Below, piece after piece: positions 1 through 64,000 of a DNA stretch of 64,000 nucleotides. The stretch spans positions 194,986 to 258,985 of the forward strand of contig NZ_QUNI01000006.1 in the NCBI RefSeq assembly GCF_003385115.1, read 5' to 3'. Each line of letters begins with the position of its first letter. Within the stretch, counting starts at the first letter, position 1. The notes beneath the pieces are model-generated. The model was not told the DNA's origin and searched no databases. It saw nothing but the letters and a program-made list of their open reading frames with translations. The translations under genes were made by a program, and so were the position numbers. The DNA is from Flavobacterium aquicola (lineage in GTDB: Bacteria; Bacteroidota; Bacteroidia; Flavobacteriales; Flavobacteriaceae).

Positions 1-366
1 CAAATTCCCGAATTTATCATTGTAGACGGCAATCGATCCTTGAATGCCAAATTGGGTTTAAAAAACACTTTTGGAAAACAATTCTGCAATGCTGAAATCG
101 AATTACTGAAATCAATTCCCAACCAGAGCATCATAAAAGGAGACTCTAAATATTTGAGCATTGCAGCAGCTTCTATTTTGGCCAAAACCTACCGCGATGA
201 ATATATGGATAAAATTCACGAAGAATTCCCAATGTACAACTGGAAACAAAACAAAGGTTATCCAACCAAAGAACACCGCGAAGCCATCAAAAAACATGGC
301 CCGACAAAATACCACCGAATGAGTTTCAGACTATTGCCGGAACAATTAGAACTGGATCTTTTTTAA
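1..366 (+). CDS. rnhB: Ribonuclease HII, 3' part (5' end outside window)
   Basis: The reading frame is open from base 1, so the gene starts upstream of the window. About 121 C-terminal residues are present. RNase HII cleaves the RNA strand of RNA-DNA hybrids and removes single misincorporated ribonucleotides. The segment shows the family signature [22 protein letters not shown], in pieces [13 protein letters not shown] and AKTYRDEYM, followed by the usual [23 protein letters not shown] tail. The Asp of TYRD is one of the metal-binding acidic residues. The protein ends in LDLF. The internal ATG at 40 is not a likely start because [10 protein letters not shown] before it also matches the family. 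Confidence 0.93.
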
Positions 367-370
367 ACAA

Positions 371-400
371 TAAAAAAGGCCTATCAAACTGACAAGCCTC
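371..400. terminator. Imperfect hairpin between convergent rnhB and TonB-receptor genes
   Basis: AGGCCTATCA and TGACAAGCCT pair with two mismatches around a short loop, with A-rich sequence before it and CATTTA after it. It lies in the 39-bp gap between two convergent genes, where a shared terminator would be expected. Confidence 0.4.
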
Positions 401-405
401 ATTTA

Positions 406-2781
406 TTAAAACTGAAATTTATATCCAAAATCAGGAGAAAATCCAATCTGGTCTTTTTGATCTATTTTATTCGTCAGTCGGTTATATTCCAGCTGAAAAA
501 CATTGGTATGATTGGTCACATTCTGCAGATCGATATAAAACTGATGGAATCTTTTTTTCTTTTTACTGTTAAATTTAATTCCAAATTTCACATCAAGCCT
601 TAAATATGAGTCATATTGTTTACTAAACGCATTGGCATCATCCGTGATTTCATAACCTGCATCATTCGAAGCTTCTAAATCCACAGGCGTGTAATAACGT
701 CCGCCAGCGGTTGTGAATTTTGTATCAATTGAAAACACATTTTTCTTTGTCTTTCCAATTTTAAATTCTTTTCCAGCCAAAAGATTAACAACATGACCGT
801 TATTAAAAGGTGAATTTCTTTCAACATTATCACTTCCTTCATATTTACTTTCAAAAAGCGAAGTCGTAAACAAAGCATAATAACCTTCACTGAAGAATTT
901 TTCGGCAGTAAATTCAATACCCTGATTATACCCTTTTCCATTACTTACCAGCGATGTTTTATCTGTCGAATAGCCAAAATCTGCACCCTCCGTCAAAGTA
1001 GAATAAGTACTTGGAAAAGATTCTACTCCCGCCTTACTGATATCCTGATAATACAGTTCTATTTTACCTCTCCATTTTTTAGCCAATCGCACATCATAAC
1101 CCAAAACATAATGCTGGCTTTGAACTAAATCCAGGTTTTTATTGGTCTGTACCTGACTTCCGCCAACATATTCATTTAAAAATAATATCGGCGCCGGCAC
1201 GTTCTGATGGTGAAGACCGTAACCAAAACTGATAGTGTTTTTGGAATTTACTGCATAAGACAGAGCGGTTCTGGGCTCAATAGCAAATTCTTCGTTTACC
1301 GAAAAATACTGACCGTGGATACCCGCATTAAGAGTTAGTTTCTCTGTCAGACGGAATTGTCCCTGTGCAAAAGGCTGAAAAACATTGTAATTTCCATCAT
1401 TATTAATCAGTTTTACAAAATCGGGGTAACCGTCTCCGTCGTTATCCTGCTGTCTGTCTCTGGAAGTAACATTCGCATCGAGAGAATAATTTTCGAAAAG
1501 CAAACCGGCACGAAATGTTACTTTCTTACTTATTTTGGAGTTGAATAAAGTAGAGAATGTGATTCTGTTTTCGGTATTGTCCGTATTAATAAACGGCAGT
1601 CTGTTTTCGCTTGGCGTGCCGTAATCATAATAACGAAAGTTCTGGTAGGTATTTTTAGAATTAGACGCACCTACAATAGTTTTTAAATACGAATTATTTC
1701 CAATTTCTAAATTGTGTTTTAATCCAAAAGAAGCAAAACCAGAAGTCACATAACTGTCTTCATCCTTAGTGGCAAAAGGATCATCTTTATCAATATCTGC
1801 ACCCAAAAAATCAATATCTGAAGTTCCGTAAATTCCAAAAAGCGAAAAATTCCCCAATTTGGTTTTACCAAAATCGACATTAAAACTGATGTCACTGTAA
1901 TTGGGCTGTGCAGCTGTGCCCGCCAAACCCGTAATACCCACAAAACCATATCTTGCCGCACCAACAAACGAACCTCCTTTATTTCCAAGAGGTCCTTCAG
2001 CCATAAATTCCAATCCGGGATAAGCACCGACACTGATCATATATTCATAATCATCTGGATTTCCTTTTCGGAAACCTAAGTCAAATACACCCGCAATTGC
2101 ATTTCCATATTCAGCAGGAAAAGCCGAGGTTAAAAAATCAGAATTTGCCAAAAGATTCGGATTCAACGCTGAAACCGGACCGCCTGTGGTTCCTAAAGTT
2201 GCAAAATGATTCGGATTTGGCACCGGAATTCCCTCCAGTCTCCACAGCATTCCAGATGGAGAATTACCGCGGACAACAATATCATTTCGGCTGTCGTCGC
2301 CTGTTGAGACTCCTGCAAAATTTGAAACCAGACGCGCCACGTCGCTTCGTCCTCCTGCATATCTGTTTACTTCTTCAGGGCTGAACTGCTTGGTCGAAAC
2401 CATTGCCATTTTATTTATCGGCTTGGCTTTATTTGATCCCGAAGTCACTACAATTTCATCAAGTGCATTGAATTTTTCAATCATTGAAACTGTCAGCACA
2501 TTATCTTTACCCGTAGTCACATCCAGATCTGAAACTGAAGTGTTTTCATAACCTGTAAAACTAATGTTCAGACTTTGCCTTCCCAGCGGAATGCCGGATA
2601 ATTTAAAATTTCCGTTAGCGTCCGAAACTGACTGACTGTTTTCATCGCCAATTAAAGTGATAATTGCGCCGGATATTGGTTTTTCAGATTGTTTATCAAT
2701 TATTTTCCCTTTGATAACGCCTGTTTGAGCATAGATAGTGAAGCCAAAAAGACTTAAAAAAATCAGCAATATACTTTTCAT
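406..2781 (-). CDS. TonB-dependent outer-membrane receptor with carboxypeptidase-regulatory-like domain
   Basis: The 791-residue protein has a signal peptide (about residues 1-18, ending in YAQ). A carboxypeptidase-regulatory-like beta-sandwich follows (about 20-100: GVIKGKIIDKQSEKPISGA, then DANGNFKLSGIPLG). A plug domain comes next (about 110-240, with DIVVRGNSPSGMLWRLEGIPV) and then a 22-strand-type barrel ending in aromatic FGYKFQF. Such receptors import large substrates across the outer membrane using TonB energy. No SusD partner is adjacent, so it is not a SusCD pair and the substrate cannot be told. A TATTTTTG element at 2808-2815 on the minus strand is a likely promoter. Confidence 0.85.
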   Translation of the reverse strand: MKSILLIFLSLFGFTIYAQTGVIKGKIIDKQSEKPISGAIITLIGDENSQSVSDANGNFKLSGIPLGRQSLNISFTGYENTSVSDLDVTTGKDNVLTVSMIEKFNALDEIVVTSGSNKAKPINKMAMVSTKQFSPEEVNRYAGGRSDVARLVSNFAGVSTGDDSRNDIVVRGNSPSGMLWRLEGIPVPNPNHFATLGTTGGPVSALNPNLLANSDFLTSAFPAEYGNAIAGVFDLGFRKGNPDDYEYMISVGAYPGLEFMAEGPLGNKGGSFVGAARYGFVGITGLAGTAAQPNYSDISFNVDFGKTKLGNFSLFGIYGTSDIDFLGADIDKDDPFATKDEDSYVTSGFASFGLKHNLEIGNNSYLKTIVGASNSKNTYQNFRYYDYGTPSENRLPFINTDNTENRITFSTLFNSKISKKVTFRAGLLFENYSLDANVTSRDRQQDNDGDGYPDFVKLINNDGNYNVFQPFAQGQFRLTEKLTLNAGIHGQYFSVNEEFAIEPRTALSYAVNSKNTISFGYGLHHQNVPAPILFLNEYVGGSQVQTNKNLDLVQSQHYVLGYDVRLAKKWRGKIELYYQDISKAGVESFPSTYSTLTEGADFGYSTDKTSLVSNGKGYNQGIEFTAEKFFSEGYYALFTTSLFESKYEGSDNVERNSPFNNGHVVNLLAGKEFKIGKTKKNVFSIDTKFTTAGGRYYTPVDLEASNDAGYEITDDANAFSKQYDSYLRLDVKFGIKFNSKKKKRFHQFYIDLQNVTNHTNVFQLEYNRLTNKIDQKDQIGFSPDFGYKFQF

Positions 2782-2807
2782 TTTTTACTTGTTTACAATT
2801 ATGACAG

Positions 2808-2815
2808 CAAAAATA
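2808..2815 (-). promoter_or_regulatory. Bacteroidetes -7 element (TATTTTTG) for the TonB receptor
   Basis: On the minus strand the bases read TATTTTTG, matching the TAnnTTTG consensus, 27 bp before the start codon. No clear -33 TTG was found at the usual spacing. Confidence 0.45.
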
Positions 2816-2847
2816 AAGAGTCAAAATTTCTTAAAAATTGACTTATG

Positions 2848-3429
2848 TTAAGATTTTTCGTTTAATGTTATTCTGCTTCTGATACGGCTTAAACTTTCGG
2901 GCTTTACGCCTAAATAACTGGCGATGTGTTTTAGAGAAACTCTTTCCACCACTTTGGGACGGTATTTTATTAATGCCAAATAACGTTCCTCGGGATTTAA
3001 CAATGTCATGGACATTCCTTTTCCTGTAAGTCCTTTGATTGTTCGCTCCATCATCTCACGCAAAAAATCATTAAAGACAGGATATTGATTTACTAATTTG
3101 TCAAAATCATCTTTGTAAGCTAAATATAATTCACAGTCTTCAAGTGCTTCTATATTAATCTTTGAAGGTTTTCCGTATAAAAAGCTTTCAAAATCTGAAT
3201 ACCATCCATTTTCAAAGAAAAAATTACCTGTTGCTTCTACACCATCATTTAAATAATAGTGTCTGATACAGCCTTTTTGAATAAAAACACCAAAATTACA
3301 AAACTCTCCTTCTACTAAAAGATGCTCCCCTTTTTTGAGTTTTTTAAATTTTAAAATACTTCCAAATGCGTTTCCTTCTTCTTCGCTGAATTTTAAAAAT
3401 TCCGATAAATTTGAAATTACACTTTGCAT
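2848..3429 (-). CDS. Crp/Fnr-family transcriptional regulator
   Basis: This 193-residue protein has a cyclic-nucleotide-binding-like beta-roll (about residues 15-115, with KKGEHLLVEGEFCNFGVFIQKGCIRHYY) and a C-terminal winged helix (about 150-190, with LKHIASYLGVKPESLSRIRSR). The recognition helix contains the E-x-x-S-R pattern used by Crp/Fnr proteins to read TGA-type half sites. It lacks the N-terminal four-cysteine cluster of FNR, so it is not an oxygen sensor of that kind. It belongs to the large group of Crp-like regulators of the Bacteroidetes with unknown ligands. Whether it reads the FNR-like dyads of the denitrification promoters in this window cannot be told. It is divergent in role from neighbours and stands alone. 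Confidence 0.82.
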   Translation of the reverse strand: MQSVISNLSEFLKFSEEEGNAFGSILKFKKLKKGEHLLVEGEFCNFGVFIQKGCIRHYYLNDGVEATGNFFFENGWYSDFESFLYGKPSKINIEALEDCELYLAYKDDFDKLVNQYPVFNDFLREMMERTIKGLTGKGMSMTLLNPEERYLALIKYRPKVVERVSLKHIASYLGVKPESLSRIRSRITLNEKS

Positions 3430-3557
3430 ACGTTACTAATTTTGAAAGAAAAATGCTAAGTTAATTAAAACAATCGGATTTATTATTACACAGCAGATAT
3501 TCAACAAATTAAACACAAAAACTAAAAAAAATATGTGCTAATTATTTCTCGAACTGT

Positions 3558-4262
3558 TTAAAAAGTAATAAACTCTGCTTCGAATAATTGGGAGAAATGC
3601 TTTAAGATTTTGGCTTTCACTTCGGCTTCATTCACTTTTTCAACACCAAGTTCTACATTAAGTGAAGTAACCGCTTTTCCTCGAATACCACATGGAATAA
3701 TATTGTCGAAATATCCCAAATCGGCATTGACGTTAAGGGCAAATCCGTGCATCGTTACCCAGCGTGACGCACGAACGCCCATTGCGCATATTTTGCGCGC
3801 AAATGGTGTACCAGCACCAAGCCAGACTCCAGTTTCTCCGTCGCTGCGGCCACATTCAATTCCATATTCCTGTAAAGTAAGAATAATGGCTTCTTCAAGA
3901 AAACGCAGGTATTTATGAATGTCTGAGAAAAAGTTTTCCAGATCCAGAATAGGATAACCCACAATCTGCCCGGGACCGTGATAAGTAATATCACCGCCAC
4001 GATTAATTTTGTAGAAAGTAGCTCCCTTGGCTTCTAACTGTTTTTCGGATAAAAGAAGATTGCTGAAGTCGCCGCTTTTCCCTAGAGTATAAACGTGAGG
4101 ATGCTCCACAAACAAAAAATAATTGGGAGTTTCAAGAGTGGTTTCTTCCCTCCTGTTCTGAATTTTCAAATCGACAATTCCCTTGAAAAGTTCTTCTTGG
4201 TATGCCCAAGTTTCCTGATAATCTTTATTTCCTAAATCTTGAAGCTGAATTTTTTTATTCAT
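3558..4262 (-). CDS. lipB: Octanoyl-[acyl-carrier-protein]:protein N-octanoyltransferase
   Basis: LipB transfers octanoate from acyl carrier protein to the lipoyl domains of 2-oxoacid dehydrogenases and GcvH, the first step of lipoate synthesis in the cytoplasm. The 234-residue protein has the family motifs in order: HPHVYTLGKSGD, NRGGDITYHGPGQIVGYPI, the lysine segment ARKICAMGVRASRWVTMHGFALNV, and the catalytic-cysteine segment IIPCGIRGKAVTSL near residue 190. Length is normal for the family. A good promoter (TTG, 18 bp, TACATTTG) lies at 4317-4345 on the minus strand. Confidence 0.95.
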   Translation of the reverse strand: MNKKIQLQDLGNKDYQETWAYQEELFKGIVDLKIQNRREETTLETPNYFLFVEHPHVYTLGKSGDFSNLLLSEKQLEAKGATFYKINRGGDITYHGPGQIVGYPILDLENFFSDIHKYLRFLEEAIILTLQEYGIECGRSDGETGVWLGAGTPFARKICAMGVRASRWVTMHGFALNVNADLGYFDNIIPCGIRGKAVTSLNVELGVEKVNEAEVKAKILKHFSQLFEAEFITF

Positions 4263-4316
4263 TTTTTGAAACCACTAAATTTCTTAGATTTTGAGATTCT
4301 AAGAATTGTTTTTTTG

Positions 4317-4345
4317 CAAATGTACGAATGTTTAACTCATCCCAA
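4317..4345 (-). promoter_or_regulatory. lipB promoter (TTG-N18-TACATTTG)
   Basis: On the minus strand TACATTTG (4317-4324) matches the TAnnTTTG -7 consensus of Bacteroidetes. A TTG (4343-4345) lies 18 bp upstream as a -33 element. The start codon follows 54 bp downstream. Confidence 0.6.
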
Positions 4346-4377
4346 CCCGTTTTGGAAACCTGTCAAGATAATTCATT

Positions 4378-5118
4378 TTAATCCAAAGCTTCTGGTTCTA
4401 AAATTACTTCCAGATTTGTACTGATTGGATTTTGCAGAAAATCTGACAACAGAAATTGCAGTGACAGCGATTTATGGTCATCACTAATTTTAGCAAGAGG
4501 ATTGGAAACCGACTGAATCTTTCGGGGAAAATGGTAATTCAAGACATAATTCTGAACCAGTTTATAACCTTTATAGTCGGCTTTTATTTTTTCAATCTTA
4601 TCGAATTCTTTTTTTTGTTCCAATGTATCCGTAACTGTGACGATGCGATGAAAACGATTGCCATTATAATCGTAGCAGACATTATAATAATGTTCTTCGG
4701 CACTTAATGCATAATTATATTTGATGTCGCCCAAATAATGATCGGTTTTGGAAAAATCCACAATATCAGTAGCATTGCTAAAATTCTGAGTATAAATGGT
4801 TCGGAATTCCTTATCATAAGAACTTGCTCTTTTATGAATTTTCACATCTGAATACCTTAAAAAAACTTTTTGGTCAGCAACAGGAGTTCTGGAAAAAGTT
4901 TCATGATGCTTCTTAATGTAATCTCCAAAAACATAAGTTGTGTCTTTGTAGACATCTTCCTTTGAATAGTTTTCTTTAGCAATCTGCATATAACTATTTT
5001 CATCCCTTAGCATATCAACTTCAATAGTTCCGCTCCCATCAGGATTGAGATGAAGCGTTTCTGTAACTTGACAGCTTATGATTAAAAATGGCATGAGCAA
5101 TAAGAAAACTTTTTTCAT
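4378..5118 (-). CDS. Predicted lipoprotein of unknown function
   Basis: The 246-residue protein begins MKKVFLLLMPFLIISCQ, a lipoprotein signal with the lipobox cysteine at residue 16, so it should be anchored in a membrane facing the periplasm. Right after it comes VTETLHLNPDGSGTIEVDM, a beta-hairpin pattern often seen at the start of Bacteroidetes lipoproteins of unknown role. The remainder is soluble, with no catalytic motif that can be recognised. It lies between lipB and lysS on opposite sides and does not appear to be in an operon. Confidence 0.75.
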   Translation of the reverse strand: MKKVFLLLMPFLIISCQVTETLHLNPDGSGTIEVDMLRDENSYMQIAKENYSKEDVYKDTTYVFGDYIKKHHETFSRTPVADQKVFLRYSDVKIHKRASSYDKEFRTIYTQNFSNATDIVDFSKTDHYLGDIKYNYALSAEEHYYNVCYDYNGNRFHRIVTVTDTLEQKKEFDKIEKIKADYKGYKLVQNYVLNYHFPRKIQSVSNPLAKISDDHKSLSLQFLLSDFLQNPISTNLEVILEPEALD

Positions 5119-5276
5119 TTGACTGAATAATATTGTTACCCTAAAAACTACAATTATTGAAAATCGAAGTTAATTAGTTTTCTTACAGCTGCAATTATTG
5201 TTTTTAAATAATTAACATTTTCATTCTTTTAATTATTTCTCTAGCAGAGAACTTATGAAAACAAAAGTTGTAAAAT

Positions 5277-5403
5277 AGCCCCGATAGAAGCGAAAATCTC
5301 CCGATTTAGAAAAACAAGGCTTTTTTGCCGTAGTTTTTCTAAATCGGGAATTGCCGTGGATAGCGGGAGAAATGTTCTTGAAAACACCCAAATTTTGTGC
5401 TCC
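5277..5403 (+). repeat. Variable-hairpin intergenic repeat, copy 1
   Basis: The element starts AGCCCCGATAGAAGCGAAAATC and ends TTTTGTGCTCC, in pieces AGCCCCGAT, AGAAGCGAAAATC and GTGCTCC. Between lies a long hairpin, CCCGATTTAGAAAAAC pairing with GTTTTTCTAAATCGGG, then GGATAGCGGGAG. The flanks match copies at 14019-14121, 54709-54810 and 60737-60838, while the stem is unrelated in sequence. Confidence 0.8.
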
Positions 5404-5446
5404 AAAAAATCTAAAATCTGCTTTCTGAAATCTGCAATCAATTTGT

Positions 5447-5454
5447 TATCTTTG
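5447..5454 (+). promoter_or_regulatory. lysS -7 element (TATCTTTG)
   Basis: TATCTTTG matches TAnnTTTG and lies 22 bp before the lysS ATG. This leaves a short leader. Confidence 0.6.
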
Positions 5455-5476
5455 CGGACTTAAAAATCAGAACATA

Positions 5477-7177
5477 ATGGCCTTATCAGAACAAGAAATC
5501 ATCCGAAGAGAGAAACTTCAATCATTACGCAATTTGGGAATCAATCCTTATCCTGCCAATCTTTTTCCAGTAAATCATACTTCGAAGCAGATAAAGGAAT
5601 CTTTTGAAGAAGGTAAAAAGGTGATTGTTGCCGGACGTTTGATGAGTGTTCGTGATCAAGGAAAAGCTTGTTTTGCTGAGCTGCAGGATAGCGAAGGGCG
5701 TATTCAATTGTACGTGAACCGCGATGTTTTGTGTGAGGGCGATGATAAAACTTTATATAACCAAGTATTCAAAAAATTAACCGATTTGGGTGATTTTATT
5801 GGTATTGAAGGTGAATTGTTTACTACACAAGTTGGTGCAAAATGTATTCGTGTGAGCGGTTTTACTTTCTTGAGTAAAACATTGCGTCCGCTGCCATTGC
5901 CAAAAGTAGATGAAGACGGAAAAGTACACGACGCTTTTAACGACGCCGAATTGCGTTACAGAATGCGTTATGTGGATTTAACAGTGAACCAACACGTTAA
6001 AGATACTTTTATTAAACGTACCAAGCTTTTTAGTGCTATGCGTAACTATTTTAATGATGCAGGATATCTAGAAGTGGACACTCCGGTTTTGCAATCCATT
6101 CCTGGTGGTGCTTCGGCGAGACCTTTTATTACGCATCATAATTCGCTTGACATTCCGCTTTACATGCGTATTGCGAATGAATTATACTTGAAAAGATTAA
6201 TTGTTGGTGGATTTGAAGGTGTTTATGAGTTTTCCAGAAACTTCCGTAATGAAGGAATGGACAGAACGCATAATCCTGAATTTACCGCAATGGAAATATA
6301 TGTAGCTTACAAAGACTACAACTGGATGATGGAATTTGCTGAAGGTTTGCTTGAGCATTGTGCAATTGCTGTAAACGGAACAAGTGAAGTTACTTTTGGT
6401 GAACATCAAATCAACTTTAAAGCGCCTTATGCTCGTGTTACAATGACCGATTCTATCAAGCATTTTACTGGTTTTGATATTTCTGGTAAGACAGAAGAAG
6501 AGTTGTTTGAAGCAGCAAAAGGAATGGGAATTGAGGTTGACAACACAATGGGTAAAGGAAAATTGATTGATGAGATTTTCGGCGCAAAATGCGAAGGAAA
6601 TTATATTCAGCCAACTTTCATTACTGATTATCCGAAAGAAATGTCTCCACTTTGTAAGGAGCACCGTGATAATCCGGATTTGACAGAGCGTTTTGAATTA
6701 ATGGTTTGTGGAAAAGAAATCGCAAATGCATATTCTGAATTGAATGATCCGATTGATCAAAGAGAGCGTTTTGAAGATCAAATGCGTTTGGCAGCAAAAG
6801 GTGATGACGAAGCAAACGGAATTATCGATGAGGATTTCTTAAGAGCGCTTGAATATGGTATGCCTCCAACTTCTGGAATGGGAATTGGAATGGACCGTTT
6901 GATTATGTATTTGACTAACAATGCTTCTATTCAGGAGGTTTTATTGTTCCCGCAAATGCGTCCGGAGAAAAAACAGACCGTTGAATTATCAGACGAAGAG
7001 AAATTTATCGTTGATTTATTGAAAGGAAATGAAAATAAAATGGATCTTCAGCAGCTAAAAATTACTGCGAATTTAAGCGGTAAAAAATGGGATGCGTCTA
7101 TGAAAAATTTATCTAAACACGGTTTGACAAAAGTTGCCGTTGAAGGTGAATTTAAATTTGTGGAATTGGTGGAGTAA
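5477..7177 (+). CDS. lysS: Lysyl-tRNA synthetase, class II
   Basis: LysS charges tRNA-Lys with lysine in the cytoplasm. The 566-residue protein has the N-terminal OB-fold (about 55-150, VIVAGRLMSVRDQGKACFAELQD) and the class II catalytic core. Motif 2 is visible as FRNEGMDRTHNPEFTAMEIY and motif 3 as GMGIGMDRLIMYLTN. About 65 residues follow motif 3 and form an acidic, helical C-terminal extension (ELSDEEKFIVDLLKGNENKMD onward) beyond the usual length of about 500. I believe such extensions are common in Bacteroidetes LysRS, but the role is unknown. A rho-independent terminator follows at 7201-7231. Confidence 0.96.
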   Translation: MALSEQEIIRREKLQSLRNLGINPYPANLFPVNHTSKQIKESFEEGKKVIVAGRLMSVRDQGKACFAELQDSEGRIQLYVNRDVLCEGDDKTLYNQVFKKLTDLGDFIGIEGELFTTQVGAKCIRVSGFTFLSKTLRPLPLPKVDEDGKVHDAFNDAELRYRMRYVDLTVNQHVKDTFIKRTKLFSAMRNYFNDAGYLEVDTPVLQSIPGGASARPFITHHNSLDIPLYMRIANELYLKRLIVGGFEGVYEFSRNFRNEGMDRTHNPEFTAMEIYVAYKDYNWMMEFAEGLLEHCAIAVNGTSEVTFGEHQINFKAPYARVTMTDSIKHFTGFDISGKTEEELFEAAKGMGIEVDNTMGKGKLIDEIFGAKCEGNYIQPTFITDYPKEMSPLCKEHRDNPDLTERFELMVCGKEIANAYSELNDPIDQRERFEDQMRLAAKGDDEANGIIDEDFLRALEYGMPPTSGMGIGMDRLIMYLTNNASIQEVLLFPQMRPEKKQTVELSDEEKFIVDLLKGNENKMDLQQLKITANLSGKKWDASMKNLSKHGLTKVAVEGEFKFVELVE

Positions 7178-7200
7178 TTCTCTATTTGATATAAATACTA

Positions 7201-7231
7201 AAAAAGGAACTTCTTGACGGAGTTCCTTTTT
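7201..7231. terminator. Bidirectional terminator after lysS
   Basis: AAAAAGGAACT pairs with AGTTCCTTTTT around a nine-base loop. It lies 23 bp after the lysS stop and also serves the converging receptor gene on the minus strand. Confidence 0.85.
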
Positions 7232-7280
7232 GTTTTATAAATGCTAATTATAATTTCTTCAACAAACTTAATTTTCTCTT

Positions 7281-9278
7281 TTAAAATCCAAAACTTAGGT
7301 TCATAAAAAAGTTTCTTCCTTTTCGGGGTATATTATTCCAATCTGAAAAAGTGGAATAATAAGTATCCAAAATGTTTTCGACACCCGCTTTTAAACCCAA
7401 TTTGCTTTTATCCAAAACAAAACTATAGCCTGCCGAAGCATTCAAAATAGCATAACTTGGCGTTCTGTCTTCACCATAAAACGGATTATATTGTGACTGC
7501 ACAGCATTTCCCTGAACACCTATTTCGGATGTAAATTTATTAATGTGATACTGAACAGAAGATGCATATCGCAACGGACTAATAAATGGCAGATTATCCT
7601 GATGATTGTCTTTTCCGTAGCTGTAAACCAATTTTCCTGTCCATTTTAAATTTGACATTAACTGATATTCTAAACTAAAATCGGTATTGAAAATTGTCGC
7701 ATAATCTAATGCTGTATAGATTTTTACTCCCGATGCACCAATGGTCATGGGAATTAAGGAATCATCGGGTTTACCTACAATATAATTAGAAATATGAAAA
7801 TATGAGGACATTAATTTTGCGCTGAATTTTTCGGTGGCAAAACCAATAGATGCGTTTCCTTCCAATGAACTTTCGTTTTTCAATTCTGGATTTCCAATAT
7901 AATCGTAGCGGTCAAAACTATTGAACAAATAGAACCCATACCCTTCAGAAACCGATGGTGCACGATCTCCGTAAGCCAATCCTAAACTATAGGAAAAATA
8001 ACTTTTATCTACTAAATAAGCAGCTGAAAAACTCTTTAAAATACGATTCTTACTATCCTTCATATCGGGATAAAAAATCTGCAGACTTTCCAGCCCCAAT
8101 TCGTTGGATACTTTATTGAAATGGTTTGCAATACTGGCAGTGAATTTAAAACTCGAATGACAATTCAGCACATAATTATCTTCTAAAAAAAGAGCATTAT
8201 AAAGCGTCCTGACATCTGGCCAAGTATACATAAACATTAAGTTTTCACTAGGATCTGATGGATACATTGTCATACTCGCAATCGAGCGGTTGTAAAACGA
8301 ATTCAAATCAGCTGTAAAATGGTGTGCATTATAAACGCCGTTCACTTTAGAATAAAACCCGTAGGTATCACTCCAGCCCGGCATATCCATATGTACAGGA
8401 ACAAAAGGCCGTTTTGTATCATCCATTTTGTGCGTTACGGTATTGTAATAGATTTTGGTTTCCCACTTTTCCAGCAATGGCAATTTTGGAGCATATTCGT
8501 ATTTTAAAGATGTGATCAAGGCTTCCGCCAAAGAAACATCCATAGGAAGCGCGGGATATCCAACATCAGTAGCCTTATCATAAATTACCGAGGCTTCAAT
8601 CAATTTATTTTCTTTAAAAGAAAAACCCGAAGTTCCTGAAATATTGAATTTTCGAAATTGAGAAAACAGAACTTCCTCATGATTTCCGGCGTCATAATTT
8701 CCGGCATCCCGAAACATAAAATCGGTATCGATATAGAATTTAGAAGCTGTATAATTAATAGCCGTACCCAGAATCTTCTGATTGCTATTGGTTTCATAAC
8801 CCGAATTCAGCGTTGCCTCCCAGCCCGAATCGGAAAAACCGCTTCTGTTTCTCTTTAAATCAATAGCCCCTCCTATCGTGGCTCCGTGACAGCTGCCTTG
8901 CTGTCCTGACTCAATTGTCGCTTCGGATAAATTTGAAACCTCAACATACGAAGTTATAGGATCCATTTTATCGGTACACGCACCAAAAACACGCATACCA
9001 TCAATAGTTACAAGCGTCCGTTCGGTAGCCATACTATTAAGCAGCGGTTCCCATGCGTAACCGCCTCTTTTTACCATATCAACTTTTCCTGACTGTTGCA
9101 AATAATCATCTACTGTAGTCAATGGCTTAGCTTGTTTTTGAGACAGCTGCGTTTTTTTTCCAATAACAATTACTTCGGTAAGTGTTTTTGGAGCAAGGGT
9201 ATCCACTGCTTTTTCTTGAGCCAGAAGAGGAATTGCAATGTGGAAAAAGAAAAATATTAGAATTAAAAGCTTTTTCAT
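7281..9278 (-). CDS. TonB-dependent copper receptor, OprC/NosA-like
   Basis: The 665-residue protein has a signal peptide (1-21, LLAQ), a TonB-box-like stretch (LTEVIVIGKK), a plug (about 45-160) and a beta-barrel ending in LSFGF. In the plug, DGMRVFGACTDKMDPITSYVE carries a CxxxM motif. OprC of Pseudomonas aeruginosa binds copper through CxxxM and HxM motifs. Here HMDMPGWSD in the barrel could provide the second part, which is an inference. The next two upstream genes encode Met/His/Cys-rich exported proteins, which fits a copper operon. NosA of denitrifiers is an OprC relative, so the likely job is copper supply for NirK and for N2O reductase elsewhere. Confidence is high for receptor, moderate for copper. 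Confidence 0.85.
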   Translation of the reverse strand: MKKLLILIFFFFHIAIPLLAQEKAVDTLAPKTLTEVIVIGKKTQLSQKQAKPLTTVDDYLQQSGKVDMVKRGGYAWEPLLNSMATERTLVTIDGMRVFGACTDKMDPITSYVEVSNLSEATIESGQQGSCHGATIGGAIDLKRNRSGFSDSGWEATLNSGYETNSNQKILGTAINYTASKFYIDTDFMFRDAGNYDAGNHEEVLFSQFRKFNISGTSGFSFKENKLIEASVIYDKATDVGYPALPMDVSLAEALITSLKYEYAPKLPLLEKWETKIYYNTVTHKMDDTKRPFVPVHMDMPGWSDTYGFYSKVNGVYNAHHFTADLNSFYNRSIASMTMYPSDPSENLMFMYTWPDVRTLYNALFLEDNYVLNCHSSFKFTASIANHFNKVSNELGLESLQIFYPDMKDSKNRILKSFSAAYLVDKSYFSYSLGLAYGDRAPSVSEGYGFYLFNSFDRYDYIGNPELKNESSLEGNASIGFATEKFSAKLMSSYFHISNYIVGKPDDSLIPMTIGASGVKIYTALDYATIFNTDFSLEYQLMSNLKWTGKLVYSYGKDNHQDNLPFISPLRYASSVQYHINKFTSEIGVQGNAVQSQYNPFYGEDRTPSYAILNASAGYSFVLDKSKLGLKAGVENILDTYYSTFSDWNNIPRKGRNFFMNLSFGF

Positions 9279-9300
9279 CTAGTCGAATTATAAGATTTTA

Positions 9301-9331
9301 AAAAAGGCCAAAATGATTTTTTTTTGGCCCT
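9301..9331 (-). terminator. Hairpin after the copper-operon lipoprotein gene
   Basis: GGCCAAAA (9306-9313) pairs with TTTTGGCC (9322-9329), followed on the minus strand by TTTTTT. It lies 17 bp past the lipoprotein stop and 23 bp before the receptor start. It may be an attenuator that lowers receptor expression within the operon. Confidence 0.7.
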
Positions 9332-9347
9332 TCACTAAAATTCCAAA

Positions 9348-10193
9348 TTAGAATTCTAACTCAAAATAAATACTGCTTGCAGGAACAGATTCTGTAATCG
9401 CTTCACCTTTTAAAACCTCATTATTTGCATTCAAAAGCTGTAAATTAATTTTCCAATAGCCAGTCATAGTAAGAGACATTTTTCCGTGGTATAATTTATC
9501 AGCAGCTGCTTGGGTCAAATCTACGTTATTAGGCGAACCGTGATTTCCCATACTTGGCATTCTTGGATCAATTTTAATTTTAAAATTATCAACCACAGAA
9601 AAATCCATCATTGACTCCATTTTATAAAGACCAACCGTCATTTCGTTCAAAGCCACTTTCGGGTGATGAGGCTCAGCATAGGCCAGAATATACTTTACAT
9701 TATCGGTACCAGTAAACGAAGTCACTCTTTGTTTCGCCGAAGCCGGAACATCAATAATTGAAGTTGCTGTATAAGCCGTTCCATTAATTGAATAATCAAT
9801 TTTCAAATCCCAATATTCGGTGGCATTTTGTGCCATTTGGAAAACAATTGTTCCTTTATAAACGGTACCGCTTGTGCCAGCTGTTTCAATTGCCGATTTT
9901 GGACAAGAATGTGTAATCATTTTCATGTGCATTAACGGAAGCCAGCTAATCGCAGCATTTTGTATGTATTTACCAGATGCATTATCCTTAATTTTCAAGG
10001 AAATTTCATTATATCCCTGCTGTACTGGCTGGTGCGAGTACAATTCTATTGTATGATTTGTATTTGTAATTTCCTTGAACTTTGTAAGCCCTTCCAATTC
10101 GTTTACAGTAGGAGCTGTGTCATCTGAGGAACATGAACCAAAAGTTAAGGCTATACATATTATTGCAATTATATTTTTTATTTGAAATTTCAT
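9348..10193 (-). CDS. Met/His-rich lipoprotein, YtkA-like, probably copper-binding
   Basis: An upstream ATG extends the frame to 10250, but the ATG at 10193 gives a clean lipoprotein signal (MKFQIKNIIAIICIALTFGSCSS) and is preferred. The lipobox cysteine is at about residue 21. The protein of about 281 residues appears to hold two immunoglobulin-like halves. One carries ISWLPLMHMKMITHSCP, the other KIDPRMPSMGNHGSPN. Clusters of Met and His of this kind are typical of periplasmic copper-handling proteins, and the layout resembles YtkA-like domains. It lies just upstream of the OprC-like receptor. Function as a copper carrier is inferred, not shown. Confidence 0.7.
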   Translation of the reverse strand: MKFQIKNIIAIICIALTFGSCSSDDTAPTVNELEGLTKFKEITNTNHTIELYSHQPVQQGYNEISLKIKDNASGKYIQNAAISWLPLMHMKMITHSCPKSAIETAGTSGTVYKGTIVFQMAQNATEYWDLKIDYSINGTAYTATSIIDVPASAKQRVTSFTGTDNVKYILAYAEPHHPKVALNEMTVGLYKMESMMDFSVVDNFKIKIDPRMPSMGNHGSPNNVDLTQAAADKLYHGKMSLTMTGYWKINLQLLNANNEVLKGEAITESVPASSIYFELEF

Positions 10194-10318
10194 TTTCTTA
10201 ATTTTTATTTTTTTTAAACAATACATCATCATGGTATGTATCAAAAACAATTATTTTAATACAAACCACATCAGTTCACTGCTGCAAACAACAGAGAATT
10301 AGTAAACAGATCTAAATT

Positions 10319-10693
10319 TTAAGAAATAAAAATAGGAGGACGAAACACAGTATCACTATTCAGATAGAAGTAAAAGTCAGAATAGCGAGGGTTTGTTTTT
10401 TTGGTATAAGAAAAATAAAGAGTGCTTATTTTAAACGATTTAATTTCTTCAAAAAATAACACCTCTATAGGCTGCGTTGAGCCTTTTTTATCCGATGATT
10501 TTGGATTTTCTGCGTCAGAGGCTTTGGCAAGTTCTTTCATCAAATGACATTTACCATTACAATGCATTTGAGGTTTTGCCTTGTTTTCGCAGAGCACTTT
10601 TGAAATATATTCATAATTCACCACGTACTCAACAACCGGAAATATCGGTTTTAGCAGCATCATTAGTACGATTATGAATATTATTTTTTTCAC
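10319..10693 (-). CDS. Small exported Cys/His/Met protein, copper-operon leader gene
   Basis: The 124-residue protein starts with a hydrophobic signal or anchor (MKKIIFIIVLMMLLKPIFPV). A cluster CENKAKPQMHCNGKCHLMKEL at about residues 35-56 holds three Cys, two His and two Met, a plausible copper site. The C-terminal part (FRPPIFIS) is hydrophobic. I do not recognise a named family. It is first in a run with the lipoprotein and the OprC-like receptor, and it has a promoter-like TATTTTTG at 10699-10706 on the minus strand. Confidence 0.65.
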   Translation of the reverse strand: MKKIIFIIVLMMLLKPIFPVVEYVVNYEYISKVLCENKAKPQMHCNGKCHLMKELAKASDAENPKSSDKKGSTQPIEVLFFEEIKSFKISTLYFSYTKKTNPRYSDFYFYLNSDTVFRPPIFIS

Positions 10694-10698
10694 GTTGC

Positions 10699-10706
10699 AA
10701 AAATAT
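10699..10706 (-). promoter_or_regulatory. -7 element (TATTTTTG) of the copper operon
   Basis: The minus strand reads TATTTTTG just 5 bp before the start codon of the 124-residue protein, so the transcript would be nearly leaderless if this element is used. No -33 element is clear. Confidence 0.4.
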
Positions 10707-10766
10707 ACATTAATATTTTAAACTTTGGTCTTAAAATACATATTACAAACAGGATATTTCATTGAA

Positions 10767-10799
10767 ATAAAAGGGGCTTCCAATTTCGAAGCTCCTTTT
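10767..10799 (-). terminator. Terminator after the nirK-cluster porin gene
   Basis: AAAAGGGGCTTC pairs with GAAGCTCCTTTT (one G-T wobble) around a short loop. It lies 23 bp past the porin stop and would end the nirK transcript on the minus strand. Confidence 0.75.
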
Positions 10800-10821
10800 A
10801 CATTTTCAATAGAATCAATAA

Positions 10822-12099
10822 TTATTTTTTATACGAAAAAATCTGAGGGTTTACATTAATACATAACCATCCCCAATTATTAGTATGATCCACATCACCG
10901 CCTTTTAATCGCTGCATTGTATCACTTGCAAACATCTGCGAATAACCACCAGTTAAGTTTACAAATTTATGAACTGCATAACCAGCCGTAAAATCGATTT
11001 CAGTTCCAAGATAGTCGTCCATTTTGTTTCCGCTAGCATCCAGAACTGTATTGGCTGCATTAAAAACGTGCGGCAATAAGCCAAACTGCCATTTGTTCAC
11101 GTTATAACCAAATTTCAAAAATGCATCCTGCAGTCCCACCGAATTTTTATGATTACCTACATAGAAATAATCCATATAACCATTTAATCCGTGGTTAGTT
11201 CCAAAAAGAGGATTGAACGATTTTATGTCGGTACTGGAATTGTCTTGCCCTTTCCCTGAAAGAAACTCATAACCCAAACCTGCTTTGAATTTATCGGTTA
11301 CAGCATAATTGAAATTAAGCGCTGCATCAAAAGCACTTACGGAATAAGTATTGTTTTTTCCGGTTTGTCCATAAAACCATAGATTTCCGTCCCAAGATTT
11401 GCCTTTGGTATTCATATAAGTACCAAAAGTCTGCATATAATCCACTTTCAACTCGGGTGTTGGTGTTGGGATTGGGGCTGTTAATTTATTTTCGTAACCA
11501 GTGTTTAAGAACAGCAAACTCATATTTAATTTACCTAATTCGGTATGATACCAAGCGTACTGCATTGCTTTGTAAGTAGCAACTGTGTATTGTACAGCAA
11601 TATCTGATTCTCCGTTTGCATTTAAGGCAAAACCTAAATCCAAGTGGTTTTTGATGTTTTTATAAGTTACCGATACAGCGTCGTGGCTTTGCGCCTGCGG
11701 TGCCCAATCGGCTTCACCAAGGATACGCTGATTGTCGTACGAAATTACCTGACGTCCTATGCGGGTACTCCATTTTTCATTGAAATTGTATTGTGCCCAA
11801 GCCTCAAAAATCTGAATTCCGTTAACATCCGATTTGGTATTTGGCGCTACATCACCCCAGATGCGGACATTCTGCATAGTAAATTTGGTAACAAATTGAT
11901 CCTGCTTGAAATTCAAATTCAAACGCGCTCTGGAATTTATAAACTGAGCCGGTGCTTCTCCATACGGAATTGGAGCTCTATAACCATTTCTAAACTCGTA
12001 ACGAGGCTTAATCTGCAAGTTGGCATCAAACTCTTGAGCAAAAGCATTCACACTGGCAATAAGAACAACTCCCAGTATCATTTTTTGAAACATCTTCAT
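10822..12099 (-). CDS. Outer-membrane porin, alginate-export family
   Basis: The 425-residue protein has a signal peptide (1-21, VNAFA) and then alternating beta strands typical of an outer-membrane barrel. It opens with QEFDANLQIKPRYEFRNGYR and has INSRARLNLNFKQDQFVTKFTMQNVRIWGD and SWSTRIGRQVISYDNQRILGEADW-like strands, seen here as RIGRQVISYDNQRI. This fits the alginate_exp group of Bacteroidetes porins. It is the last gene of the nirK cluster (nirK, cytochrome c, nirV-like, SCO, porin), 10 bp after the SCO gene. A role in nitrite or copper passage is possible but only inferred from place. Confidence 0.78.
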   Translation of the reverse strand: MKMFQKMILGVVLIASVNAFAQEFDANLQIKPRYEFRNGYRAPIPYGEAPAQFINSRARLNLNFKQDQFVTKFTMQNVRIWGDVAPNTKSDVNGIQIFEAWAQYNFNEKWSTRIGRQVISYDNQRILGEADWAPQAQSHDAVSVTYKNIKNHLDLGFALNANGESDIAVQYTVATYKAMQYAWYHTELGKLNMSLLFLNTGYENKLTAPIPTPTPELKVDYMQTFGTYMNTKGKSWDGNLWFYGQTGKNNTYSVSAFDAALNFNYAVTDKFKAGLGYEFLSGKGQDNSSTDIKSFNPLFGTNHGLNGYMDYFYVGNHKNSVGLQDAFLKFGYNVNKWQFGLLPHVFNAANTVLDASGNKMDDYLGTEIDFTAGYAVHKFVNLTGGYSQMFASDTMQRLKGGDVDHTNNWGWLCINVNPQIFSYKK

Positions 12100-12109
12100 T
12101 TGTGAAATT

Positions 12110-12751
12110 TTAATTTAGTTTGGTAGATTCTTCAGTAATTTTATTGATCGTAGCATCCGAGTTCACACCCAATCCTTCCTGCTGATAGACTAATTCGCCT
12201 TCGGCATTAAAAACGCTTATGATATTGGAATGAGAGAAATCCATCGGAGATATTTTTTTGTAATTAACAGCCAAAACTGCTGCAAACTCTCTGGTATTTT
12301 CTTCTGTCGAACGCAAGAATAGCCATTGATCACCTTCCATTTTATTTTCAATCGAAAAGTCTTTTAACCTTTTTGGCGTATCCACTTCTGGGTCAATACT
12401 CACTAGCACCAGTTTTACATTTTCCTTGACATCACTTGGCAGACGCGATTCGATATTACGCATATCAGCCACAAGACGCGGACAAGCCGATTTACAGGAA
12501 GTATAAATCATGACCATTACGAGTACTTTCCCCCTTAAATCTTTCATTTCAATATTCTGCCCGTTTTGTGTGGTCCACTTTGACGGCAAATTGTAAATCG
12601 ACAAGTCAGAAATAGGTTTCTCCTTAGCAGTACTTTCTTTTTTGTTACAGCTTTGAATAACTAAAAAAAAAGCAAAAATGGGTAAAACAAGTAAAAAATA
12701 CCATGCTGTTTTAAAAATCCCTTTACGATTTTGGTCTAAAATACCTTTCAT
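12110..12751 (-). CDS. SCO family copper chaperone/thiol protein
   Basis: SCO proteins deliver copper to the CuA site of oxidases and related enzymes. The ATG at 12751 is chosen over the upstream one at 12805, which would overlap the preceding gene. The 213-residue protein has a membrane anchor or lipoprotein signal (about 13-35, ending VIQSC). A thioredoxin fold follows, with the copper motif TSCKSACP (CxxxC) near residue 97, the VSIDPEVDTPKRL segment, and the distal histidine in DFSHSN. All three copper ligands are thus present. In this cluster it probably metallates NirK. Confidence 0.9.
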   Translation of the reverse strand: MKGILDQNRKGIFKTAWYFLLVLPIFAFFLVIQSCNKKESTAKEKPISDLSIYNLPSKWTTQNGQNIEMKDLRGKVLVMVMIYTSCKSACPRLVADMRNIESRLPSDVKENVKLVLVSIDPEVDTPKRLKDFSIENKMEGDQWLFLRSTEENTREFAAVLAVNYKKISPMDFSHSNIISVFNAEGELVYQQEGLGVNSDATINKITEESTKLN

Positions 12752-12789
12752 ATTTTTGATTGGTTTTGGTTGGTTTAAGAAAGTACGAA

Positions 12790-13554
12790 TTAATCTTTGG
12801 CACATCTAAAACCTAAGTTTCTTGTAGTATAATTTGCTTTAAGACTTCCCCTAAAAGCGTAACGCATAAAAGCGGCATAATTCATCAAATCGGTGGCGTT
12901 TACTGATCCGCTTCCGCAAAAAAGGTTCTTGTCGGTAGCTTTGTCTTTTCTGGATTCTCCCGAAAGGAAAATGCTGTTGAAGTCAGCCGTCCATTCCCAA
13001 ACCAATCCATGCATATCGTAAACTCCCCAGTAATTTTTGAAAGTTTTCCCTATCGGATTCGCATAGGCATTTGGCTTTTCATACCAAGACATAATGTATT
13101 TATTGAATTCTTCTTTGGTGCGGGCATCCACCCTTTTTTCATCGGCCATCGCCACAAATTCCCATTCATCCATAGTAGGCAGTCTTTTGCCTTGGCACTC
13201 GCAATATTTCTTGGCAGCAAACCACGAAACATTTGTTATTGGTGCATTACTTAGATTATTTTTTCCAAAATCAAAATCACTTTTCCACTGAGACAGATAA
13301 CTTTTATCGGCAAATAATCCTTTCATTTTAGATCGGCTGTATTCTGGATATTTCTTCACAAAAGCCAAATATTGCTCATAAGTAACTGGGTAAACATCCA
13401 GCTTGAATGGCGCAACTTTCACCGGTTTTTTGTTGGTAGCACCATAAAGGGGGACAAAAGTCCCCCCATCTATAGCTGCCATATTAACATCTTGAGCACA
13501 AAGAGAACTTATAAATAATAAAAAGAAAATTGCTGTTTTTATTCTTGAAATCAT
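12790..13554 (-). CDS. nirV: NirV-like protein, formylglycine-generating-enzyme fold
   Basis: The 254-residue protein has a signal peptide (1-20, SSLCAQ) and an FGE-sulfatase fold. Visible landmarks are GGTFVPLYGATNKKPVKVAPF, VTYEQYLAFVKKYPEYS, PITNVSWFAAKKYCECQGKRLPTMDEWEF, GVYDMHGLVWEWT and the end NLGFRCAKD. The two redox cysteines of true FGE, expected in the region before the final LGFRC, are not there. It is therefore unlikely to make formylglycine. NirV proteins next to nirK in other denitrifiers belong to this family and have no known function. The gene lies 21 bp after the cytochrome c gene. Confidence 0.8.
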   Translation of the reverse strand: MISRIKTAIFFLLFISSLCAQDVNMAAIDGGTFVPLYGATNKKPVKVAPFKLDVYPVTYEQYLAFVKKYPEYSRSKMKGLFADKSYLSQWKSDFDFGKNNLSNAPITNVSWFAAKKYCECQGKRLPTMDEWEFVAMADEKRVDARTKEEFNKYIMSWYEKPNAYANPIGKTFKNYWGVYDMHGLVWEWTADFNSIFLSGESRKDKATDKNLFCGSGSVNATDLMNYAAFMRYAFRGSLKANYTTRNLGFRCAKD

Positions 13555-13575
13555 TACTCTTTGGCTTTAGTTATA

Positions 13576-13953
13576 TTATTTTCTTTGGGCTTTCACCATC
13601 GCTACAGTCACCACTTTTTTGGTGTTACCCCAGTTTGCGTAAACGTAAGTCAATACGTCAGCAATCTGCTGGTCACTCAAAGCCTGCGGAGGCATCGCAG
13701 TTGTGTATTTTTTTCCGTTTACGGTAATCGGAGCATTAGACCCTTTGATTACTTGTTTGATGGCGCGGTTCACGTCAGCATTCAAATAATCCGATTTTGC
13801 CAATGGTGGAAATGCACCTGGAATTCCAGCACCTGTCGCCTGATGACAGGCAATACAGGTTTTGGTATAAACTCCTTTTCCTTTATTTACATCTTGGCTA
13901 AAGCCTTTCAAACCTAATCCCATCATTGCGATGCAAAGAATATACTTTTTCAT
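13576..13953 (-). CDS. Periplasmic class I cytochrome c
   Basis: The 125-residue protein has a signal peptide (1-19, KGFSQ), one heme site (CIACHQ), and the distal methionine probably in YTTAMPPQAL. It is clearly a paralogue of the C-terminal domain of the neighbouring NirK: CIACHQATGAGIPGAFPPLA against [20 protein letters not shown], and VADVLTYVY against IADVLTYVY. It likely carries electrons to NirK or to NorC. The two copies probably arose by duplication, one of them fused to nirK. Confidence 0.92.
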   Translation of the reverse strand: MKKYILCIAMMGLGLKGFSQDVNKGKGVYTKTCIACHQATGAGIPGAFPPLAKSDYLNADVNRAIKQVIKGSNAPITVNGKKYTTAMPPQALSDQQIADVLTYVYANWGNTKKVVTVAMVKAQRK

Positions 13954-14018
13954 TGTTTTTTTATTATTAGTTATTTTTTTTTTTGAAAATTTTAAACTGA
14001 ATTTGATTTTTATTTTTT

Positions 14019-14121
14019 GGAGCAGAAAGATTGTGCATTTTCAGGAAGTTTTGACCCGCTATCCGTTGCAATCTTGTGTGCCGAACCCCGGCACACAAGG
14101 ATTTTCACTTCTATCGGGGCT
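14019..14121 (-). repeat. Variable-hairpin intergenic repeat, copy 2
   Basis: Read on the minus strand it runs AGCCCCGATAGAAGTGAAAATC, hairpin, ATTGCAACGGATAGCGGG and ends TTTCTGCTCC (given in pieces). The stem is CTTGTGTGCC with GGCACACAAG around the loop GGGGTTC. Flanks match the other copies; the stem does not. Confidence 0.85.
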
Positions 14122-14248
14122 AAAAGGGAACATTCTGCTTTTTTACGAGATTTCTAAAAATTAAAAAAACGAGTTCAGATGATTTTATTAAACTTAGCTA
14201 TATGCTCTACGAATGAAGCTTTTCAACATTCCAATAATCCTCAAACTT

Positions 14249-14348
14249 GTCATGCTGACGGAGGAAGCATCCCCACAAGTAGCTCCATAACGAATAGGAC
14301 TTAGTTTGCGGACATACTAACGAAGATTCCTCCTCCGTCGGAATGACA
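14249..14348. repeat. Palindromic TGTCAT...ATGACA repeat
   Basis: The ends are inverted: TGTCAT, then GACGGAGGA at the left, and TCCTCCGTC, then ATGACA at the right. The middle contains ACAAGTAGCTC and GGACTTAGTTTG, also found in the copy at 47803-47891. This is a short interspersed repeat without a gene. Confidence 0.8.
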
Positions 14349-14371
14349 ATAATGGGTATAACCATTGTGTA

Positions 14372-15862
14372 TTAATGTTCTCCCGTTGCTTTAGGAGCAG
14401 GTTTTGCTCTCACAGCTTTTACCATTTGAGGAGTAACTGTTGTTTTGTTATTACTCCAGCTGTTGTAAACATAAGTCAATACATCAGCAACTTCTTCATC
14501 GGTTAAATTCTGGCTCGTCATCACATTATTGAATTTCTTTCCATTTACTGTAATTTCACCGCTCAATCCGTGTAATACAGCACTAATTGCTCTACTAGGA
14601 TTCGCATTCAGGAAATCTGATTTTGCCAATGGAGGAAACGCATTTGGAACACCCTGCCCTTCCGATTGGTGACAGGCAAAACAAGTTCTTCCAAACAATT
14701 CTTTACCCGATTTAATTTGTTCAGGAACTGTTTTGGCAACAATACTTTTTGCAACGCCATTTTCTTTTGGCATGTTTTGAATCGTACCGCCTTCAGGCAG
14801 GTAAATTCCTTCTTGAATTGTTCCTGAATATACTTTTTTGTTTTCCTCCCCTTCTACTTTCAGCATTCCAAGAGCTCCTTTGTTGAATGCTCTAAAAATA
14901 GAGTGATCCACTAAGATAAATGTACCAGGAACGTCTACTTTAAATTCCACAATCGCAGAACCTCCAGCCGGAATCAATGTTGTCTGTACATTTTTGTTAA
15001 TCATTTCTCCTCCTTCGATGTGTACTTTGTCAAAAATCTCACCAATTACGTGGAATGAAGAAACCAAATTAGGACCTCCATTACCCATAAAAATACGTAC
15101 TGTTTCGCCAACTTTGGCAGTAATTGCTTTGTCTCCGGCAACAGCTCCCACTTTTCCGTTGAAAACCACATAATCAGGCTCTTCCTTGATAGCTTTATTC
15201 ATGTCAAACGGCTGTTTGCCTTGTTCTCCATAAGCACCTTTGGTATAGAAATCCCCTTGCATGATGTAGTATTCTTTGTCCACTGGTGGCAATCCTCCTT
15301 CTGGTTCAACCAAAATCAAACCGTACATTCCGTTTGCAATGTGCATTCCCACTGGAGCTGTCGCACAATGATACACATACAAACCTGGATTTAAAGTTTT
15401 GAAATTGAATACTTTTTCGTGTCCTGGTGCTACCAATGATGATGTTGCTCCTCCACCTGGTCCTGTCACAGCATGCAAATCGATATTGTGAGGCATTTTA
15501 TTGTCTGGATGGTTTTTGAGATGAAATTCAACCTCATCACCCACTCTGGTTCTGATGAAACTTCCTGGAACGGAACCTCCAAAAGTCCAATAGGTATATT
15601 TTACCCCATCGGCCATTTCTCCTTCCTGTTCTTTGATTTCCATATTTACGACCAATTTCATTGCTGGTCGGTCACCTACTGGTTTTGGAACCAAAGGCGG
15701 AGCTGTCAATTCGGCTTCTTTTTGGCCTTCAACTTTAATTTTTTCATAATACTTGGCATCGTGTTCTTCTTCTTTTTTACCGCATGAAGTAATACAAAAT
15801 ACTGCAAGCAATACCAAGGTTTTCAAGCCAAAGTGTTCGCTAAATTTTAATGGTCTTTTCAT
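14372..15862 (-). CDS. nirK: Copper nitrite reductase fused to C-terminal cytochrome c
   Basis: NirK reduces nitrite to NO in the periplasm. The 496-residue protein has a lipoprotein signal with the cysteine near residue 27 (ITSCGKK). Two cupredoxin domains follow. Ligand segments are [10 protein letters not shown] (type 1/2 histidines), [19 protein letters not shown] (type 1 Cys, His, Met) and [16 protein letters not shown] (type 2 His). A class I cytochrome c domain is fused at the C-terminus (about 395-480, heme site CFACHQ). Such a fusion lets the enzyme take electrons through its own heme. The promoter region carries an FNR-like dyad at about -41.5 and a second palindrome after the start site (15892-15963). 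Confidence 0.96.
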
Positions 15863-15891
15863 TTTTATTTTTGGTTTTAGAATAGATTTTA

Positions 15892-15963
15892 ATTACGGAC
15901 AATTATATCTTTTATAGTGTAAAATTAAAATATCAGTTTCAAAAAAAGGATGATAAATATCAT
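15892..15963 (-). promoter_or_regulatory. nirK promoter: FNR-like dyad, -7 element and 24-bp palindrome
   Basis: A perfect dyad ATGAT-AAAT-ATCAT lies at 15950-15963. Its centre is 36.5 bp from the last base of TAATTTTA (15920-15927, minus strand), one base off the TAnnTTTG consensus. Downstream, at 15892-15915, the minus strand has ATAAAAGATATAATTGTC, a degenerate copy of the palindrome ATAAAAGA-N8-TCTTTTAT. The same layout is found before norC and the nitrate transporter gene. Confidence 0.75.
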
Positions 15964-15988
15964 ATTCCTTAACTTTTTTTTATGATTC

Positions 15989-16231
15989 TCACTTTAACGA
16001 AATAACCAAAACTGTGAACAAAACTAATGTAAGCGTCAAACTAATTTTCCAAAACGAATGCGCTTTCTTCAATTCCATAAACTGAAAAGCCACTAATAGG
16101 AATTTAACCACCGCAAACAGCATAATCAAAGGAGCAACAACATCTGAACTCCCATACCAACCAACCATGCAAACAACTGTAAAAGTGACTATTAACAATA
16201 AAATATAGACTAAAATTAATGATTTTTCCAT
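15989..16231 (-). CDS. Small oxidase subunit IV / NorF-like membrane protein
   Basis: The ATG at 16231 is preferred: it starts 2 bp after the stop of the upstream norE gene and begins MEKSLILVYI, while an upstream start would overlap that gene. The 80-residue protein has three hydrophobic segments, matching the prokaryotic cytochrome oxidase subunit IV family, to which NorF belongs. NorF helps nitric-oxide reductase activity but is not part of the enzyme. It is directly coupled to norE and followed by the nirK promoter. Confidence 0.75.
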   Translation of the reverse strand: MEKSLILVYILLLIVTFTVVCMVGWYGSSDVVAPLIMLFAVVKFLLVAFQFMELKKAHSFWKISLTLTLVLFTVLVISLK

Positions 16232-16233
16232 AA

Positions 16234-16815
16234 TTAAAAAAATAAATAAAGAATTGGAAATAACAGTAACCAAATCAAATCACACATATGCCAAAAAGCT
16301 CCGCAAGCTTCAATATCTTCAACTGTAGTATCAGAATTTTTCTTAGTCATTCCGTAGTTTGTCCACACCAAAATGACCAATCCCATAATCACGTGGATAA
16401 CGTGAAATCCAGTCAACAGCCAATAAAAGGTGTAAAACATATTGGTGTCCAAAGTAATCCCACTTTCTATTTTATGGTAATATTCAACGCTTTTTAATGC
16501 CAAGAATAAAAATCCGCCAAGCATTGCCAATTTAAAATACAAAGAAGATTTCTTAACTTCGTTTTCTTTGAACAAATGCACAGCATTGGCCATAAAAAAA
16601 CCGCTGGTCAATAAGAAAATAGTGTTCACTGTTCCGAAAACCGTATTCAATTCCATTCGCGACTCATGAAAAACTGTGGCGTTCTCGGTTCCGTAATACA
16701 CAAATGCCAGCAATGCCATCCCGAAAGTGATGAGTTCCAAAAAAATGATGATCCACATCAGGATGCCTCCAGGGGGATAGTAGATGTTTTTGTAGTTTAT
16801 TTTTAAACTTTCCAT
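16234..16815 (-). CDS. norE: NorE-like cytochrome c oxidase subunit III family protein
   Basis: The 193-residue protein has five hydrophobic helices in the subunit III pattern, with LMWIIIFLELITFGMALLAFVYYG at the start, HLFKENEVKKSSLYFKLAMLGGFLFLALKSVEYYHKI in the middle and GFHVIHVIMGLVILVW, then WHMCDLIWLLLFPILYLFF at the end. NorE proteins are single subunit III homologues beside nor genes, and no oxidase subunit I or II is nearby. It is coupled to the norF-like gene. NorE is thought to assist assembly or proton handling of NO reductase. Confidence 0.85.
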   Translation of the reverse strand: MESLKINYKNIYYPPGGILMWIIIFLELITFGMALLAFVYYGTENATVFHESRMELNTVFGTVNTIFLLTSGFFMANAVHLFKENEVKKSSLYFKLAMLGGFLFLALKSVEYYHKIESGITLDTNMFYTFYWLLTGFHVIHVIMGLVILVWTNYGMTKKNSDTTVEDIEACGAFWHMCDLIWLLLFPILYLFF

Positions 16816-17012
16816 TTGATTTTAGATTGAAGATTAACGATTTTAGATTTATGATTTTGTGCTAAACGATAGAGGAATAATCAAAGATTTTAGATATTGA
16901 AAAACGAAGTCGATTATTTCAGCTTTTTCTTTTGTGGATAATGCTTAAAAAACTAATCTTTCTGCTTCAAAATCAGAAACCAAAAATCGTTAATCAAAAA
17001 TCAGAAATCTTT

Positions 17013-17978
17013 TCATTCCCAATCCAACAAACGTTTTTCACCGTCAATTTTCTTAATATCGGTGATATCCTGCGACATTTCGATTACGCCTTTGTAGTTT
17101 TTATTAGCATCCCTCACGGCAAAATAGCGGATGTAAATCAATCTATCTTTATAGTTGATCCAAAACGAGGATTCATTTTGAGTTCCTTTGCGGAATTCTT
17201 CGAGGATTTTCAGCACCGTTCCCACGCTTTTTGGCGGATGGCAAAACTTCACTTCACGACCAATGATTCCTGCACTTCTCGGAAAAACTCGTTCTTCTCC
17301 TCGATTGTAGAAAATGACCCTGTCGTTTTCATCCACATAAGTCAAGTCCAACGGCATCGTTCTCAAAAGCAGATTCACTTGCTCCACGGTCATATAACCT
17401 TCGTCGTAATGCGAGGTATTTTCCAACGAAAAAGGCATTTCCCTCACGGTGAAATCTTCACTTGGGTGAATGTATTCGACTTTTGGGAAAGACGGTGGCG
17501 TTTGTGAAAGCATCCAGCCGATTTCCTCTTCGCCTTTGCGCATTTCGATCCAATCATTTTCGGTAAGAATATCTAGTGCATTTGGGAACAGCACATTTTC
17601 CTCCACACCCAACAATCGATAGATTCCGTCCACCAAAAAAGTAGTATTAGTTGCTATTCTATCGGGATTGTTCATTTTGACATAGTACTGAATCAAGCGG
17701 ATTTGCTCTCTCAAATTATCGTGGAAAGACCACATTCCCTGCGACGGACCAACCCAGCCTTTTTTTTCCAAAAAAGGAAAAAGCTGATTTTCCTTGCGAG
17801 CAAAACGTTTCTCTATCGTTAGCAGTTGATTGAATATGTTGGTATATTTTGGTAAATCAATCGCTGGGTCAACATTTTTGATCTCTTCCAAAAGAGACAC
17901 TATTAATTCTTTTTCCTGAAAGTAAATCCAAACGGGATGACCTTCGGGCAATACTGGGGTATCTGTTGTATCTGTCAT
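17013..17978 (-). CDS. DUF438 / hemerythrin-like / PAS protein of the nor cluster
   Basis: The start at 17978 (MTDTTDTPVLPEG) is chosen, although an in-frame start 7 codons earlier is possible. The protein of about 321 residues has an N-terminal helical part (GHPVWIYFQEKELIVSLLEEI and EKRFARKENQLFPFLEKKG) that looks like DUF438 and hemerythrin-type segments. A C-terminal PAS domain follows (about 200-310: VDENDRVIFYNRGEERVFPRSAGIIGREVKFCHPPKS). Such proteins bind iron or heme-like ligands and may sense NO or redox state. It lies between norD and norE. The molecular role is unknown. Confidence 0.75.
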   Translation of the reverse strand: MTDTTDTPVLPEGHPVWIYFQEKELIVSLLEEIKNVDPAIDLPKYTNIFNQLLTIEKRFARKENQLFPFLEKKGWVGPSQGMWSFHDNLREQIRLIQYYVKMNNPDRIATNTTFLVDGIYRLLGVEENVLFPNALDILTENDWIEMRKGEEEIGWMLSQTPPSFPKVEYIHPSEDFTVREMPFSLENTSHYDEGYMTVEQVNLLLRTMPLDLTYVDENDRVIFYNRGEERVFPRSAGIIGREVKFCHPPKSVGTVLKILEEFRKGTQNESSFWINYKDRLIYIRYFAVRDANKNYKGVIEMSQDITDIKKIDGEKRLLDWE

Positions 17979-18003
17979 TTTAATTAAATTTTGAACCATT
18001 TTA

Positions 18004-18077
18004 TTTTAACCATTTAAGACATCCAAGGGCATTTAAGCGTGCCTTATATGGAACTTATATGCCTTATATGGTTAATG
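18004..18077. repeat. Short repeat with ATATAAGGCATTTAAG units
   Basis: CATTTAAGACATCCAAGG, GCATTTAAGCG and GCCTTATATGG units are repeated on both strands. Similar units occur at 29417-29535 and 53150-53318. No gene is present. Confidence 0.55.
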
Positions 18078-18083
18078 ATAGTC

Positions 18084-19859
18084 TTATTTTTGGTGCTTTA
18101 TCTTCTCATATAATTTCACTAGCGACTGCAACAGCACGACGGGAGTTGTCAAAATCTGGTAGTGGTTTTGCCCGAACATTTGGGGCAGATAATATTTGGC
18201 TTCAGCCTCGATGGCTAGTGCGTAGGAATTGATATTTTTTGAATTGAGTTCCCGAAGGGCCTGTTTTACGTCATTAATTCCATATTTCCCTTCGTATTTA
18301 TCGTAATCGTTGGGTTTTCCGTCAGAAATTAAGATAACCCATTTGTTTTTGGTGTTTCGTTTGTCGAGGCGCACTCCCGCGTGTCGCAAAGCCGACCCGA
18401 TTCGGGTGTAACCACTGGGTTCCACAGCTCCTACTTTGTGTTTGGCGACGTTCCAATTTTCGTCAAAATCCTTGATGGTTAAATAAGTCGAGTAATTTCG
18501 GGTTTTGGAATAAAAGCTGTCAATCGAAAAATCGATATTGAACTCGTTTAGTATTTCCCCAAACAAAATCGAAACTTCTTTCTCCACATCAATCACACGG
18601 TTTCCGGAAGCATATCCATCACTCGAAAGGCTGATATCCAACAGAATCAGAATCGACAAATCCTTTTCTTTCTTTCTATTCGAAACATAAATTTTGTCCG
18701 ATGGTGTTCGTCTGGAATGCACATCTACATACAAGTCGGTAATGGCATCGATGTCGAATTCATCGCCTTGGGTTTGTCGTTTTTGCTGTTGCATTTTGTT
18801 GTTAACATTCGTCAGCATTTTGCGCAAGCCCATCAGCGTGGAGGCATTCTTTGTAATTGTTTTTTGGTAATAATCGCTGTCGGTTTTTAACTGTAGTTTT
18901 GGATATACTTTGCAAAAATTTGTTTTGTAACTGTTTTTGGCAAAATCCCATTCATCATAACTGTGGTGAAAACCTTTTTCGTCCACCGAAGCACTTTCTG
19001 AAATCGTGGTGTTCTCAATAAAATCTGCCTGATACACGGAATGCGCCGTGTCGTCAACTCGGACTGTGAATTTCATATTGAGTTCCTCCAAAGCATCCTG
19101 ATGATCTTCAAGTTCATCCGAACCGTCAAAATCACGCCAATTTCCATTGAATTCCTCTGCCGTTTCCACTTTTTCAAAATTATGGAGCATCACATAATCC
19201 TCCTGTTGTTTTTTGTCAAGTTCGACCGTAACCACTTCCTCAACGGCCTGTGCTTTCAGTGTTGTTAAGGGCTGAATTTCGTTAGGTTTTTGAATCTTGT
19301 CTGAGAAATTTTGCAGTTCATTTTCAGTTTCGACAACCACTTCATTCTTCATCCATTTGCCAAAAAGAAAAGAAAAATCAGGTTCGTTTTTGGCATCCTG
19401 TTTTTCGATAAAATGTTTTTTGGCTTTCGCCAAAAACTCTCTGTCAAACGAAAATTCTTCAAACAAAATCGAAAGAATTGCTTCGGAGGTTTCCAATGCT
19501 TTTTGTTGCGAAAGAAATAAACTTGGCTCTGCATCTTCGGGATTCCAATTTAAGTTTAAACGCTGTTGAATACTTAAATACAAAATCCTAAAGTGATAAA
19601 AAGCTAGATTTTCTTCAATCGTAGAGAATTCGGCATACGAAACGGGGAGGAAAAAATTATTGTTTTTGTACCCTCCTTCCCTTTCGGCAGGAAATATTTC
19701 GATTGGATTTCCCGTCAAAGCACGCGCCATTATCGTCAGACGTGACTGTATCTTCGCAAGCGTAACCGTTCTGGCTTCCACTTCGGGACTTATTTTTTTT
19801 CGGCTTTTTAAATGCTTAAAAAACTTCCCGACTAAATATTCATCTATCTCGAAACCCAT
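18084..19859 (-). CDS. norD: NorD-like von Willebrand factor A protein
   Basis: NorD works with the ATPase NorQ to activate cNOR, probably by inserting the non-heme iron. The 591-residue protein has a long helical N-terminal part and a C-terminal VWA domain (about 400-590). The metal-ion-dependent adhesion site is visible as LILLDISLSSDGYASG (DxSxS), with SGYTRIGSALRHAG and ILISDGKPNDYD as the second and third parts. It lies 82 bp after norQ, with which it forms a pair. Length agrees with NorD. Confidence 0.92.
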   Translation of the reverse strand: MGFEIDEYLVGKFFKHLKSRKKISPEVEARTVTLAKIQSRLTIMARALTGNPIEIFPAEREGGYKNNNFFLPVSYAEFSTIEENLAFYHFRILYLSIQQRLNLNWNPEDAEPSLFLSQQKALETSEAILSILFEEFSFDREFLAKAKKHFIEKQDAKNEPDFSFLFGKWMKNEVVVETENELQNFSDKIQKPNEIQPLTTLKAQAVEEVVTVELDKKQQEDYVMLHNFEKVETAEEFNGNWRDFDGSDELEDHQDALEELNMKFTVRVDDTAHSVYQADFIENTTISESASVDEKGFHHSYDEWDFAKNSYKTNFCKVYPKLQLKTDSDYYQKTITKNASTLMGLRKMLTNVNNKMQQQKRQTQGDEFDIDAITDLYVDVHSRRTPSDKIYVSNRKKEKDLSILILLDISLSSDGYASGNRVIDVEKEVSILFGEILNEFNIDFSIDSFYSKTRNYSTYLTIKDFDENWNVAKHKVGAVEPSGYTRIGSALRHAGVRLDKRNTKNKWVILISDGKPNDYDKYEGKYGINDVKQALRELNSKNINSYALAIEAEAKYYLPQMFGQNHYQILTTPVVLLQSLVKLYEKIKHQK

Positions 19860-19941
19860 TTTTTCAGTATTCAGTTCTCAGTATTCAGTTGGCAGTACTC
19901 TCAGTAACTGATTACTGGCGACTGACCACTGCTGACTTAAA

Positions 19942-20733
19942 TTATATCATCAAATTGCACAAATCCTTCAGTGCTTCCAACGTTTGTAAATCATCCGTTA
20001 ATGGCTCGACAACGGCAACGTGAACTGCCAATCGTTTGGGTAATCCGCTGTGGATGATTTTCCCTGCATCGACGAGAAGTCGTGTAGAAACCGTTTCGGT
20101 CAAGCCTAATTCGGTTAAATTCCTGATTTTGTTAGCTATGGCTACCAATTTCTTGGCGGTGTCGTGGTCAATATTTGTTTCGTTGACCAAAATTTCGGCT
20201 TCGATTTTCGGCTCGGGATAATCAAAAGAAACGGCAATGAAACGTTGTCTTGTCGAAGGTTTCAATTCTTTAAAACCTCTTTGATAACCAGGATTGAAAG
20301 AGGCCACTAGCATAAAATCATCGTGCGCTTTGATGGTTTCGCCAAGCTTGTCGATAAAAAGCACTCGGCGGTGATCGGTCAGGGAGTGAATCGCCACAAT
20401 CACGTCAGGACGCGCTTCGGCAACCTCATCAAGGTAGATTATTGCACCTTCCTTTACTGCAGTGGTCAAAGGGCCGTCAAGCCAAATAGTTTCGGCTCCC
20501 TTGATGATGAATCGGCCAATCAAATCGGTGGAGGAAGTTTCCTCATGACAGCTAATCGTTATCAATTTTCTATCCAACTGATGTGCCATGTATTCCACAA
20601 AACGGGATTTTCCGGTTCCTGTTGGACCTTTTAGCAAAAAGGGAATTTTGTTTTTGTAAGAATGCTCAAAAACTTCCACTTCTTTGCCGACAGTGTGGTA
20701 ATAAGGTGCTATTGTTAAAGTATCTGCTAACAT
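19942..20733 (-). CDS. norQ: MoxR-family AAA+ ATPase NorQ
   Basis: NorQ is the ATPase partner of NorD needed for active NO reductase. The 263-residue protein has Walker A GPTGTGKSRF (about 36-45), Walker B AIIYLDEVAEA (about 97-107), sensor 1 MLVASFNPGYQRG and an arginine finger region STRQRFIAVSFDYP. The C-terminal lid follows. Length is normal for NorQ. It is separated from norB by a 411-bp gap of repeats, so it may have its own promoter. Confidence 0.95.
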   Translation of the reverse strand: MLADTLTIAPYYHTVGKEVEVFEHSYKNKIPFLLKGPTGTGKSRFVEYMAHQLDRKLITISCHEETSSTDLIGRFIIKGAETIWLDGPLTTAVKEGAIIYLDEVAEARPDVIVAIHSLTDHRRVLFIDKLGETIKAHDDFMLVASFNPGYQRGFKELKPSTRQRFIAVSFDYPEPKIEAEILVNETNIDHDTAKKLVAIANKIRNLTELGLTETVSTRLLVDAGKIIHSGLPKRLAVHVAVVEPLTDDLQTLEALKDLCNLMI

Positions 20734-20864
20734 ATTTTTTTATTTTTTTTGAAAAAAACCGAAACGTTAAACAATTGTTTTTTGAGGAAATGGAAGTCTA
20801 AAACTTTTGTATGAACGTTCCGGTTGGAAAAAAAGGCAGGTTAGTTATTTTGTGTTTCCTGTAT

Positions 20865-20959
20865 CCTAACAGGTTTTCAAAACCTGTTAGGTATCAACTG
20901 AAAAGGAATTAGCTGTTGTCTGTTTTTTTAAACCTAACAGGTTTTGGAAACCTGTTAGG
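20865..20959. repeat. Two 27-bp palindromes, CCTAACAGGTTTT type
   Basis: CCTAACAGGTTTT pairs with AAAACCTGTTAGG at 20865-20891 (perfect), and the same palindrome returns at 20933-20959 with GG at the centre. A half copy, AAAACCTGTTAG, follows at about 20964-20975. They could act as transcription terminators or be short interspersed repeats. Confidence 0.75.
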
Positions 20960-21003
20960 ATGTAAAACCTGTTAGTATTAACAAAATTTCCTGAAACCAC
21001 TAA

Positions 21004-21122
21004 ACCCGCGTGAGGGATAGAAGCTGGCTACCGAAGTAGCACGGATAGCCCGACTGCGTTGTGGAAAGGGGCCGTATAAGCGGTACTATAAGCTGGCCCC
21101 TTTTCACAACGTGGTCACGCCC
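21004..21122. repeat. Variable-hairpin repeat with GCGTGAGGG border, copy 5
   Basis: It starts AACCCGCGTGAGGGATAGAAGC and ends GTGGTCACGCCC (in pieces). Inside are a small hairpin CTACCGAAGTAG followed by GGATAGCCCGAC, and a long hairpin CGTTGTGGAAAGGGGCC with GGCCCCTTTTCACAACG. The inner GATAGAAGC and GGATAGC parts match the other hairpin repeats of the window. Confidence 0.7.
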
Positions 21123-21144
21123 CAATCATCAAACTAAATTGCTT

Positions 21145-22479
21145 TTACTTAGTTTCTAAAGCTTCATCCGTTGGTCTCCCGTATTTTATGAAATCATAGA
21201 TGAACATGCAGATTCCGGTGGCGAACATCGTTGCGCAGATCAGTAATACTACGAAGTGAATGCTGATTTCGTTCTGCACGACCATAAATTCCATTTTCAT
21301 TTTTCGCTCCAAATATACCTGTACGACTCCAGCAACTCCAAAGGCGACCGTCATTCCCAGCATCCCAACATTTGATAGCCAAAAAGCGGCCATTCCAGTT
21401 GCGCTTTGGTATCTTTTACGTCCGGTTAAATTCGGTAATGCGTAACTGATTATTGCCAAAACAATCATTGCATAAGCGCCCCAGAAAGCGTAGTGTCCGT
21501 GCATTGCGGTTACCAAAGTTCCGTGTGTGTAAAGGTTTGTCTGTGGTAAAGTGTGTGCAAAACCTAGTAATCCAGCTCCAACAAACGATACTATTGAAGA
21601 ACCGATTGTCCAGAATAAGGCAATTTTGTTCGGGTGGCTTTTTTCACCTTTGCGGTACATATTTACTGCAAACAATGCCATTCCCAAGAAAGCCAACGGC
21701 TCCAAGGCTGAGAAAATTCCGCCCACGATTAACCAAATTTTGTTCACTCCGATGTAGTAATAATGGTGTCCTGTTCCCAATACTCCCGAAAGAAATGTTA
21801 AACCAACGATTACGTACAGCCATTTTTCGATAACTTCGCGGTCAACACCCGTCAATTTGATTAATAAATAGGAAAGAATACCTCCCATAATTAGCTCCCA
21901 AACACCTTCAACCCACAAGTGAACTACCCACCAACGGAAGAAGGAATCCATCACCTGACTGTCGAACCAAATCATTCCTGGCAGATACAATAAAGCTGCG
22001 AATAACAATCCCATTGTCAATACCAGTGCAGTTGTAGTTTTGCGTTTTCCTTTGAAAAGTGTTCCCAGAATCAATCCTAAAAACAGCAATACATTGACAA
22101 CAACCAAGAAATCTAATTCTCTCGGAATTTCTAGAAATTTTCTTCCTTCCCAATGGTTCAGGTGAAATCCAACGATGGCAATTACGCCAACAACGGCAAG
22201 GGAAATTAATTGTACATACGCCCATTTTACACTAATCAGTTCGCGCTGTGCTTCTTCGGGGATAATGTAATATGCGGCTCCCATGAAACCAGTCAACAAC
22301 CAAACCACCAATAAATTAGTATGAACCGCACGGGCTACGTTAAAAGGGATAATATCATGCAGTCCTTGAACCCCGATTCGGTCAAAGCCCATAATAAAGC
22401 CATAGACAATCTGCAGTGAGAACAACAGCATACAGAGTGCAAAAAACCAGTAGGCTACTTTTTGTGATTTATATTTCAT
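21145..22479 (-). CDS. norB: Nitric-oxide reductase large subunit (cytochrome b)
   Basis: NorB reduces two NO to N2O in the cytoplasmic membrane using electrons from NorC. The 444-residue protein has about 12 helices. The heme and Fe-B ligand segments are visible: ARAVHTNLLVVW (heme), GTGHHYYYIGVNK (Fe-B histidines), ALEPLAFLGMALF with the conserved glutamate, and TAMHGHYAFWGAYAMI (heme ligands). Length and order fit a cNOR-type NorB, not the fused quinol enzyme. It starts 15 bp after norC and shares its promoter. Confidence 0.96.
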   Translation of the reverse strand: MKYKSQKVAYWFFALCMLLFSLQIVYGFIMGFDRIGVQGLHDIIPFNVARAVHTNLLVVWLLTGFMGAAYYIIPEEAQRELISVKWAYVQLISLAVVGVIAIVGFHLNHWEGRKFLEIPRELDFLVVVNVLLFLGLILGTLFKGKRKTTTALVLTMGLLFAALLYLPGMIWFDSQVMDSFFRWWVVHLWVEGVWELIMGGILSYLLIKLTGVDREVIEKWLYVIVGLTFLSGVLGTGHHYYYIGVNKIWLIVGGIFSALEPLAFLGMALFAVNMYRKGEKSHPNKIALFWTIGSSIVSFVGAGLLGFAHTLPQTNLYTHGTLVTAMHGHYAFWGAYAMIVLAIISYALPNLTGRKRYQSATGMAAFWLSNVGMLGMTVAFGVAGVVQVYLERKMKMEFMVVQNEISIHFVVLLICATMFATGICMFIYDFIKYGRPTDEALETK

Positions 22480-22494
22480 CTTCTTATATTTTAA

Positions 22495-22926
22495 TTATTC
22501 ATCTTTAGATAATGGAGAAACCACTCGGTCAAACCCGTTCAAATCGATTTTTCCAATCCATTTGAGGTACGCTACAACAGCATCGGCATCTTTTTCATTC
22601 ATATTATAGACTACCATTTTTCGTCCGTTTGGCGCCCAAGGCACAGGTGACATCAGTACGGCCTTAACGTAACCCTCACCTCTGCGGTCGATAACTTTTG
22701 TCAATTCCGGTGCATAATAGCCTCCTTCACCCATAATGGTATGGCACCCCATACAATTGTTGTGTTCCCAAATTTCTTTTCCTCTTACGACCTGTTTGTC
22801 AATCGCCTTGTAATTTGTCTGATCATTTCTGGGCATAAACGAATAAATGGTCAATCCGATAAAGATTAAAAAGGTGACCAATGTTCCTCCCAGAAAAAAT
22901 GCCCGTGCTTGTGATTTTGAAAGCAT
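22495..22926 (-). CDS. norC: Nitric-oxide reductase small subunit, cytochrome c
   Basis: NorC passes electrons from periplasmic carriers to NorB. The 143-residue protein has an N-terminal membrane anchor (about 8-30, ARAFFLGGTLVTFLIFIGL) and one heme c site NNCMGCHTIMGEGG near residue 60. The heme methionine is probably in VLMSPVPWAP or MVVYNMN. Length is normal. The promoter region upstream has two palindromes and an FNR-like dyad (22967-23041). Confidence 0.96.
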   Translation of the reverse strand: MLSKSQARAFFLGGTLVTFLIFIGLTIYSFMPRNDQTNYKAIDKQVVRGKEIWEHNNCMGCHTIMGEGGYYAPELTKVIDRRGEGYVKAVLMSPVPWAPNGRKMVVYNMNEKDADAVVAYLKWIGKIDLNGFDRVVSPLSKDE

Positions 22927-22966
22927 AATAATCTGTTTTTGTTAGTTAGTAAAATGTTATTTTTTA

Positions 22967-23041
22967 ATAAAGGATAAGATTGTCTTTTATTTGATCGCAA
23001 ATATAAAAGATATTTTTGTCTTTTATCATGATATTTGTCAT
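22967..23041 (-). promoter_or_regulatory. norC promoter with two palindromes and an FNR-like dyad
   Basis: The -7 element TATATTTG is at 22998-23005 (minus strand). The dyad ATGAT-ATTT-GTCAT (23028-23041, one mismatch) is centred 36.5 bp from its last base. Palindrome ATAAAAGA-N8-TCTTTTAT lies at 23003-23026, overlapping the -7. A second copy, ATAAAGGA-N8-TCTTTTAT, is at 22967-22990, over the expected start site and leader. This layout fits activation by a Crp/Fnr protein and repression through the palindromes. Confidence 0.75.
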
Positions 23042-23157
23042 TTATTTCAAAAAAAATAATTTGAGTGCTCTATAAAAAAAAATTGCAGCGCAACTGATTA
23101 TGAATATAGATTTTAGGAGTTTTCAACATAAAAATGTTCTTAAGTTGAAGTCAGAAT

Positions 23158-23326
23158 ATGATAAAAATCATGTTCCGAATTTTCAATTAGTCGTAAAATT
23201 ACAAAGTCAAAAAAGGAGAACCCCTGCAATCTCATTATTTTAACCTTCAAGCATTTATAAAAAATTTTAAATAATAAAATTAATTAAGGATAAATTTGTC
23301 TTTTATTAAAATAGTGTCTATTTTTG
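23158..23326 (+). promoter_or_regulatory. ric promoter region: dyad, palindrome, -7 element
   Basis: A perfect dyad ATGAT-AAAA-ATCAT is at 23158-23171. A palindrome copy, ATTAAGGA-N8-TCTTTTAT, is at 23283-23306. TATTTTTG at 23319-23326 fits the -7 consensus, and the TTG at 23296-23298 inside the palindrome could be its -33 element. A weaker -7 (TAAAATTA, 23194-23201) ends exactly 36.5 bp from the dyad centre. Two start sites are therefore possible. Confidence 0.6.
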
Positions 23327-23359
23327 TGCCTATAAATTTTAAATAAAAAAAAAAACAAT

Positions 23360-24091
23360 ATGGAAACTTTAGAAAAAATTACAATAGGTGAATATGTAGC
23401 AAAAGATTTTAGAACTGCAGCTTTATTTTCAAAATACGGCATCGATTTTTGCTGTAACGGCAACAGAAGTGTTGAAGAAGCATGTGAAAAAAAATCAGTT
23501 AATCCTGATGATTTATTGAAAGAAATTGAAACTATTTTGTCTCGAAAAAGTGATTCGGGAATTGATTTTAATTCTTGGCCAATTGATTTATTAGCGGATT
23601 ATATTGAGAAAACACATCATCGTTATGTGTCAGAAAAAACACCAACACTTCTTCAATTTTTAGACAAACTGAGCAGAGTGCACGGAGCAAATCATCCTGA
23701 ATTATTGGAAATAAATGAACTCTTTAAAGGATGCGCAGGAGAATTGGCACAGCACATGAAAAAAGAAGAACTGATTCTGTTTCCTTTTGTCAAAAAAATG
23801 GTTCGTGCCACTATTTCTGATGAATTAATTGAACAGCCACATTTTGGAACTGTTGAAAATCCAATCGCAATGATGATGCACGAACATGATGCTGAAGGAG
23901 AACGTTTTAGAAAAATAGCATCACTAAGCAACGATTATACACCGCCATCTGACGCATGTAATACTTATAAAGTAACATTTGCCATGTTACAGGAATTTGA
24001 ACAGGATCTGCACAAACACATCCATTTGGAAAACAACATTTTATTCCCAAAAGCAGCTAAACTCGAAAAGGAATTTTCGGCACAATCATAA
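23360..24091 (+). CDS. ric: Iron-sulfur cluster repair di-iron protein (RIC/YtfE/ScdA)
   Basis: RIC proteins repair iron-sulfur clusters damaged by NO and oxidants. The 243-residue protein has the ScdA N-terminal domain (about 5-60: IGEYVAKDFRTAALFSKYGIDFCCNGNRSVEEACEKK) and a hemerythrin-like four-helix domain with the di-iron ligands in YIEKTHHRYV, HMKKEELILFPF, MMMHEHDAEGERFR and DLHKHIHLENNILFPK. The CC pair in the first domain is conserved. The gene is divergent from norC and 3 bp before nrdD, with which it is probably cotranscribed and coupled. Confidence 0.95.
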   Translation: METLEKITIGEYVAKDFRTAALFSKYGIDFCCNGNRSVEEACEKKSVNPDDLLKEIETILSRKSDSGIDFNSWPIDLLADYIEKTHHRYVSEKTPTLLQFLDKLSRVHGANHPELLEINELFKGCAGELAQHMKKEELILFPFVKKMVRATISDELIEQPHFGTVENPIAMMMHEHDAEGERFRKIASLSNDYTPPSDACNTYKVTFAMLQEFEQDLHKHIHLENNILFPKAAKLEKEFSAQS

Positions 24092-24094
24092 ACT

Positions 24095-26230
24095 ATGTCA
24101 AACACTAAAAAATCAACAACTATGGAGAACTATGTAATAAAGAGAAATGGTAAATACAAGCCATTTGAGAGTTATAAAATTAAAGATGCCATTGAAAAAA
24201 GTTTCAAAAGCGTCTCTGCAGTTGTTGATGAAAGTGTTTTTGAAAATATTATTATTCAGCTCGAAGCTGAAGAAGTCTGGACTGTTGAGGAAATACAAGA
24301 CATGATTGAAAAGAAATTATACGAAAAGAAATACTTTGATGTCATGCGTTCTTTCATGCTCTTCCGTCACACGAGGAAGTTACAGCGCGAACATGTACAG
24401 GGATTGAATGATGACACTACTTATGTGGACAGTTCTCAGACAATAGAGGAATACATTGAACAGACCGATTGGCGAATCAATGCCAACGCGAATACTTCGT
24501 ATTCCAATGCGGGTTTGGTTAACAATGTTGCGGGAAAAATTATTGCCAATTATTGGCTTGACAAAGTTTATACCAAGGAAGAAGGCTATGCGCACCGCAA
24601 CGGTGATATTCACATTCATGATTTGGATTGCCTTACGGGCTATTGTGCTGGCTGGAGTTTACGTGTACTGCTCAACGAAGGTTTTAACGGCGTAAGAGGC
24701 CGTGTAGAAAGCAAACCTCCATCCCATTTTAGAGAGGCATTGGGGCAAATGGCGAATTTCCTTGGGATTTTGCAGAGCGAATGGGCTGGAGCGCAGGCTT
24801 TCAGTTCGTTTGACACGTATTTGGCTCCTTATGTTTTCAAAGATAATTTGGGTTTTGAAGATGTTTTAAAAGCGGTCAGAGGTTTTGTTTACAATCTGAA
24901 TGTTCCCGCGCGCTGGGGGCAGTCGCCTTTTACCAACATCACTTTGGACTGGATCGTTCCTGATGATTTAAAAGTACAGATTCCTACCAAAAATGACCAT
25001 CATATCTTTGAAGAATGCATTACTTCTGACTTATTGGTCAGAGCCAAAAAAAGGGGTGTGTCCAAAGTAACCGACTTACGTTATGAGCATTTCCAGAAAG
25101 AAATGAATCTCATCAACAAGGCGTATTACACCGTAATGACCGAAGGCGATGCCAATGGACAGCCATTCACCTTCCCTATTCCAACGGTGAATATTACCGA
25201 GGCATTTGACTGGGATGGAGAAAACACCGATTTGCTTTTTGAAAATACCGCCAAAATAGGTTCTTCCTATTTCCAGAATTTCATCGGAAGCCAATATGTT
25301 TTAGATGAAAACGGAAACCAAATTGAAAATGAGAATGCCTACAAACCCAATGCTGTCCGCAGTATGTGCTGTCGCCTGCAATTGGATTTGCGGGAATTAT
25401 TGAAACGCGGTAACGGACTTTTTGGAAGTGCCGAAATGACTGGAAGCATTGGCGTAGTAACCATCAACATGGCGCGTTTGGGTTACTTGAACAAAGGAAA
25501 TAAAGGGAAATTATACACCGAATTGGATCATCTTTTATATATCGCCAAATCGACTTTGGAGAAAAAAAGGGTATTTATCCAAGAGATGTACGACCGAGGA
25601 TTGTACCCGTACACTAAACGTTACTTGGAACATTTCAGAAACCACTTTTCGACCATCGGCGTGAACGGAATGAACGAAATGATTGAAAATTTCAGTAATG
25701 ACGAAGACAATGTAACATCTGAAACGGGTATTGAATTTGCTTCTGAAATTCTGGATCACATTCGCAACCGAATGAAAGAATTCCAAGAAGAAACCGGAAA
25801 TCTATACAATCTTGAAGCCACTCCCGCCGAAGGAACGACCTACCGTTTTGCTAAAGAAGACAAAAAACGTTATGACGACATTATTCAGGCAGGACAACAG
25901 GACAATATTTATTACACGAATAGTTCCCAAATTCCTGTGGATTTCACACAAGATCCTTTCGAAGCCTTGATGCTACAGGATCAACTGCAGTGCAAATACA
26001 CCGGAGGAACGGTTTTGCACCTGTACATGAGCGAAAAAATAAGCTCCCCCGAAGCCTGCAAGCAGTTTGTCAAAAAGGTGATTACCAATTTCAGATTGCC
26101 GTACATTACCGTAACGCCAGTGTTTAGTGTATGTCCCGTACATGGTTATCTGAACGGCGAACATGAATATTGTCCAAAATGTGATGAAGCCATCATTGAG
26201 GAAAAAGCGAAAAGCAACTATGTTTCTTAA
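24095..26230 (+). CDS. nrdD: Anaerobic ribonucleoside-triphosphate reductase, large part lacking the glycyl-radical domain
   Basis: NrdD makes deoxyribonucleotides without oxygen. The start at 24095 lies 3 bp after ric; a second ATG at 24122 (MENYVIKRNGKYKPFE) is also possible. The 711-residue protein has an ATP-cone (about 10-105) and the NrdD core (HIHDLDCLTGYCAGWSLRVLL, NITLDWIVPDD, NMARLGYLNKGNKGK). It ends with a zinc-type motif CPVHGYLNGEHEYCPKCDEAII and a stop 11 residues later. Normally RVxGY follows here with the radical glycine. That domain is found as a separate ORF at 26352-26519. A repeat begins at the stop codon. Confidence 0.93.
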   Translation: MSNTKKSTTMENYVIKRNGKYKPFESYKIKDAIEKSFKSVSAVVDESVFENIIIQLEAEEVWTVEEIQDMIEKKLYEKKYFDVMRSFMLFRHTRKLQREHVQGLNDDTTYVDSSQTIEEYIEQTDWRINANANTSYSNAGLVNNVAGKIIANYWLDKVYTKEEGYAHRNGDIHIHDLDCLTGYCAGWSLRVLLNEGFNGVRGRVESKPPSHFREALGQMANFLGILQSEWAGAQAFSSFDTYLAPYVFKDNLGFEDVLKAVRGFVYNLNVPARWGQSPFTNITLDWIVPDDLKVQIPTKNDHHIFEECITSDLLVRAKKRGVSKVTDLRYEHFQKEMNLINKAYYTVMTEGDANGQPFTFPIPTVNITEAFDWDGENTDLLFENTAKIGSSYFQNFIGSQYVLDENGNQIENENAYKPNAVRSMCCRLQLDLRELLKRGNGLFGSAEMTGSIGVVTINMARLGYLNKGNKGKLYTELDHLLYIAKSTLEKKRVFIQEMYDRGLYPYTKRYLEHFRNHFSTIGVNGMNEMIENFSNDEDNVTSETGIEFASEILDHIRNRMKEFQEETGNLYNLEATPAEGTTYRFAKEDKKRYDDIIQAGQQDNIYYTNSSQIPVDFTQDPFEALMLQDQLQCKYTGGTVLHLYMSEKISSPEACKQFVKKVITNFRLPYITVTPVFSVCPVHGYLNGEHEYCPKCDEAIIEEKAKSNYVS

Positions 26231-26306
26231 CCGCAAAGGGCACAAAGGAAGCGCAATGAACGCAAAGCTTTGCGCCCTTTGCGTAATCCCTTGCGAACCT
26301 TGCGGT
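26230..26306. repeat. Imperfect palindrome ACCGCAAAGG...CCTTGCGGT between the two nrdD parts
   Basis: It starts AACCGCAAAGGGCACAAAG and ends GCGAACCTTGCGGT, with CGCAAAGCTTTGCG in the middle. The borders are inverted copies. A related element is at 55870-55947. It begins at the last base of the nrdD stop codon. Confidence 0.75.
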
Positions 26307-26351
26307 AAATCTTAAACAATTTAAACTCTTAAACATTTAAACCAATTTTAT

Positions 26352-26519
26352 ATGAAAATAACAGCCAAGCAGATTCTAGAAGAAAATCAAGAACTACGCA
26401 CTAAATGCTTAGTGTACACACGAGTAATGGGCTATCACAGACCCGTAGAAAGTTTTAACATAGGAAAAAAAGGTGAACACAGACAACGAACTCATTTTAC
26501 AGAAGGAAAGTGCTGTTAG
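26352..26519 (+). CDS. Free-standing glycyl-radical domain of NrdD (55 residues)
   Basis: This 55-codon ORF has ATG at 26352 and TAG at 26517. It encodes MKITAKQILEENQELRTKC followed by LVYTRVMGYHRPVESFN and IGKKGEHRQRTHF. RVMGYHRPVESFN-x-GK is the glycyl-radical motif at the very C-terminus of anaerobic ribonucleotide reductases, and Gly27 would carry the radical. It is in a different frame from the large part, 121 bp downstream with stops between, so it is not a simple frameshift. It overlaps the start of nrdG by 47 bp. It should act with the 711-residue part as a two-piece enzyme, like GrcA supplying a radical domain to pyruvate formate-lyase. The pairing is inferred. Confidence 0.88.
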   Translation: MKITAKQILEENQELRTKCLVYTRVMGYHRPVESFNIGKKGEHRQRTHFTEGKCC

Positions 26520-27189
26520 GCCCATTTACAGCTTAACACCTTTCACTTTATTGGATTATCCGCACAAATCAGCTTGCATTCTTTGGTTTGCAGGCTGTAA
26601 TATGCGGTGTCTTTATTGCTACAATCCCGAAATTGTTTTTGGAAAAGGAATTATTTCATTCGAAAATGCAATCCAATTTTTAAAAAACAGAAGAAATCTG
26701 CTGGACGCTGTCGTCTTTAGCGGTGGCGAATGTTTACTGCACAAAAGAAGCGTCGCCTTCATTGAAGATGTCAAGAACATGGGATTCTTGGTCAAAATCG
26801 ATACCAACGGCTCTCAGCCCAAAATACTCAAAGAACTCATCGATAAAAAATTTGTCGATTATATTGCGCTTGATTTCAAGGCAATGCCTGAAAACTTTGA
26901 AAAGATAACACAGTCAGATCTTTTTATTCCTTTCGAAAAGTCACTACTTTTATTGCTTGAGAGCAAAGTTTCGTTTGAAGTCCGCACAACGGTACATTCC
27001 GATTTATTGAAGAAAAACGACATTCAGCAGATGATTTCCTATTTGGAAAACATCGGTTATTCCGGAAATTACTATATTCAGCATTTTAGGAATGAAGCGC
27101 CAACGATTGAAAAACTAGGGCATTCGTTTAGGGATTTGGAAAACGAAAACCTTTCAACAGAAAAAATCAAAGTGCATTTTAGAGGATAA
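26473..27189 (+). CDS. nrdG: Anaerobic RNR activating protein, radical SAM
   Basis: NrdG uses S-adenosylmethionine and a 4Fe-4S cluster to form the glycyl radical on NrdD. The radical SAM motif is visible as AGCNMRCLYCYNPE (CxxxCxxC) near residue 45, preceded by LTPFTLLDYPHKSACILWFAG and followed by VVFSGGECLLH. The best start is GTG at 26473, since no ATG exists before the motif. It overlaps the 55-residue ORF by 47 bp, which suggests translational coupling. The 238-residue length is a little long for NrdG but normal for this PflA-like subgroup. Confidence 0.92.
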   Translation: MNTDNELILQKESAVRPIYSLTPFTLLDYPHKSACILWFAGCNMRCLYCYNPEIVFGKGIISFENAIQFLKNRRNLLDAVVFSGGECLLHKRSVAFIEDVKNMGFLVKIDTNGSQPKILKELIDKKFVDYIALDFKAMPENFEKITQSDLFIPFEKSLLLLLESKVSFEVRTTVHSDLLKKNDIQQMISYLENIGYSGNYYIQHFRNEAPTIEKLGHSFRDLENENLSTEKIKVHFRG

Positions 27190-27244
27190 TCCCTAAAACA
27201 AATGCATTATTTTTATAATGCCGAAATGCTTAAATTTTAATCAA

Positions 27245-27709
27245 ATGAAATCAACTACACCCATAAAAAGAGCCCCTGAATTAAAGCCGTTTAGTCACGA
27301 TCATCATCATGCTTTGCTTCTTTGTTGGAAAATTAAAACAGGAATCGCAAAAAATATCGAACTGCAACGCATCAAGGAATATACTGATTGGTTTTATAAA
27401 AATCATCTTCAAGAGCATTTTGAATTGGAAGAAAAATACATTTTTTCTATTCTAGATGCAGATAATGAACTCATTCAGCAAGCATTGAAAGAACACAAAC
27501 GTTTGAGAGATTTATTCGAAAGCACTTCAGATTTGGATACCAATTTAAAATGTATTGAGAAAGAACTTGAAGCTCATATTCGTTTTGAAGAACGTATTTT
27601 ATTTGCTGAAATTCAAAAATCGGCCACAAAAGAACAATTGGAAACAATTGAAGAAGTTCATTCCAAAGACGCTTTTGTAGAAAATGAAAGTGCTAATTTT
27701 TGGAACTAA
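27245..27709 (+). CDS. Hemerythrin-like domain protein
   Basis: The ATG at 27245 is chosen (MKSTTPIKRAPELKPFSHDHHH). The 154-residue protein has the HHE ligand pattern: FSHDHHHALLLCWK, HLQEHFELEEKYIF, LKEHKRLRDLF and EAHIRFEERILFAEI. It should fold as a four-helix bundle with a di-iron site. Such proteins bind O2 or NO or buffer iron. It stands in the block with ric, nrdD and nrdG, 55 bp after nrdG. Confidence 0.88.
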   Translation: MKSTTPIKRAPELKPFSHDHHHALLLCWKIKTGIAKNIELQRIKEYTDWFYKNHLQEHFELEEKYIFSILDADNELIQQALKEHKRLRDLFESTSDLDTNLKCIEKELEAHIRFEERILFAEIQKSATKEQLETIEEVHSKDAFVENESANFWN

Positions 27710-27720
27710 AATTTAATAAA

Positions 27721-28164
27721 ATGAAAAAAATAAAACTTATACTATTTTTCTTGGCTATTATATCTATCATATCATGCCAAAACAAAGAAGATAAAATAGC
27801 TAAAAAAGTAACTACAGTAAAACCAGTTTCGGAAAAACATACAGAAACAGGTGCAAAAGTGAGCTTGAATAAAGGCCAATTATGGAAAGCCAACCCAGAA
27901 ACTACTGCAGGGATTAATGCTTTGCAAAAAATAATTTTGGAATCAAGTCAAGAAGAAAGTGCATCGATTTTGAAAGAAAAATTGAATTCAGAGTTTACCT
28001 TGATTTTTAAAAAATGTACAATGAAAGGTGAAGCCCATAATCAATTACACAACTACTTGATTCCGTTAAAGCAAAAAATAGACAGCCTTGAGGATTCCAA
28101 TAAAGCAGAATTTAGAAAAGAGATTCTTGCCTATTTAGATGAATATTCGCTTTTTTTCATTTAA
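27721..28164 (+). CDS. Predicted lipoprotein of unknown function
   Basis: ATG at 27721 gives a lipoprotein signal, MKKIKLILFFLAIISIISCQ. The 147-residue protein is soluble and helical after that. A patch FKKCTMKGEAHNQLHNYL holds one Cys, one Met and two His and could bind a metal or heme. I do not recognise a named family. It lies 11 bp after the hemerythrin gene and 49 bp before a heme-copper-oxidase-like gene, in what looks like one operon. Confidence 0.7.
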   Translation: MKKIKLILFFLAIISIISCQNKEDKIAKKVTTVKPVSEKHTETGAKVSLNKGQLWKANPETTAGINALQKIILESSQEESASILKEKLNSEFTLIFKKCTMKGEAHNQLHNYLIPLKQKIDSLEDSNKAEFRKEILAYLDEYSLFFI

Positions 28165-28213
28165 AGCATAAATACATACTTTTAAACATCAAAAATTAAA
28201 ATCCTTTAAAATT

Positions 28214-29443
28214 ATGAAGAAGAGTTGGTTGCTCTGTACTTTTGCTAACTTTTTCATTGCTTCGCTAATGGGATTATTGTTGCGATGGATGTATGTTGCC
28301 CCAATTGAAGGCGTCAATTTTCAGTTTTTGATGCACGGGCATTCGCATGTTGCAATGCTGGGATGGGTGTATATGATGCTTTATTGCCTGATATTTTACT
28401 CTTTTATCCCCGAAAAAGCTCAAGAAAAACCCATTTACAACAAATTGTTTTGGGTGACGGAAATCGCAGTAATCGGGATGATGATTGATTTTCCAGCGCA
28501 GGGATATGCCTTTGCTTCGATCCTTTTCTCGACTTTGCACATTTTTTGCAGTTACTGGTTCTGTTATTTGGTTTGGAAAGATGCCAAACCCACCACTTTG
28601 CCTGAAAAAAAGATGCTGAAAACCGCTTTGTTTTTCATGCTTTTATCCACCGTTGGTGTTTGGTGTCTAGGCCCTGCGGTTGGATTGTTGGGAAAAGCAA
28701 GTGCGTTCTATCAAATTGCGATTCAGTTTTTCCTTCATTTTCAGTTTAACGGTTGGTTTTTATTTGCGGTTTTGGCTTTGTTTTTCAAGCAGGCAAAACT
28801 CACTTTTGATGTTAAAAAATTCAGCTTAATTTATAATTTATTCGTCTGTTCTACGGTATTGACATTGGCCTTGCCAGTGAGCTGGTATTTGTCCAATCCT
28901 ATTTTTCATTGGATAAACGCAATTGGCGTTGTGTTACAGTTGGTTTCGGCGGTACTTTTTATTCAGGTCGTCAAATCACAATTGCAAACGTTCTTTTCCA
29001 ATCTTTCTGCTTTGGTAAAAACCGTTTACGGATTTGCCTTGTTTTCATTGGTTTTAAAAATCATCATTCAGCTGGTGGTTTTGGTTCCTGAACTGGCGCA
29101 GGTATCCCATCAGATTCGGAATTTTGTGATTGGTTATATTCACTTGACAATGTTGGGAATTATTACTGGTTTTTTGTTTGGATTTGCCTTTCAAAATAGT
29201 TTTTTAAACCCGAAAAGTTTTATTCAAAAATGGGGAATGAATCTATTTCTGCTCGGATTTGTGGCAACTGAAATATTACTGTTTCTCCAAGGCATTTGGC
29301 TATTCCTGAACAAAGGATCGCTTCCTAATTATTATCTAAATTTATTTTTAGTGAGTATCTTTTTGCCCGTGGGACTTTTGTTTCTGACAATCGGTATTTT
29401 AAAAATAAAAATCAACCATATAAGGCATTTAAGTTCCATATAA
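28214..29443 (+). CDS. Multi-pass membrane protein, distantly like heme-copper oxidase subunit I
   Basis: The 409-residue protein has about 11-12 hydrophobic helices. Several carry histidines set as in oxidase/NorB-like subunits: MHGHSHVAMLGWVYMMLY, STLHIFCSYWFCYLV, QIAIQFFLHFQFNGWFLF and GYIHLTMLGIITGFLFG. This recalls the HGH-x-x-V-x-G pattern of helix II in NorB and cbb3 oxidases. It lacks the HH pair expected for CuB or Fe-B, so it is probably not a full oxidase. The place after the NO-defence genes suggests a role in NO handling or heme/copper assembly. The function is not known. Confidence 0.65.
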   Translation: MKKSWLLCTFANFFIASLMGLLLRWMYVAPIEGVNFQFLMHGHSHVAMLGWVYMMLYCLIFYSFIPEKAQEKPIYNKLFWVTEIAVIGMMIDFPAQGYAFASILFSTLHIFCSYWFCYLVWKDAKPTTLPEKKMLKTALFFMLLSTVGVWCLGPAVGLLGKASAFYQIAIQFFLHFQFNGWFLFAVLALFFKQAKLTFDVKKFSLIYNLFVCSTVLTLALPVSWYLSNPIFHWINAIGVVLQLVSAVLFIQVVKSQLQTFFSNLSALVKTVYGFALFSLVLKIIIQLVVLVPELAQVSHQIRNFVIGYIHLTMLGIITGFLFGFAFQNSFLNPKSFIQKWGMNLFLLGFVATEILLFLQGIWLFLNKGSLPNYYLNLFLVSIFLPVGLLFLTIGILKIKINHIRHLSSI

Positions 29444-29535
29444 GCGATTTGAAAAAAAACTTGAATGTCCTTATATACCTTATATGGTAAAAAAAATCAC
29501 CTACTAAAAAAGAAAAAACTTATATCACTTATATA
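29417..29535. repeat. ATATAAGG/CATTTAAG short repeats
   Basis: The units ATATAAGGCATTTAAG, TTCCATATAAG, CCTTATATACC and CTTATATCACTTATAT are repeated in both orientations. They extend from the last codons of the preceding gene into the gap. Similar units are at 18004-18077 and 53150-53318. Confidence 0.55.
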
Positions 29536-29565
29536 TTTTTTTTAAAACTTAAACCAAAATACGAT

Positions 29566-30015
29566 ATGAACCACCATTTATTGTTAATCATTCATCTTAT
29601 ATGCGCTTCCATTTGGGTGGGAGGGCATTTGTTGCTGGTTTTTGGGCATTTGCCAAAAGCACTGAAAGAGAAAAACCAAAATATAATTCTCGACTATGAA
29701 CGAAAGTACGAACCGGTGGGAATGACTTCGCTGGTTTTATTGGTAACCACTGGAATTATGATGGCTTACAAATATGGCGTAAGCATCGACTACTGGTTTC
29801 AATTTGCCACACCGATAGAAAAAGTGGTTTCTACCAAACTGCTTTTGCTATTTCTGACTGTGCTTTTTGCGTTGAGTGCTCAATTTCGCGTATTGCCAAA
29901 ACTGAAAACCGATTCTAGTAAACTGCCAGAAATGACTTTCCATATTCTTTCGGTTACGCTCATTGGTGTTGTGATGCTAATTTTGGGTTCTTTTGTGCGT
30001 TTTGGAGGTCTCTAA
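29566..30015 (+). CDS. CopD-like membrane protein
   Basis: The 149-residue protein has four hydrophobic helices. The first has HLICASIWVGGHLLLVFGH, with histidines and the WVGG pattern of the CopD family. Other histidines are few. CopD-type proteins move copper or have a heme-linked role in the membrane. It follows the oxidase-like gene by 122 bp, in a gap filled with short repeats. A copper or heme role is inferred from similarity alone. Confidence 0.7.
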   Translation: MNHHLLLIIHLICASIWVGGHLLLVFGHLPKALKEKNQNIILDYERKYEPVGMTSLVLLVTTGIMMAYKYGVSIDYWFQFATPIEKVVSTKLLLLFLTVLFALSAQFRVLPKLKTDSSKLPEMTFHILSVTLIGVVMLILGSFVRFGGL

Positions 30016-30050
30016 TCTTGAATTAACAACTGAATTTCTACTCTTGCAGT

Positions 30051-30147
30051 TACCCGCGTGAGGGGTTGCAGTGGAGCTCTCCCGATTTTTCATCGGGAAG
30101 CGGGAACGTAAAACCCGACCCTGAGTTTTTCACGAAGGGACACGCAC
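30051..30147. repeat. Variable-hairpin repeat with GCGTGAGGG border, copy 6
   Basis: It starts TACCCGCGTGAGGGGTTGCAGTGG and ends GGGACACGCAC (in pieces). Inside is a hairpin CCCGATTTTTCATCGGG followed by AAGCGGGAACG. Flank pieces GTTGCAGTGG and AGCGGGA match the other hairpin repeats. The outer border is shared with 21004-21122. Confidence 0.7.
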
Positions 30148-30239
30148 AAATGATGATTTTTATTCAAAAAACACCCAAACCTTTAGGGTAATTTCTAGAG
30201 AGTTTGGAACTAATTTCTTAAATTTGTAAAAAACCGATT

Positions 30240-30674
30240 ATGTTTTCCAAAACCTGCGAATACGGCATTCGAGCCACGATTTTCATCGCTTCAGAGTCTT
30301 ATCAAAACAAAAGAGTTGGACTCAAAGACATTGCCAAAAAGATTGATTCACCAGAAGCTTTTACGGCCAAAATTCTTCAAATTTTATCGAAAGACAATAT
30401 TATAAATTCCATAAAAGGAGTTGGTGGCGGCTTCGAGATTCCAAGAGAACTAATGAAAGACATTAAACTAGCACAAATCGTGAATGCCCTGGAAGGGGAT
30501 CGCGTTTTTACGGGCTGCGGTTTAGGTCTCGCACATTGTTCTGATAACCATCCCTGCCCGATGCATGAAAAATTTAAGTCAATTCGAAGCGAATTAGCTT
30601 TTATGCTTGAGAATACCAATCTAGAAGAATTAGCTCTAGGTATAAAAACTAGTGATACCTTTTTGAGGTATTAA
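30240..30674 (+). CDS. Rrf2-family regulator with three-cysteine cluster motif, NsrR-like
   Basis: The 144-residue protein has the Rrf2 winged-helix N-terminus (MFSKTCEYGIRATIFIASESYQN, then DIAKKIDSPEAFTAKILQIL and GVGGGFEIPRE). The cluster motif is TGCGLGLAHCSDNHPCPMHEKF, that is C-x6-C-x5-C near residues 93-106. NsrR and IscR use such cysteines for an iron-sulfur cluster, and NsrR loses DNA binding when NO attacks it. Its position at the end of the NO-defence block makes it the best candidate to read the 24-bp palindrome found before norC, ric, nirK and the transporter. That link is inferred. Confidence 0.85.
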   Translation: MFSKTCEYGIRATIFIASESYQNKRVGLKDIAKKIDSPEAFTAKILQILSKDNIINSIKGVGGGFEIPRELMKDIKLAQIVNALEGDRVFTGCGLGLAHCSDNHPCPMHEKFKSIRSELAFMLENTNLEELALGIKTSDTFLRY

Positions 30675-30732
30675 TAAAGTAATCTTATATTTACATGATA
30701 TATTGAGTAACAAAACTTAAACCTCATTTATC

Positions 30733-31461
30733 ATGACCAAATCTACGCCATCTGATTTAAATTCAGTTTTAAAAATAGATTACGAAGACGATAATACAAT
30801 TTGGCTCACCAATAGTCTGACTCTCCGGAAGATTATTGGTATCATGGGAATGGCTTTGCCTTTACTGTTATTTGGGTTCCTGTATCTTGACAATGGTCTG
30901 CAATATCCTTTGGAATCTATCAGCCATTATTACTATACCCGCGTTGGCAGTATTTTTGTGATTGTTTTAAGCCTTCTAGCCTTTTTTCTGATTGTTTATA
31001 AGGGCAAAGAGCCTGCTGACTTTTATATTTCGTTATCTGCAGGGATTTTTGCTTTGCTGGCCGTTTTGTTTCCTACCAGTAACATCACGGATATATGCGG
31101 AGATCCTGCTAAAAAATATGCTGTTACGATTTTACCAATAAGTAATTTTAGATTGTATTTTCATTATACAGCTGCTGCTTTGTTTTTTTTATGCCTCTCC
31201 TACATGTCTTTCTTTTTGTTCACAAAATCAGACAAATCAGCAAGCAAAAGAGGAACTCAAAAAAAGATCAGAAACCGAATTTACAGAGTCTGCGGTGTTT
31301 TGATGCTTTTGGCTTTGATAGTATTATTGGCTGGTTCATTTAAAATAATACCTCCGAGCTGTTTCAAAACATTTCCGTTAACGTTTTGGATGGAAACCTT
31401 GGCTATTGAAAGTTTTGGTTTTGCCTGGTTAGTTAAAGGTGAAACGCTTTTTAAAGATTAA
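30733..31461 (+). CDS. Membrane protein of unknown function
   Basis: The 242-residue protein has about six hydrophobic helices (IIGIMGMALPLLLFGFLYL, VGSIFVIVLSLLAFFLIVY and others) and a short soluble N-terminus. Two cysteines flank a conserved-looking loop, TSNITDICGDPAKKY. No family is recognised; it looks somewhat like DUF998-type proteins. It is convergent with the next gene and ends before a terminator at 31515-31536. Confidence 0.65.
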   Translation: MTKSTPSDLNSVLKIDYEDDNTIWLTNSLTLRKIIGIMGMALPLLLFGFLYLDNGLQYPLESISHYYYTRVGSIFVIVLSLLAFFLIVYKGKEPADFYISLSAGIFALLAVLFPTSNITDICGDPAKKYAVTILPISNFRLYFHYTAAALFFLCLSYMSFFLFTKSDKSASKRGTQKKIRNRIYRVCGVLMLLALIVLLAGSFKIIPPSCFKTFPLTFWMETLAIESFGFAWLVKGETLFKD

Positions 31462-31514
31462 TACACCTCAATTAGTTTTCAAAATAAAACATCTTAAAAA
31501 ATTGCCATAAAAAA

Positions 31515-31536
31515 AGGCTTGATCTGAATCAAGCCT
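31515..31536. terminator. Bidirectional terminator, AGGCTTGAT hairpin
   Basis: AGGCTTGAT pairs with ATCAAGCCT around CTGA, flanked by AAAAAA on the left and CTTTCTG on the right. It lies between two convergent genes. Confidence 0.8.
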
Positions 31537-31544
31537 CTTTCTGT

Positions 31545-33368
31545 TTAAACTGCTATAGCAGGAATCTGCTCCGGAATGCAGAGTTCCAGCAGTTCGTCTT
31601 TATATTGTTTCAGTTGCTTTTCAATATTTTGTCTGCTTTTTTCAAACCAATTATTAGAAGCCATTAAAGACTGATAATATTCAATTCCTTCATTCAGATT
31701 AGTTTTGAAGGCTTTCAGTTTTTTTGTTTGTGCCACAGTAATCTGCTCCGAAAATTCATTGATTTCGTTTTTCAGATAATCCATGTACATTTTCAATTCG
31801 TTGATAATAACATTAGGACGCTCTTTGTTCCCAAGCACAGAAGCATTTCCATAAATGTGTTTTACCATATCCGAAAGCGAAACTTCTTTGTCAAAATAAG
31901 CCAAATTTGGACCTGGGCAGATAACAACTCCCTGCTGCTGTCCTTTTATTTTTAAATTGTTTTCAAGATAAGAAGCATTTGCCAAACCTACGCAAAGACA
32001 CGATTTCTCTGTGATACTGTTTTTTCTTCTGTCGAAAGCTTCTGCAGTCAATGAATCTTTTACAGCATTTAATTCTTCAAGTTTTAAATCTTGATACGAT
32101 TTAGATGCCGGACACATTCCTTTTGGACCGTATTCTTTGCTCAAAGCCAAGAATTTCTTCGGACAGGAACTTCCCGCTTTTTCTTCTTGAATTCTCTTTT
32201 GTTTAAAAAACTCATTCGTTGTTCCTTTTACAGCGTTGAACGGAATTCCCAAAGGAGAAATATGACTCAAATAAAAATCGTCCTCTTTTGCTTTTTCTAA
32301 TAATGCTCGAGTTTCGGCATCAACAGAAGTGGCTTCGGGAACCAATAAAAACGGTGAACCCCAGCCCACAGAATCTACTTGATAATGTTCTAGTAAAAAG
32401 TCATGCTCTTCGGCAGTACCAACACCTCCCTGAACTGTAATTTTTAGTTCTAATGGAGTTTCAGGAATGTGCAGTCCTTTTATTTCCAATGATTTCACCA
32501 TCAGCTCGTGAGCCGATTGGATTAACTGTTCTTTCTTTTGTTTGAATTCTTCCAAAATTGGTCCCAGCAAATATCCGTCGGTAGCAAAAGCGTGTCCTCC
32601 GCAGTTTAACCCTGATTCGATTCGATATTCAGAAACCCAAAGTCCTTTTTTGGCCAGGAAATTTCCCTGAATCATTGCCGAACGAAAATCACTCACTTTA
32701 AGGATAATTTTCTTTTGCAGTTTATTATTGGCATCCGGATAAAAAACGGGGAAGTTTTCAAAATAAGCATACAATCTCGGATTCATTCCCGCAGAAAGCA
32801 CCACTGATGAAGACAGATTACTGTTAGCAAATCCGCGTAATGAAGCATGAGCATCATTAAATTCAACCGGTAACTGTTCGTCTTTTATGAAATTATCTTT
32901 ATCGACTTTGGTCATGATATTCACATCAATTTCACCAGGAGAAAGATTTTCTTCGATATATTTTTTGATGGTATCCTTGAAAGTAATTCCTTCATCAATA
33001 AAATGCTGCAGCCCTTTTTTAATCTCCGATTTATTAGGAAGCATTGCGATGTAATTTTCCAAAGCCTGCTTGCTTTCAGTCAGTTCTACCTTGAATTTTT
33101 CGAATTTGTCTTTAACGATAGTATCCATCAGATTCAAGTAGGAAGTCACACGTTCAGCACGATAATCATGGATCTTTTCTGTGATTTCCTGATACGGCAT
33201 TTTGAATTTTTCGCTGTAAAAAGCGTTCATTCTTTCAATCAAATCATCATCTATAATTGATACTACAGATGAAATTCCATACTGAGCAACACGAATTGGA
33301 CTATCAATCGTATAGGCCAGTCCCATCACAGGAATATGGAAATTATGCAGTTGTTTTTTAGCGTTCAT
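31545..33368 (-). CDS. Conserved protein of about 607 residues, TIM-barrel/nitronate-monooxygenase-like, with cysteine cluster; function unknown
   Basis: The ATG at 33368 (MNAKKQLHNFHIPVMGLAYT) is preferred to an upstream TTG. The N-terminus HIPVMGLAYTIDSPIRVAQYGISSVVSII and the later TVQGGVGTAEEHDFLLEHYQVDSVGWGSP look like TIM-barrel flavoenzymes such as nitronate monooxygenase. A C-terminal part has cysteines in SSCPKKFLALSKEYGPKGMCPASKSY and SCLCVGLANASYL, a possible iron-sulfur site. The end is a coiled coil. The gene has an FNR-like dyad at the same spacing from its -7 element as nirK and norC, so it probably belongs to the anaerobic/denitrification regulon. I do not know the reaction. 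Confidence 0.7.
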   Translation of the reverse strand: MNAKKQLHNFHIPVMGLAYTIDSPIRVAQYGISSVVSIIDDDLIERMNAFYSEKFKMPYQEITEKIHDYRAERVTSYLNLMDTIVKDKFEKFKVELTESKQALENYIAMLPNKSEIKKGLQHFIDEGITFKDTIKKYIEENLSPGEIDVNIMTKVDKDNFIKDEQLPVEFNDAHASLRGFANSNLSSSVVLSAGMNPRLYAYFENFPVFYPDANNKLQKKIILKVSDFRSAMIQGNFLAKKGLWVSEYRIESGLNCGGHAFATDGYLLGPILEEFKQKKEQLIQSAHELMVKSLEIKGLHIPETPLELKITVQGGVGTAEEHDFLLEHYQVDSVGWGSPFLLVPEATSVDAETRALLEKAKEDDFYLSHISPLGIPFNAVKGTTNEFFKQKRIQEEKAGSSCPKKFLALSKEYGPKGMCPASKSYQDLKLEELNAVKDSLTAEAFDRRKNSITEKSCLCVGLANASYLENNLKIKGQQQGVVICPGPNLAYFDKEVSLSDMVKHIYGNASVLGNKERPNVIINELKMYMDYLKNEINEFSEQITVAQTKKLKAFKTNLNEGIEYYQSLMASNNWFEKSRQNIEKQLKQYKDELLELCIPEQIPAIAV

Positions 33369-33398
33369 AAATGTAAATTTTTGGTTTAAAACTTTGTG

Positions 33399-33442
33399 CA
33401 AATATCACAATACTCATCCGCTTAAAACCTGATAAATATCAT
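33399..33442 (-). promoter_or_regulatory. FNR-like dyad and -7 element of the 607-residue protein gene
   Basis: The dyad CTGAT-AAAT-ATCAT (33429-33442) is centred 36.5 bp from the last base of GATATTTG (33399-33406, minus strand), one base off TAnnTTTG. Spacing is identical to nirK, norC and the nitrate transporter. No ATAAAAGA palindrome was seen here. Confidence 0.65.
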
Positions 33443-33571
33443 GTTCAAATGAAACATATCCCTTTAAATTTGCTGGTTGCAAAAACCTGAAAAGTTGTTT
33501 TTTTTAACAAAAACATTTTTTTTGAGACTTTTAGAAAGCTAGAACACACGTGCAGCTTCAAAGTTTTACCT

Positions 33572-33579
33572 TATATTTG
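33572..33579 (+). promoter_or_regulatory. nadA -7 element (TATATTTG)
   Basis: TATATTTG fits TAnnTTTG and lies 47 bp before the nadA ATG. No good -33 TTG was seen. Confidence 0.55.
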
Positions 33580-33626
33580 CATAGAATTAATCTCAATTAA
33601 AAAAACACTATTAAAGTTTCTAAAAA

Positions 33627-34553
33627 ATGAAAAGTCTTAAAGAGCGTATATTGGAATTAAAAAAAGAGAAAAATGCGGTAATTCTAGCGCATTATTATCA
33701 AGAAGCCGATATACAAGATGTGGCAGATTATGTTGGGGACAGCTTGGGATTATCTCAGGAAGCGATGAAAGTAGATGCCGATATTATACTTTTTGCAGGA
33801 GTTCATTTTATGGCCGAAACTGCCAAAATATTAAACCCTACTAAAAAAGTAATTCTGCCGGATTTGAAAGCAGGCTGTTCACTAGCCGAATCTTGTCCTC
33901 CAGAAGATTTCAAAAAATTTACGGAGGCACATCCCGATCATATTGTTATAACTTATGTAAATTGTTCTGCCGAAGTTAAAGCACTGACAGACATTGTCGT
34001 TACATCGTCTAATGCTGTTAAAATTGTAGAATCTATCCCTTTGGACAAACCTATTATTTTTGCTCCTGATAAAAATTTAGGAAAATATGTAATGGAGCAA
34101 ACCGGTAGAGAAATGCTGCTTTGGGACGGTTCCTGTATCGTTCACGAAGCATTTTCACTAGACAAACTGGTTGCTTTGTACAAACAAAATCCGGATGCTC
34201 AAATCATTGCACACCCAGAATCGGAAACGCATATATTGAAAACTGCTAATTACATTGGTTCTACCGCAGGGATGATTAATTATGTAAAAACCAATCCGAG
34301 CAACAAATTCATTGTAGCTACTGAAGCTGGTATTCTGCATAAAATGAAACAGGAAGTGCCTAACAAGATATTGATTCCGGCACCTTCAAATGAAGACAAC
34401 ACCTGTGCCTGCAGTGAATGCGGATACATGAAGATGAATACATTACAAAAAGTGTACGACTGCTTACTGAATGAAACTCCCGAAGTTAATGTTCCCGATG
34501 ACATTAGAGAAAAAGCATTAATCCCTATCGAACGCATGCTCGAATTATCATAA
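33627..34553 (+). CDS. nadA: Quinolinate synthase
   Basis: NadA condenses iminoaspartate with dihydroxyacetone phosphate to quinolinate in NAD synthesis, using a 4Fe-4S cluster. The 308-residue protein has [74 protein letters not shown] and [16 protein letters not shown]. The cluster cysteines lie in the GCSLAES, the region after WDGSC and the CACSEC parts. The length and order are normal. nadB begins 2 bp after the stop, so the two are cotranscribed and probably coupled. Confidence 0.97.
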
Positions 34554-34555
34554 GA

Positions 34556-36091
34556 ATGATCACAACCAATTATTTAATTATAGGTTCCGGAGTTGCGGGT
34601 CTGACATTTGCCTTAAAAATGGCCAACCGTTTTCCTGAGAGAACCATCACCATTATCACCAAAGCAAACGCAGACGAGTCCAATACTAAATACGCTCAAG
34701 GCGGTATCGCTATTGTTACCGACAAGACTGAAGATTCGTATCAAAAACATATCGAGGACACTCTGATTTGCGGAGATGGATTGTGTGACGAAGCCGTAGT
34801 TAAAATGGTTGTTACCGAAGGACCAAAACGATTAAAAGAACTAATCGAATGGGGAGCCCAATTTGATAAAAATGCCAAAGGAACTTTTGATTTAGGCAAA
34901 GAAGGAGGCCATTCTGAAAACAGAGTTGTGCATCACAAAGACCAGACCGGCCATGAGATTCAGCGTGCCATTTTGGAACAGGTAATGCAAAAAGAAAATA
35001 TAAATGTTCTGGATCATCACTTTGCTCTGGAATTGATTACACAAGATCATCGCTGCGTAGGTGCGTATGCTTTGGACGAAAAGACAAACGAAGTCATCAC
35101 GTATCAGTCTGATTTTACTTTACTTGCAACTGGCGGTATCGGTCATCTATACGGACATACTACCAACCCAATCATAGCAACAGGAGATGGAATAGCAATG
35201 GCGTATCGTGCCAATGCGGTAATCCAAGATATGGAGTTTATCCAGTTTCATCCAACAGCTTTATACGATGATTCTCCAGGGTCCAAATTTTTAATATCCG
35301 AAGCTGTCCGCGGTTTTGGCGCTCATTTGAGAACCAAAAAAGGCGATTTATTTATGCTTAATTATGACTCAAGAGGCGATTTAGCTTCAAGAGATATTGT
35401 TTCGCAGAGCATTGATTTGGAACTCAAAAAATCGGGTGATGAATGTGTGTATTTAGACTGCACGCATTTGGAAATGGAAGGATTCAAAAAACATTTTCCA
35501 ATGATTTACAACCACTGCAAAAAAGTGGGAATTGATCTTGAAAAAGAATGGATTCCAGTTGTTCCTGCCCAGCATTATTTATGTGGTGGCATTGTGGTAG
35601 ACATCAACGGAAAAACATCAATAGAAAATTTATTTGCCTGCGGAGAATGTTCTCGAACAGGTCTGCACGGTGCCAATAGACTAGCTTCAAACTCACTTTT
35701 AGAAGCTTTGGTTTATTCGGATAAAATATATCATTACTTGGCAGAAAATCCTTTTATCGCTTCAAAAACTGTCAGCACTATTTCTGAATGGCCAAACCAG
35801 TCTAAAGATAAAATTGCACCCCAATATATTGCACAAACAAAAGCAAAACTGCAATTGCTGATGCGCCAGAATGCTGGAATAGTTAGATTTGATCTGGATC
35901 TATTAAAAGCCAATGAAGAACTGAAAAACCTGCAAAATGAAATCGAAGAAAAAATTCAGAATTATAGTGTCAGCAAAGATTTATACGAACTGAATAACAT
36001 GACAAATATTGGAAGCCTTATCGTTCAGCAGTCTATTGACCGTAATGGGAATGCAGGTGGATTTATTAAATTTGCTTCGAAAAAATTATAA
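34556..36091 (+). CDS. nadB: L-aspartate oxidase
   Basis: NadB oxidises L-aspartate to iminoaspartate with FAD, feeding NadA. The 511-residue protein has the N-terminal dinucleotide site YLIIGSGVAGLTFALKMA, then TKYAQGGIA, the active-site region EGGHSENRVVHHKDQTG, MEFIQFHPTALY and HYLCGGIVVDINGKTS with CGECSRTGLHGANRLASNSLLEALV. Length and motifs are those of the family. Under anaerobic growth it can use fumarate as electron acceptor. Confidence 0.97.
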   Translation: MITTNYLIIGSGVAGLTFALKMANRFPERTITIITKANADESNTKYAQGGIAIVTDKTEDSYQKHIEDTLICGDGLCDEAVVKMVVTEGPKRLKELIEWGAQFDKNAKGTFDLGKEGGHSENRVVHHKDQTGHEIQRAILEQVMQKENINVLDHHFALELITQDHRCVGAYALDEKTNEVITYQSDFTLLATGGIGHLYGHTTNPIIATGDGIAMAYRANAVIQDMEFIQFHPTALYDDSPGSKFLISEAVRGFGAHLRTKKGDLFMLNYDSRGDLASRDIVSQSIDLELKKSGDECVYLDCTHLEMEGFKKHFPMIYNHCKKVGIDLEKEWIPVVPAQHYLCGGIVVDINGKTSIENLFACGECSRTGLHGANRLASNSLLEALVYSDKIYHYLAENPFIASKTVSTISEWPNQSKDKIAPQYIAQTKAKLQLLMRQNAGIVRFDLDLLKANEELKNLQNEIEEKIQNYSVSKDLYELNNMTNIGSLIVQQSIDRNGNAGGFIKFASKKL

Positions 36092-36095
36092 TATT

Positions 36096-36341
36096 TTATT
36101 GTCTTTTATTACCTGTTGGTAAATAGTACAAGAGACCAAAACCTACTAAAAATAAAACCAAAGAAGCCACAAACGCGGGAATTAGAATTTCTTTATTATT
36201 TTCCAACGCGTTATTTAAAGCAGCATATAACAGCCAAATCTGAACCGTTACGTTTAGAATTAATATAAAGATTAAAGTCGAAAGTATTACATTCAATTTA
36301 TTGGGATTGGATTGATTCTGGCCTCTTCTAAAATTACTCAT
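36096..36341 (-). CDS. Small two-helix membrane protein of the nitrate reductase operon
   Basis: The 81-residue protein has a short soluble N-terminus and two hydrophobic helices (VILSTLIFILILNVTVQIWLLY and LIPAFVASLVLFLVGFGLLYYLP). It resembles small proteins seen next to Rieske and 4Fe-4S genes in Bacteroidetes nitrate clusters. Its start lies 19 bp after the Rieske gene, at the end of the operon. A role in anchoring or assembly is possible. Confidence 0.7.
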   Translation of the reverse strand: MSNFRRGQNQSNPNKLNVILSTLIFILILNVTVQIWLLYAALNNALENNKEILIPAFVASLVLFLVGFGLLYYLPTGNKRQ

Positions 36342-36360
36342 ACTGTTTTATTTTATTAGT

Positions 36361-36870
36361 TTATCCTACCGTTTCTTCTACTGCCTTAACATATACCGCA
36401 CTGCCTTTAAAAAAAACATCTAACATAGGCAAAGGTCTTGGTGGCGGCCCTGAAATGACATCTCCTGTTTTGGCATTAAAATTACCTTCATGACAAGGAC
36501 AGTGAATTATTCCAGTACCTGGTTTATAGAAAACAGAGCAGGAAAGATGTGTACATTTTTGCTCGTAAGCTTTAAACTCCCCCGATTCCAAATGAATTAA
36601 AATATAAGGAATTGTACTGCCTTCAATTACAAATGCACGAGTACCTCCTAACGGAACTTCTTCCTTATTGCAGACAAAATGCTCTCCCTTTACTTCTTCC
36701 TTTGGATAAAGATGACCTTTGACAGCCACAAGACCGCTTCCTACCATCAATCCGCCTGAAACCAAGGTTAAAAATTTAGCAAAATCACGTCGGCTGACAT
36801 TTATTGCCTGCTGTTTTTCTATTGGAAAATCCTTACTCCAATTTTTATTTATATTTTCTTCTTTCGACAT
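36361..36870 (-). CDS. Tat-exported Rieske 2Fe-2S protein of the nitrate reductase operon
   Basis: The 169-residue protein has a Tat-type N-terminus, SRRDFAKFL followed by a hydrophobic stretch (TLVSGGLMVGSGLVAV). The Rieske cluster sites are CTHLSC and CPCHEGNF, each with Cys and His. It should sit on the periplasmic side, held by its uncleaved anchor. It lies 13 bp after the 4Fe-4S gene. A Rieske subunit is unusual for nitrate reductases and suggests quinol-linked electron entry. Confidence 0.92.
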   Translation of the reverse strand: MSKEENINKNWSKDFPIEKQQAINVSRRDFAKFLTLVSGGLMVGSGLVAVKGHLYPKEEVKGEHFVCNKEEVPLGGTRAFVIEGSTIPYILIHLESGEFKAYEQKCTHLSCSVFYKPGTGIIHCPCHEGNFNAKTGDVISGPPPRPLPMLDVFFKGSAVYVKAVEETVG

Positions 36871-36883
36871 AAGTCTTTTTTTT

Positions 36884-37453
36884 TTAAAAGATAATCAATT
36901 CAGTACTTCCTTTCGGCATCATAATATTCACTTTCGTATTCACAATCTCTTGTCCAAAAACAAAAGTATTTACTGGTGTACTATTCGGGCGCATTTCCTG
37001 TATTTGATCTTTAGTACCGTAAAACAGAGCACCGCTTGGACAAACCGTAGCACACATAGGTTTTTTCCCTACACTGGTTCTATCGTAGCACATAGTACAT
37101 TTCATCATCAAATCATAAGATTCTTCTTTTTTGGGTACACCAAAAGGACAAGCCATAACGCAATTAGAACACCCTATACAGCGCTCCGTATTTGCAGTAT
37201 GAACGATCCCAAATTCATCTTTAGAAATTGCATCAGCTGGGCAGACATTCGCACATACAGGATCATCACAATGCATACAAACCTGTACTGTAGTTTGAAC
37301 TGTCGAAGCCCGATCTACATAATTAACATGAATCATTGATTCCTGGCCATTCGTCTCACACTCTGCACAAGCCAATTCACAAGCTTTACAGCCAATGCAG
37401 CGCTGCATATCTACAAAAAACTCTTCGTGTATATTGAAATTAGTATAATTCAT
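36884..37453 (-). CDS. 4Fe-4S dicluster electron-transfer protein
   Basis: The 189-residue protein has several ferredoxin-type cysteine motifs: [14 protein letters not shown] near residue 14, [28 protein letters not shown] and [21 protein letters not shown]. Four 4Fe-4S clusters can be bound, as in NarH/DmsB-type subunits. No signal peptide is present, so it works in the cytoplasm beside the molybdenum subunit, 16 bp downstream of that gene. Confidence 0.93.
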
Positions 37454-37469
37454 TCGTCGCTTTTATAAA

Positions 37470-39686
37470 TTAAATACTAGCATAAGCCATAGATTCATTT
37501 GAAGGCGGTGCTATTTCCCTGAGCGGTTCCAAATGACAGGCACAAACCTTAAATTCAGGTATTTTTGAAATAGGATCTAATGTCCCAGGTGTCAATTGAT
37601 TTGCAGATTTTTTTCCAGACCAGTGATATGGAATAAAAACAGTATCCTCACGAATCGTTTCTACAATATTAGCTGGAAAGATTCCTTCTCCTCTTCGGCT
37701 GGAAACCTTAACTAATTCTCTTTGCTGTATACCGTATTGTTTTGCCAAATTGGGATGAATTTCCAATAAAGGCTCTGGATATTGATCTACTAATTTTCCG
37801 ATTCTACGGGTCTGTGTACCGCTTAAATACTGAGAAACTACACGCCCTGTTGTTAAAATCACCGGATAATCAGCATCGGTTACTTCGCCTGGAAGTTTGT
37901 AAGGTGCCGGATTAAAATGTGCTTTCCCATCTGGTGTTTTAAACTTTCTATCTTCCCACAAGCGGGGTGTTCCTGGATGACCTTCTTCTGGACAAGGCCA
38001 AAAGACTCCCATTTCATCTTCAATTCTCTTATATGTAATTCCAAAATAATCGGCAGTTCCGCCTTTAGAAGCCACACGCAGTTCGTTGAAAATATCTTCA
38101 CTTTTGTCATAAGTGAATTTATCCTTAACCCCTAATCTTTTTGCTAATTCCAAAATAATAGAAGTATCCGTTCTAGCATCCCCAGGAGGTGTTACCGCCT
38201 GACGAATACGGATTACTCTTCCTTCGGCAGAAGTCGTTGTTCCTTCCTCTTCTTCCTGCAAAGAACCAGGGAAAATAATATCTGCATGACGAGCCGTTTC
38301 GTTTAAGAAAAAGTCAATACATACATAAAACTCTAATTTTTCCAAAGCTTCACGGACATAATTACTGTTCGGCAAAGAAACCAGCGGATTGAAACAAATA
38401 GATATTAATCCCTTGATTTCACCCCTATGAATAGCTTCAATTATTTCATAAGCAGACAAACCCTTACCTGGTAAATCTTTCTCATTAATCCCCCAAACTT
38501 CCGAAATATATTTACGATGTTCTGGGTTTTCTATATCTCTATTTCCTGGCAATTGATCACATTTATGTCCATGTTCTCTACCTCCCTGACCATTTCCCTG
38601 ACCGGTTATTGTTGCATAACCGCAATACGGTTTTCCAATTCTACCTGTCGCCAAAACCAAATTGATACATCCCAAAACGTTATCTACTCCTTTGGAATGG
38701 TGTTCTATTCCGCGGGCATGAAGTAAAAAACTGGTATTGGCTTTACCCCATAATTTAGCTGCAGCTTCAATTTTTTCTTTTTTAATTCCTGTAATTTCTT
38801 CTGCCCATTCAAGCGTATTATCCTTTACAGCATCCAAAGTTTCCTGAAATCCGGAAGTATGATTATCAATAAAATCATGATCCAGCATGTCATGATCCAC
38901 AAGATATTTAAGCATTGCACCATACAAAGCAGAATCTGTCCCAGGACGAACATCCAAATGAATATCCGCAGTTCTGGCCAGCGGAATCATCCTTGGGTCA
39001 ATTACAATTAATTTGGCTCCACGATCCCTAGCTTTCCAAATCCAATGCGTTAATGTTGGAAAGGTTTCACTTATATTCGCTCCAGCCACAATAATTACTT
39101 CGGCATATTCTAAATCCGAATAATTATTAGACCCTCTATCCAAACCGAAAGCTTTTTTATTCCCTGCACCGGCACTCACCATACACAGACGGCCATTGTA
39201 ATCTAAATTTTTGGTTTTTAATGCTACACGAGCGAATTTACCAACTAGGTAACTTTTTTCGTTAGTCAGTGAAACTCCCGAAAGCATCGAAAATGCATCA
39301 TTACCATATTCTTTCTGAATACGTTGAATTTCCGAAACCGTTTTGGTCATTGCTTGTTCCCAATCCAATGGTACAAATCCTTGTCCTTCGACTCTTTTCA
39401 AAGGCGATAATAAGCGGTCTGGGTGATTGTTTTGCAAATAACGCTGCACTCCCTTTGGACACAAACGTCCTTCATTAAAAGGAAATTCCATCCAAGGTTC
39501 AAAACCTACCACTTTATTTTCTTTTACAGATAATTGAATACCGCATTGCATGCCACAAAAACAACAATGTGTTTTTACCAATTGATCTGGTTCGTCTCTT
39601 CCCTCATAGCCTTCTTTTGGGCTATAATTTTTGTGCGGTCCAAAAAGTGTAACAATATTTTCTTCTGAAACAGGTAATTTTGCCAT
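37470..39686 (-). CDS. Molybdopterin nitrate reductase, catalytic subunit
   Basis: This 738-residue member of the molybdopterin oxidoreductase family has an N-terminal 4Fe-4S site ([13 protein letters not shown], then GRLCPKG). The probable molybdenum ligand cysteine is in [11 protein letters not shown]-like [11 protein letters not shown]. Later landmarks are [24 protein letters not shown] and [11 protein letters not shown]. It resembles NasA/NarB/NapA-type enzymes. It has no Tat signal, so it is cytoplasmic, unlike NapA. The neighbours (NarI-like, 4Fe-4S, Rieske, NarK) point to nitrate as substrate. Whether the role is respiratory or assimilatory is not settled, but the denitrification genes near by favour respiratory use. 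No gene symbol is given because the type is not standard. Confidence 0.88.
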
Positions 39687-39703
39687 GTTTATATTTTTTT
39701 TAT

Positions 39704-40753
39704 CTAACCGAATAAATTTCCGCCTTGCTGTCTTGCTTTCAAATGCGCCTGTGCCAAACGAGATCTTTTCCCTTCCGGACTTAAATCCAAATGTGACGTA
39801 CCGTCTTCTTTATCAAAATTAAAACCTAATTCTTTAGTCACTGCTTTTAGATCTTTAATATGTAAATTGGTAGTAAATTCTTCGCCAGTATGCGGACAAA
39901 CGGCCATTCCCATTTTCATCCCCTGCTTTTTGTAAATATGCGCTCCAATTTGAGCAGGACGCTGAATGATGTGGAAAAATTTTCCAAATGGAATCCAAAT
40001 CAAAAACATAATTACCGTAACAGCATGTAAAACTGCCAAAAAGTCAAAAGCCAAACCTTTCATAAATTGATACGAATAAGTCAGTCCCAATCCAGTAACC
40101 GAAATTGCAATCAATAAAATGAGCGGCAACAAATCTCCTTCAAAAGACTGTGTCGCAATTAATCCTGGATTAGTCAAACGTCTTCTCAAATAATAAAGAG
40201 AACCAAAAATAACCAAGTACGAAGACCAGTTCAATGCATGAAAAGTTAAAAATGCTGTTATCGAATCCAGATTAAAATCCATCACTTTAAACCCAAAAAA
40301 ATAGGCTTCATATACTGAAATAGAATTGGGAGCCATTGCGAAATTGATCCAGCCAAAAGTTAGCGGTATCGTTATTAAAAATGCAGAAGTACAACCCACA
40401 GCAATCATAAAGTGAGCCATCCAGCGGTATTTCCCTCTTGGGTAAATAAATTTTTGGAAGGCAATATTCTCAACTGATTCCTTTGTGGCAAACCAAAAAT
40501 GAGAAAACACTTTTCCTGTTATTAAATACGTAATTCCACGTTTGAAATAAATCCAGGTCGGCGGTCTTTGCAGCCAAACTGTATATCGATATACAATTCC
40601 AAAAAAAGCAAATACCGTCCCAAACAAGTAAGTCACCAATGCAGCATCAAAATTCTGCAGTTTTCTTGAACCAAAAAAAACTAAAGCAATCATAAATATT
40701 GAAAGCAATGCTGCAATCAATAAAGCTTTGATGTTATAGGTTTTGTTTTTCAT
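39704..40753 (-). CDS. NarI-like membrane protein, probable quinol-oxidising subunit
   Basis: The 349-residue protein has about seven hydrophobic helices and histidines placed for heme b: [28 protein letters not shown] and [13 protein letters not shown]. The N-terminal half has [21 protein letters not shown]. The C-terminus (from VCPHTGEEF) is soluble. It begins the operon with the molybdenum subunit, 17 bp apart. It would pass electrons from quinol to the 4Fe-4S protein. Database names for such proteins vary, and some call it a transporter, which the histidines do not support. Confidence 0.7.
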
Positions 40754-40819
40754 ATATTGTAAAATTAATACAGTTTTAAACTAATTGGATCCAATTCTTA
40801 AAAACCGTTTTATTTTTTG

Positions 40820-40855
40820 TAAAATTAGCAAAATAAATACTAAGTAAAAATACTT
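40820..40855 (-). promoter_or_regulatory. Possible promoter and AAGTA-N4-TACTT dyad before the nitrate reductase operon
   Basis: AAGTA-AAAA-TACTT (40842-40855) is a 14-bp dyad. TAATTTTA (40820-40827, minus strand) is a weak -7 element 28.5 bp from the dyad centre. A related dyad stands before the other nitrate transporter gene at 44413-44426. Confidence 0.4.
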
Positions 40856-40972
40856 AAGTGATTTTAGAAACACAAATCAATTTAATTATGTTACAATAAT
40901 AAAGTCTGTCAAACAGTAACAAATTAAACTAATATGAACCATTTTGTAATAAATTTCAGTGGTCAAAAACAC

Positions 40973-42565
40973 TTAACTTGGCTTCTCGCATCCTTTACGA
41001 TTATAAAACCACCAATTGACAGCAGTAGCTAAGATAGTAAAAAGAATCAGCCCAATGAAAAATTGATTTACAGTTCCGTTTGCCGTGATATTGTTTCCAA
41101 TTAATTTTGAAAAGATAAAAGGTCCAAAAGCAGCAATTGCAGCAGTCCATCCGATCACTCCCGCAGCCTGACGCTGATTCTCTGAAAATATTATAGGAAA
41201 CTGTCTAAAAGTACCCGCATTACCAATTCCTGTAAAGAAAAACATTACTAGAATTACTCCCACAAACATTGGAAACTGATCCAAACTTGTTGGCGCAACC
41301 AAACCTTGTGTAACCAGTATAACAGCACCGGCTAAGATTCCAACTCCAGTAATAGTTGTCAGTATAGCACCTCCTACTTTATCGGCAACAAAACCAAAAC
41401 AAACCCTACTCGCAGAACCAATCAGAGGACCATAAAAAGCATACACCAATGGATCCGGAGCATTTGGAAAATCACCATATAAAAATTTAATCATTAACGG
41501 AAATGCTGCTGACAAACCTGCAAATGTTCCAAAAGTCATTACATAAGTAATAGTACAGTACCAAGTATGCTTGTTTTTAAAAATATCCAGCTGCTCTTTT
41601 ATAGAGGCCTGCATAGGGATGCTTTTCAAATAAAACCAGCTTACAACGGCCAAAACCAACAGAAAACCAATGTACCAGAATGCTGCAGATTGAATATAGA
41701 TACTCCTTTTATTTACCGCTTCATTTTTGGGGCTAATTTTGTTTAATATTTTTTCAGCTAATTTAGGATTTGCATTTGCAATCACTTTAGATTTCTCATT
41801 CAGTGGTAATGCAGAAAAAATTTCAAAATTTTGATTTGATTTTGTAGCTGCAACAACAGAATCAAGCACTGGTTTCTTTACAGTAGCCAAAATTTTATTT
41901 TGCGTTTTGGCATCCAAAGCAGCAAAAACTTCTTTTTGCTTTTCAACTGTTGAGTCAGTTAAAACTTTCTGTGTTTCTTTGGCATCGATACTTGTAAATA
42001 CAGAAGTGGTGCCGTATATACTAACACTCAAAATAATCGGAGTAATAAACTGAGCTAAACTAACCCCAAAATTCCCAATACCCGCTTGAATTCCCAACGC
42101 TGTCCCTTTTAATCTTTTTGGAAAAAATAGACTTGTGCTAGGCATAAAGGATGAAAAATCTCCTCCGCCAAAACCAGTAGTAATAGCCAAAATAACAAAT
42201 ACCCAAAATGGAGTATTGGTATCCATTACCGCAAACCCAATCCCAATTGCTGGAATTAATTTAAGTAATGTTGCCACAGTAACTACATGTCTTGTCCCGA
42301 AAATAGGCAGAATAAACGTGTGAATAATTCTCAGAAATCCTGCTGCCAGACCTGGAATTGCCACCAGCCAAAAAAGCTGTTCCTTAGAAAAAGGGAAACC
42401 AAGCCCTGGCAATTTTACTGCTATTACACTCATCATAAACCATGAAGCAAAGGAAAGAATCAATGACAAAGTTGTAATGATTAATGTTTTCCATGCAATT
42501 TTACTTCCAGTATTTTTCCAGAAAATTTCATCTTCTGGATCCCATTTGTCTAGCCAAGTTTTCAT
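40973..42565 (-). CDS. NarK-type nitrate/nitrite transporter with an internal soluble insertion
   Basis: The 530-residue protein belongs to the major facilitator family, with the NarK signatures TTGFGGGDFSSFMPSTSLFFPKRLKG and VMFFFTGIGNAGTFRQFPIIFSE. An insertion of about 85-100 residues (from about residue 190 to 290, including VLTDSTVEKQKEVFAALDAKT and NPKLAEKILNKISPKN) stands between the two six-helix halves and looks helical and soluble. It moves nitrate in, nitrite out, or exchanges them. Its promoter has the FNR-like dyad and the 24-bp palindrome at 42634-42710. Confidence 0.88.
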   Translation of the reverse strand: MKTWLDKWDPEDEIFWKNTGSKIAWKTLIITTLSLILSFASWFMMSVIAVKLPGLGFPFSKEQLFWLVAIPGLAAGFLRIIHTFILPIFGTRHVVTVATLLKLIPAIGIGFAVMDTNTPFWVFVILAITTGFGGGDFSSFMPSTSLFFPKRLKGTALGIQAGIGNFGVSLAQFITPIILSVSIYGTTSVFTSIDAKETQKVLTDSTVEKQKEVFAALDAKTQNKILATVKKPVLDSVVAATKSNQNFEIFSALPLNEKSKVIANANPKLAEKILNKISPKNEAVNKRSIYIQSAAFWYIGFLLVLAVVSWFYLKSIPMQASIKEQLDIFKNKHTWYCTITYVMTFGTFAGLSAAFPLMIKFLYGDFPNAPDPLVYAFYGPLIGSASRVCFGFVADKVGGAILTTITGVGILAGAVILVTQGLVAPTSLDQFPMFVGVILVMFFFTGIGNAGTFRQFPIIFSENQRQAAGVIGWTAAIAAFGPFIFSKLIGNNITANGTVNQFFIGLILFTILATAVNWWFYNRKGCEKPS

Positions 42566-42633
42566 ATTTATTTATTTTTCAGAATTAAATTTTGCCCGAT
42601 GCGAAATTGAATTTGAAATCAATCTGCCGGCTT

Positions 42634-42710
42634 ATAAAAGATATAAAAGTCTTTTATTTACATGGACAAAATTAACTCACCGAAAATAATTAAAATATGA
42701 TATTTATCAC
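42634..42710 (-). promoter_or_regulatory. Nitrate transporter promoter: FNR-like dyad, -7 element and 24-bp palindrome
   Basis: TAATTTTG (42667-42674, minus strand) fits TAnnTTTG perfectly. The dyad ATGAT-ATTT-ATCAC (42697-42710) is centred 36.5 bp from its last base. ATAAAAGA-N8-TCTTTTAT (42634-42657) is a perfect palindrome downstream of the start site. Layout as before nirK and norC. Confidence 0.8.
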
Positions 42711-42804
42711 CTGAAGAATATTACAAAAAGATAAATAGCGATTCTTTTTCTATTAAAAGCCAAATCAAAAATTATTTCCTGAGTCTTTTAATTATAAAAA
42801 CTCA

Positions 42805-44322
42805 TTACACAGCATAATCAACAGTCAAAAACTTTTTATTTTTTTTCTTTTTATGCTTCCTATCCATATCTTGAGCCATTTCGGGTAATTTCTCTCTCGA
42901 CATTTTTCCTATGATACGATGCATCCAAATTAAACAAACTAATGACAGCACAAAAATAAACATCCAGGAACTTGTCCAAAAACCAGTAAAAGAAAGTAAA
43001 TATCCAAAAACAATTGGCCCTATAAATCCACCTAATCCGCCAATCATTCCCACCATTCCTCCAATAACTCCTACTTGTGTGGGAAAATATTCGGGGATGT
43101 GTTTGTAAACAGCGGCGGCTCCAATTCCCCAGCAGGCTCCTATCAAAATTACTAAGAATAAATACACCCACATATTTGCATCGAAATGTATTTGTGTAAT
43201 CCCAGTGGCTATTAGATCTTTCTTTTGAACTTTTTGATTTTCTGCGACAACTACTTCCTGCCAAGTAGTTTTAGATGGAAAATACGTACTTTGCTCTGCA
43301 TTATTGCCTTTTTGATTTACTTGATATTCTGTCCCTCCAACCACAATTTTTGATGGCGTAACCTGAGTCACCACTCCTGCTTTTCCTGCTAATAAACCAG
43401 CACCAGAAGTATTAATATCCATTTTTGGAAACAATAATAAAAAACTTAATATTACCGAACTGCTCAAGACCCAATACATTACTTTCCGCGCACCAAATTT
43501 ATCAGACAGGTAACCCCCAAATGCGCGAATAACACCTCCAGGCAGACTAAAACAGGTTGTAAAGAAACCTCCTAAAATTAAAGTGGTCTGGTATACATTC
43601 ATAAAATTTGGCAACAGCCATTGGGAGAAGGATACAAACGAACCAAATAACAAAAAATAATAAGTTCCGAAGCGCCAGACACGCGCTTCTTTTAGTGGAT
43701 ACAAAAATTCTTTAGCAGTTTTTGGTGGCGTATCTATTTTTTTAGTTTTTGAAAAAAGAAGAAAAACAATCCCCATAATCAATAACGTGGCACCATAAAT
43801 TACTGGTAAATACTTCCAGCCGTTTACTGGATCCGACTCCGAAAAATATTTCAATAAACTAGGCCCGAAAAAAGGAGTTATCGAAGCCCCTGCATTTCCC
43901 ATCCCAAAAATACCTAAAGCACGCCCTTGCCATTCTTTTGGATACCAAAGGGAAGTATAAGCTACCCCAACTGCAAATCCGGTTCCCACCATTCCAAAAG
44001 CAAAACTCAACAATGCAAACATCCAAAAATTTGTAGCCAAAGGCAATAAAAATAAAGGAATCGAAGCTAAAATAAGCAAAGACGAAAACACTTTTCGGCC
44101 ACCAAATTTATCAGTTAAAATTCCCATAGGCAGCCGCATAATCGAACCTGTAAGTACTGGAATTCCTAAAAGCCATCCTATCTGGACAACACTCCAGTTA
44201 AATATTCCCTGATCTACTAAAAAAGTAACTAAAACTCCATTTATAGTCCAGCATCCAAAACAGACTGTAAAAGCAAGCGTGTTTAAAAATAGTATTCTGT
44301 GTGACTGTGATAAATTGCTCAT
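42805..44322 (-). CDS. NarK-type nitrate/nitrite transporter with a beta-rich insertion
   Basis: The 505-residue MFS protein has GTGFAVGVAYTSLWYPKEWQGRALGIFGMGNAGASITPFFG and GGVIRAFGGYLSDKFGARKVMYWV, both NarK-type. An insertion of about 85 residues in the second half (from INTSGAGLLAGKAGVVTQVTP to TGITQIHFDANMW) is beta-rich, and VVVAENQKVQKKDLIATG looks like a lipoyl/hammerhead barrel. The insertion is at a different place than in the neighbouring transporter. The gene is separately promoted: TAGTTTTG at 44392-44399. Confidence 0.88.
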   Translation of the reverse strand: MSNLSQSHRILFLNTLAFTVCFGCWTINGVLVTFLVDQGIFNWSVVQIGWLLGIPVLTGSIMRLPMGILTDKFGGRKVFSSLLILASIPLFLLPLATNFWMFALLSFAFGMVGTGFAVGVAYTSLWYPKEWQGRALGIFGMGNAGASITPFFGPSLLKYFSESDPVNGWKYLPVIYGATLLIMGIVFLLFSKTKKIDTPPKTAKEFLYPLKEARVWRFGTYYFLLFGSFVSFSQWLLPNFMNVYQTTLILGGFFTTCFSLPGGVIRAFGGYLSDKFGARKVMYWVLSSSVILSFLLLFPKMDINTSGAGLLAGKAGVVTQVTPSKIVVGGTEYQVNQKGNNAEQSTYFPSKTTWQEVVVAENQKVQKKDLIATGITQIHFDANMWVYLFLVILIGACWGIGAAAVYKHIPEYFPTQVGVIGGMVGMIGGLGGFIGPIVFGYLLSFTGFWTSSWMFIFVLSLVCLIWMHRIIGKMSREKLPEMAQDMDRKHKKKKNKKFLTVDYAV

Positions 44323-44391
44323 GAAAATAAATTTGATTCAATTCTGCCTTTTGATTACTAAAAATTTAAAGGCCAAATTCTGTTCGCGAGA

Positions 44392-44426
44392 CAAAACTAA
44401 GAAAAACTACTTAAGTATTTATACTA
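44392..44426 (-). promoter_or_regulatory. Transporter promoter with AAGTA-N4-TACTA dyad
   Basis: TAGTTTTG (44392-44399, minus strand) fits TAnnTTTG. AAGTA-TTTA-TACTA (44413-44426) is centred 27.5 bp from its last base. TACTTAAGTA (44408-44417), a perfect palindrome, overlaps it. The same TACTTAAGT lies before the nitrate reductase operon. Confidence 0.5.
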
Positions 44427-44583
44427 ATATAAAATAATGTTTAATATTGTTATAATAATGTTTGAGATAGAGTTTTGTAAAAAACACTTCCTATTATGCT
44501 TACAAAATCGCATGAAAAGATTACAGCCTAACAATTAAATAAGCCATAAAGTGAAAAATTAATTTACCTCATTACCTAAATAA

Positions 44584-44614
44584 AAAACCCGACAGGCTGA
44601 AACTGTCGGGTTTT
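44584..44614 (-). terminator. Terminator after the GT39 gene
   Basis: AAAACCCGACAG pairs with CTGTCGGGTTTT around GCTGAAA, with a T run on the minus strand. It lies about 65 bp past the glycosyltransferase stop. Confidence 0.85.
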
Positions 44615-44679
44615 GCTTTTGTTTAGTAAAATCCAGTAAAAAAAGAAATTATTAGAAAAATATTCTGCAAACCATAAGG

Positions 44680-46206
44680 TCAATCATAGTTTTTCTTCTC
44701 TTCCATTTCTTCTTTTATTCTTTTGCTGACATCAACTTTTGCTCCTTTTAATACGTAAATGGAAATTTCTGTCTCTCTGGAATATTTATTAATTCGCTTT
44801 CCTGCTAAATATACTGTATCAAATAGAGGTCTTTCAACTTTTCGATCAGGGTCATCATCATCTTTTTCTTTGACTAAAATGACATTTTTAATTTTCATAT
44901 CTAATGGAAGCCAATTGATATAATCGGCATGAAACGAACTGGCAATCACTTTTTTATTAGCAGTATAATAATTGATAGCTCCTGCTTGTCCGTAATTATC
45001 ACAAAGAATTAAAGTATGCTCAAGATCTGGCATCGTCCTGCAGACCGAATCTACTTTTACCGCTAATTCTTTCCAGCCTACCATATCAGCAAAATCTTGC
45101 TGAAGTATATGTTCTGTGCCATCTTCCCAGCGATGCAGTCCGTATTTCTGAAATTCTTTGGCATGACTCACAATGTATTGCGGACTTTTATTTGGAAAAT
45201 CAGCTTTGTACATCGGAATAAAAATCAGCATCGGAATAACAATTAAAACTGAAAATAAATACCTTTTCCAGCCATTTTTTAATTTTTCTTCTAAAAAAAC
45301 TGAACCAAAAGCGATATAAATAGGATACAGCCCAATAGCATAATAATCTTTGGCTTTGAAATACATAAAAACCATTAGTGTAAAAACTATGGACCAAAAG
45401 AACGGCCGGTATTTCTCAAATGGCTGATAGAATAACAAAGCTGCTAATCCCGAAACAATGACTAAAAAAGAGCCTATAAAAAAGAACAATTGTGATTTTA
45501 AAAAATCTACTCTATCTACATAAACTAACTGAGTATCTGCCAATTCTTTTAAATGATGAATTACGGGAAATTTGTTTTGAAATTGCCAAAAAAGATTGGG
45601 TGCAATAAGTAAGAGCCCAAAAATAACCGCTAAATATAATTTTGGCTGAACAAATATTTTACGCTGTTTCGTTACAAATAATGCAGGAATCATACCTATG
45701 AATAAAAAACCGATATTGTATTTGTTTAAAAAACCGTAAGCAAATACAATTGCTCCAATTAAAAGCCATTTTGTATTTTCGGAATTAATGTATTTAATCA
45801 CCATTAGATAAACGGCCGTCCAGCACAATACATCAAAAGAATTAGGCTGATACAAAATGTTTAATCGCAAAAGAGACGAAAATAACACACAAACAGCTCC
45901 CAATAGTAAAGCAGGCAGATTTCCTTTTAATTCCTCAATGGCTTTCCAAACCACAACTATAGTCAATGCTCCAAACAAAGCAGGAAAAAATTTCACCCAA
46001 AAAACCGTGCCGCCTAAAAGCAAAATCAGATACGAAATCCAAGAAGTAAATGGCGGTACCGATAAATACCCCCAGGCCAAATGACGGCCCTGATCTAAGT
46101 GCAAATATTCATCACGCTGCAAATCGTAATCAGAACTTATCAATGAATATTGCAAAACAAATTTCAACAAAATAAAGCCTAGTAATAGTAAAGTTTTTTT
46201 GGTCAT
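44680..46206 (-). CDS. GT39-family glycosyltransferase (ArnT/PMT type)
   Basis: The 508-residue protein has about 11 hydrophobic helices in its first two thirds and a soluble C-terminal part. The first loop has YDLQRDEYLHLDQGRHLAWGYLSVPP, with the acidic residues that mark GT-C enzymes using polyprenyl-phosphate sugars. LNILYQPNSFDVLCW is a second family landmark. It probably adds a sugar to lipid or protein on the periplasmic side. The gene stands alone. Confidence 0.85.
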   Translation of the reverse strand: MTKKTLLLLGFILLKFVLQYSLISSDYDLQRDEYLHLDQGRHLAWGYLSVPPFTSWISYLILLLGGTVFWVKFFPALFGALTIVVVWKAIEELKGNLPALLLGAVCVLFSSLLRLNILYQPNSFDVLCWTAVYLMVIKYINSENTKWLLIGAIVFAYGFLNKYNIGFLFIGMIPALFVTKQRKIFVQPKLYLAVIFGLLLIAPNLFWQFQNKFPVIHHLKELADTQLVYVDRVDFLKSQLFFFIGSFLVIVSGLAALLFYQPFEKYRPFFWSIVFTLMVFMYFKAKDYYAIGLYPIYIAFGSVFLEEKLKNGWKRYLFSVLIVIPMLIFIPMYKADFPNKSPQYIVSHAKEFQKYGLHRWEDGTEHILQQDFADMVGWKELAVKVDSVCRTMPDLEHTLILCDNYGQAGAINYYTANKKVIASSFHADYINWLPLDMKIKNVILVKEKDDDDPDRKVERPLFDTVYLAGKRINKYSRETEISIYVLKGAKVDVSKRIKEEMEEKKNYD

Positions 46207-46299
46207 TGGTTTGGTTCGATATTAGTTAGGACAATGTAGTTAATTCCTTTTATATTATACTGATAAGCTCCTTCAAATGACCAATAATTACAAATCAAA

Positions 46300-46635
46300 T
46301 TACTTACGAACTTTTAGCGGAAGCTTATTTTTCACCAATTCATACGACTGCAAAAGATATTTTTCCCAATCTGCTTTTTTCATTTTGTTAACATCTTCAA
46401 TCAAAACCCATTTGTATCGGGCAACATACGGCGCAGGTTTGAAACCAGGCGAATTACTGATTTCCTCAAATTCATCGTCTCTGACTTTGAACGAAGCCGT
46501 TGTGGGAGATTGATCAAGTCCAACAACACAAAACATTTTTTCCCCAACCGAAAAAACCAAATCATGTCCCCATTTAATATCTTCTGTCACCGTTGGCAAT
46601 TGCCTGCATATATTTTGGATTTCTTCTACGCTCAT
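46300..46635 (-). CDS. MmcQ/YjbR-family protein
   Basis: The ATG at 46635 (MSVEEIQNICRQLPTVTEDI) is chosen; the longer frame upstream has no family match. The 111-residue protein shows the family pattern KWGHDLVFSVGEKMFCVVGLDQ, then ASFKVRDDEFEEISNSPGFKPAPYVARYKWV. It has a CyaY-like double-wing fold and may bind DNA, but the function is unknown. Confidence 0.88.
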   Translation of the reverse strand: MSVEEIQNICRQLPTVTEDIKWGHDLVFSVGEKMFCVVGLDQSPTTASFKVRDDEFEEISNSPGFKPAPYVARYKWVLIEDVNKMKKADWEKYLLQSYELVKNKLPLKVRK

Positions 46636-46748
46636 TTTCTGTTTTTTAGAACGTAAATATAATTGATTTTTAAGAATATAATTATCGGCAAAAAAACTCA
46701 ATAAAAAATAATAAAAAACAACTGTTTTTGCCGATAACGGCAAAGACT

Positions 46749-47702
46749 TTACTTATTCTCCTTATATTTTGATCCCTGCAGAATTCCTCTTTTCTCAATC
46801 GTTGAATCGATATAATGCTGAATTTCGGTCTTTTTCAATCTCCAATTTGGAGCGATAAGCAAATCCCAATCAGAAATTCCAAAGAGGCGCTGGATGACTA
46901 TATCTGGGCGCAATAATGGAATAAGGTCGCAAAGCAAATCGGTGTATTGTTCCAAAGTAAAGAGCGGAAACGGATTTCGCTTGTAGTGCACACCCATAAT
47001 CGAACCTTCGACAATGTGCAGATGATGAAATTTGACGAATTTTATTTGGGGAAAGCGATTGATTTCATGAATGTAGTTGAGCATCATTTCGTAAGTTTCC
47101 CAAGGGAATCCAAAAACAGTATGCACACACAAATCAATTGGACTGTCTTTTAATAATTCCACTGCCGAAACAAATTCAGCATGTGTACAACCTCGGTTAA
47201 TTTTTTGCAAAGTTTCGTCATACATCGACTCCATCCCCATTTCGAGATCAACATCAAAACGGTCACAATAGCTTTCGAGTAAAGTCACTTTTTCGGCATC
47301 AATACAATCGGGACGAGTCCCCACCGAAAACCCCACAACCTCATCGGGATTGAAAGCCAATGCCCGATCGTAAATCGTTTTTAGATAATCAACATTGGCG
47401 TAGGTATTGGTATTCGGCTGAAAATAAACTATAAATTGATCCGCTTTGTATGATTTTTTGGCGCGTTCCATTCCCTGAAGCAATTGCTCCTCAATCGTGG
47501 GCGCTTTTCGGGAAATATCCGGCGTAAAAGAATCGACATTGCAATACGTGCAACCTCCATAACCTTTCAGTCCATCACGATTAGGACAGCTAAAATTACC
47601 GTCTACAATTACTTTGAAAACTTTTTTGCCGTTGTATTTCTCCCTGAGATGGGTACCGTAATTGTTATACCCTTTTTTGGAGGATTCTTTTTCTGCATTC
47701 AT
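46749..47702 (-). CDS. Radical SAM protein, TIGR01212/YhcC type
   Basis: ATG at 47702 gives a 317-residue protein; the upstream frame adds 28 residues overlapping a repeat and is not used. The radical SAM cysteines are in SCPNRDGLKGYGGCTYCNVDSF, and the family tail is LEMGMESMYDETLQKINRGCTHAEF and VHTVFGFPWETYEMM. The substrate is unknown; relatives are linked to tRNA or uncharacterised sulfur chemistry. It is not part of an operon. Confidence 0.9.
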   Translation of the reverse strand: MNAEKESSKKGYNNYGTHLREKYNGKKVFKVIVDGNFSCPNRDGLKGYGGCTYCNVDSFTPDISRKAPTIEEQLLQGMERAKKSYKADQFIVYFQPNTNTYANVDYLKTIYDRALAFNPDEVVGFSVGTRPDCIDAEKVTLLESYCDRFDVDLEMGMESMYDETLQKINRGCTHAEFVSAVELLKDSPIDLCVHTVFGFPWETYEMMLNYIHEINRFPQIKFVKFHHLHIVEGSIMGVHYKRNPFPLFTLEQYTDLLCDLIPLLRPDIVIQRLFGISDWDLLIAPNWRLKKTEIQHYIDSTIEKRGILQGSKYKENK

Positions 47703-47802
47703 TTCGCAAAGGTATTCACGATTATGTGGTGCCGAAATGACTTTTGTCAGGTATTTTGGAGCAGAAAGATTAGGCTTTTTACGCAAAACCTACTCTCAAT
47801 AT

Positions 47803-47891
47803 TGTCATTCCGTAGGAATCTCCTCAAGTAGCTCGACAAAGAAAAGGACTTAGTTTGTGGACATACTAACGGAGATTCCTACGGAATGACA
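47803..47891. repeat. Palindromic TGTCAT...ATGACA repeat with perfect ends
   Basis: The left end TGTCATTCCGTAGGAATCTCC is an inverted copy of the right end (21 of 21). The middle has AAGTAGCTCGACAAAG and GGACTTAGTTTGTGGACAT. It is the best preserved of the family. Confidence 0.85.
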
Positions 47892-47982
47892 AGTTTGGGG
47901 ATAATTTGGCACTTTAAAAAAACGTCACCTTTGAACAATTCTCGCAAAGACGAAGAGGCGCAAAGTCCTTTCCTATAAAATT

Positions 47983-48173
47983 AATCCTTTCTATCTGCGT
48001 GAATCTGCGACCCCGAAAGCTTTCGGGGGCATGCCACTATTTCTCACGCAGATTTTGCAAATTTTTGATTTTTAGAAATTCATAAAACTGACCCACTAGA
48101 CTTAATGAATCTTTGTGAAATAACACTATTACCTCAATCTTAATCAAACTTCTATTTTTCGAAAAAGGATTGA
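47983..48173. repeat. Left direct repeat beside the acyltransferase gene
   Basis: It runs from AATCCTTTCTATCTGCGTG through CCACTATTTCTCACGCAG, TTTTTAGAAATTCA and GAATCTTTGTGAAATAA to CTATTTTTCGAAAAAGG. The same order is found at 49379-49556, to the right of the acyltransferase gene. Confidence 0.8.
48127..48172 (-). pseudogene. Relic of the moaA 3' end
   Basis: Read on the minus strand it encodes FSKNRSLIKIE, close to the last residues of MoaA (FSKNRSMIKIGG) at 49511-49550. About 38 bases are nearly identical, and there is no gene body. It lies about 1.4 kb from the real moaA end. Confidence 0.7.
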
Positions 48174-48216
48174 ATACCTATATTTGTCGAAATTCAAAAA
48201 AAATGTAAAAAAAAGA

Positions 48217-49311
48217 ATGAAAAAAATCCCCAATTTAACTGCCCTTCGTTTCTTTTTGGCTTTGTTGGTAGTGCTTTACCATATTCCCCAATTCTGCGAA
48301 CACAGAGGGTTTCCGTTCTTTGATTCACTAGCTTTTTTACATAAAGGCCAAGAGGCAGTTTATCTCTTTTTTTCGTTAAGCGGTTTTTTAATCATTCGCC
48401 AATTGTACATCGAAAAAACAACCGAGAATACGATTTTCCTAGTTCCGTTCTTTTTGAGGAGAATTTTAAGAATATGGCCATTGTATTATTTAATTCTGTT
48501 CTTTGGTTTCCTTTATTACCGTGTGGTATTGCCCTATTTTGGATTTCCGTTTGAAAACAATTACAACCTCACCGAAGGGATTTTACTTTCGATAACTTTC
48601 TTTCCAAATATTTTTGCCACCTACAAACCGGGTGGTATCATTGAGATTTTATGGTCAATCGGAATTGAAGAACAATTTTATTTATTTATCGCACCTTTGT
48701 TTTTCCTTTTGCCTTCCAAAAAAACACTTCCATTTTTGGCTCTATTTACGGGAGTTTATTTTGCGGTTTTCTTTTCTGAATCCATTCCGTTTCTGTCCGA
48801 TTATAAAATGTTCTTTTTTTATTTTTCGTTCAGTGGCATCTGTTCCATACTGTTGCTTAAACCTGTATTTAGTGAAATACTGCAAAAAAGCAGAATTTTG
48901 ATTTTTGCAGTTTTTTTGATTTATCTATCGACATCCCTATTCAGTGATAATTTATCAAAACCGATATACCATCTTTTTAGCATGATTTTATTTGGATTGA
49001 CAATTGGTTCACTATCGACAAAACCGATAGCCTTTTTAGAAAACAAACCACTCAATTATTTGGGAAACATTTCATACGGAATTTACGTTTTTCACGCCAT
49101 AGCGATGCAGTTTGCGGGACTGCTCTATCTGAAACTGAATATTCACTCAAAACTTCCGGCAGTCCTATCGATACTGCTTTTCAATATTTTGGTATTGGCG
49201 ATTACGATAATCGTTTCACATTTTTCCTACACCTATTACGAAAGCTATTTTTTGGGTTTAAAACATAAATTCAGAGTCCAAAAAGCCAACCAAATCAGCC
49301 CCCAATCTTAA
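48217..49311 (+). CDS. Acyltransferase-3-family membrane protein
   Basis: ATG at 48217 gives a 364-residue protein. It has about ten hydrophobic helices and the family start NLTALRFFLALLVVLYHIPQFCEHRG with the active-site histidine, then LSGFLIIRQLYIEK, RRILRIWPLYYLILFFGF and WSIGIEEQFYLFIAP. Such proteins acylate sugars of O-antigen or polysaccharide in the membrane. The gene is flanked by direct repeats (47983-48173, 49379-49556), and it points opposite to moaA, which suggests that it was inserted there. Confidence 0.9.
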   Translation: MKKIPNLTALRFFLALLVVLYHIPQFCEHRGFPFFDSLAFLHKGQEAVYLFFSLSGFLIIRQLYIEKTTENTIFLVPFFLRRILRIWPLYYLILFFGFLYYRVVLPYFGFPFENNYNLTEGILLSITFFPNIFATYKPGGIIEILWSIGIEEQFYLFIAPLFFLLPSKKTLPFLALFTGVYFAVFFSESIPFLSDYKMFFFYFSFSGICSILLLKPVFSEILQKSRILIFAVFLIYLSTSLFSDNLSKPIYHLFSMILFGLTIGSLSTKPIAFLENKPLNYLGNISYGIYVFHAIAMQFAGLLYLKLNIHSKLPAVLSILLFNILVLAITIIVSHFSYTYYESYFLGLKHKFRVQKANQISPQS

Positions 49312-49378
49312 ATCATACTACTATTTTTCAAAACAAATTGATTTTTTCAAGAAACAAAGATTGCTCTTTGCAATAAAT

Positions 49379-49556
49379 AAATCCATTTTATCTGCGTGAA
49401 TCTACGAAAATCTGCGTGCCACTATTTCTCACGCAGATTTTCGCAGATTTTGATTTTTTTAGAAATTCACAAGCCTGACTCGCTAGAATACGAATCTTTG
49501 CGAAATAAAACTAGCCCCCAATCTTAATCATACTCCTATTTTTCGAAAAAAGAAGC
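49379..49556. repeat. Right direct repeat, overlapping the moaA 3' end
   Basis: It matches 47983-48173 in order and orientation, with an indel where the left copy has a CCCCGAAAGCTTTCGGGG hairpin. Its last 46 bases are the genuine 3' end of moaA. Confidence 0.8.
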
Positions 49557-50518
49557 GGGTCTTGAAATTTAGCATCATCATCCATTCCGCCACGCATGGC
49601 AAATTTGGATTTTATGTTTTGGAAGATTAGCGGTTCTATTGAATCACCTGCTCGCAAAGTATCGAGCAAAGAAGTTTCAGTATTCGAAAACAGACAATTT
49701 TTTAATTTCCCGTCGGCAGTCAAACGGATTCGGTTGCAAGTACTACAAAACGGATTCGTAACCGAGCTAATTACGGAAAAACTACCTTTATAAGACTCTA
49801 TTTTATGATTTTTGGAAGTATCATTCGGTCTGTCCTGCAAACGATTTACATTATCTTCACCATAAAAATCATTCGCCTGAGAAAGTATTTCGGCATAACT
49901 TACCAATTTCTCTTTATTCCATCGATTGCCGTCAAAAGGCATAAACTCTATAAACCGAATCTGAATGTTTCGCTCTTTGGTCAGCTCAATAAAATCAACA
50001 ATTTCGTTGTCATTAAATCCTTTGATAACAACTACATTCAGTTTTACTTTGAAACCATTTTCCTCAAGTAACCCAATGTTTTCAATCACTTTTTCAAAAT
50101 AATTGCGACGGGTGATTTCGTTGAATTTGTCTTGTTTCAAACTGTCGATACTCACGTTCAAAGTGGTAATTCCGGCCTCTTTGAAAGTATCTATAAAATC
50201 GTGAACTAGGATTCCGTTGGTCGTCAAAGTCAGTTCAACACCTAGTTTTCCTAATTCTGCAATAATGTTTTTGGCATCTTTTCGCACCAATGGCTCACCA
50301 CCTGTCAATCGGATTTTGTTGACGCCAAGTTTTACGAAAGTCTGCGCAATGGTAACAATTTCCTCTGCAGTCATCAGATGTGCCCTTGGTGTAAGCGCAA
50401 TCCCCTCGGCCGGCATACAATAAGTGCATCTCAAATTACAGTGTTCCGTAATCGAAATGCGGAGGTAATTGTGTGCCCTTCCGTGGTTGTCCTGCATTGG
50501 ATTTTTGTTATTTTCCAT
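49511..50518 (-). CDS. moaA: GTP 3',8-cyclase, molybdopterin biosynthesis
   Basis: MoaA, a radical SAM enzyme, starts molybdopterin synthesis from GTP with MoaC. The ATG at 50518 (MENNKNPMQDNHGR) is preferred to one 12 bp upstream. The 335-residue protein has the N-terminal cluster EHCNLRCTYCMP (CxxxCxxC), then VNKIRLTGGEPLVRKD, and the C-terminal cluster VTNPFCSTCNRIRLTADGKLKNCLF. The C-terminal GG is conserved and required. It overlaps the moaCB stop by 11 bp. It is the last gene of the operon. Confidence 0.96.
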   Translation of the reverse strand: MENNKNPMQDNHGRAHNYLRISITEHCNLRCTYCMPAEGIALTPRAHLMTAEEIVTIAQTFVKLGVNKIRLTGGEPLVRKDAKNIIAELGKLGVELTLTTNGILVHDFIDTFKEAGITTLNVSIDSLKQDKFNEITRRNYFEKVIENIGLLEENGFKVKLNVVVIKGFNDNEIVDFIELTKERNIQIRFIEFMPFDGNRWNKEKLVSYAEILSQANDFYGEDNVNRLQDRPNDTSKNHKIESYKGSFSVISSVTNPFCSTCNRIRLTADGKLKNCLFSNTETSLLDTLRAGDSIEPLIFQNIKSKFAMRGGMDDDAKFQDPLLFSKNRSMIKIGG

Positions 50519-51422
50519 GGTTGAAACCATTTAATATTTTGAATAAATGCAAAATCGATGGGAAAACTGCATCCATAGATTCACTAGCACCCGCTGTTGA
50601 ACCTGGTAAAGCCATAATCAAGGTATTCCCCTTGAAACCGACCACACTTCGGGATAACATGGCATAAGGTGTCCTGTCTTGTCCATAGGAACGAATGGCT
50701 TCTTCAATTCCTGGAATGCGACGATCCAATAACGGAATAACCGCTTCCGGAGTGACATCGCGATTAGACAAACCGGTTCCGCCAGTTATGATAACCAAGT
50801 CTTTTTTGCTGTCGCAAAACTTGTTTATTGTTTCTTGTATATCAGTTACCTCATCAGGAATCACTGTGTAATTGGAAACACTTAATCCTAGTTTTTTGAT
50901 TTTATCGGTAATAACTTTTCCAGCTCGATCTTCTTTTTTTCCAGAAGCTACTGAGTCCGAACAAATCATAACTGCCACTGATAAATTGAGATCACCCTTA
51001 ACTCCGTAATCCGATTTTCCTCCTTTTTTATGCAATAATTTTATGGTTGAAATTTCAACTTGTTTATCGATTGGCTTTAGCATGTCATACATTGTCAAAG
51101 CTACAATCGATGATCCATGCATGGCCTCAACCTCAACGCCTGTTCGGTAAATCGCTTTAACGGTTACTTTTATCAATACTGAATCTTCCAACAATTCATA
51201 TTCAATTCCGGTAAATTCAATCGGCATTGGATGACAGTCTGGAATAGAATTTGAAGTGTTTTTTACCGCAAATAAACCTGCAGTTCTTGCAACTTCCAAT
51301 ACATCGCCTTTTGGAACGGTTTTGTTTATAATTGCCTGCATTGTTTCAGGCGAACCTACTTTTACGATGGCTTGGGCTGTTGCTGTGCGTTGTGTAATTA
51401 TTTTATGAGTGATATCTACCAT
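50508..51422 (-). CDS. moaCB: Fused MoaC / MoaB-MogA molybdopterin protein
   Basis: The 304-residue protein joins two enzymes. The MoaC part (about 1-150) has MVDITHKIITQRTATAQAIV, DCHPMPIEF and VEVEAMHGSSIVALTMYDM; it makes cyclic pyranopterin phosphate. The MoaB/MogA part (about 155-304) has VMICSDSVASGKKEDRAGKVI, TGGTGLSNRDVTPEAV and LPGSTAGASESMDAVFP; it adenylylates molybdopterin. The fusion is known in Bacteroidetes. It lies 139 bp after moaE, and the moaA start overlaps its stop. Confidence 0.94.
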   Translation of the reverse strand: MVDITHKIITQRTATAQAIVKVGSPETMQAIINKTVPKGDVLEVARTAGLFAVKNTSNSIPDCHPMPIEFTGIEYELLEDSVLIKVTVKAIYRTGVEVEAMHGSSIVALTMYDMLKPIDKQVEISTIKLLHKKGGKSDYGVKGDLNLSVAVMICSDSVASGKKEDRAGKVITDKIKKLGLSVSNYTVIPDEVTDIQETINKFCDSKKDLVIITGGTGLSNRDVTPEAVIPLLDRRIPGIEEAIRSYGQDRTPYAMLSRSVVGFKGNTLIMALPGSTAGASESMDAVFPSILHLFKILNGFNHGK

Positions 51423-51561
51423 TTAGATTTCAGATTTTTGATTAACGATTTTAGATTTTTGATCTCTAATTCTTAATTTTTGATTAACTGATTTTTGATT
51501 TTTTTAAATCACATTTATCCATGCTTATCAGTTTCATCTGTGCCATCAGTGAGCTATTTTA

Positions 51562-52008
51562 TTATGTGTTCTTTTTCCAAGTATAGCTTTCGTCATCAAA
51601 AATTTCTTTGCCGAAAATCGCTGTTTTCTCCTTTATTTCTTCAACCAAAAATTCCAAAGCTTCATACACCACTTTTCGTCTTGGTGCAGAAACAAAGACA
51701 AACAAGCAAATTTCGCCTGTCTTTACTAATCCCAAACTATGATAAATATGCAGACACGACAATTCATATTTGGCGAAAGCCGATTCCCGAATCTCATAGA
51801 AAGTCTGCTCTGCCATTTCCTCGTAAGAAGTGTACTCAATTGCGGTTACTGTTTTGCCTTCAATCACATCGGCGCGAACTTGTCCTAGAAAAATATTATG
51901 AGCTCCAATTGTGGTTTTACTTTGGTGTTTGGCAATCGAATTTCCGATGAACTCGGAAGTTATTTGTCCTTGAATAAAAGAACTTTTCTTTGGTTTATCT
52001 GTTGACAT
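51562..52008 (-). CDS. moaE: Molybdopterin synthase catalytic subunit
   Basis: MoaE with MoaD turns cyclic pyranopterin phosphate into molybdopterin. The 148-residue protein shows the family segments GAHNIFLGQVRADVIEGKTVTAIEYTSYEEMAEQTF, HIYHSLGLVKTGEICLFVFVSAPRR and VEEIKEKTAIFGKEIFDDESYTWKKN. The catalytic lysines at the end (IKEKTAIFGKE) are present. Its own spacing to the next gene is 139 bp, but the same orientation suggests one operon. Confidence 0.94.
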   Translation of the reverse strand: MSTDKPKKSSFIQGQITSEFIGNSIAKHQSKTTIGAHNIFLGQVRADVIEGKTVTAIEYTSYEEMAEQTFYEIRESAFAKYELSCLHIYHSLGLVKTGEICLFVFVSAPRRKVVYEALEFLVEEIKEKTAIFGKEIFDDESYTWKKNT

Positions 52009-52069
52009 TACTATTTCTGCTTTTATTTTTTTAATTTTTTTATTGAATTTGCCATTGCCATTGAAATTG

Positions 52070-53137
52070 TCATTGAATTTGATTTTTCAGCGATTCTATT
52101 CCTCTTGCCAAATGGAAAACACCAACAAATCCAGAATTTTTTAAATAATTCATAGCCTGCTGACTGCGCTGTCCCGTTTGGCAAAACACAACTATTTCTT
52201 GGTTTTTATGCAAATTCTTACTATATTCTTCTAATTCGCTCAAAGGAATCTGGATTACATTTTCCCTCTTAAACTCGGGCACTTCATCCGATTCTCTAAC
52301 ATCTATTACAACCATTCCCAATTGACTGCATTTTTCCAAAAAGGCTTCGGGAGTTAAATCTTCATTGTTTTTTTTATTGTTCAAAAGCAAAGTTCCGTTT
52401 ATGAATCCTTTTTCAACTGCTTTTGGATTTTTAGTAAAATCAATGATTTGAGTCTGAAAATGCAAAGCATCATAGATCAATAATTTCCCCGAGAGCACCG
52501 TACCAATTTCCAATATAATCTTAAGCACTTCGGTGGCTTGTAATGTTCCAAGTGTATTTGGCAAAACTCCCAAAACTCCGCTTTCAGCACAATTCGGAAC
52601 CGCATTCAAATTTTCCTGCTCTGGAAACAAGCAACGGTAACTTGGTCCATTTTTATAATTGAATACCGAAACCTGACCTTCAAACTTATGGATCGAAGCA
52701 TACACCATCGGAATCTTTTTAGCTGCCGACAAATCATTTATAAAATAACGGACAGCGATTGTATCAGTGCAATCGACTATTATATGATATCCTTCGACAA
52801 TTCGCGGAGCATTTTGAGTTGTAAAAAACTCTGAAAAAGCCGTTATATTAATCTCTGGATTAAGTTCTAAAATTGCTTTCTTGGCTGTTTCAGCTTTGAT
52901 GTTTCCGCAATCTTTTAAAGTGTACAATAACTGTCTGTGCAAATTCGTTTCATCCACCACATCGCCGTCAACAATCCCAATATTCCCCACTCCCGCCGAA
53001 GCTAAATTCTGCAAAACCGGACAGCCCAAACCACCCGCACCAATTACCAAGACACGTGCGTCCTGCAATTTTTGCTGACCTGTTTCTCCTATTTCTGGGA
53101 GAATTATTTGTCTGTTATATCGTTTGGTGTTTATCAT
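52070..53137 (-). CDS. moeB: MoeB/ThiF-type adenylyltransferase with rhodanese domain
   Basis: MoeB activates the C-terminus of MoaD for sulfur transfer. The 355-residue protein has an N-terminal ThiF fold (ARVLVIGAGGLGCPVLQNLASAGVGNIGIVDGD, then NCAESGVLGVLPNTLGTLQ) and a C-terminal rhodanese domain (about 265-355, with VVIDVRESDE and the catalytic cysteine in VVFCQTGQRSQQA). The rhodanese part may supply sulfur. The CxxC zinc pairs of some MoeB proteins are reduced here. It lies between moaD and moaE. Confidence 0.92.
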   Translation of the reverse strand: MINTKRYNRQIILPEIGETGQQKLQDARVLVIGAGGLGCPVLQNLASAGVGNIGIVDGDVVDETNLHRQLLYTLKDCGNIKAETAKKAILELNPEINITAFSEFFTTQNAPRIVEGYHIIVDCTDTIAVRYFINDLSAAKKIPMVYASIHKFEGQVSVFNYKNGPSYRCLFPEQENLNAVPNCAESGVLGVLPNTLGTLQATEVLKIILEIGTVLSGKLLIYDALHFQTQIIDFTKNPKAVEKGFINGTLLLNNKKNNEDLTPEAFLEKCSQLGMVVIDVRESDEVPEFKRENVIQIPLSELEEYSKNLHKNQEIVVFCQTGQRSQQAMNYLKNSGFVGVFHLARGIESLKNQIQ

Positions 53138-53149
53138 TTTATTTTAAAA

Positions 53150-53318
53150 CTTTTTTTGAAACATATAAGTCATATAAGTTATTCTTTTTTAAATTCTAAT
53201 CACTCTTATATGCGCTTTGACTTATTTGTTTCAAAAAATTTAATTCTTATTTACGTTTACCATATAAGGCATTTAAGGACATTTAAGTATTTCTTAAAAC
53301 TTATATGACTTATATGTT
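53150..53318. repeat. CATATAAG short repeats
   Basis: The units CATATAAGTCATATAAG, ACTCTTATATGCG, CCATATAAGGCATTTAAGG and CTTATATGACTTATATG are repeated in the gap between moaD and moeB. They are the same family as at 18004 and 29417. Confidence 0.55.
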
Positions 53319-53327
53319 TTAAAAAAA

Positions 53328-53570
53328 TCATCCACCAGCAAATGGAGGCAAAAAAGCAATCACATCCTGATCTTTTATTTTGGTCTGCGAATCGCTCATG
53401 GTTTGGTTGACTGCAATCGTGTAAGTCGTGTTTTGTATATTTTGATAGCTACCTTCTACTTTTGATTTTAATGCAGAAACCGAAATAGTCTCCTCATCAA
53501 AAGTGAATTGCTCTTCTCTCAATTTCGTAATATCGGCGAGTGACCCAAAATATTTTAGCGTTATGGTCAT
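53328..53570 (-). CDS. moaD: Molybdopterin synthase sulfur carrier subunit
   Basis: MoaD carries sulfur as a C-terminal thiocarboxylate. ATG at 53570 is right, since the stop of mobA overlaps it as ATGA (53567-53570). The 80-residue protein has the ubiquitin-like start TITLKYFGSLADITK and the required end FLPPFAGG. Confidence 0.94.
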   Translation of the reverse strand: MTITLKYFGSLADITKLREEQFTFDEETISVSALKSKVEGSYQNIQNTTYTIAVNQTMSDSQTKIKDQDVIAFLPPFAGG

Positions 53571-54136
53571 TTGGTTAAATTTTGATATTCTTCTTGTGTG
53601 TTTATGTTTTGCAGTTGACTGCTCCATTTTTCTGGAACTTCGAGAGTGCGGTGTTTAACGTCTTCTATTGCTTGCCGCAGTTTCAATTTATTTCCAGCTA
53701 TTTGTTCGCCGAAAACAATTTTCATCGAGCGGTCGTAAACCCCAATCAGCGGGCTGGTTTTGTCTCCGATTTTTGTCTGCGTCACCATATCGGTTTCGTT
53801 GTGGTTTTCTACCAGCCATTGCAATAATTCGGTTGTTACGAATGGGACATCTACACTGACAACCAGATTTACTTTGGTTTTGGATTCTTTCAAACCTGTG
53901 TAAAGTCCGCCCACTGGACCTTTGTTTTCTATTATGTCTTCAACTCTGGAAAAACCTAATTTATCGTATTCTTTATTGGCTGATACAATTAAAATATTTG
54001 AACCTACAACTGGCTTTAAAGCGTCGCAAATGTTGTGGATGAATGTTTTTCCGTTTAAAACCAATAGACCTTTATCGGTTCCCATTCGCTGACTTTTTCC
54101 GCCTGCCAAAAGTATTGCTGTGATTTTGTTTTCCAT
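53567..54136 (-). CDS. mobA: Molybdenum cofactor guanylyltransferase
   Basis: MobA joins GMP to the molybdenum cofactor, as needed by the nitrate reductase in this window. The 189-residue protein has ITAILLAGGKSQRMGTDKGLLVLNGKTF, ENKGPVGGLYTGLKES and VVSVDVPFVTTELLQWL. The length is normal. It is coupled to moaD by the ATGA overlap. Confidence 0.95.
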   Translation of the reverse strand: MENKITAILLAGGKSQRMGTDKGLLVLNGKTFIHNICDALKPVVGSNILIVSANKEYDKLGFSRVEDIIENKGPVGGLYTGLKESKTKVNLVVSVDVPFVTTELLQWLVENHNETDMVTQTKIGDKTSPLIGVYDRSMKIVFGEQIAGNKLKLRQAIEDVKHRTLEVPEKWSSQLQNINTQEEYQNLTK

Positions 54137-54143
54137 AAATTAA

Positions 54144-54473
54144 TTATAACGAATGTTTCTTGAGTTCGGCGTCTAAAAAATCCCAGCAGGCAATATTTAT
54201 TTTTTCAAAAGATTCAATGAGCGATTTTCCATAAGGAGTAATAACAGTCCCGCCTCCTTTGTTCCCGCCAACTTGGGTTGCAATTAATGGTTCTTTGGAA
54301 GCTTTGTTTGAAGCGTCGATTAATTTCCACGCTTTTTGATACGAAATATTCATTTCCTTCGCTGCTTTATTGAGTGAACCAGTGGCTTCAATCTGCTTTA
54401 GCAACTGAATGCGTCCTTCACTGATAAGGATTCCCTCATCGGTTTCAATCCAAATTTTGCTTTTGATTTTCAA
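54144..54473 (-). CDS. ModE-type winged-helix regulator
   Basis: The 109-residue protein is the DNA-binding part of ModE-like regulators: EGRIQLLKQIEATGSLNKAAKEMNISYQKAWKLID, then VGGNKGGGTVITPYGKSLIESFE. The molybdate-binding domain of full ModE is absent. It is the first gene of the Moco operon, 7 bp before mobA, and probably controls it. How it senses molybdenum without the domain is not clear. Confidence 0.88.
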   Translation of the reverse strand: MKIKSKIWIETDEGILISEGRIQLLKQIEATGSLNKAAKEMNISYQKAWKLIDASNKASKEPLIATQVGGNKGGGTVITPYGKSLIESFEKINIACWDFLDAELKKHSL

Positions 54474-54925
54474 TGCAGACTGTTTTCGTTATACTTTTAC
54501 AAATATAACGAAATGATTGTTTTCAAAAAATAAAAAAATGGTTAAGAGCCGTTTTTTTTGTTATAAAAAATTACGCGGATTATCCCTAGCAACGGATTCA
54601 AATTTAAAAAAGGCACGCAGGTTTTGGCTTTGCGCACTTGTATTCATGCAAAGGCGCTAAGACACAAAGTATGGAAAACTAATTATGAAAATAAAATGCT
54701 GATTTTTAGCCCCGATCGCAGTGAAAATCCTCCCTGCTCGGGGTTCGGGCAGGGAGATTGCAACGAAGAGCGGGAGGAATCTTTCTGAAAATGCGAAATC
54801 TTTCTGCTCCTTAAAATAAGACTCGAAATCTTTTATAAAACAGCAAGATAATTACTGCAAAAATGCATTCTAAGAAACAAAAAATAATTATATTAGCTGA
54901 CTAATTCAATCATAACCCCTTATAA
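54474..54925. other. Intergenic region with one variable-hairpin repeat
   Basis: The 452-bp gap between divergent genes holds the repeat at 54709-54810 and A/T-rich sequence. CACGCAGGTTTTGGC and GCAAAGGCGCTAAG resemble pieces of other intergenic repeats. No ORF was seen. Confidence 0.65.
54709..54810 (+). repeat. Variable-hairpin intergenic repeat, copy 3
   Basis: It starts GCCCCGATCGCAGTGAAAATC and ends TTTCTGCTCC (in pieces). The stem CTCCCTGC pairs with GCAGGGAG, extended by one C-G and one T-G pair, with loop GGGGTTC. ATTGCAACGAAGAGCGGGAG follows the hairpin. Confidence 0.85.
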
Positions 54926-55741
54926 ATGAACATCAAGCAAGCCACCACAATAGACGAAGTTATCGAGTGTTTAGACGAAATTATTGAAAAATCGAAATTC
55001 GAGCAATGTGCGATTGGCCTATTTGCTACTTTATATAGGGAAGTTACGATGCAGATAAAAAACGGTATCGGGACTGGTTTGTTCCAAGATCCGGAACGCA
55101 TGGAAAAGCTGGATGTTATTTTTGCGAATCGTTACCTGAAGGCTTATTACCAGTTTCAAGCCAAGGAAAAATGTTCGGAATGCTGGCAGTTTTCATTTAC
55201 GAAAGGTGAGGAATACTGGCCGATTGTGGTACAGCATTTACTGCTTGGAATTAATGCGCATGTGAATTTAGATTTGGGAATTGCCTGCGCACAGGTGAGT
55301 ACGCCTGAAAGTATTTTTGACCTGCATTCTGATTATAATAAAATCAATGAAATTTTAAGTAATCTGGTGAATGGTGTCGAAAAATGCTTGGTGGAAATCT
55401 GGCCAACACTTACCTACATATTGAAATTATCAGGCAAAATAGACAATTTCTTTATTGATTTTAGCATGAAAACCGCGAGAGACGGTGCATGGAAATATGC
55501 TACCGAATTTGTGTTGCTTCCCGAAAATGAATGGGAGGCCTCCATACAGAAAAGAGAAATCAAAGTCACCAGAATTGCCCGATTAGTTTCGAATCCAGGT
55601 TTCTTCGTAAGCAGTATTTTCAAACTTATCCGATTATTTGAAAGAGGAACGGTGGCTCAAAAAATTATTGAATTAAGCAAAGTGGAATATAGTCCGGTTA
55701 CTGAAACTGTTGTAACTCCTGAATGTGTATTGGAAAGTTAA
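54926..55741 (+). CDS. DUF5995-like protein of unknown function
   Basis: The 271-residue protein is soluble and helical. It shows CAIGLFATLYREVTMQIKNGIG, MEKLDVIFANRYLKAYYQF and LLLGINAHVNLDLGIACAQV, a pattern I associate with DUF5995. Histidines and acidic residues in NAHVNLDLG and FDLHSDYNKIN could bind metal. The function is unknown. It stands alone. Confidence 0.65.
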   Translation: MNIKQATTIDEVIECLDEIIEKSKFEQCAIGLFATLYREVTMQIKNGIGTGLFQDPERMEKLDVIFANRYLKAYYQFQAKEKCSECWQFSFTKGEEYWPIVVQHLLLGINAHVNLDLGIACAQVSTPESIFDLHSDYNKINEILSNLVNGVEKCLVEIWPTLTYILKLSGKIDNFFIDFSMKTARDGAWKYATEFVLLPENEWEASIQKREIKVTRIARLVSNPGFFVSSIFKLIRLFERGTVAQKIIELSKVEYSPVTETVVTPECVLES

Positions 55742-55779
55742 ATCCGGAGACCGATTTAACCAGAAAGAACACAAAGCTT

Positions 55780-55947
55780 TATGTGAAAATTTTGCACGCA
55801 GATTTCGCAGATTATGCAGATTTTAATCCGTGTAAAATCCGTCTTATCCGTGAATCCGTGGCTGATTTTAACCGCAAAGGACACAAAAAAAACACAAGGT
55901 TCGCAAAGCGTTGCGCTCATAGCGTAAAACTTTGCGAACCTTGCGGT
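55780..55947. repeat. Degenerate CGCAGATT repeats and ACCGCAAAGG palindrome
   Basis: CACGCAGATTTCGCAGATTATGCAGATTTT and TCCGTGTAAAATCC are fragments of a common intergenic repeat. The part at 55870-55947 (ACCGCAAAGGACACAAAAA to GCGAACCTTGCGGT) is a relative of the element between the two nrdD parts. Confidence 0.65.
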
Positions 55948-55979
55948 TTAATTATCTAATTTTCAAATTATCATATTAC

Positions 55980-57206
55980 CTAAGCTGTTTCTTTTTCAAA
56001 TCGGGCAATAACTTCCTGATAATAGTTATAAGTGATTTTGGCAATGGATTCCCAGCTGAATTTTTCTAAAACCCTCTCTCGTCCTGCTTTTCCCATTTCA
56101 TTAGCTAGTTGTTCATTTTCCAATAGAGCGTTTACTTTTGAAGCAAAAGCTTTTTGAAATTCTGTTGGATTCAGCGGATTGAAATTGGTTCTCGAAACAC
56201 TTTCTAACGGAATTAAATAACCGGTTTCACCCTCAACAATAATTTCGGGAATTCCTCCCACGTGGCTTCCCACAACTGGTGTTTCGCAAGACATCGCTTC
56301 TAAGTTGATAATTCCGAAAGGCTCGTACAACGACGGACAGGCAAAAACGCGCGCATGACTGTACAATACTTTGACTTTTTCGCGTGGAAGCATTTCCGAA
56401 ATTAAAATCACACCTTTTCGTTTTGCTTTCAGCTGATCGATAAGATTAGAAGTTTCAATCGCAATTTCTTCGGTATCGGGAGCACCTGCGCAAAGTACGA
56501 TTTGACAATCCTCATTAAAATATTGGCAAGCTTCAATCAATTGCGAAATCCCTTTTTGACGAGTAATACGCCCCACAAAAAGTACAAACGGAATATTCGG
56601 GTCGATTCCGTATTCTTTCAACAGCGCTTCATCAAAAGTCGGTTTGTAAAATTCAGGATCGATTCCGTTGTGGATTACAGTAACTTTTTCGGGATCAACA
56701 CCATAAGCTTCTACCACATCGACTTTCATTTGTTCGCTCACGGCAATCACACCATCAGCCGATTTATAAGCATTGGTTTCAATCCAGCGCGACATAAAAT
56801 AACCATTTCCTAGTTGTTCGACTTTCCAAGGACGATGTGTTTCCAAACTATGCGTAGTCAAAATCAACGGCACCTGAAGCAATTCTCTTGTAAAAACTCC
56901 CGCCAAATGTGTGTACCAAGTGTGACAATGCACAACATCCGCCTTTGGAGTCGCCTGCGCCATTTCGACATTTCGGCTTAGGTTATGAAACATTTTGATG
57001 TGCTCGTTTTCGGGATCTACCATTTTCGTCAGGCAGGAATTAATCCCTTCCACGTGCATCGAATCCTTGTTTTCTTTTTGATCACCAAAACATCGAACTT
57101 CAACCTGTGCCAATTTGGCCAGCTCCTGACTTAAAAAATCAATGTGAACCCCGGCTCCACCGTAAATATTCGGCGGAAATTCGTTGGTGTAAAGCGCTAT
57201 CTTCAT
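55980..57206 (-). CDS. GT4-family glycogen synthase
   Basis: The 408-residue protein begins MKIALYTNEFPPNIYGGAGVHIDFL, as in the actinobacterial/archaeal type of GlgA (GT4). Other landmarks are DVVHCHTWYTHLAGVF, FVLFVGRITRQKGISQLIEAC and the donor site CPSLYEPFGIINLEAMSCETPVVGS. It would add glucose from an activated donor to glycogen. The gene stands alone. A different alpha-glucan or a glycolipid product is possible. Confidence 0.82.
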   Translation of the reverse strand: MKIALYTNEFPPNIYGGAGVHIDFLSQELAKLAQVEVRCFGDQKENKDSMHVEGINSCLTKMVDPENEHIKMFHNLSRNVEMAQATPKADVVHCHTWYTHLAGVFTRELLQVPLILTTHSLETHRPWKVEQLGNGYFMSRWIETNAYKSADGVIAVSEQMKVDVVEAYGVDPEKVTVIHNGIDPEFYKPTFDEALLKEYGIDPNIPFVLFVGRITRQKGISQLIEACQYFNEDCQIVLCAGAPDTEEIAIETSNLIDQLKAKRKGVILISEMLPREKVKVLYSHARVFACPSLYEPFGIINLEAMSCETPVVGSHVGGIPEIIVEGETGYLIPLESVSRTNFNPLNPTEFQKAFASKVNALLENEQLANEMGKAGRERVLEKFSWESIAKITYNYYQEVIARFEKETA

Positions 57207-57478
57207 ATAATACGATTTTATGATTTAGAATAATTTGACATAAAGGCAAACCCATAAAACATTGAAATGCCATAAAATATCAATTTAGTAAAAATACGAA
57301 ACAGCAATTTAATTCCTACGCAAACCAAACATTATTTTAAAACTATTTTTTTGTTAAGTTTTCAAAAAAACATAAATTTTTCGCAAAAGACATTCAAATA
57401 GGCTGTTGATAATTAATGTATTTTAACTAGATTAGCACAATAATTCAATCGCTATTCATTTCATTAAAATAGATTTAT

Positions 57479-58606
57479 ATGAATCAAAACGACACAAATT
57501 TCTACGGAATAAACTTCGAAAAAATAGCCGACACCATTATCCGTCTTGGCGTCCTCTTCCTTTTAATAGGCTGGTGTTATGATATTCTAAAACCGTTTGT
57601 TTTAATAATAGTCTGGGCCGTGGTTATTGCCATAGCGTTCAGTCCCGTTTATGAAAGAGTTGTGAGGTTATTCAAAGGCCGAAAAGTACTCGCAACCATA
57701 TTTGTCGCACTTATATTGCTTATCATTTTGGTTGCACCCAGCATACTCATCACACAATCCTTATACGAAGAAATCAATAATTTTGCCCATTACTACCAAA
57801 CCAATGAGCACTTGATTCCGCCTCCTCCGGAAACGACCAAAAGCTGGCCAACCATCACAAAACCAATTGTAGAAATCTGGTCATCAGCCTCCGAAGACCT
57901 TTCGAAAGTAGCGCTCAAATACACCGACCAAATAAAAATAGCCGGTGCATGGCTGTTGCTTTCATTAGCGGGAATTGGCAAAGGTATCCTGCAATTTATC
58001 GTCTCAATTATCATTGCGATGGGGCTGTTATTGTACTCCGAATCACTAATAAAAGTTTCCAAAAACATCTTCATCAAACTAATCGGTTCCAATGGTGAAC
58101 ACTATGCCGAAGTCACCGTAATCACCATTCGCAACGTCGTAAAAGGATTTTTGGGTGTAGCCCTAATCCAAGCGACAATGATAGGAGTTGGCTTCTTTCT
58201 GGCAGGCGTTCCATTTGCTGGAATTTTCACGATCATCTGTCTATTCCTAGCGATAATACAAGTCGGAATTGGCCCGATTGCCATTCCGGTAGTGATTTAT
58301 ATGTATTCCGTAACCGATGCCACTACTTCAACGCTACTGGCAGTTTGGGTAGGAATCACACTGATTTCTGACAATATCCTAAAACCAATCTTCCTCGGAA
58401 GAGGCAATCCTCCCGCACCTATGCTCGTAATATTCCTGGGAGCCATCGGCGGTTTTATTTACAACGGTTTCATCGGGTTATTCCTGGGTGCTGTAATTCT
58501 GACTTTAGGCTATAAATTTTTCCTTTCATGGATCGACATGGAAGACGATGAACCAAAAATCGAAGAATTACAAACCGAAGGATTACAAATCGATACAGAA
58601 GAATAG
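57479..58606 (+). CDS. AI-2E-family transporter
   Basis: The 375-residue protein has about eight hydrophobic helices and the family pattern. VIAIAFSPVYERVVRLFKGRKVLATIFVALI comes first, then GKGILQFIVSIIIAMGLLLYSES, and the end has LVIFLGAIGGFIYNGFIGLFLGAVILTLGYKFF. The real substrate is unknown; some members export AI-2 or act in Na+/H+ exchange. A terminator follows at 58634-58662. Confidence 0.9.
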   Translation: MNQNDTNFYGINFEKIADTIIRLGVLFLLIGWCYDILKPFVLIIVWAVVIAIAFSPVYERVVRLFKGRKVLATIFVALILLIILVAPSILITQSLYEEINNFAHYYQTNEHLIPPPPETTKSWPTITKPIVEIWSSASEDLSKVALKYTDQIKIAGAWLLLSLAGIGKGILQFIVSIIIAMGLLLYSESLIKVSKNIFIKLIGSNGEHYAEVTVITIRNVVKGFLGVALIQATMIGVGFFLAGVPFAGIFTIICLFLAIIQVGIGPIAIPVVIYMYSVTDATTSTLLAVWVGITLISDNILKPIFLGRGNPPAPMLVIFLGAIGGFIYNGFIGLFLGAVILTLGYKFFLSWIDMEDDEPKIEELQTEGLQIDTEE

Positions 58607-58633
58607 TCTATATTAATTCACTTAATTCCCCCC

Positions 58634-58662
58634 AACGCAAATTCTCCTGTTTGCGTTTTTTT
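58634..58662 (+). terminator. Terminator after the AI-2E gene
   Basis: AACGCAAA pairs with TTTGCGTT around TTCTCCTG, followed by TTTTTT. Confidence 0.85.
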
Positions 58663-58799
58663 AATTCACAAAAAACTTACAAAATATTTTTTTTAAAACA
58701 AATACTAATAATATATTTGAAAAATTAATTTTAAAATCTTTATTTCTTACTCAATCTTCTTATTTTTTAAACAACTTAATCATTAAAACTAAATTAACA

Positions 58800-59579
58800 A
58801 TGGAGTTCCTAAAAAAAAGCAACGTATTTAAATCGATTATATTGATTTTGATTTTTGCAACAATATCATGTTCGGAAGAAGATAAACTAGAAACTCATAA
58901 TTATGGTTCAATTAAAGGAAATGTACAACTATATGACTTGAACCAAAATAAAGTTTCTAACTATGATAATTTAAAAATCGAATTGATTGATTCAAAAAAT
59001 AATACAAAATTATTAAGTGTTGATTCAAATGGCAATTATCAAACTGACGAGTGTGAAATTGGAGAAATAACTTTAACTTTTACAAAGCCAGGTTTTAGCG
59101 GAATCAAATCAATTAAAAGAACCTGCACAAAAGAATTACTAACTATTGAAAATATACGTTTAGTTGAAGATGTCCCTTTTCCATATAACATTAAAAGCAT
59201 AGAAATTAAAGACGGATGGTATACCTATACTGGCAATATAGATCCTGATATAACCGGTGATTATATGGTAACTGAATTCTTTTTCTTAGGTAAAGATGCA
59301 AATGTGTCTTGTTCTAATTTCAACTATTATTTTGTAACAGGTGTTGATACAGCTGTATCTTATATAAATAAGACAATAAAAAGTTCGCAAACTTTTACAA
59401 CAGAGAAACTTTTAGAAAATGGTTTCAAATATGGCGACACTGTTTACATAACTTGTTATATCATTTCCCCTATGAATCAGGGAGCTCTATGGGACAATAT
59501 TAACAATAAAAGACTTACTATTGAGTCTTTCAATTTTAAAAACCCATCAAACACTTATTCGACTATTCTCACTAATTAA
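58800..59579 (+). CDS. Predicted lipoprotein with carboxypeptidase-regulatory-like domain
   Basis: The 259-residue protein begins with a lipoprotein signal (ILIFATISCSEED). GSIKGNVQLYDLNQNKVSNYDN and DSNGNYQTDECEIGEITLTFTKPGFSG form a carboxypeptidase-regulatory-like beta-sandwich (about 35-115). The C-terminal half is unrecognised and beta-rich. It is probably anchored in the outer membrane. The function is unknown. Confidence 0.72.
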   Translation: MEFLKKSNVFKSIILILIFATISCSEEDKLETHNYGSIKGNVQLYDLNQNKVSNYDNLKIELIDSKNNTKLLSVDSNGNYQTDECEIGEITLTFTKPGFSGIKSIKRTCTKELLTIENIRLVEDVPFPYNIKSIEIKDGWYTYTGNIDPDITGDYMVTEFFFLGKDANVSCSNFNYYFVTGVDTAVSYINKTIKSSQTFTTEKLLENGFKYGDTVYITCYIISPMNQGALWDNINNKRLTIESFNFKNPSNTYSTILTN

Positions 59580-59634
59580 TAGAAAGGTTGTTATAAAAGT
59601 AAAACCAAAATTCATTTTTTTTTGCACCCCCACT

Positions 59635-59665
59635 ACGCAAAGTCTCCCGACTTTGCGTTTTTTTA
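59635..59665 (+). terminator. Terminator after the lipoprotein gene
   Basis: ACGCAAAGT pairs with ACTTTGCGT around CTCCCG, followed by TTTTTT. Confidence 0.85.
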
Positions 59666-59729
59666 TTTTCTTAAAAGCAATAAAACAGGTCAAAAGTTTC
59701 CTGCCTTTGCACCCACTACCCCTCAAACT

Positions 59730-59831
59730 TGTCATCCTGACGAAGGAAGGATCTCCGCAAGTGGCTCCGCAATCAAAATAAAATATTTTGTCGAATAGTA
59801 ATGCGGAGTTCCCTCGCTACTAGCAATGACA
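59730..59831. repeat. Palindromic TGTCAT repeat, copy c
   Basis: It begins TGTCATCCTGACGAAGGAAGG and ends CTAGCAATGACA. The inside has ATCTCCGCAAGTGGCTCCGC. Ends are inverted but the right end has diverged. Confidence 0.7.
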
Positions 59832-59860
59832 CTTTTTTAAATATCAATAATCCTCAAACT

Positions 59861-59988
59861 TGTCATGCCGATGTAAGAGGACACGAGTGATAACGAATTG
59901 GCTAGGCAATCCCCACATGCTATTCCGCATCGTTGACGACTTTGTTTGTCGAGCTACTTGCGAAGATCCTTCCTTCGTCAGGATGACA
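59861..59988. repeat. Palindromic TGTCAT repeat, copy d
   Basis: It begins TGTCATGCCGATGTAAGAGG and ends GATCCTTCCTTCGTCAGGATGACA (in pieces GATCCTTCC and AGGATGACA). GAGCTACTTGCG lies inside. Confidence 0.7.
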
Positions 59989-60127
59989 ATATTGTGTGAT
60001 AATCTTTGTCTAATCCATTGTGTTATTCGATGAAGAGAAACACGAACGATAGCGAAGTAATCTCCACAAATAACTCAGCAACGATATTTTACATTATAAA
60101 TTTTAAAAAGAGTTTAGGTCTCTTGTC

Positions 60128-60135
60128 TAATTTTG
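60128..60135 (+). promoter_or_regulatory. -7 element (TAATTTTG) before the GIY-YIG gene
   Basis: TAATTTTG fits TAnnTTTG, 24 bp before the ATG. Confidence 0.5.
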
Positions 60136-60159
60136 TAAATAAAATACTATTTTAGTGAA

Positions 60160-60474
60160 ATGCAATTTCAAGAAGGGTATCATACTTATTACATTTACAT
60201 CATCACCAATAAAGCAAAAACTGTTTTGTACACTGGTGTGACCAATCATTTAAGAATACGTTTAGAACAACACAAAAGCAATATTGTCACCAAAAACAAA
60301 ACATTTGCCTCGACTTATAATGTTCACCTCTTAATTTATTACGAAAAATTCACTTGGATTCAAGAGGCAATTGCTCGGGAAAAAGAAATTAAAGGATGGA
60401 GAAGGGAAAAGAAAATGGATCTTATCAAAACAATCAATCCTGATTTAGATTTTTTGAATTACTTGTTTGAATAG
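60160..60474 (+). CDS. Small GIY-YIG nuclease-domain protein
   Basis: The 104-residue protein is a single GIY-YIG domain (YhbQ/UPF0213-like): HTYYIYIITNKAKTVLYTGVTNHLRIRLEQHKS with the YIY and YTG parts, the arginine in LRIRLEQH and the catalytic glutamate in AIAREKEIKGWRREKK. Such proteins cut or nick DNA. The stop codon TAG runs straight into a palindromic repeat (AGGATGACGGAG...), and more copies lie on both sides. This suggests that the gene may be tied to the repeats. Confidence 0.88.
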   Translation: MQFQEGYHTYYIYIITNKAKTVLYTGVTNHLRIRLEQHKSNIVTKNKTFASTYNVHLLIYYEKFTWIQEAIAREKEIKGWRREKKMDLIKTINPDLDFLNYLFE

Positions 60475-60677
60475 GATGACGGAGCCACTAGCGGAGATTC
60501 CTCCTCCGTCGGAATGACACACAGTACGGATTAGACAACGAATATCACACAATATTATCATCCTGACGAAGGAAGGATCTCCACAAGTAGCTCGACAAAC
60601 TAAACATTTAACGATGTGGAATAGCAAACGCTAATTGCCACGCCAATTCGCTTTCACTCGTGTCCTACGGAATGACA
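60473..60677. repeat. Palindromic repeats directly after the GIY-YIG gene
   Basis: 60473-60518 (AGGATGACGGAGCC to TCCTCCGTCGGAATGACA, in pieces) is a half element beginning at the gene's stop codon. 60556-60677 is a longer copy starting TATCATCCTGACGAAGG and ending TCCTACGGAATGACA. Confidence 0.7.
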
Positions 60678-60855
60678 ATTTTACGCATTACCGAAATCGA
60701 GAAAAAATCATTATGAAAAACTAAACCCGTAAACTAGCCCCGATTGCAACGAAAATCCTCTTGTACTGGGGTTCAGTACAAGAGATTATAGTGAAAAGCG
60801 GGACAACTGTTGATGAAATAACAAAAAACCTCTGCTCCTAAAAAATAATCAAATT
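60475..60855. other. Intergenic repeats between the GIY-YIG gene and the HAD gene
   Basis: The 381-bp gap holds palindromic repeats and one variable-hairpin repeat. No ORF was seen. Confidence 0.65.
60737..60838 (+). repeat. Variable-hairpin intergenic repeat, copy 4
   Basis: It starts GCCCCGATTGCAACGAAAATC and ends CTCTGCTCC (in pieces). The stem CTCTTGTACT pairs with AGTACAAGAG around the loop GGGGTTC. ATTATAGTGAAAAGCGGGAC follows. Confidence 0.85.
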
Positions 60856-61515
60856 CTAACTATTTAGTAATTCCAAAATCTTGTCCACATTTACTTCGCT
60901 GTAATCGTTGATGTAAAAATGGCATGGAGGCAGTTGTTCTTTGGTATGCGAGCTCAATACGCCCACAACTTTCATTCCGGCATTGAGACCCGCCGTAACT
61001 CCGGAAAAAGAATCTTCAAAAACCACGCAGTCGGACGGGGAAACGCCCACGCGCTCAGCCGATTTTAGATATACTTCTGGATTTGGTTTATGCTGTTGTA
61101 CGTCTTGGCTTGCCATCATCGAATCCATTTTGTCTCCAATATTTAAGGCATTTATAATCAAATCGAGATTGGCACGCGGAGCCGATGTTGCAACGGCAGT
61201 TTTGAAACCTAGGGATTTTAGTTCGTCCAAAAAGAGCAGATAATGCGGAATTGTTTCTACTTTGTCTTTGTAAATTTCACGAAACATCGATTCTTTTTCG
61301 TCTTCCAAGTTTTTTAGTTCGTCTCCGGTAATTGGACGCTTGAAGAAATGCGACATGATGTAACCATTGTGTTTTCCGTACATATGATCTTCAAACTCCT
61401 GCTGGGAATGAGAAATTTGGTACTTATCAAAAAATGCTTCAAAAGCTTTGCCATGATCCGGATTGGTATGACAGATTACACCGTCCATATCAAAAATTAC
61501 ACATTGCTGTTTCAT
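60856..61515 (-). CDS. HAD-superfamily phosphatase, beta-phosphoglucomutase-like
   Basis: The 219-residue protein has the four HAD motifs: CVIFDMDGVICHTNPDHG (DxD nucleophile), VATSAPR (Thr/Ser), KPNPEVYLKSAERVG (Lys) and CVVFEDSFSGVTAGLNAGMKVVGV (acidic). A helical cap lies between motifs one and two. Substrate unknown; sugar phosphate likely. Its promoter TATCTTTG is at 61542-61549 on the minus strand. Confidence 0.9.
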   Translation of the reverse strand: MKQQCVIFDMDGVICHTNPDHGKAFEAFFDKYQISHSQQEFEDHMYGKHNGYIMSHFFKRPITGDELKNLEDEKESMFREIYKDKVETIPHYLLFLDELKSLGFKTAVATSAPRANLDLIINALNIGDKMDSMMASQDVQQHKPNPEVYLKSAERVGVSPSDCVVFEDSFSGVTAGLNAGMKVVGVLSSHTKEQLPPCHFYINDYSEVNVDKILELLNS

Positions 61516-61541
61516 TATAGTTTCGTTGTTTTAAGGGATTG

Positions 61542-61549
61542 CAAAGATA
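61542..61549 (-). promoter_or_regulatory. -7 element (TATCTTTG) of the HAD gene
   Basis: The minus strand reads TATCTTTG, 26 bp before the start codon. Confidence 0.55.
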
Positions 61550-61653
61550 CAATCATTTGCATTTTTTTGAAAGCTAAAAACTAAATTTAAACATTTCTTT
61601 AATTGAAGAAATAGTACTTTTACGGAGACAATTCTAATCCTTAATCATAAAAC

Positions 61654-62736
61654 ATGGCAACAGAACTGAAGGAGATGTTCAATACAAAATTCTACGAGCA
61701 TTTGGCAATCCAATTTAACAAAGCGGATGCAGGTTTTAACATTCAGCAATTTGTGGAAGCGGTAACCAATGGATTAGAAAACAGATCATTGAATGAACGC
61801 CTGAGATTTACTATTATAACACTCAAAAATCATCTTCCGGCGGATTTTAAAGAAGCTGTAAAACTATTAAACGCAGTAATTCCTAACAGTCCCAAAGGTT
61901 ATACATCGCTTATTTTTCCTGATTATATTGGGCAATTTGGCGTTCACGATTTTGAAACTTCAATGGAAGCATTGGCATATTACACCCAGTTTGGCTCTTC
62001 GGAATTTGCCATCCGTGAATTCCTGAAACACGATTTTGACAAAACCCTCGAAGTAATGAAACTGTGGGCCAAATCTCCCAATCATCATATTCGGAGGCTT
62101 GCTTCCGAAGGTTGCAGACCTCGTTTGCCTTGGGCAATGGCAATTCCGGAACTCAAAAAAAATCCGAATCCTATTTTGCCAATATTACATATTCTAAAAG
62201 CGGATTCATCCGAATATGTGAGACGAAGCGTTGCGAATAATCTTAACGACATTGCGAAAGATAATCCGCAAATTGTAATTGAAATTGTCAGCCAATGGAA
62301 AGGTCACACCAAAAAAACTGATGCGATAATCAAACACGCTTGCCGAACGCTTTTGAAACAAGGAAATACTGAAATTCTAAAACACTTTGGTCTTGACAGT
62401 TCAAAAGTAGCGGTTGCTGATTTCAAAATAAACACACCAAAAGTCGCTATTGGTAATTATTTGGAGTTTTCATTTTCTGTTCAGAATAATGATGAAAGAC
62501 CACAAACCATACGACTGGAATACGCTGTTTATTATCTTCGACAAAACGGACAACTTTCAAAGAAAGTATTTAAAATAAGTGAACGACTTTTTGAGCAAAA
62601 TCAGTCTTCGCATATTAATCGGAAACAAAGTTTTAAACTGATTACTACCAGAAAATTCTACACAGGACAACAAAAACTTTCCATCATTATAAACGGTGAA
62701 GAAAAAGAGAGTATTACATTTGAATTGATTGATTAA
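61654..62736 (+). CDS. DNA alkylation repair HEAT-repeat protein (AlkD-like)
   Basis: AlkD-type enzymes remove N3- and N7-alkylated purines using a HEAT-like superhelix. The 360-residue protein has FYEHLAIQFNKADAGFNIQQFVEAV, DFETSMEALAYYTQFGSSEFAIREFL, HHIRRLASEGCRPRLPWAMAI and SEYVRRSVANNLNDIAKDNP as repeat units. The C-terminal 115 residues (from FKINTPKVAIGNYLEFSF) form a beta-rich domain not found in AlkD itself. The FAD monooxygenase starts 25 bp downstream. Confidence 0.88.
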   Translation: MATELKEMFNTKFYEHLAIQFNKADAGFNIQQFVEAVTNGLENRSLNERLRFTIITLKNHLPADFKEAVKLLNAVIPNSPKGYTSLIFPDYIGQFGVHDFETSMEALAYYTQFGSSEFAIREFLKHDFDKTLEVMKLWAKSPNHHIRRLASEGCRPRLPWAMAIPELKKNPNPILPILHILKADSSEYVRRSVANNLNDIAKDNPQIVIEIVSQWKGHTKKTDAIIKHACRTLLKQGNTEILKHFGLDSSKVAVADFKINTPKVAIGNYLEFSFSVQNNDERPQTIRLEYAVYYLRQNGQLSKKVFKISERLFEQNQSSHINRKQSFKLITTRKFYTGQQKLSIIINGEEKESITFELID

Positions 62737-62761
62737 AATTGGAACAAACAATTTAAAGAAA

Positions 62762-63928
62762 ATGAATCGAAAAGCAAATATTGTTATTTTGGGCGCCAGT
62801 GTTGGCGGATTGACCACTGCAATAGCTTTACGCCAAAAAGGATTTGAAAATATAACCATTTTTGAGCAAAGAGAAACAGCAGTAACAATTGGTGCAGGTA
62901 TCGTTTTATGGGCAAATGCAAGCAAAATTCTAGACAATTTAAATTTGTTGCCCGAAGTAAAAAAAATTGGAGGCCAAATAAAAAACATGGAACGCTGGAC
63001 CGACAAGGAAGAATTTCTAGGTTCAATTAATGTCTCAGAAATTAATACCGTAATTGGTTCAACCAGTTATTCAATAAGCAGAAAAGAACTGCAGGAAATT
63101 TTATTGGGAAAAGTAAAAAATCTAAAAATCCCCGTTTTTTATAATCACAAAGCCCTGCAACTATCTTGCAAAGACAATAAAGCGACTGTTTTATTTGATA
63201 ACGGCACTGAAATAAAAGCAGATATTCTGATTGGTGGAGACGGAAGAATGAATTCGGTTGCAAGACAGTATGTAAATGGAGACAACAAACCTGTTTATCA
63301 TAATTTTGTAAACTGGATAGGAATAGTCGAAAGCGATAAACCTATTTTCTCAAATGCTGAAAATGTCTTGGATTTTTGGGGTTATGGAGAGCGTTTCGGA
63401 ATCGTTCCAATAAATGAATACAAAGGATATTGGGCCGGCGGTAAATCACTGCCTCTTAATTCACCTCTAAAAACCAAAAATTACAAAGAGGAATTATTGA
63501 AATTATTTGCTACATGGTCACCTAAAATTCAGAAAACAATACAATTAAGCAAAGAAGAAAACATCAGGTATATTGAGGTATTTGATCACAACCCAATTTC
63601 AAATTGGTACAAAAATAACGTCTGCCTGATCGGAGATTCGGCGCACGCGGCACTGCCAACATCTGGACAAGGAGCATGCCAAGCCATAGAAGATGCATGG
63701 GAATTTGCAACAGCTTTAGAACAAGCAAAAACACACGAAGAAGCATTTACAGCATTTCAAAAGAAAAGAGTAAACAGAACAACCGCAATTACAATGGCCG
63801 GAAGAGAATTAGCAAAATCATTATTTAATGATGACCCTATATTTTGCAATTACCGAAATGAAAATGCAAAAAAGACTGATTACAATCTTGCTACAAAGAA
63901 CATTGCTCAATTATGGTCTCTAAAGTAA
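62762..63928 (+). CDS. FAD-dependent monooxygenase
   Basis: ATG at 62762 (MNRKANIVILGASVGGLTTAIAL) is chosen over an upstream one that overlaps the alkylation repair gene. The 388-residue protein has an N-terminal FAD-binding GASVGG motif, the DG motif ILIGGDGRMNSVAR and the GD motif VCLIGDSAHAALPTSGQGACQAIEDAWEFA. It belongs to the PHBH/salicylate hydroxylase-like class A flavoenzymes. The substrate is unknown. It is followed by a GNAT gene 2 bp downstream. Confidence 0.9.
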   Translation: MNRKANIVILGASVGGLTTAIALRQKGFENITIFEQRETAVTIGAGIVLWANASKILDNLNLLPEVKKIGGQIKNMERWTDKEEFLGSINVSEINTVIGSTSYSISRKELQEILLGKVKNLKIPVFYNHKALQLSCKDNKATVLFDNGTEIKADILIGGDGRMNSVARQYVNGDNKPVYHNFVNWIGIVESDKPIFSNAENVLDFWGYGERFGIVPINEYKGYWAGGKSLPLNSPLKTKNYKEELLKLFATWSPKIQKTIQLSKEENIRYIEVFDHNPISNWYKNNVCLIGDSAHAALPTSGQGACQAIEDAWEFATALEQAKTHEEAFTAFQKKRVNRTTAITMAGRELAKSLFNDDPIFCNYRNENAKKTDYNLATKNIAQLWSLK

Positions 63929-63930
63929 AA

Positions 63931-64000
63931 ATGAATTATTCCTTTAGAAAAGCCACAACTTCTGAAATTCCTGCAATTTGGGATATTTTACAACAGGCAA
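63931..64000 (+). CDS. GNAT-family acetyltransferase, 5' part (runs off the window)
   Basis: The frame starts with ATG 2 bp after the monooxygenase stop and is open to the end. It reads MNYSFRKATTSEIPAIWDIL, then QQA, the usual start of GNAT acetyltransferases (RKAT..EIPAIW.IL). Only 23 residues can be seen. Confidence 0.65.
   Translation, partial: MNYSFRKATTSEIPAIWDILQQA

Follow-up and report, generated by a model that had tools for sequence, protein, structure and literature searches.

The radical domain of class III ribonucleotide reductase (RNR) is described as the C-terminus of the large chain, NrdD (e.g. PMC9669993). A 64,000-nucleotide stretch of a Flavobacterium aquicola contig, referred to as the window, raises the question of how such an enzyme would be made when this domain has a gene of its own, as an NrdD that ends without a glycyl-radical domain (GRD) is followed there by a 55-residue protein carrying the missing motif. 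The preferred answer, to which a probability of roughly 0.88 is assigned, is that the window encodes a working class III RNR of two polypeptides, the small one holding the radical glycine and acting in trans.

Two halves of NrdD in neighbouring genes

The catalytic part of nrdD lies at 24095..26230 (+) and has no GRD according to its open reading frame (ORF), Pfam and the PRK08270 profile. The length of 711 residues given in the initial annotation holds for the ORF, but not for the likely protein, which starts, as in relatives, at the ATG at 24122 (MENYVIKRNG) and has 702 residues. The chain includes an ATP-cone domain (24131..24379, +; residues 13-95; PF03477, E 8.4e-18), the NRDD barrel (seen in Pfam and in the model of a relative, Z 34.1 against 8p2s_B) and the finger-loop motif SMCCR (25361..25375, +), read from the sequence as the expected site of the thiyl radical, with R-S-M-C-C-R columns that do not vary in the six rows of alignment A3; the role of the finger loop in NrdD is described in PMC9669993. 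Its C-terminus reads CPVHGYLNGEHEYCPKC-DEAIIEEKAKSNYVS up to the stop, where CPVHGYLNGEHEYCPKC is the zinc motif (26132..26182, +), and 15 residues follow the last zinc cysteine, not 11 as first counted. The missing motif, RVMGYHRPVESFNIGKKGE with Gly27 (codon 26430-26432, +), is found in the 55-residue protein encoded at 26352..26519 (+), in a frame other than that of nrdD, with its own ATG and 121 bp past nrdD, as had been described and as ORFs and Pfam confirm.

On the NRDD profile (PF13597), the large protein matches positions 2-529 of 562 (E 1e-163) and the small protein positions 532-562 (E 1.4e-6; 27.7 bits, cut-off 26.2), so that the halves abut on the profile, which is beyond chance. 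NF006126/PRK08270 is matched by the large protein at 3-653 of 684 (1078 bits) and by the small protein at 649-682, far under the whole-protein cut-off of that model. The Gly_radical domain of pyruvate formate-lyase (PFL)-type enzymes forms its own Pfam family, and the 55-residue protein matches NRDD alone in Pfam at E 0.01 or better. The gene for the radical-SAM activase, nrdG2 (26473..27189, +; TIGR02495, 195.6 bits, cut-off 131.15), overlaps the GRD ORF by 47 bp, in agreement with the initial annotation, and probably starts at a GTG. Among the features of class III NrdDs, the activase and the finger-loop cysteine are present, and the C-terminal GRD is supplied by a separate ORF instead of the same chain.

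Directly 5' of nrdD is the gene of the iron-sulfur cluster repair di-iron protein RIC/YtfE (23360..24091, +; TIGR03652, 249.7 bits, cut-off 204.7), and a hemerythrin-domain protein is encoded 3' of nrdG (27218..27709, +; PF01814). The neighbours also include an Rrf2 regulator as well as a COX1-family protein (21145-22479, -; PF00115) and a cytochrome c (22495-22926, -; PF00034), which presumably make up a NorB/NorC pair (21145..22926, -). This neighbourhood suggests exposure to nitric oxide (NO) and oxygen.

Occurrence in bacterial genomes and on plasmids

A search for another complete NrdD in the F. aquicola genome, part of what the initial annotation named as a refutation, returned none, the NRDD profile matching just the two proteins of the window; one further RNR large chain there belongs to the class I/II family. 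Since the large part lacks this domain and the genome holds no other NrdD, the small piece is probably obligate. Among 40 genomes (own included), 10 had NRDD, with two matches in each, and within the genus 109 of 299 genomes (own included) had NRDD matches. An intact fused gene in close relatives, which would have spoken for recent damage, was absent among the same-genus large matches listed, all of which end at profile position 543 or earlier and, fragments apart, at 528 at least; three genomes (G061, G236 and G313) have a single NRDD match each among the matches listed. The family sample yielded matches in 32 of 299 genomes, comprising five split-kind large chains (G000, G075, G343, G407 and G609), 24 fused chains of another type and three fragments or weak matches, and in the phylum sample 26 of 392 genomes had matches (10 split, 15 fused and one weak piece). 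In genome G822 a complete NrdD is accompanied by a longer zinc-plus-GRD piece, which is of another type. A quick tree of 58 Bacteroidota large chains has a fully supported branch between the 47 split and the 11 fused rows.

Among 84,980 genomes, one per species, a GRD scan found 551 relatives, the best 80 of which were examined. The GRD is a separate small ORF in all 80, with an NrdD zinc-motif ORF 5' of it in 78 (the exceptions, L161 and L200, lie near a contig start) and NrdG directly 3' in 76 by a motif test. Hosts among these 80 include Sphingobacterium, Parapedobacter, Mariniradius, Cyclobacterium, Arthrospiribacter, a Chitinophagaceae MAG and Flavobacterium.

GRDs were also found in 28 plasmid records and large chains in 30. 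The GRD match lies 3' of the large match in 22 of the 28 (eight inspected, the others judged by coordinates), and plasmid records of Cupriavidus necator, Bradyrhizobium, Sulfuricurvum, Azospira and Shinella list the two as separately annotated genes. Four further records carry fused forms, recognised by annotation in Acidiphilium multivorum, Acidithiobacillus and Actinomyces oris and by label only in Acidiphilium cryptum; in the remaining two records, both from Allochromatium, a GRD was found but no large chain. Two-piece NrdD is found in Bacteroidota, Pseudomonadota and Campylobacterota. In a wider quick tree (22 split and 8 fused rows, 3 changes; 5 of 27 inner branches starred), the fused chains of Acidiphilium, Acidithiobacillus and A. 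oris fall on the mostly split side, so that both splitting and joining of NrdD may have occurred in evolution.

The split locus on plasmid pHG1 of C. necator H16 encodes a 676-residue large chain and a 66-residue GRD protein, with an NrdG overlap of 17 bp. In a 1999 J Bacteriol paper, nrdD and nrdG of A. eutrophus H16 were reportedly deleted. The nrdDG genes of C. necator (A. eutrophus) H16 are reported to be essential for denitrification (PMC2864759). For metallidurans, the literature gives NrdDG as Rmet_5137 and Rmet_5139, and the number skipped between them is probably that of the GRD gene. Both pieces are annotated in public records, so the genes themselves are already listed. Plasmid records label the small piece by itself 'nrdD, anaerobic ribonucleoside-triphosphate reductase', and annotators should be cautious with this whole-enzyme label on a GRD piece.

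Two chains, one chain or a damaged gene

It is very improbable that programmed frameshifting or stop readthrough joins the two ORFs in translation and yields an ordinary one-chain NrdD. If the GRD is assumed to start at the last Met that precedes the motif by 12 residues or more, this start precedes the nrdD stop by 4-26 bp in 56 of the 78 named loci (78 of the best 80), an overlap that speaks for joining, as do four loci with both ORFs in the same frame and a single TGA between them (L203, L204, L190 and L030) and three virus loci with one TAG in the same position (L359, L361 and L362, the second by coordinates). The 121 bp between the ORFs of the window contain stops in all three frames, however, and contradict recoding there; gaps of 1-345 bp separate the ORFs in 22 of the 78 named loci, the gap at L049 is 631 bp if the first ATG is used, and eight same-frame ORF pairs are interrupted by 3-8 stops.

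Virus loci encoding NrdD, of which the best 80 of 150 were classified, also count against joining. A script assigned 61 as fused, 15 as split and 4 as without GRD; by junction reading L330 leaves the split class, its gene being interrupted but keeping the domain attached, whereas L341 and L356 enter it, which brings the number of split loci to 16, with L345 and L370 lying near contig ends and undecided in class. L324 has the order GRD (NRDD 527-562), NrdG2 (above cut-off) and an NrdD that ends at profile position 527, with one in-frame stop; in L354 a GRD (530-562) precedes an NrdD that ends at 528 and bears a LAGLIDADG intein-like insert; and in L356 an HNH/NUMOD4 endonuclease ORF stands between nrdD and GRD. 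Where the domain is encoded 5' of nrdD, no recoding can attach it to the NrdD end. Because of these virus loci with the GRD gene ahead of nrdD, together with the stop-filled gaps, the GRD most probably acts in trans.

The GRD core is under strong purifying selection, with a pN/pS of 0.043 (median pS 0.796, pN 0.034; 102 distinct DNA cores, 16 distinct core proteins, 5151 pairs). Least probable of all is that the split reflects recent gene damage or an assembly error in a dead locus: a dispersed repeat (26228..26316, +; 31 matches in the own genome, a count that takes in the copy in the window and matches on the opposite strand to the same copies) takes in the NrdD stop codon, occupies most of the nrdD-GRD gap and speaks for damage, but independent genes would tolerate such an insertion between them, and damage is contradicted by the lack of another NrdD, by this selection, by the same split in the listed same-genus NrdDs, some in single-contig genomes, and by the single clade that the Bacteroidota split forms make up in the quick tree. 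At the level of genes, the comparisons show two separately encoded parts, each conserved, that are kept with nrdG.

Predicted fold

The chain modelled was the read-through of L203 (TGA as Trp), whose large part is 89% identical to that of the window, as a single tethered chain with 74 aligned rows that include fused virus NrdDs; an earlier model from a shallow alignment was rejected (pLDDT 58). The model reached a pLDDT of 85.4 and a pTM of 0.80, with blocks of 80-92 in the GRD part (residues 721-770) and pLDDT below 50 in the finger-loop stretch 417-437. VIA-align placed model residues 85-769 on Prevotella copri 8p2s_B (Z 34.1, rmsd 2.5, 553 aligned), 94-773 on Thermotoga maritima 4u3e_B (Z 32.4, rmsd 2.7, 531 aligned) and 125-753 on phage T4 1h7b (Z 32.5, rmsd 2.5, 478 aligned), these spans being the first and last aligned residues only, followed in the ranking by PFL-type enzymes (Z ~18). 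The radical glycine, model residue 746, is within all three spans; several P. copri rows and one T. maritima row end at residue 665-666, ahead of the GRD, and some rows exceed an rmsd of 6, among them the S. thermophilus rows with 9-16. The model supports a GRD in the place of the C-terminal domain of solved NrdDs, a place it would also take in the real pair, and the docking is partly built in, as the chain is tethered and the alignment rows include fused virus NrdDs. Together, selection, gaps and gene orders, occurrence in three phyla and the fold sustain the original proposal that the radical domain is supplied in trans.

Lone radical domains on virus contigs

In IMG/VR, a GRD scan turned up 129 relatives, and the DNA of the best 80 was fetched. 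A profile search of the ORFs in this DNA found an NrdD chain in L226 only, and the GRD motif starts within 200 residues of the frame start in 79 of the 80, the exception, L265, having a long frame with no NrdD match. When 46 of these 80 records were searched whole (hand-picked, mostly for length, and possibly fragments), 45 had an NRDD match and 44 held a GRD without an NrdD chain, including G1216 with an additional weak 27-position match; G1225 was below threshold. Six lone virus GRDs match the last third of phrog_4132 (E 8e-10 to 2e-5), a family of 'unknown function', and phrog_487, the family of phage NrdDs, is matched less strongly by four of the six (E 0.1 or better). One GRD matched phrog_16066 weakly (E 0.14), and that family was set aside.

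In a PHROGs scan of 20 neighbour proteins from eight loci, four loci showed families of DNA polymerase, clamp loader, helicase, replication initiation, endolysin and integrase, and one more locus a polynucleotide-kinase family; the rest yielded unknown-function families, a weak MazG-like match or no match. Among 50,697 records of named phage genomes, no lone GRD was found with the window's protein as query, and two records were matched by one virus-type GRD query. Lone GRDs are thus known almost only from metagenomic virus contigs, which weakens the phage reading.

The lone virus GRDs may be to RNR what the phage spare part is to pyruvate formate-lyase. An even chance is given to the broader proposal that free NRDD-type GRDs are mobile trans-acting radical proteins, forming an obligate, exchangeable subunit of class III RNR in many facultative denitrifiers and being carried alone by phages and plasmids to keep or restart anaerobic DNA-precursor synthesis in the host, as phage T4 does for pyruvate formate-lyase. 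If it is true, PHROG family 4132 would be an RNR radical spare part.

Proposed mechanism and reasons for a separate piece

By sequence, the large NrdD of the two-polypeptide enzyme has ATP-cone, barrel, finger-loop cysteines and zinc site, and the radical glycine sits on the separate protein of about 50-60 residues. The GRD protein would bind the large part non-covalently, where one-piece NrdDs have their C-terminal domain, and NrdG would set the radical on its glycine, with the piece either bound or free. From there the radical may move to the finger-loop cysteine, as in known NrdDs. If oxygen cuts the GRD piece or nitric oxide quenches it, a fresh one could then take its place with no need to rebuild the 700-residue enzyme, a possible benefit in facultative denitrifiers.

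The split may also be a neutral accident that was fixed in an ancestor and brings no advantage, an explanation rated just short of an even chance. Fused relatives close in sequence (Acidiphilium, Acidithiobacillus and Actinomyces oris) favour it, and both forms therefore presumably work; persistence across phyla, several distinct virus arrangements and the occurrence of GRDs alone argue against it. That the piece is kept separate by selection for fast exchange of oxygen-cut or NO-hit domains, in the manner of GrcA/YfiD with pyruvate formate-lyase, is a tentative alternative that we would sooner doubt than accept. It is favoured by RIC, which lies no more than about 5 kb away in 51 of 80 split named loci vs 0 of 20 fused Bacteroidota loci, by the RIC/YtfE, nor-type gene, hemerythrin and Rrf2 that the loci of the window and C. 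necator share, by the GRDs alone in virus contigs and on two plasmids, and by the suggestion that further glycyl radical enzymes may have spare parts too (PMC8683613). However, the comparison is uncorrected for kinship, 17 of the 20 fused comparison loci are of another NrdD type, and any of five NO-related neighbours occurs in 60 of 80 split vs 11 of 20 fused loci (Fisher p 0.10, not significant), whereas Rrf2 is if anything commoner near fused loci (7 of 20, against 23 of 80 split). In addition, neither the family sample (299 genomes) nor the phylum sample (392 genomes) contained a genome with both a complete NrdD and an extra GRD of the window type.

Relation to known systems

Across PMC9669993, PMC9531940, PMC3019208, PMC11226230, PMC8463856, PMC4493059, PMC4390871, PMC12288474 and PMC12662201, split class II RNR and eukaryotic NrdD-NrdG fusions are mentioned, and the available parts of these papers make no mention of a separately encoded NrdD radical domain. 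No account of a bacterial NrdD with a separate GRD, or of lone virus GRDs, was found in a search that covered mainly papers outside subscription. The spare-part mechanism has been described for pyruvate formate-lyase, with other enzymes left open (PMC8683613), and the present locus is a candidate answer to that question. Large groups of environmental bacteria encode the class III GRD apart from NrdD, which provides a natural system for the binding, activation and replacement of a radical domain, for which fused enzymes need truncations; phrog_4132, hitherto without known function, gains a likely role.

One-piece NrdDs (P. copri 8p23/8p2s, T. maritima 4u3e, S. thermophilus 9d3x and phage T4 1h78) share with the window system the barrel, the finger-loop cysteines, the zinc site, the NrdG partner, the predicted GRD position and, in some, the ATP-cone, but carry the GRD in the chain, whereas it is a separate gene product here. 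Interrupted phage nrdD genes likewise have more than one coding piece, ascribed mostly to introns, inteins or homing endonucleases, with no free radical domain described in the available text (PMC3653736), and NrdJa/NrdJb is also an RNR in two chains, but of class II (PMC9669993). GrcA/YfiD and phage T4 Y06I (PMC8683613) are likewise small separate GRDs that act in trans, one of them phage-borne. The analogy with GrcA drawn in the initial annotation probably stands for a separate domain acting in trans but fails for the backing up of a complete enzyme: GrcA/YfiD backs up a complete pyruvate formate-lyase in the same cell, whereas the F. aquicola genome has no NrdD with its own GRD, and the piece encoded in the window is of NRDD type and, in cell loci, probably obligate.

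Neighbourhood of the split locus

The stop codon of nrdD lies inside a dispersed repeat (positions 26228-26316 of the window) which has 31 matches in the genome, on both strands, a count that includes the window's own copy as well as opposite-strand matches to the same copies. A 409-amino-acid protein (28214-29443), for which no Pfam match was found at E 1e-4, has a counterpart near 22 of the 80 split named loci as compared to none of the 20 fused loci.

Variant arrangements in genomes, plasmids and viruses

Within the genus, one genome (G225) contains four NRDD matches, two of them large NrdDs, and by this listing carries two split loci. The NrdD match of another, a single-contig genome (G285:C1:1141918-1143621), is interrupted by three in-frame TGA codons, reflecting either a pseudogene or a sequencing error.

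On plasmids, the split class III set of Azospira sp. I09 pAZI09 (L300) is flanked, on a single conjugative plasmid, by genes for class I RNR alpha and beta, and the nrdD match of a B. japonicum plasmid (NZ_CP126016.1, 48270-51612) falls into two pieces, beneath which an ISRj2-family transposase is annotated. Among viruses, an HNH/NUMOD4 endonuclease ORF (L356:4211-4579) separates nrdD from its radical-domain gene, and a further NrdD (L354:2953-6039), with a separate radical-domain gene upstream, harbours a LAGLIDADG, intein-like insert. Some virus NrdDs (loci L321, L325, L326, L328, L331, L334-L336, L339, L340, L343, L344, L348-L350 and L353) extend past the radical domain into a C-terminal stretch that, judged by eye, resembles thioredoxin/glutaredoxin (CPNC-type motif, QAPTL). 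The ANMV-1 virus of archaea encodes a 144-amino-acid ORF (L293:7680-8114), annotated as anaerobic RNR, in which zinc-like cysteines accompany a radical domain; NrdD is absent from the annotation of the sequence stretch examined.

One genome (G822, contig C7; L427:1038-1767, with L410) combines a complete fused NrdD with a separate 94-amino-acid ORF, which has a GTG start, matches positions 489-560 of NRDD and 521-596 of the 596 positions of TIGR02827, and is directly followed by nrdG3. This ORF may be what is left of an nrdD that was lost, or it may serve as a spare part duplicating the end of the enzyme, in the manner of YfiD, which likewise repeats the end of its enzyme.
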